Assembly: GCA_027063755.1 (NCBI GenBank)
Contig: JAMORD010000073.1
Coordinates: 1-8,976 of the forward strand
From: a bacterium
GTDB lineage: Bacteria; Coprothermobacterota; Coprothermobacteria; Coprothermobacterales; JAADFF01
Length of the DNA: 8,976 nt
Reading direction: 5' to 3'
Shown: in pieces, positions 1 to 8,976 of the stretch
Layout: every line of letters begins with the position of its first letter
Position numbering within the stretch: the stretch's first letter is position 1
Translations under genes and position numbers: made by a program
The notes under the pieces: model-generated
Database searches by the model: none
What the model saw: only the letters and a program-made list of their open reading frames with translations
Told to the model about the DNA's origin: nothing

Positions 1-582
1 TATAAGGGCATCTACTACCTCGCCAAGATTATGCGGTGGTATGCTTGTAGACATACCAACAGCAATACCATTTGAGCCGTTAACGAGAAGATTGGGAAGC
101 AATGTTGGTAGCACAACAGGCTCCTTCAATGTACCGTCAAAGTTTGGCATCATATCAACGGTATCTTTATCAATATCTTTCAGCATCTCAAGGGCTATCT
201 TGTGAAGTCTAACCTCTGTATAACGCATAGCAGCAGCACTATCGCCATCCATAGAGCCGAAGTTACCTTGACCATCTATAAGGGGATATCTCATATTGAA
301 ATCTTGAGCCATTCTTACAAGAGCGTCGTAAACAGCACTATCACCATGGGGGTGATATTTACCAAGCACTTCACCAACAACACGGGCAGATTTTTTATAA
401 GGTCTATCGGGAAGATTCCCCGTATCATACATGGCATACAAAATACGCCTCTGAACAGGCTTTAAACCATCTCTTACATCGGGAAGTGCCCTTCCCACAA
501 TAACAGACATAGCATAATCAAGATATGACTGCTTAAGCTCGTCTGTCAATTTCCTATACCTGATATTATCAAACATACCCAC
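1..582 (-). CDS. gyrA: DNA gyrase subunit A, N-terminal part (runs off window start)
   Basis: GyrA is the DNA breakage-reunion subunit of the A2B2 gyrase that introduces negative supercoils. The 194 visible codons cover the N-terminal arm and the winged-helix start. They read M-F-D-N-I-R near the N-terminus, then the family blocks [71 protein letters not shown] and [18 protein letters not shown]. The active-site tyrosine, expected just after the R-Y-T-E motif, is replaced by nothing unusual: the motif AAAMRYTE is intact and contains it. I chose GTG at 582-580 because a GAGGTG Shine-Dalgarno at 595-590 lies at normal spacing; ATG at 576-574 is the alternative. It starts 16 nt after the gyrB stop, so it is almost certainly co-transcribed. 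The C-terminal beta-pinwheel lies outside the window, so gyrase versus topoisomerase IV rests on the gyrB linkage and the overall sequence. Confidence 0.95.
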
Positions 583-589
583 TGTGCAT

Positions 590-595
590 CACCTC
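590..595 (-). promoter_or_regulatory. Ribosome binding site of gyrA
   Basis: GAGGTG on the minus strand lies within the 16-nt gap between the gyrB stop and gyrA. Its distance suits the GTG at 582 (about 7-9 nt) better than the ATG at 576 (about 13-15 nt), and so favours the GTG start. Confidence 0.55.
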
Positions 596-598
596 AAA

Positions 599-2536
599 CT
601 AAATATCAAGATTCTTAACTTCAAGAGCATGTTCTTCTATAAATCTTCTACGGGGTTCCACTTTTTCCCCCATGAGAACACTCATAATTTCATCAGCCTC
701 GGCTGCATCGTCAACGGTTACCTGAAGAAGAATCCTTCTACGAGGATCCATTGTTGTTGCCCAAAGCTGCTCGGCATTCATCTCACCAAGACCCTTGTAT
801 CGCTGAATTTCATACTTACTTATTCCCTGATTCTCTAAATCTTTAACAAGGGCATCTAACTCTTCATCGGAATATATATACTGAACCTGCTTATTCTTGC
901 CTCTACCCCATTCAACCTTATATAGAGGGGCAAGGGCTATATATACATGCCCATTCTCTACAAGGGGCTTCATAAAACGATAGAAGAAAGTAAGGAGCAA
1001 TGTTCTAATATGGGCTCCATCAACATCAGCATCTGTCATGATAATAATCTTGTTGTATCTTAACTTGGAAATATCAAGGTCATCACCAATACCTGTACCA
1101 ATAGCAGATATGAGATCGCGAATTTCCCGATTGGACAAAATCTTATCCAGTGATGCCTTTTCAACATTGAGAATTTTACCTCTAAGCGGAAGTATAGCCT
1201 GATGGGCCCTATCTCTGGCTTGCTTGGCACTACCACCGGCTGAATCCCCCTCAACAATAAACAGCTCTCTGTGTTCTGGATTTTTATCAGAACAATCAGC
1301 TAGCTTACCAGGGAGCAGTCCACCGGCTTTTTTGGCTTGCCTCTTTACAAGCTCACGGCTCTTTCTCGCCGCTTCTCTTGCCCTTTTAGCAAGCTCTATA
1401 CGCTCAAGGACGGCCTTTAACTCTGAGGTACGTGTAGCAAAATATGTATCAACAGCATCGTATGTAATCTTATCTATAACCGATCGGACCCAAGAAGTAC
1501 CCAGTTTCCCCTTTGTCTGTCCCTCAAACTGAGGCTCAGGCAACTTAACAGATACAACAGCCCTTAGTCCTTCTTTGACATCTTCTGCAGTGTAAGACTG
1601 TTTTTCCTTGAGTACCCCTTCACGACGGGCAAGGTCATTTATAGCCCTGACAAGCCCTCTACGGAAACCCGATACATGGGTACCACCATCGGCTGTGCGA
1701 ATAGAGTTAACAAACGAATATATAGTTTCGCCATCATTTTCTACATATTGAAAGGCCACTTCAACCTCTAAATGGGCTTTGCCATCAGGCGAATCACCTT
1801 CACTTTTAAAATAAACACTTTCAGAAAGAATGGGTTTGGCTTGTCCAATAATTTCAAGAAGAAGTTCTTTTATTCCCTCTTCAGAATATAGCTCTTTTCT
1901 ATCACCGGTAAACTCATCTATAATAATAAACTTCACCTTGGGATTTAGATATGACAATTCTTCCAAACGATCATAGATAATATCATAGTCAAACTTTGTT
2001 GTCTCAAAAATCTCAGCATCTGGTTTAAATCTTACACGGGTCCCACGCTTGTCTACACCTTCCTCAACAACAGTAAGTGGTTCTATAACCTTACCTCTCT
2101 CAAAACGCATTCTGTAATGTTTTCCGTCACGCCATACATCAACAACAAGCCACTCACTAAGGGCATTAACAACAGTTACACCAACACCATGCAGACCACC
2201 TGACACCTTATAGGCTTTGCTATCAAACTTACCACCAGCATGGAGTTTGGTAAAAACAACTTCCAGTGCTGATTTACCGGTCTTAGGATGTATATCAACC
2301 GGTATACCTCTACCGTTATCTTCCACAGATACAGAACCATCGGTATGCAGTGTTACGATTATTTCATCGGCATAACCTGCCATTGCCTCGTCAACAGAGT
2401 TATCAAGAATTTCCCACACAAGATGGTGAAGACCACGCCAATCTGTGCTCCCAATGTACATAGCCGGCCTTTTTCTTACGCCTTCTATCTGCTCTAAAAC
2501 AACAATATTATCCGCTTTATACTCTCCCACACGCAC
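599..2536 (-). CDS. gyrB: DNA gyrase subunit B
   Basis: This is the ATPase and TOPRIM subunit of gyrase, 645 residues and the usual length for the short (non-proteobacterial) form. The GHKL ATPase domain shows the catalytic Glu42 in WEILDNSVDEA, DNGRGIP at 73-79, GGLHGVG at 113-119 and the transducer lysine in QTKGKLG (Lys342). The TOPRIM domain follows with the EGDSAGGSA block starting at Glu429 and the metal-binding DADVD at 502-506. The C-terminal RYKGLGEMNAEQLW block (579-592) is GyrB-like and argues against ParE. The start is GTG at 2536, sharing its G with the TAG stop of the upstream dciA gene. A GTG two codons later (2530) lies at better distance from the AGGAGG and may be the true start. 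It is followed after 16 nt by gyrA. No truncation or missing catalytic residue is seen. Confidence 0.98.
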   Translation of the reverse strand: MRVGEYKADNIVVLEQIEGVRKRPAMYIGSTDWRGLHHLVWEILDNSVDEAMAGYADEIIVTLHTDGSVSVEDNGRGIPVDIHPKTGKSALEVVFTKLHAGGKFDSKAYKVSGGLHGVGVTVVNALSEWLVVDVWRDGKHYRMRFERGKVIEPLTVVEEGVDKRGTRVRFKPDAEIFETTKFDYDIIYDRLEELSYLNPKVKFIIIDEFTGDRKELYSEEGIKELLLEIIGQAKPILSESVYFKSEGDSPDGKAHLEVEVAFQYVENDGETIYSFVNSIRTADGGTHVSGFRRGLVRAINDLARREGVLKEKQSYTAEDVKEGLRAVVSVKLPEPQFEGQTKGKLGTSWVRSVIDKITYDAVDTYFATRTSELKAVLERIELAKRAREAARKSRELVKRQAKKAGGLLPGKLADCSDKNPEHRELFIVEGDSAGGSAKQARDRAHQAILPLRGKILNVEKASLDKILSNREIRDLISAIGTGIGDDLDISKLRYNKIIIMTDADVDGAHIRTLLLTFFYRFMKPLVENGHVYIALAPLYKVEWGRGKNKQVQYIYSDEELDALVKDLENQGISKYEIQRYKGLGEMNAEQLWATTMDPRRRILLQVTVDDAAEADEIMSVLMGEKVEPRRRFIEEHALEVKNLDI

Positions 2537-3003
2537 TACCTCCTCTCTACCATCTGACTCTTTAGCCAGGTTATAGCCAGTTTTCTGCGTATCTCATCAT
2601 CAGTTACCATAGAAAACTTTTCACAAGCTTTTCTCACATCTTCTTCAGAAAACTGCCACCGATTATCTTCTGCTTCTGTATTTTCTGTGATATCGTCATC
2701 TATCTCTGGTCTAATCACCTTTATAACAATACGGGCAACTGGAAATCCATAGGCTCTTAGTGCTTTAACAAACTCTCTTTCATATCTTTTTATAGCTGAT
2801 GCTACAGCAGGTGAATATACTCCTATATGCACATCCTCGCTATAAATACCCAGCGGTTCTGACAGAGATGATAAATCAAGTATTTTTCTGTTTTTCTGTA
2901 TACGCATAATTTCTTTCCAAAGACTCCTAAGCCTTAAATAGGCTCTAACGCTGGGGGCAGCAGAAGAAAACAAATCATCAGCTATATCTTTCATATTCCT
3001 CAC
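2536..3003 (-). CDS. dciA: DciA/DUF721 family protein, predicted replicative-helicase operator
   Basis: A 155-residue protein of the DUF721 family, whose studied members (DciA) help load the DnaB helicase in bacteria lacking DnaC/DnaI loaders. Visible family features are the LRSLWKEIM block near residues 25-33, the alternating hydrophobic strand DVHIGVYSPAVASAIKRYE (about 57-75), corresponding to the family's 'l.v.v.s..w...l' core, and the strand ARIVIKVIRPE near 90-100. The acidic stretch DDDITENTEAED (about 102-113) and the helical C-terminal tail are less conserved. Its place directly upstream of gyrB is the classic position of this family and is a major part of the call. The GTG start at 3003 overlaps the TGA stop of the LCP gene by 4 nt (GTGA), with an AGGTGG a few bases upstream, so it is probably translationally coupled. 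An ATG three codons downstream (2994) is a less likely start. Sequence similarity alone is weak, as is usual for this family. Confidence 0.8.
   Translation of the reverse strand: MRNMKDIADDLFSSAAPSVRAYLRLRSLWKEIMRIQKNRKILDLSSLSEPLGIYSEDVHIGVYSPAVASAIKRYEREFVKALRAYGFPVARIVIKVIRPEIDDDITENTEAEDNRWQFSEEDVRKACEKFSMVTDDEIRRKLAITWLKSQMVERR
2539..2544 (-). promoter_or_regulatory. Ribosome binding site of gyrB
   Basis: A perfect AGGAGG lies inside the last codons of dciA. It is only 2 nt from the first GTG (2536) but 8 nt from the second in-frame GTG (2530-2528). The spacing argues that translation starts at the second GTG, giving a GyrB two residues shorter. Confidence 0.6.
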
Positions 3004-4625
3004 GGTGTACCACCTGTTGCCGTTGTTGATGTAACTGATGCTGAAGGCGTTGTTTGGATATTTGTTACCGTAGAAGTTATAGACGAAGTAGAGGATTGTT
3101 TTGTCGTTACTGTCGTGGTTGTGGCCACTGTTGTTGCCGTTAATGTCACAGTAGCATTACCCTTCTTAGATGTTCTCTTAGACTCTCGCTTAGAACTATG
3201 TGCAGATGTTGAAGTTTTCTGCTCCTTAGTACTGGTAGAAGTTGTTGCTGTAGAAGGTGTTTCAGGCTTTTGACAGTGTCCCAGCTGTGCAACTGTTCTA
3301 TCAGGGTGAATACCTTCTATATACTGAGAGGCAATCTCAGCACCAAACACCCTTATATAAAAATCTTTCAACCATGTATCATCAAACTTAAGAGCAGAGA
3401 CGGGGACAGTTAAATCTGCTGCATAACAACCCCACACATCATAAACCTTGAGAGTATCAGAGGTTATATGATAATCTTTAACATCATATGCAAGCTTAAT
3501 CCACTTGTCAGGAGAGGTATCTGAAACAATTTCGTTTCCCCATATCTTCATTAGGTCATCTGCAAGGGACAGTGATAATTTACTCAATACCTGTCTTTTT
3601 ATTTCAGAAGATGTAAGAAACTTCATCTGCCTTTCAACACGTTCTATATCACTGGTACGGGAGCGCCAGAATACAAGAAATCTTCTTCCATCAAGATGAA
3701 CATCTCCCGGGCCAAGACATGTACCTCCACGACAGACCCAATCATGACTACGACAACATATACGCCTATCAAGATGAACATCTATTCCCCCTAAAGCATC
3801 AATAAAGTCTACAGCCCCTTTAAATGAAAAAATAATATACCTGTCTATACGAACGCCAAAGTTATACTCCAAAGTTTTTATGAGTGAGTCTGCACCATCT
3901 TCAGGATCACCGGCCTTAGAATATATAAATGCATGGGCAAGCTTCGTATAAGACTTTAGACGAGGGATATATACAATAGTATCCCTGGGAACAGAAAGTA
4001 TCGTAATGCTACTGGTATTTGGATTAATAAATAACAGCATGACAGAATCATTATGTCCATATAAAATACCATTACGTGAATCTATACCGGCCACAAGCCA
4101 CACAGCCGGTTTAGTGAGTTTCCTTACAACAATTATGTGTTTTCCTTTATACCGCGAAAGCTGGTTTACGGGAATTTGGTTCCCGGACACAGGATCAATA
4201 AATAACACATCTTGCGATTTGTCAGGATATATCATAAGTTTCTCTTTTGTCTTCAATATGACCGATACCTGCTTGTTGTTATACCATTTGGCATTCCGAG
4301 AAGTAATAATATGTCCCGACCCCGACTTTATGGCAATAATATTAGAAGCGTCAGGCGATATAGTACCAGAAGTAGAAACTACGAAAAATTTGTTTTTTTC
4401 TACAACAAGTGTCCCTGTCTGCGTAACATACTTATCTACATACACCTCTACATATAGCTCCTTACCCTCACCCTTTACAGTCCCTTCTTCCTTCTTTTCT
4501 ACGGTGTTATTGCCATTCCAGATATTGGCACTACCAACAGTATAGGCCCAATATCCAATACCGACAACTAAACCTAAAACCAAAAACGACACTATATAAA
4601 ACATTTTTTTCTTTATACTCACCAC
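3000..4625 (-). CDS. LytR-CpsA-Psr (LCP) family cell-wall protein with Ser/Thr-rich tail
   Basis: LCP enzymes are membrane-anchored extracellular phosphotransferases that attach polyprenyl-linked glycopolymers to peptidoglycan or proteins. Residues 1-30 form a basic start and one membrane segment. Residues 55-170 are a beta-rich region I do not recognise. The LCP core spans about 175-345: LVAGIDSR, NDSVMLLFINP, the SVPRDT motif (211-216) with its Arg-Asp pair, KLAHAFIYS, a GADSLIKTLEYNFGVRIDRYI stretch, ALGGIDVHLD and the distal arginines in FWRSRTSDIERVERQ. Between the last two blocks sits an unusual Cys cluster (C290, C291, C298, C303). Residues 453-541 are almost pure Thr/Ser with a few Lys, resembling a wall-spanning or O-glycosylated stalk. 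It is the first gene of the dciA-gyrBA operon. The GTG start (4625; a second GTG follows at 4622) has a strong AGGAGG. It could transfer teichoic-acid-like or other glycopolymers; the substrate cannot be read from sequence. Confidence 0.9.
   Translation of the reverse strand: MVSIKKKMFYIVSFLVLGLVVGIGYWAYTVGSANIWNGNNTVEKKEEGTVKGEGKELYVEVYVDKYVTQTGTLVVEKNKFFVVSTSGTISPDASNIIAIKSGSGHIITSRNAKWYNNKQVSVILKTKEKLMIYPDKSQDVLFIDPVSGNQIPVNQLSRYKGKHIIVVRKLTKPAVWLVAGIDSRNGILYGHNDSVMLLFINPNTSSITILSVPRDTIVYIPRLKSYTKLAHAFIYSKAGDPEDGADSLIKTLEYNFGVRIDRYIIFSFKGAVDFIDALGGIDVHLDRRICCRSHDWVCRGGTCLGPGDVHLDGRRFLVFWRSRTSDIERVERQMKFLTSSEIKRQVLSKLSLSLADDLMKIWGNEIVSDTSPDKWIKLAYDVKDYHITSDTLKVYDVWGCYAADLTVPVSALKFDDTWLKDFYIRVFGAEIASQYIEGIHPDRTVAQLGHCQKPETPSTATTSTSTKEQKTSTSAHSSKRESKRTSKKGNATVTLTATTVATTTTVTTKQSSTSSITSTVTNIQTTPSASVTSTTATGGTP
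3003..3269 (-). repeat. Low-complexity Thr/Ser-coding C-terminal tail of the LCP gene
   Basis: About 89 codons dominated by Thr and Ser, with a Lys/Arg-containing patch in the middle (about residues 467-489). It ends the LCP protein outside the membrane. The codons vary, so selection appears to act on the amino-acid composition. Confidence 0.7.
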
Positions 4626-4629
4626 TTAT

Positions 4630-4636
4630 CCCTCCT
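4630..4636 (-). promoter_or_regulatory. Ribosome binding site of the LCP gene
   Basis: AGGAGGG on the minus strand lies about 5 nt before GTG 4625 and 8 nt before the adjacent in-frame GTG 4622. Either can serve as start, changing the protein by one residue. Confidence 0.7.
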
Positions 4637-4654
4637 ATAGCGTAATGCCTATAT

Positions 4655-4660
4655 ATTATA
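4655..4660 (-). promoter_or_regulatory. Predicted -10 box of the LCP-dciA-gyrB-gyrA operon
   Basis: A perfect TATAAT on the minus strand lies about 30 nt before the LCP start codon. A GTGAAT 16 nt further upstream (minus strand, near 4677-4682) matches the -35 consensus at only three of six positions. Transcription would begin near 4648, leaving a short leader that contains the AGGAGGG. The surrounding DNA is AT-rich, so a chance match is possible. It is the only promoter-like element seen upstream of gyrB in this window. Confidence 0.45.
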
Positions 4661-4672
4661 TCAGTAGTCATG

Positions 4673-4678
4673 TATAAT
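4673..4678 (+). promoter_or_regulatory. Predicted -10 box of the transglycosylase-amidase gene
   Basis: A perfect TATAAT on the plus strand, immediately preceded by TG, lies 12 nt before ATG 4691. No good -35 is seen at the expected distance. If used, transcription would start near 4685, so the mRNA would be almost leaderless and the ATG at 4670 would not be transcribed. This supports starting the protein at 4691. Confidence 0.4.
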
Positions 4679-4690
4679 TCACTTGGAGCC

Positions 4691-6295
4691 ATGAAAAAAA
4701 TATATACTATTACGATAATCATCTTAACGATAATTGGTAGTTTAGTAATGCTATCAGTATCCGCCTTGTTGAATCCCCAAGTTGTTGATATAGAAATAGG
4801 GAATAATTTCATTAAATTAACACCTATCCCACACAATATGACGATAGTGCGAGAAAATTTCTATAACTTATATAAATTTCAAGATACCACAATAGGTAAT
4901 TCATCGTCTACTCACTCATCATCCATTACTTTGCTCGTAACATATCCACTAACGCTAATTACTCCGACAGATTATATAGCAACTACCACAGAAAAAAGCC
5001 TCATTATCGCCTCACAAGATTTCCTTATAGCTACACCAACGACATCACCCACACCTACCACCCCCACCACTGCTACAACCTCAACAGGTACCAGTACAGG
5101 AACTGAAACAGCAACATCATCCAAAACTCATACGGCTACTCCCCACATCACCATTGCCGATATCAACCTCATACCACCACCGGAAAGGAAACATACATTT
5201 CTATTTCTATCGGGAGAAGAACTATACGAAATCCTAATGGCATATACCCGATACCACGAAATAAACACACCAACAGAGACGGTTAAATCTATCGCATACA
5301 GTACAGCCAAGTGGAGTAAAACTTTTGGCATTGACCCGCTACTCATACTGGCCCAAATAAGATGGGAAAGTAAATTTAAACCTTATGCACGCAGCAAAAG
5401 CGATGCTAAAGGCCTTATGCAACTGAAAGATTTTGTATATCAACCCATCGCGAGATTTTTAGGGTTAGATACAAGCACAAACGCCATATACGATATTGAC
5501 AACAATATTGCCGCTGGCACATATTATATGTACTACAAGATGAGAACTTGGGGCACAGAAACCGGGGCACTTGGTGCCTATCTCTTAGGAGATACCGGCT
5601 ACCTACAAGCGCTCTGGAATGAAACGGAAGGAAAAGACTCTATAGGCACTACATATAACAAATACATTGCCAAGATTATGAATACTCGTAATGAACTAAG
5701 GTCATATATAGGTCTCCCTCCATATGACAGAACTCTTATTGTATACATATCACCAGGACATGGTACCTATGATAATGGCTATTACGATATGGGAGCTATT
5801 GTTGGAAAATACTATGAAAGCCGTATTAATCTCGGTATCGCCTTAAAATTGAAAAACATATTGGAAACAAAGGGCATTACAGTATACATTGCCCGAACTA
5901 AGGAAAACGATCCAGAAACTCCTTATCTATCTGAAAGGGTACGCATGATTAACCTTATTCACCCCAATGTCGTTATCAGCATCCATGCCAATGCCAATCC
6001 TTATTCAAAATCTATACGAGGATACGAAATATACTACCGCAAGGCATACGATAAGTTTCTTGCGAGGTCAATAGACAAATCAATGAATCTCAGCAGTCCT
6101 ATCCCCAAACATAAAGAGCCTAAATACATGAAGCTCATTATATTATCTGGTTGGCCACCATCTGTTCTCATAGAGACAGGATATATGACAAATAGCCAAG
6201 ACCTGAGTATACTTCTCAGCGATAATTATCAATGGGCTATAGCACAGTCTATAGCCGAGGGGGTTTTAACCTTTCTTGGAAACAGTAACCGTTAA
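4691..6295 (+). CDS. Secreted bifunctional lytic transglycosylase / N-acetylmuramoyl-L-alanine amidase
   Basis: A predicted exported wall hydrolase of 534 residues with two catalytic domains. I chose ATG 4691 because MKKIYTITIIILTIIG is a typical signal peptide or anchor and a TATAAT lies just upstream; ATG 4670 would add seven residues. Numbered from 4691, residues 1-28 are the signal/anchor, 30-110 are unrecognised and 114-152 form a Thr/Ser/Pro-rich linker. The lysozyme-like SLT domain (about 195-335) has catalytic Glu226 in RWESKF and GLMQL at 241-245, and would cleave the MurNAc-GlcNAc glycosidic bond. The Amidase_3 domain (about 348-530) has the zinc ligands His357 (SPGHG), Glu376 (YYESR) and His432 (SIHAN) plus the catalytic Glu495 in VLIETGYMTN. 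It would cut between MurNAc and L-Ala. All key residues are present. It is divergent from the LCP gene and its last 20 nt overlap the next gene. Confidence 0.93.
   Translation: MKKIYTITIIILTIIGSLVMLSVSALLNPQVVDIEIGNNFIKLTPIPHNMTIVRENFYNLYKFQDTTIGNSSSTHSSSITLLVTYPLTLITPTDYIATTTEKSLIIASQDFLIATPTTSPTPTTPTTATTSTGTSTGTETATSSKTHTATPHITIADINLIPPPERKHTFLFLSGEELYEILMAYTRYHEINTPTETVKSIAYSTAKWSKTFGIDPLLILAQIRWESKFKPYARSKSDAKGLMQLKDFVYQPIARFLGLDTSTNAIYDIDNNIAAGTYYMYYKMRTWGTETGALGAYLLGDTGYLQALWNETEGKDSIGTTYNKYIAKIMNTRNELRSYIGLPPYDRTLIVYISPGHGTYDNGYYDMGAIVGKYYESRINLGIALKLKNILETKGITVYIARTKENDPETPYLSERVRMINLIHPNVVISIHANANPYSKSIRGYEIYYRKAYDKFLARSIDKSMNLSSPIPKHKEPKYMKLIILSGWPPSVLIETGYMTNSQDLSILLSDNYQWAIAQSIAEGVLTFLGNSNR
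5030..5146 (+). repeat. Low-complexity Thr/Ser/Pro-coding segment in the amidase gene
   Basis: A run of ACN and TCN codons encoding an almost uninterrupted Thr/Ser/Pro/Gly linker between the N-terminal part and the transglycosylase domain. Codons are mixed (ACA, ACC, ACT, ACG), so it is a protein-level low-complexity linker and not a DNA microsatellite. Such linkers often span the wall or carry O-glycans. Confidence 0.7.
6257..6263 (+). promoter_or_regulatory. Possible ribosome binding site of the HD-domain gene
   Basis: GAGGGGG inside the end of the amidase gene, 12 nt before TTG 6276. The spacing is longer than usual. No other start candidate lies between the in-frame TAA at 6267-6269 and the HD motif, so TTG 6276 is the only start that keeps the motif. 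Confidence 0.4.
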
Positions 6296-7601
6296 CTTAG
6301 ATCTATTTATATCTGCTCTTATACATGATCTGGGAAAGGTATCTATTGAATATTATCTGTCAAAAGAACCTTGTAGCAACATTCTTGACTCCCATGCTCA
6401 TATACTTGTAGACAAATATCCCCATATCAAAGATATTCTCAACATCCCTACACTATGGGATCCCGAAATTACCTATTTAGATATTATGACCAGACATCAC
6501 GACAGTTATGTCACCGGAGCATTAAGAAAGTTTAAAGAAGCCGATAGAAAAAATCATGCACACAGTCTTTCCTTTCCACCACCTACTGATACACGAAGAC
6601 ATGTAAGGAAATATCTAATACAAATAGACTATTTTGGGAATATAAAGAAATGCAACACTTCAAGTATTCCACAAATGCAAAAAGAACTTATCAAACATCT
6701 TCCCACTCTTATATCAGGTAATATCAACGATAAAGTCCGAGTTATACAGACTATTTACAAACCTATACTTTCTCTATGTCCTACAGATAACAGGCCGGGA
6801 TATAGTATCAGTATTTGGAATCACAGTGTGAGCGTTTATATGCATTTAAAAAGCAGTATCCCCAAACAACACCCCTTAAAGGCTTACTCTCATCCTGAGA
6901 CACAACTATTCCATCCATATGGAGATATGAAATTATGGATGAAAATGATGCCATACTATAGCACAATACTTGAAGCTAGTGCAGACAGTCTTATAAAAAG
7001 ACTATCAAATATACGCAGTGGCATAAAAAAGCATATATCCAATCTTAGCCACACCTCAGAAAATCACAGATTGTTTTTTATAGACAGAAACATAAAGATG
7101 TTGATAGACATAGCAAATCCCCATAAAGCTCAAGAAATTGAACATATTTTCAGACATAAGATGGGACTAGCCAAGCCCCCATCTATACAAGATATCGCTA
7201 TAAAACTAATAAAAGCATATTTATCTTTAAGATACAAGTACGGCTACACTCATGAGGGAGCCCTTTTCTACATCTTCTTTATCAGAAAAATATCACTTGC
7301 CGATATACTTCAAATTCAACAAGCAAGAAAAAAAGGACCATTAAGTATACTCCTTGGCACTCCCACAAGCAACACGTGTATCTACAAATCTATCGTACAC
7401 AATCCCCTTCCATGGATATACTCAAGCAGAGACCATGGTATCCCAATAAAAGAACATCTATACATTACAGATAGAGAACACCATATACTCGTTAACTCAT
7501 CAGAAATCTTCCTCAAAGGGATCGGCCCAAAACGGAACGGACTCGCCGTTCACAGTAAGTATGACACTGGATATACCCTTGGCAGAAATAGTGCTTCTTA
7601 A
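6276..7601 (+). CDS. HD-domain protein resembling the permuted HD domain of Cas10/Csm1, without palm
   Basis: A 441-residue cytoplasmic protein; no signal peptide. The N-terminus DLFISALIHDLGKV carries the HD pair (H17, D18) after a very short lead-in, followed by H40/H42, HH at 74-75 (TRHHDSY), AD at 89-90 and, far downstream, WNHS with H183 after ILSLCPTD. Cas10/Csm1 proteins have this order because their HD domain is circularly permuted, with the canonical first-helix histidine moved to the end. That suggests a metal-dependent phosphohydrolase or nuclease. Residues 200-441 look helical and are unrecognised. I see no GGDD, no Cys zinc finger and no cas genes nearby. The start is TTG, overlapping the amidase gene by 20 nt, so it is likely coupled to it. 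His is very frequent (28 of 441), partly because the plus strand is C-rich, so single His matches count for less. The last 34 codons overlap the converging gene. It could instead be another permuted or divergent HD family. Confidence 0.7.
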   Translation: METVTVNLDLFISALIHDLGKVSIEYYLSKEPCSNILDSHAHILVDKYPHIKDILNIPTLWDPEITYLDIMTRHHDSYVTGALRKFKEADRKNHAHSLSFPPPTDTRRHVRKYLIQIDYFGNIKKCNTSSIPQMQKELIKHLPTLISGNINDKVRVIQTIYKPILSLCPTDNRPGYSISIWNHSVSVYMHLKSSIPKQHPLKAYSHPETQLFHPYGDMKLWMKMMPYYSTILEASADSLIKRLSNIRSGIKKHISNLSHTSENHRLFFIDRNIKMLIDIANPHKAQEIEHIFRHKMGLAKPPSIQDIAIKLIKAYLSLRYKYGYTHEGALFYIFFIRKISLADILQIQQARKKGPLSILLGTPTSNTCIYKSIVHNPLPWIYSSRDHGIPIKEHLYITDREHHILVNSSEIFLKGIGPKRNGLAVHSKYDTGYTLGRNSAS

Positions 7602-8735
7602 AATAGCCTGGGTTATTTCACGAGAAGGAATATACTTCAGGTCTATGACTGCCATACCATTACCTATCTTTATATTCCTAATGACAGGAAACATTTCTTT
7701 CATCTGTTTAGTAAACGACAATCTATCTCCTATACGGGCTAAGAAATCTTCTCCTGTCGTTGGCATAAGCAAAATAGGATCAAGTCTCGTATCAACATAC
7801 GGAAGTGTATCTTCATCTTCTATGCGAATAGAAGAAACATACGGATAAAGATACATCATATTATAAATGAGCGCATTCCTCACATATGGATCAGCCTCAG
7901 CAAATGAACCTTTTTTCAACCTTACCAATAAGACATTATCATTAAATGACACATCTATTACCATATTACCGAAATCTGTATCACCAAGCTGGGAGGCTTT
8001 CCTCAGCACGGTCATAAGATATGAATGTACATCTGACTTATTTATGGAGCTATCATATACCCATCTTGCCCTTACACTACTACCACGTACATAAAACACC
8101 ATATATCCGTCCTTGGCATTACATGGTATAAAATCTTTAATATTCATACCATCGTAGTACAAAACTACCGAAGTCTTGATGTTCTCTTCTATACTATCCA
8201 AAGCTTGGCAAATTTGCTGTCTTATACGGAAAGATGTATAAAAGGGAATGCCACTACCAGACAAATACACTTCCCAATCTGATGCATCTTTCTCCACGGA
8301 GACAATCCTAAGTTTACTCTTAGTATCATAACCCAATGAAAAACCACCGTGCTCGGCAAACTGCGAATAAACATAAGAAATAGTAAATTCTTCGCCAGCA
8401 TCGGCTATTTTTTTCTTATCATACGTTATCTGTCCATCTTTGAATACAGGAATGCTGACATCCAAGTAAACTTTTCTTACGGTATCGGCGTTTTTTCCAC
8501 TTCCACTACCAAACATCCATGGAAACAATACCGTCATTGACTTATATGTTAAAAATAACAACATAGCCACAACTATTAGGGCACCAATAAAAACCGTAAG
8601 AAAATATCTCAACCACGACCCCTTACGTTTACGGGATTTATCGCTTACTCTTTCATTTACAATAACTGTTCTATTTGAAGTCGGCTTTTTACGATTTACA
8701 TCTTTACTTCCCTTTGTTTTTCGCGTTCGTCTCAT
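7500..8735 (-). CDS. Membrane-anchored protein with tandem GerMN-like modules
   Basis: A 411-residue protein with a long, very basic cytoplasmic N-terminus (residues 1-40, rich in Arg/Lys), one membrane segment (about 43-63) and an extracellular remainder. I do not recognise it as a named gene. The outer part appears to hold up to three modules ending in the same pattern: a strand, a helix, then a strand. These are WEVYLSGSG...ICQALD...TSVVLYYDG (154-196), VLLVRLKKGS...NALIYNMM...VSSIRIED (268-307) and MAVIDL...ITQAILRSTIS...ISSVILTVNGESV (361-400). The last closely resembles the end of GerMN (sporulation/germination) domains, which occur in envelope proteins of many non-sporulating bacteria too. 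Start is ATG 8735, the first in-frame start after an upstream TGA; the purine-rich AAGAGGT abuts it closely. It overlaps rsmG by 32 nt and the converging HD gene by 102 nt. Function is unknown; an envelope role is inferred. Confidence 0.75.
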   Translation of the reverse strand: MRRTRKTKGSKDVNRKKPTSNRTVIVNERVSDKSRKRKGSWLRYFLTVFIGALIVVAMLLFLTYKSMTVLFPWMFGSGSGKNADTVRKVYLDVSIPVFKDGQITYDKKKIADAGEEFTISYVYSQFAEHGGFSLGYDTKSKLRIVSVEKDASDWEVYLSGSGIPFYTSFRIRQQICQALDSIEENIKTSVVLYYDGMNIKDFIPCNAKDGYMVFYVRGSSVRARWVYDSSINKSDVHSYLMTVLRKASQLGDTDFGNMVIDVSFNDNVLLVRLKKGSFAEADPYVRNALIYNMMYLYPYVSSIRIEDEDTLPYVDTRLDPILLMPTTGEDFLARIGDRLSFTKQMKEMFPVIRNIKIGNGMAVIDLKYIPSREITQAILRSTISAKGISSVILTVNGESVPFWADPFEEDF

Positions 8736-8976
8736 ACCTCTTCAACCCCACTACCACTCTCTTGCGTATTTCACCTTTAAGCTCAAGAACATATTTTCCC
8801 TCATGGAAAGGATACCATATATCAGAATACTTTTTAAACTCCGACTTCCAATTAGGACCTTTCCAAAGATATAGCGGCACATATACACTACGATGTATAA
8901 GCGACAAAAAATCATCAAGAGGAGCCACAGCCCTTGATGTCACAATACCGTCGGTTATTTTCTCATGCGTAATATC
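8704..8976 (-). CDS. rsmG: 16S rRNA (guanine-527-N7) methyltransferase, C-terminal part (runs off window end)
   Basis: RsmG (GidB) methylates N7 of G527 in the 530 loop of 16S rRNA, using S-adenosylmethionine. Only the last 90 codons are visible. The diagnostic piece is DGIVTSRAVAPLDDFL, matching the family's conserved 'D.v.aRAva.L..L' segment at the end of the Rossmann-fold core. It is followed by a divergent 'KG...E' segment (LWKGPNWKSEF) and a terminal strand pair. In most homologues this part reads LKG; here Trp precedes the KG. The reading frame is open to the window edge, so the SAM-binding glycine motif cannot be checked. Its TAA stop (8706-8704) lies 32 nt inside the next gene, suggesting translational coupling to the GerMN-like protein. 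rsmG usually lies near the chromosomal origin. Confidence 0.85.
   Translation of the reverse strand, partial: DITHEKITDGIVTSRAVAPLDDFLSLIHRSVYVPLYLWKGPNWKSEFKKYSDIWYPFHEGKYVLELKGEIRKRVVVGLKRYETNAKNKGK

Follow-up and report, generated by a model that had tools for sequence, protein, structure and literature searches.

The 8,976-nucleotide stretch of bacterial DNA analyzed here (the window) contains a gene whose product is probably a stand-alone relative of Cas10, nearest to Csx11, that has kept its HD site and works as a metal-dependent phosphodiesterase or nuclease, with the C-terminus replacing the CRISPR complex (Table 1). In the absence of activity data, the catalytic function, the substrate and what the C-terminus does are inferred. 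Residues 1–195 are a circularly permuted HD domain of the Cas10 type, and its occurrence alone, without CRISPR partners and kept across the phylum, suggests the reuse of part of a CRISPR effector in a different role. Such a protein would be a CRISPR part fixed across a phylum for an apparently non-CRISPR role.

Table 1. Features of the stand-alone HD gene and its surroundings, in positions of the window.
Feature	Position	Strand	Extent or property	Basis or remark
Stand-alone Cas10-type HD gene	6276–7601	+	441 aa, TTG start	ORF, orthologues, purifying selection
Permuted Cas10-type HD domain and linker helix	6276–6860	+	residues 1–195	Csx11 profile-profile match, model, Csm1 fold
H17-D18, HD metal pair	6324–6329	+	invariant	aligned with the HD pair of Csx11
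H40, histidine of the D-x-H motif	6393–6395	+	invariant	
H74-H75, HH motif	6495–6500	+	invariant	aligned with HH of Csx11
D90, late aspartate of the HD site	6543–6545	+	E in family f2	
P169 to H183 (PTDNRPGYSISIWNH), linker signature with the permuted histidine	6780–6824	+	R173 and H183 invariant	
C-terminal part, mainly helical	6861–7598	+	residues 196–441 (246 residues)	invariant H253 at 7032–7034
SLT lytic transglycosylase and Amidase_3 gene, upstream	4670–6295	+		Pfam; context, not shown as partner
Convergent neighbour gene	7500–8735	-	411 aa	GerMN-like by sub-threshold match only; context

The reading frame is a real, conserved gene. Its orthologue in a sister species (60% identity) has an intact frame, and the TTG start, the 20-nt overlap of the 5′ end with the upstream SLT/Amidase_3 gene and the neighbouring genes are the same in the two; at the other end, the 3′ ends of the HD gene and of the convergent gene overlap by 102 nt. 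Comparison of the two HD genes yielded a dN of 0.32 and a dS of 2.3 (NG86; dS saturated), which corresponds to a dN/dS of about 0.14, and the gene is therefore under purifying selection. The protein evolves faster than its neighbours, with 60% identity between the two species as against 82% for the amidase and 78% for the product of the convergent gene. The original prediction had ended the feature at position 6860; the HD domain does lie within these limits, but the gene is longer and continues into an extra C-terminal part, for which the AlphaFold model is of low confidence. A profile match between the window family and the family f2 covers residues 8–315 (87%).

Within the HD domain, H17, D18, K21, S23, K30, D38, H40, H74, H75, R173 and H183 are invariant in an eight-row alignment of the phylum and in an 11-row alignment that includes Caldisericota, and so is H253 of the C-terminal part in the aligned proteins of the two phyla. 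Cas10-type permuted HD domains are recognized by an HD pair near the N-terminus and a helix-1 histidine that has moved behind the domain, and both are seen here: only 16 residues, none of them histidine, precede the HD pair, while the codon of H183 lies at 6822–6824, within N182-H183-S184 and after ILSLCPTD. By this permuted order the family can be cleanly assigned to Cas10 rather than to other HD enzymes. The motif positions that had been read from the window (H17-D18, H40/H42, H74-H75, A89-D90 and N182-H183-S184) are thus all correct, as are the short leader and the late position of the matching histidine, which is invariant in two phyla. Of these residues, H17, D18, H40, H74, H75 and H183 are invariant, H42 is not conserved, and position 90, otherwise an aspartate, is a glutamate in one family, f2. 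This exchange, together with the faster evolution relative to the direct neighbours (60% compared with 78–82% identity), could be expected of a structural or regulatory protein without catalytic activity, in which the HD fold serves for binding; this is nevertheless unlikely, because no residues of the family are better conserved than the metal ligands. In Lithacetigenota and in most Caldisericota members the HH pair is surrounded and followed by additional cysteines (C-x-HHGC-x-RC...C), which are invariant in their alignment; they are absent from the window genus and from f2.

The top match in the profile searches was PADLOC Cas10c, with E-values of 5e-4 for the window protein and 4e-6 for its sister, and with strong matches for many relatives (up to 2e-29 for L004 and 5e-29 for L003), all confined to the HD and linker region, i.e. 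the first 190–240 residues. By itself the window protein has only this weak match to Cas10, and none of its matches in Pfam or NCBIfam exceeded the cut-off. Members of f2 alone gave no Cas10 match and are linked to the family by profile. The NCBIfam csx11 profile TIGR02682 matches five relatives (E 3.5e-26 to 3.6e-9, 35–92 bits), all far under its curated cut-off of 248.95 bits, and matches neither the window protein nor its sister. A profile of the window family compared with one of about 20 Csx11 proteins gave a probability of 97.2% (E 3.5e-11), with a match from residue 12 to residues 187–193 in which HD aligns with HD, HH with HH, AD with AD, and RPGYSISIWNHS with RRSANDVTLWDHS, the latter being the counterpart of the linker signature in the Csx11 of locus L101. 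In controls, 30 column-shuffled profiles reached at most 1.2% against Csx11, and a profile-profile comparison with Cas3 gave 3.5%. A non-permuted HD family matched the window family with 44% over 80 residues only, and Pfam Cas3_HD gave an E-value of 0.19; on these two matches it could be argued that the protein is an ordinary non-permuted HD protein with a late histidine that arose by chance. This is highly improbable, as no histidine-bearing helix stands ahead of the HD pair, H183 is invariant across two phyla, and the matches to Csx11 and Csm1 extend through the late helix. Furthermore, the ordinary HD profile PF01966 does not match the window protein and scores 12.1 bits with the sister (cut-off 22), and the Cas3″ HD profile PF18019 scores 12.2 bits (cut-off 23.1). 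The best matches are therefore to Cas10 (Cas10c, 5e-4; Csx11, 97.2%) and not to a non-permuted HD family, which would have refuted the proposed relationship.

The structural evidence points in the same direction. A model of the HD domain predicted by AlphaFold from the window protein and 13 family members (14 sequences, no Cas10 among them) has a pTM of 0.76 and is confident except for residues 75–106. Neither the full nor the trimmed model found a PDB match with E <1 in Foldseek, where the top matches of the trimmed model were two Csm1 chains (E 1.4 and 2.4). In a second look with VIA-align, 21 of the 21 chains with Z of at least 2 were Csm1 (Z 5.5–8.7). Csm1 is separated from the background by VIA-align only, and since the shortlist contained no non-permuted HD chain, the absence of such chains among the structural matches is no evidence against them. 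The best match is the Csm1 structure 9g9d (Z 8.7, 3.6 Å over 129 residues), in which residues 4–199 of the model lie on residues 2–224; a Z of 8.7 is moderate. In LlCsm1 the same residues lie on 1–223, and the superposition is collinear from the first to the late helix. Mapped by the offset of the ends, without distances, H17-D18 fall on His13-Asp14 of LlCsm1 and H183 on His206; H13, D14, D80 and H206 are given as the reference residues of the permuted HD motif of LlCsm1 in its description (PMC8964682). The proposed structural check, by which the fold should resemble Csm1 and H183 should come to the HD site, did not refute the proposal; the convergence of the ligands on one metal site is inferred from the collinear Csm1 superposition of the predicted model.

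The Csx11 profile match and the Csm1 fold support a Cas10-type permuted HD domain, and the surroundings of the gene support its predicted position outside any CRISPR locus. Within the window no GGDD, zinc finger or Cas gene was seen, as had been stated. Screening with a RAMP profile showed RAMP neighbours at 33 of 34 Csx11 loci, as against 0/23 stand-alone locus records (some records are the same locus twice). By profile search, no RAMP gene is detectable anywhere in 21 of the 32 carriers (6/9 in the window's own phylum and 15/23 in Caldisericota), which for drafts means absence from the assembly; they include two single-contig genomes with an estimated completeness of 99% (G002 and G394). In G021, G433 and G435, the RAMP matches are at distances of over 30 kb or on other contigs. 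The genome of the window itself encodes type III genes including Cmr2 on other contigs, so that only the gene stands alone, the organism itself having type III CRISPR genes. The genes around it vary between lineages, being LipS1-LipS2 in Caldisericaceae, xerD-deoB in f259, DUF4129/DUF58 in f264, an Rce1-like protease gene in f261 and the amidase gene in the window genus. Because the neighbours differ by lineage, guilt by association was dropped; no partner common to all lineages was found among the neighbours examined, and no pathway can be named from them. Shared synteny of the window genus and f2 through their convergent neighbours is likewise unsupported, homology of these neighbours reaching only 0.8%.

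The stand-alone gene is present in all nine searchable genomes of the window's phylum (9/9), eight of which were found with a four-row profile and the ninth, with a fragment at a contig edge, with an eight-row profile. The extended profile matched 27 of the 54 genomes of a second phylum, Caldisericota; four were not counted as carriers, two of them because they encode true Csx11 (G426 and G422; L067 and L069, which share their contigs with RAMP genes) and two because they encode non-permuted HD proteins of 313–314 aa (G392 and G403), so that the stand-alone form occurs in 23 of 54. The matches of this length, L070, L071 and L074, are all non-permuted HD proteins; a match in G003 (L016), which is an ordinary Cas3-type protein, was likewise set aside. 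In G359 a profile match covers residues 209–324 (E 1.8e-5). Among 386 genomes across bacteria, the matches outside both phyla were mainly true Csx11 proteins. When two short conserved peptides were used to scan 84,980 species genomes, 13 stand-alone members and 34 Csx11-type loci were recovered; 11 of the 13 come from records labelled Caldisericota or Lithacetigenota, and the remaining two (L090, labelled Methylomirabilis, and L093, labelled only as a bacterium) group with Caldisericota genes in the tree. No relative was found in a scan of viral contigs, and a single-sequence scan of genome contigs gave no match, the patterns being too specific.

In a tree of the HD domain (48 rows, rooted on Csm1), all 22 of the stand-alone proteins fall into a single clade (88/95, not starred) that is joined by a Csx11 group (95/93) and lies within the diversity of Csx11. 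The clade persists when the longest rows are removed (92/67). An alternative tree in which Csx11 stands apart as a clade of its own cannot be rejected (p 0.41 and 0.16), so that the direction of change rests on the series of domain architectures. Relatives of about 680 aa (f264) align with Csx11 over residues 8–668 on 6–858 in profile-profile comparison (100% probability), whereas the alignment extends to about 270–340 for f16 and f259 (about 490–585 aa), to about 264 for the Lithacetigenota proteins and to 187 for the window family. The match of the roughly 680-aa relatives to Csx11 covers most of the chain and favours a reduced Csx11-like protein over a Cas10 precursor; the tree is undecided, and descent by domain loss is inferred. 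Weak scores allow no more than the suggestion of a decayed first palm in the middle of the longer relatives. It is unlikely that the family is instead a surviving precursor, i.e. that stand-alone permuted HD kin donated the HD domain of Cas10: the clade is deep and retained by whole lineages, and a Csx11 clade separate from it is compatible with the data, but the Csm1-rooted tree places the family within Csx11 (95/93), the long relatives have most of the Csx11 length in common with it, and the family is limited to two phyla in the searches made. The relevance to Cas10 origins that was proposed at the outset is consequently half supported, with the long relatives speaking for reduction and the tree leaving the matter undecided. 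Csx11 is itself described as an inactivated Cas10 (PMC3150331) and subtype III-C is listed among those with an inactivated polymerase domain (PMC12669027), so that the HD site would be the enzymatic part left to keep. The relatives form a natural series, with near-full-length Csx11-like proteins (about 680 aa) at one end and the isolated HD enzyme (437–441 aa) at the other, through which the function of the Cas10 HD site in the absence of a guide complex becomes directly accessible.

For the proposed reduced Cas10 relative, the following mechanism can be envisaged. The HD domain is retained with a complete set of metal ligands, while the window lineage is without the palm/cyclase, zinc-finger and C-terminal domains of Cas10 and without neighbouring crRNA-binding partners, and with these missing, crRNA guidance as in Cas10 would be unlikely. 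H17, D18, H74/H75, D90 and the late H183 are predicted to hold one or two divalent metals, which would activate a water molecule for attack on a phosphodiester. By analogy with the HD site of Csm1, the substrate would probably be single-stranded DNA or RNA, and the C-terminal helical part may replace the CRISPR complex in positioning the substrate or a partner. HD domains of other families hydrolyze nucleotides or second messengers. It is accordingly conceivable, if doubtful, that the protein is a phosphohydrolase of dNTPs, cyclic dinucleotides or cyclic oligoadenylate and not a nuclease. The f2 gene, which is divergent from a PhoH-type gene at a distance of 18–35 bp, adjoins not only this gene but, behind it, also the gene of a 610-aa membrane protein that is perhaps a PgpH-like HD protein, judging by sequence; these neighbours are on the opposite strand and are not kept elsewhere, and the activity described for the Cas10-type HD domain is cleavage of single-stranded DNA (PMC8964682). 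With catalysis inferred, we favour a nuclease with moderate confidence. That a CRISPR effector subunit became a core chromosomal HD nuclease or phosphohydrolase, of Cas10 descent, acting without crRNA and with a housekeeping role in deep-branching phyla, is a wider claim for which the chances are even.

Compared with Csx11, the Cas10 of type III-C (TIGR02682, PADLOC Cas10c), the stand-alone protein has in common the permuted HD domain with the order HD-H-HH-D-H and a linker signature ending in W-[DN]-H-S. However, Csx11 has about 900–1200 aa and not 441, the stand-alone protein has no palm or zinc-finger match, and its gene is not found beside RAMP genes, as Csx11 is, and occurs where type III genes are absent. 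The permuted fold is also like that of Csm1, the Cas10 of type III-A, on which residues 4–200 superpose collinearly (best Z 8.7), but the GGDD palm domains are lacking and the gene is not in a Csm operon. Cas10d and the type III-D Cas10 (8bmw) contain a related linker signature (P..TRPGYN) and an HD motif, with the signature ahead of the HD motif, whereas in the stand-alone protein it follows the HD motif; the HD domain of subtype I-D is described as not permuted (PMC3150331). A free-standing permuted HD relative of Cas10 is not mentioned in the passages of open papers that could be consulted, and the novelty of the family rests on this weak evidence only. A minimal stand-alone Cas10-like palm protein is discussed in one such passage (PMC6452270); it is likewise a piece of Cas10 outside CRISPR effectors, but consists of the palm domain, while the window protein represents the complementary HD part.

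In stand-alone members from Lithacetigenota and Caldisericota, four cysteines surround the HH motif in the arrangement C-x-HHGC-x-RC-...-C (proteins L003, L004, L028, L030, L050, L052, L053, L057 and L059), without variation across the rows of alignment A4. The cluster, which probably forms a zinc site, is absent from the stand-alone HD proteins of the window genus and of f2, a family from the same phylum.

In all four f2 genomes (loci L012, L013, L014 and L015) the HD gene lies head to head with a PhoH-type gene, with a gap within about 35 bp, and the PhoH-type gene is followed by a membrane-protein gene; on its other side, the HD gene is tail to tail with a gene for a protein of 332-358 aa. 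In Caldisericaceae, the lipoyl synthase gene LipS2 is located immediately upstream of the HD gene, frequently overlapping it, with LipS1 in most cases nearby, upstream of the pair. The stand-alone HD gene of L090, a contig labelled Candidatus Methylomirabilis sp., is closely similar to its Caldisericota counterparts and has the identical set of neighbours (xerD, deoB and an ABC permease); this contig is probably mis-binned.

In the small window genome (1.5 Mb in 251 contigs), Cas1 is matched five times, and there are several RAMP genes as well as a Cmr2, unlike in the sister species, where neither Cas1 nor RAMP was matched. The LytR-CpsA-Psr protein of the window is present in the sister species too. 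The SLT/Amidase_3 protein, in which a Ser/Thr-rich stretch precedes both domains, is a peptidoglycan hydrolase with two activities. The 155-aa protein, whose DciA match is sub-threshold, may serve this lineage as its helicase loader.

Locations of the window genes, LipS2-HD gene arrangements and CRISPR-Cas contigs
Feature	Location	Remark
155-aa protein	window 2536-3003	gene adjoins gyrB; DciA match below threshold (E 0.021)
LytR-CpsA-Psr protein	window 3000-4625	long, Ser/Thr-rich C-terminal tail
SLT lytic transglycosylase and Amidase_3 domain	window 4670-6295	single protein
LipS2-HD gene arrangement	L094 6093-7987	Caldisericaceae
LipS2-HD gene arrangement	L127 5786-7885	Caldisericaceae
LipS2-HD gene arrangement	L179 5168-7019	Caldisericaceae
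Cas1/RAMP/Cmr2	C91, C103, C113, C125, C158, C163, C178	contigs of the window genome
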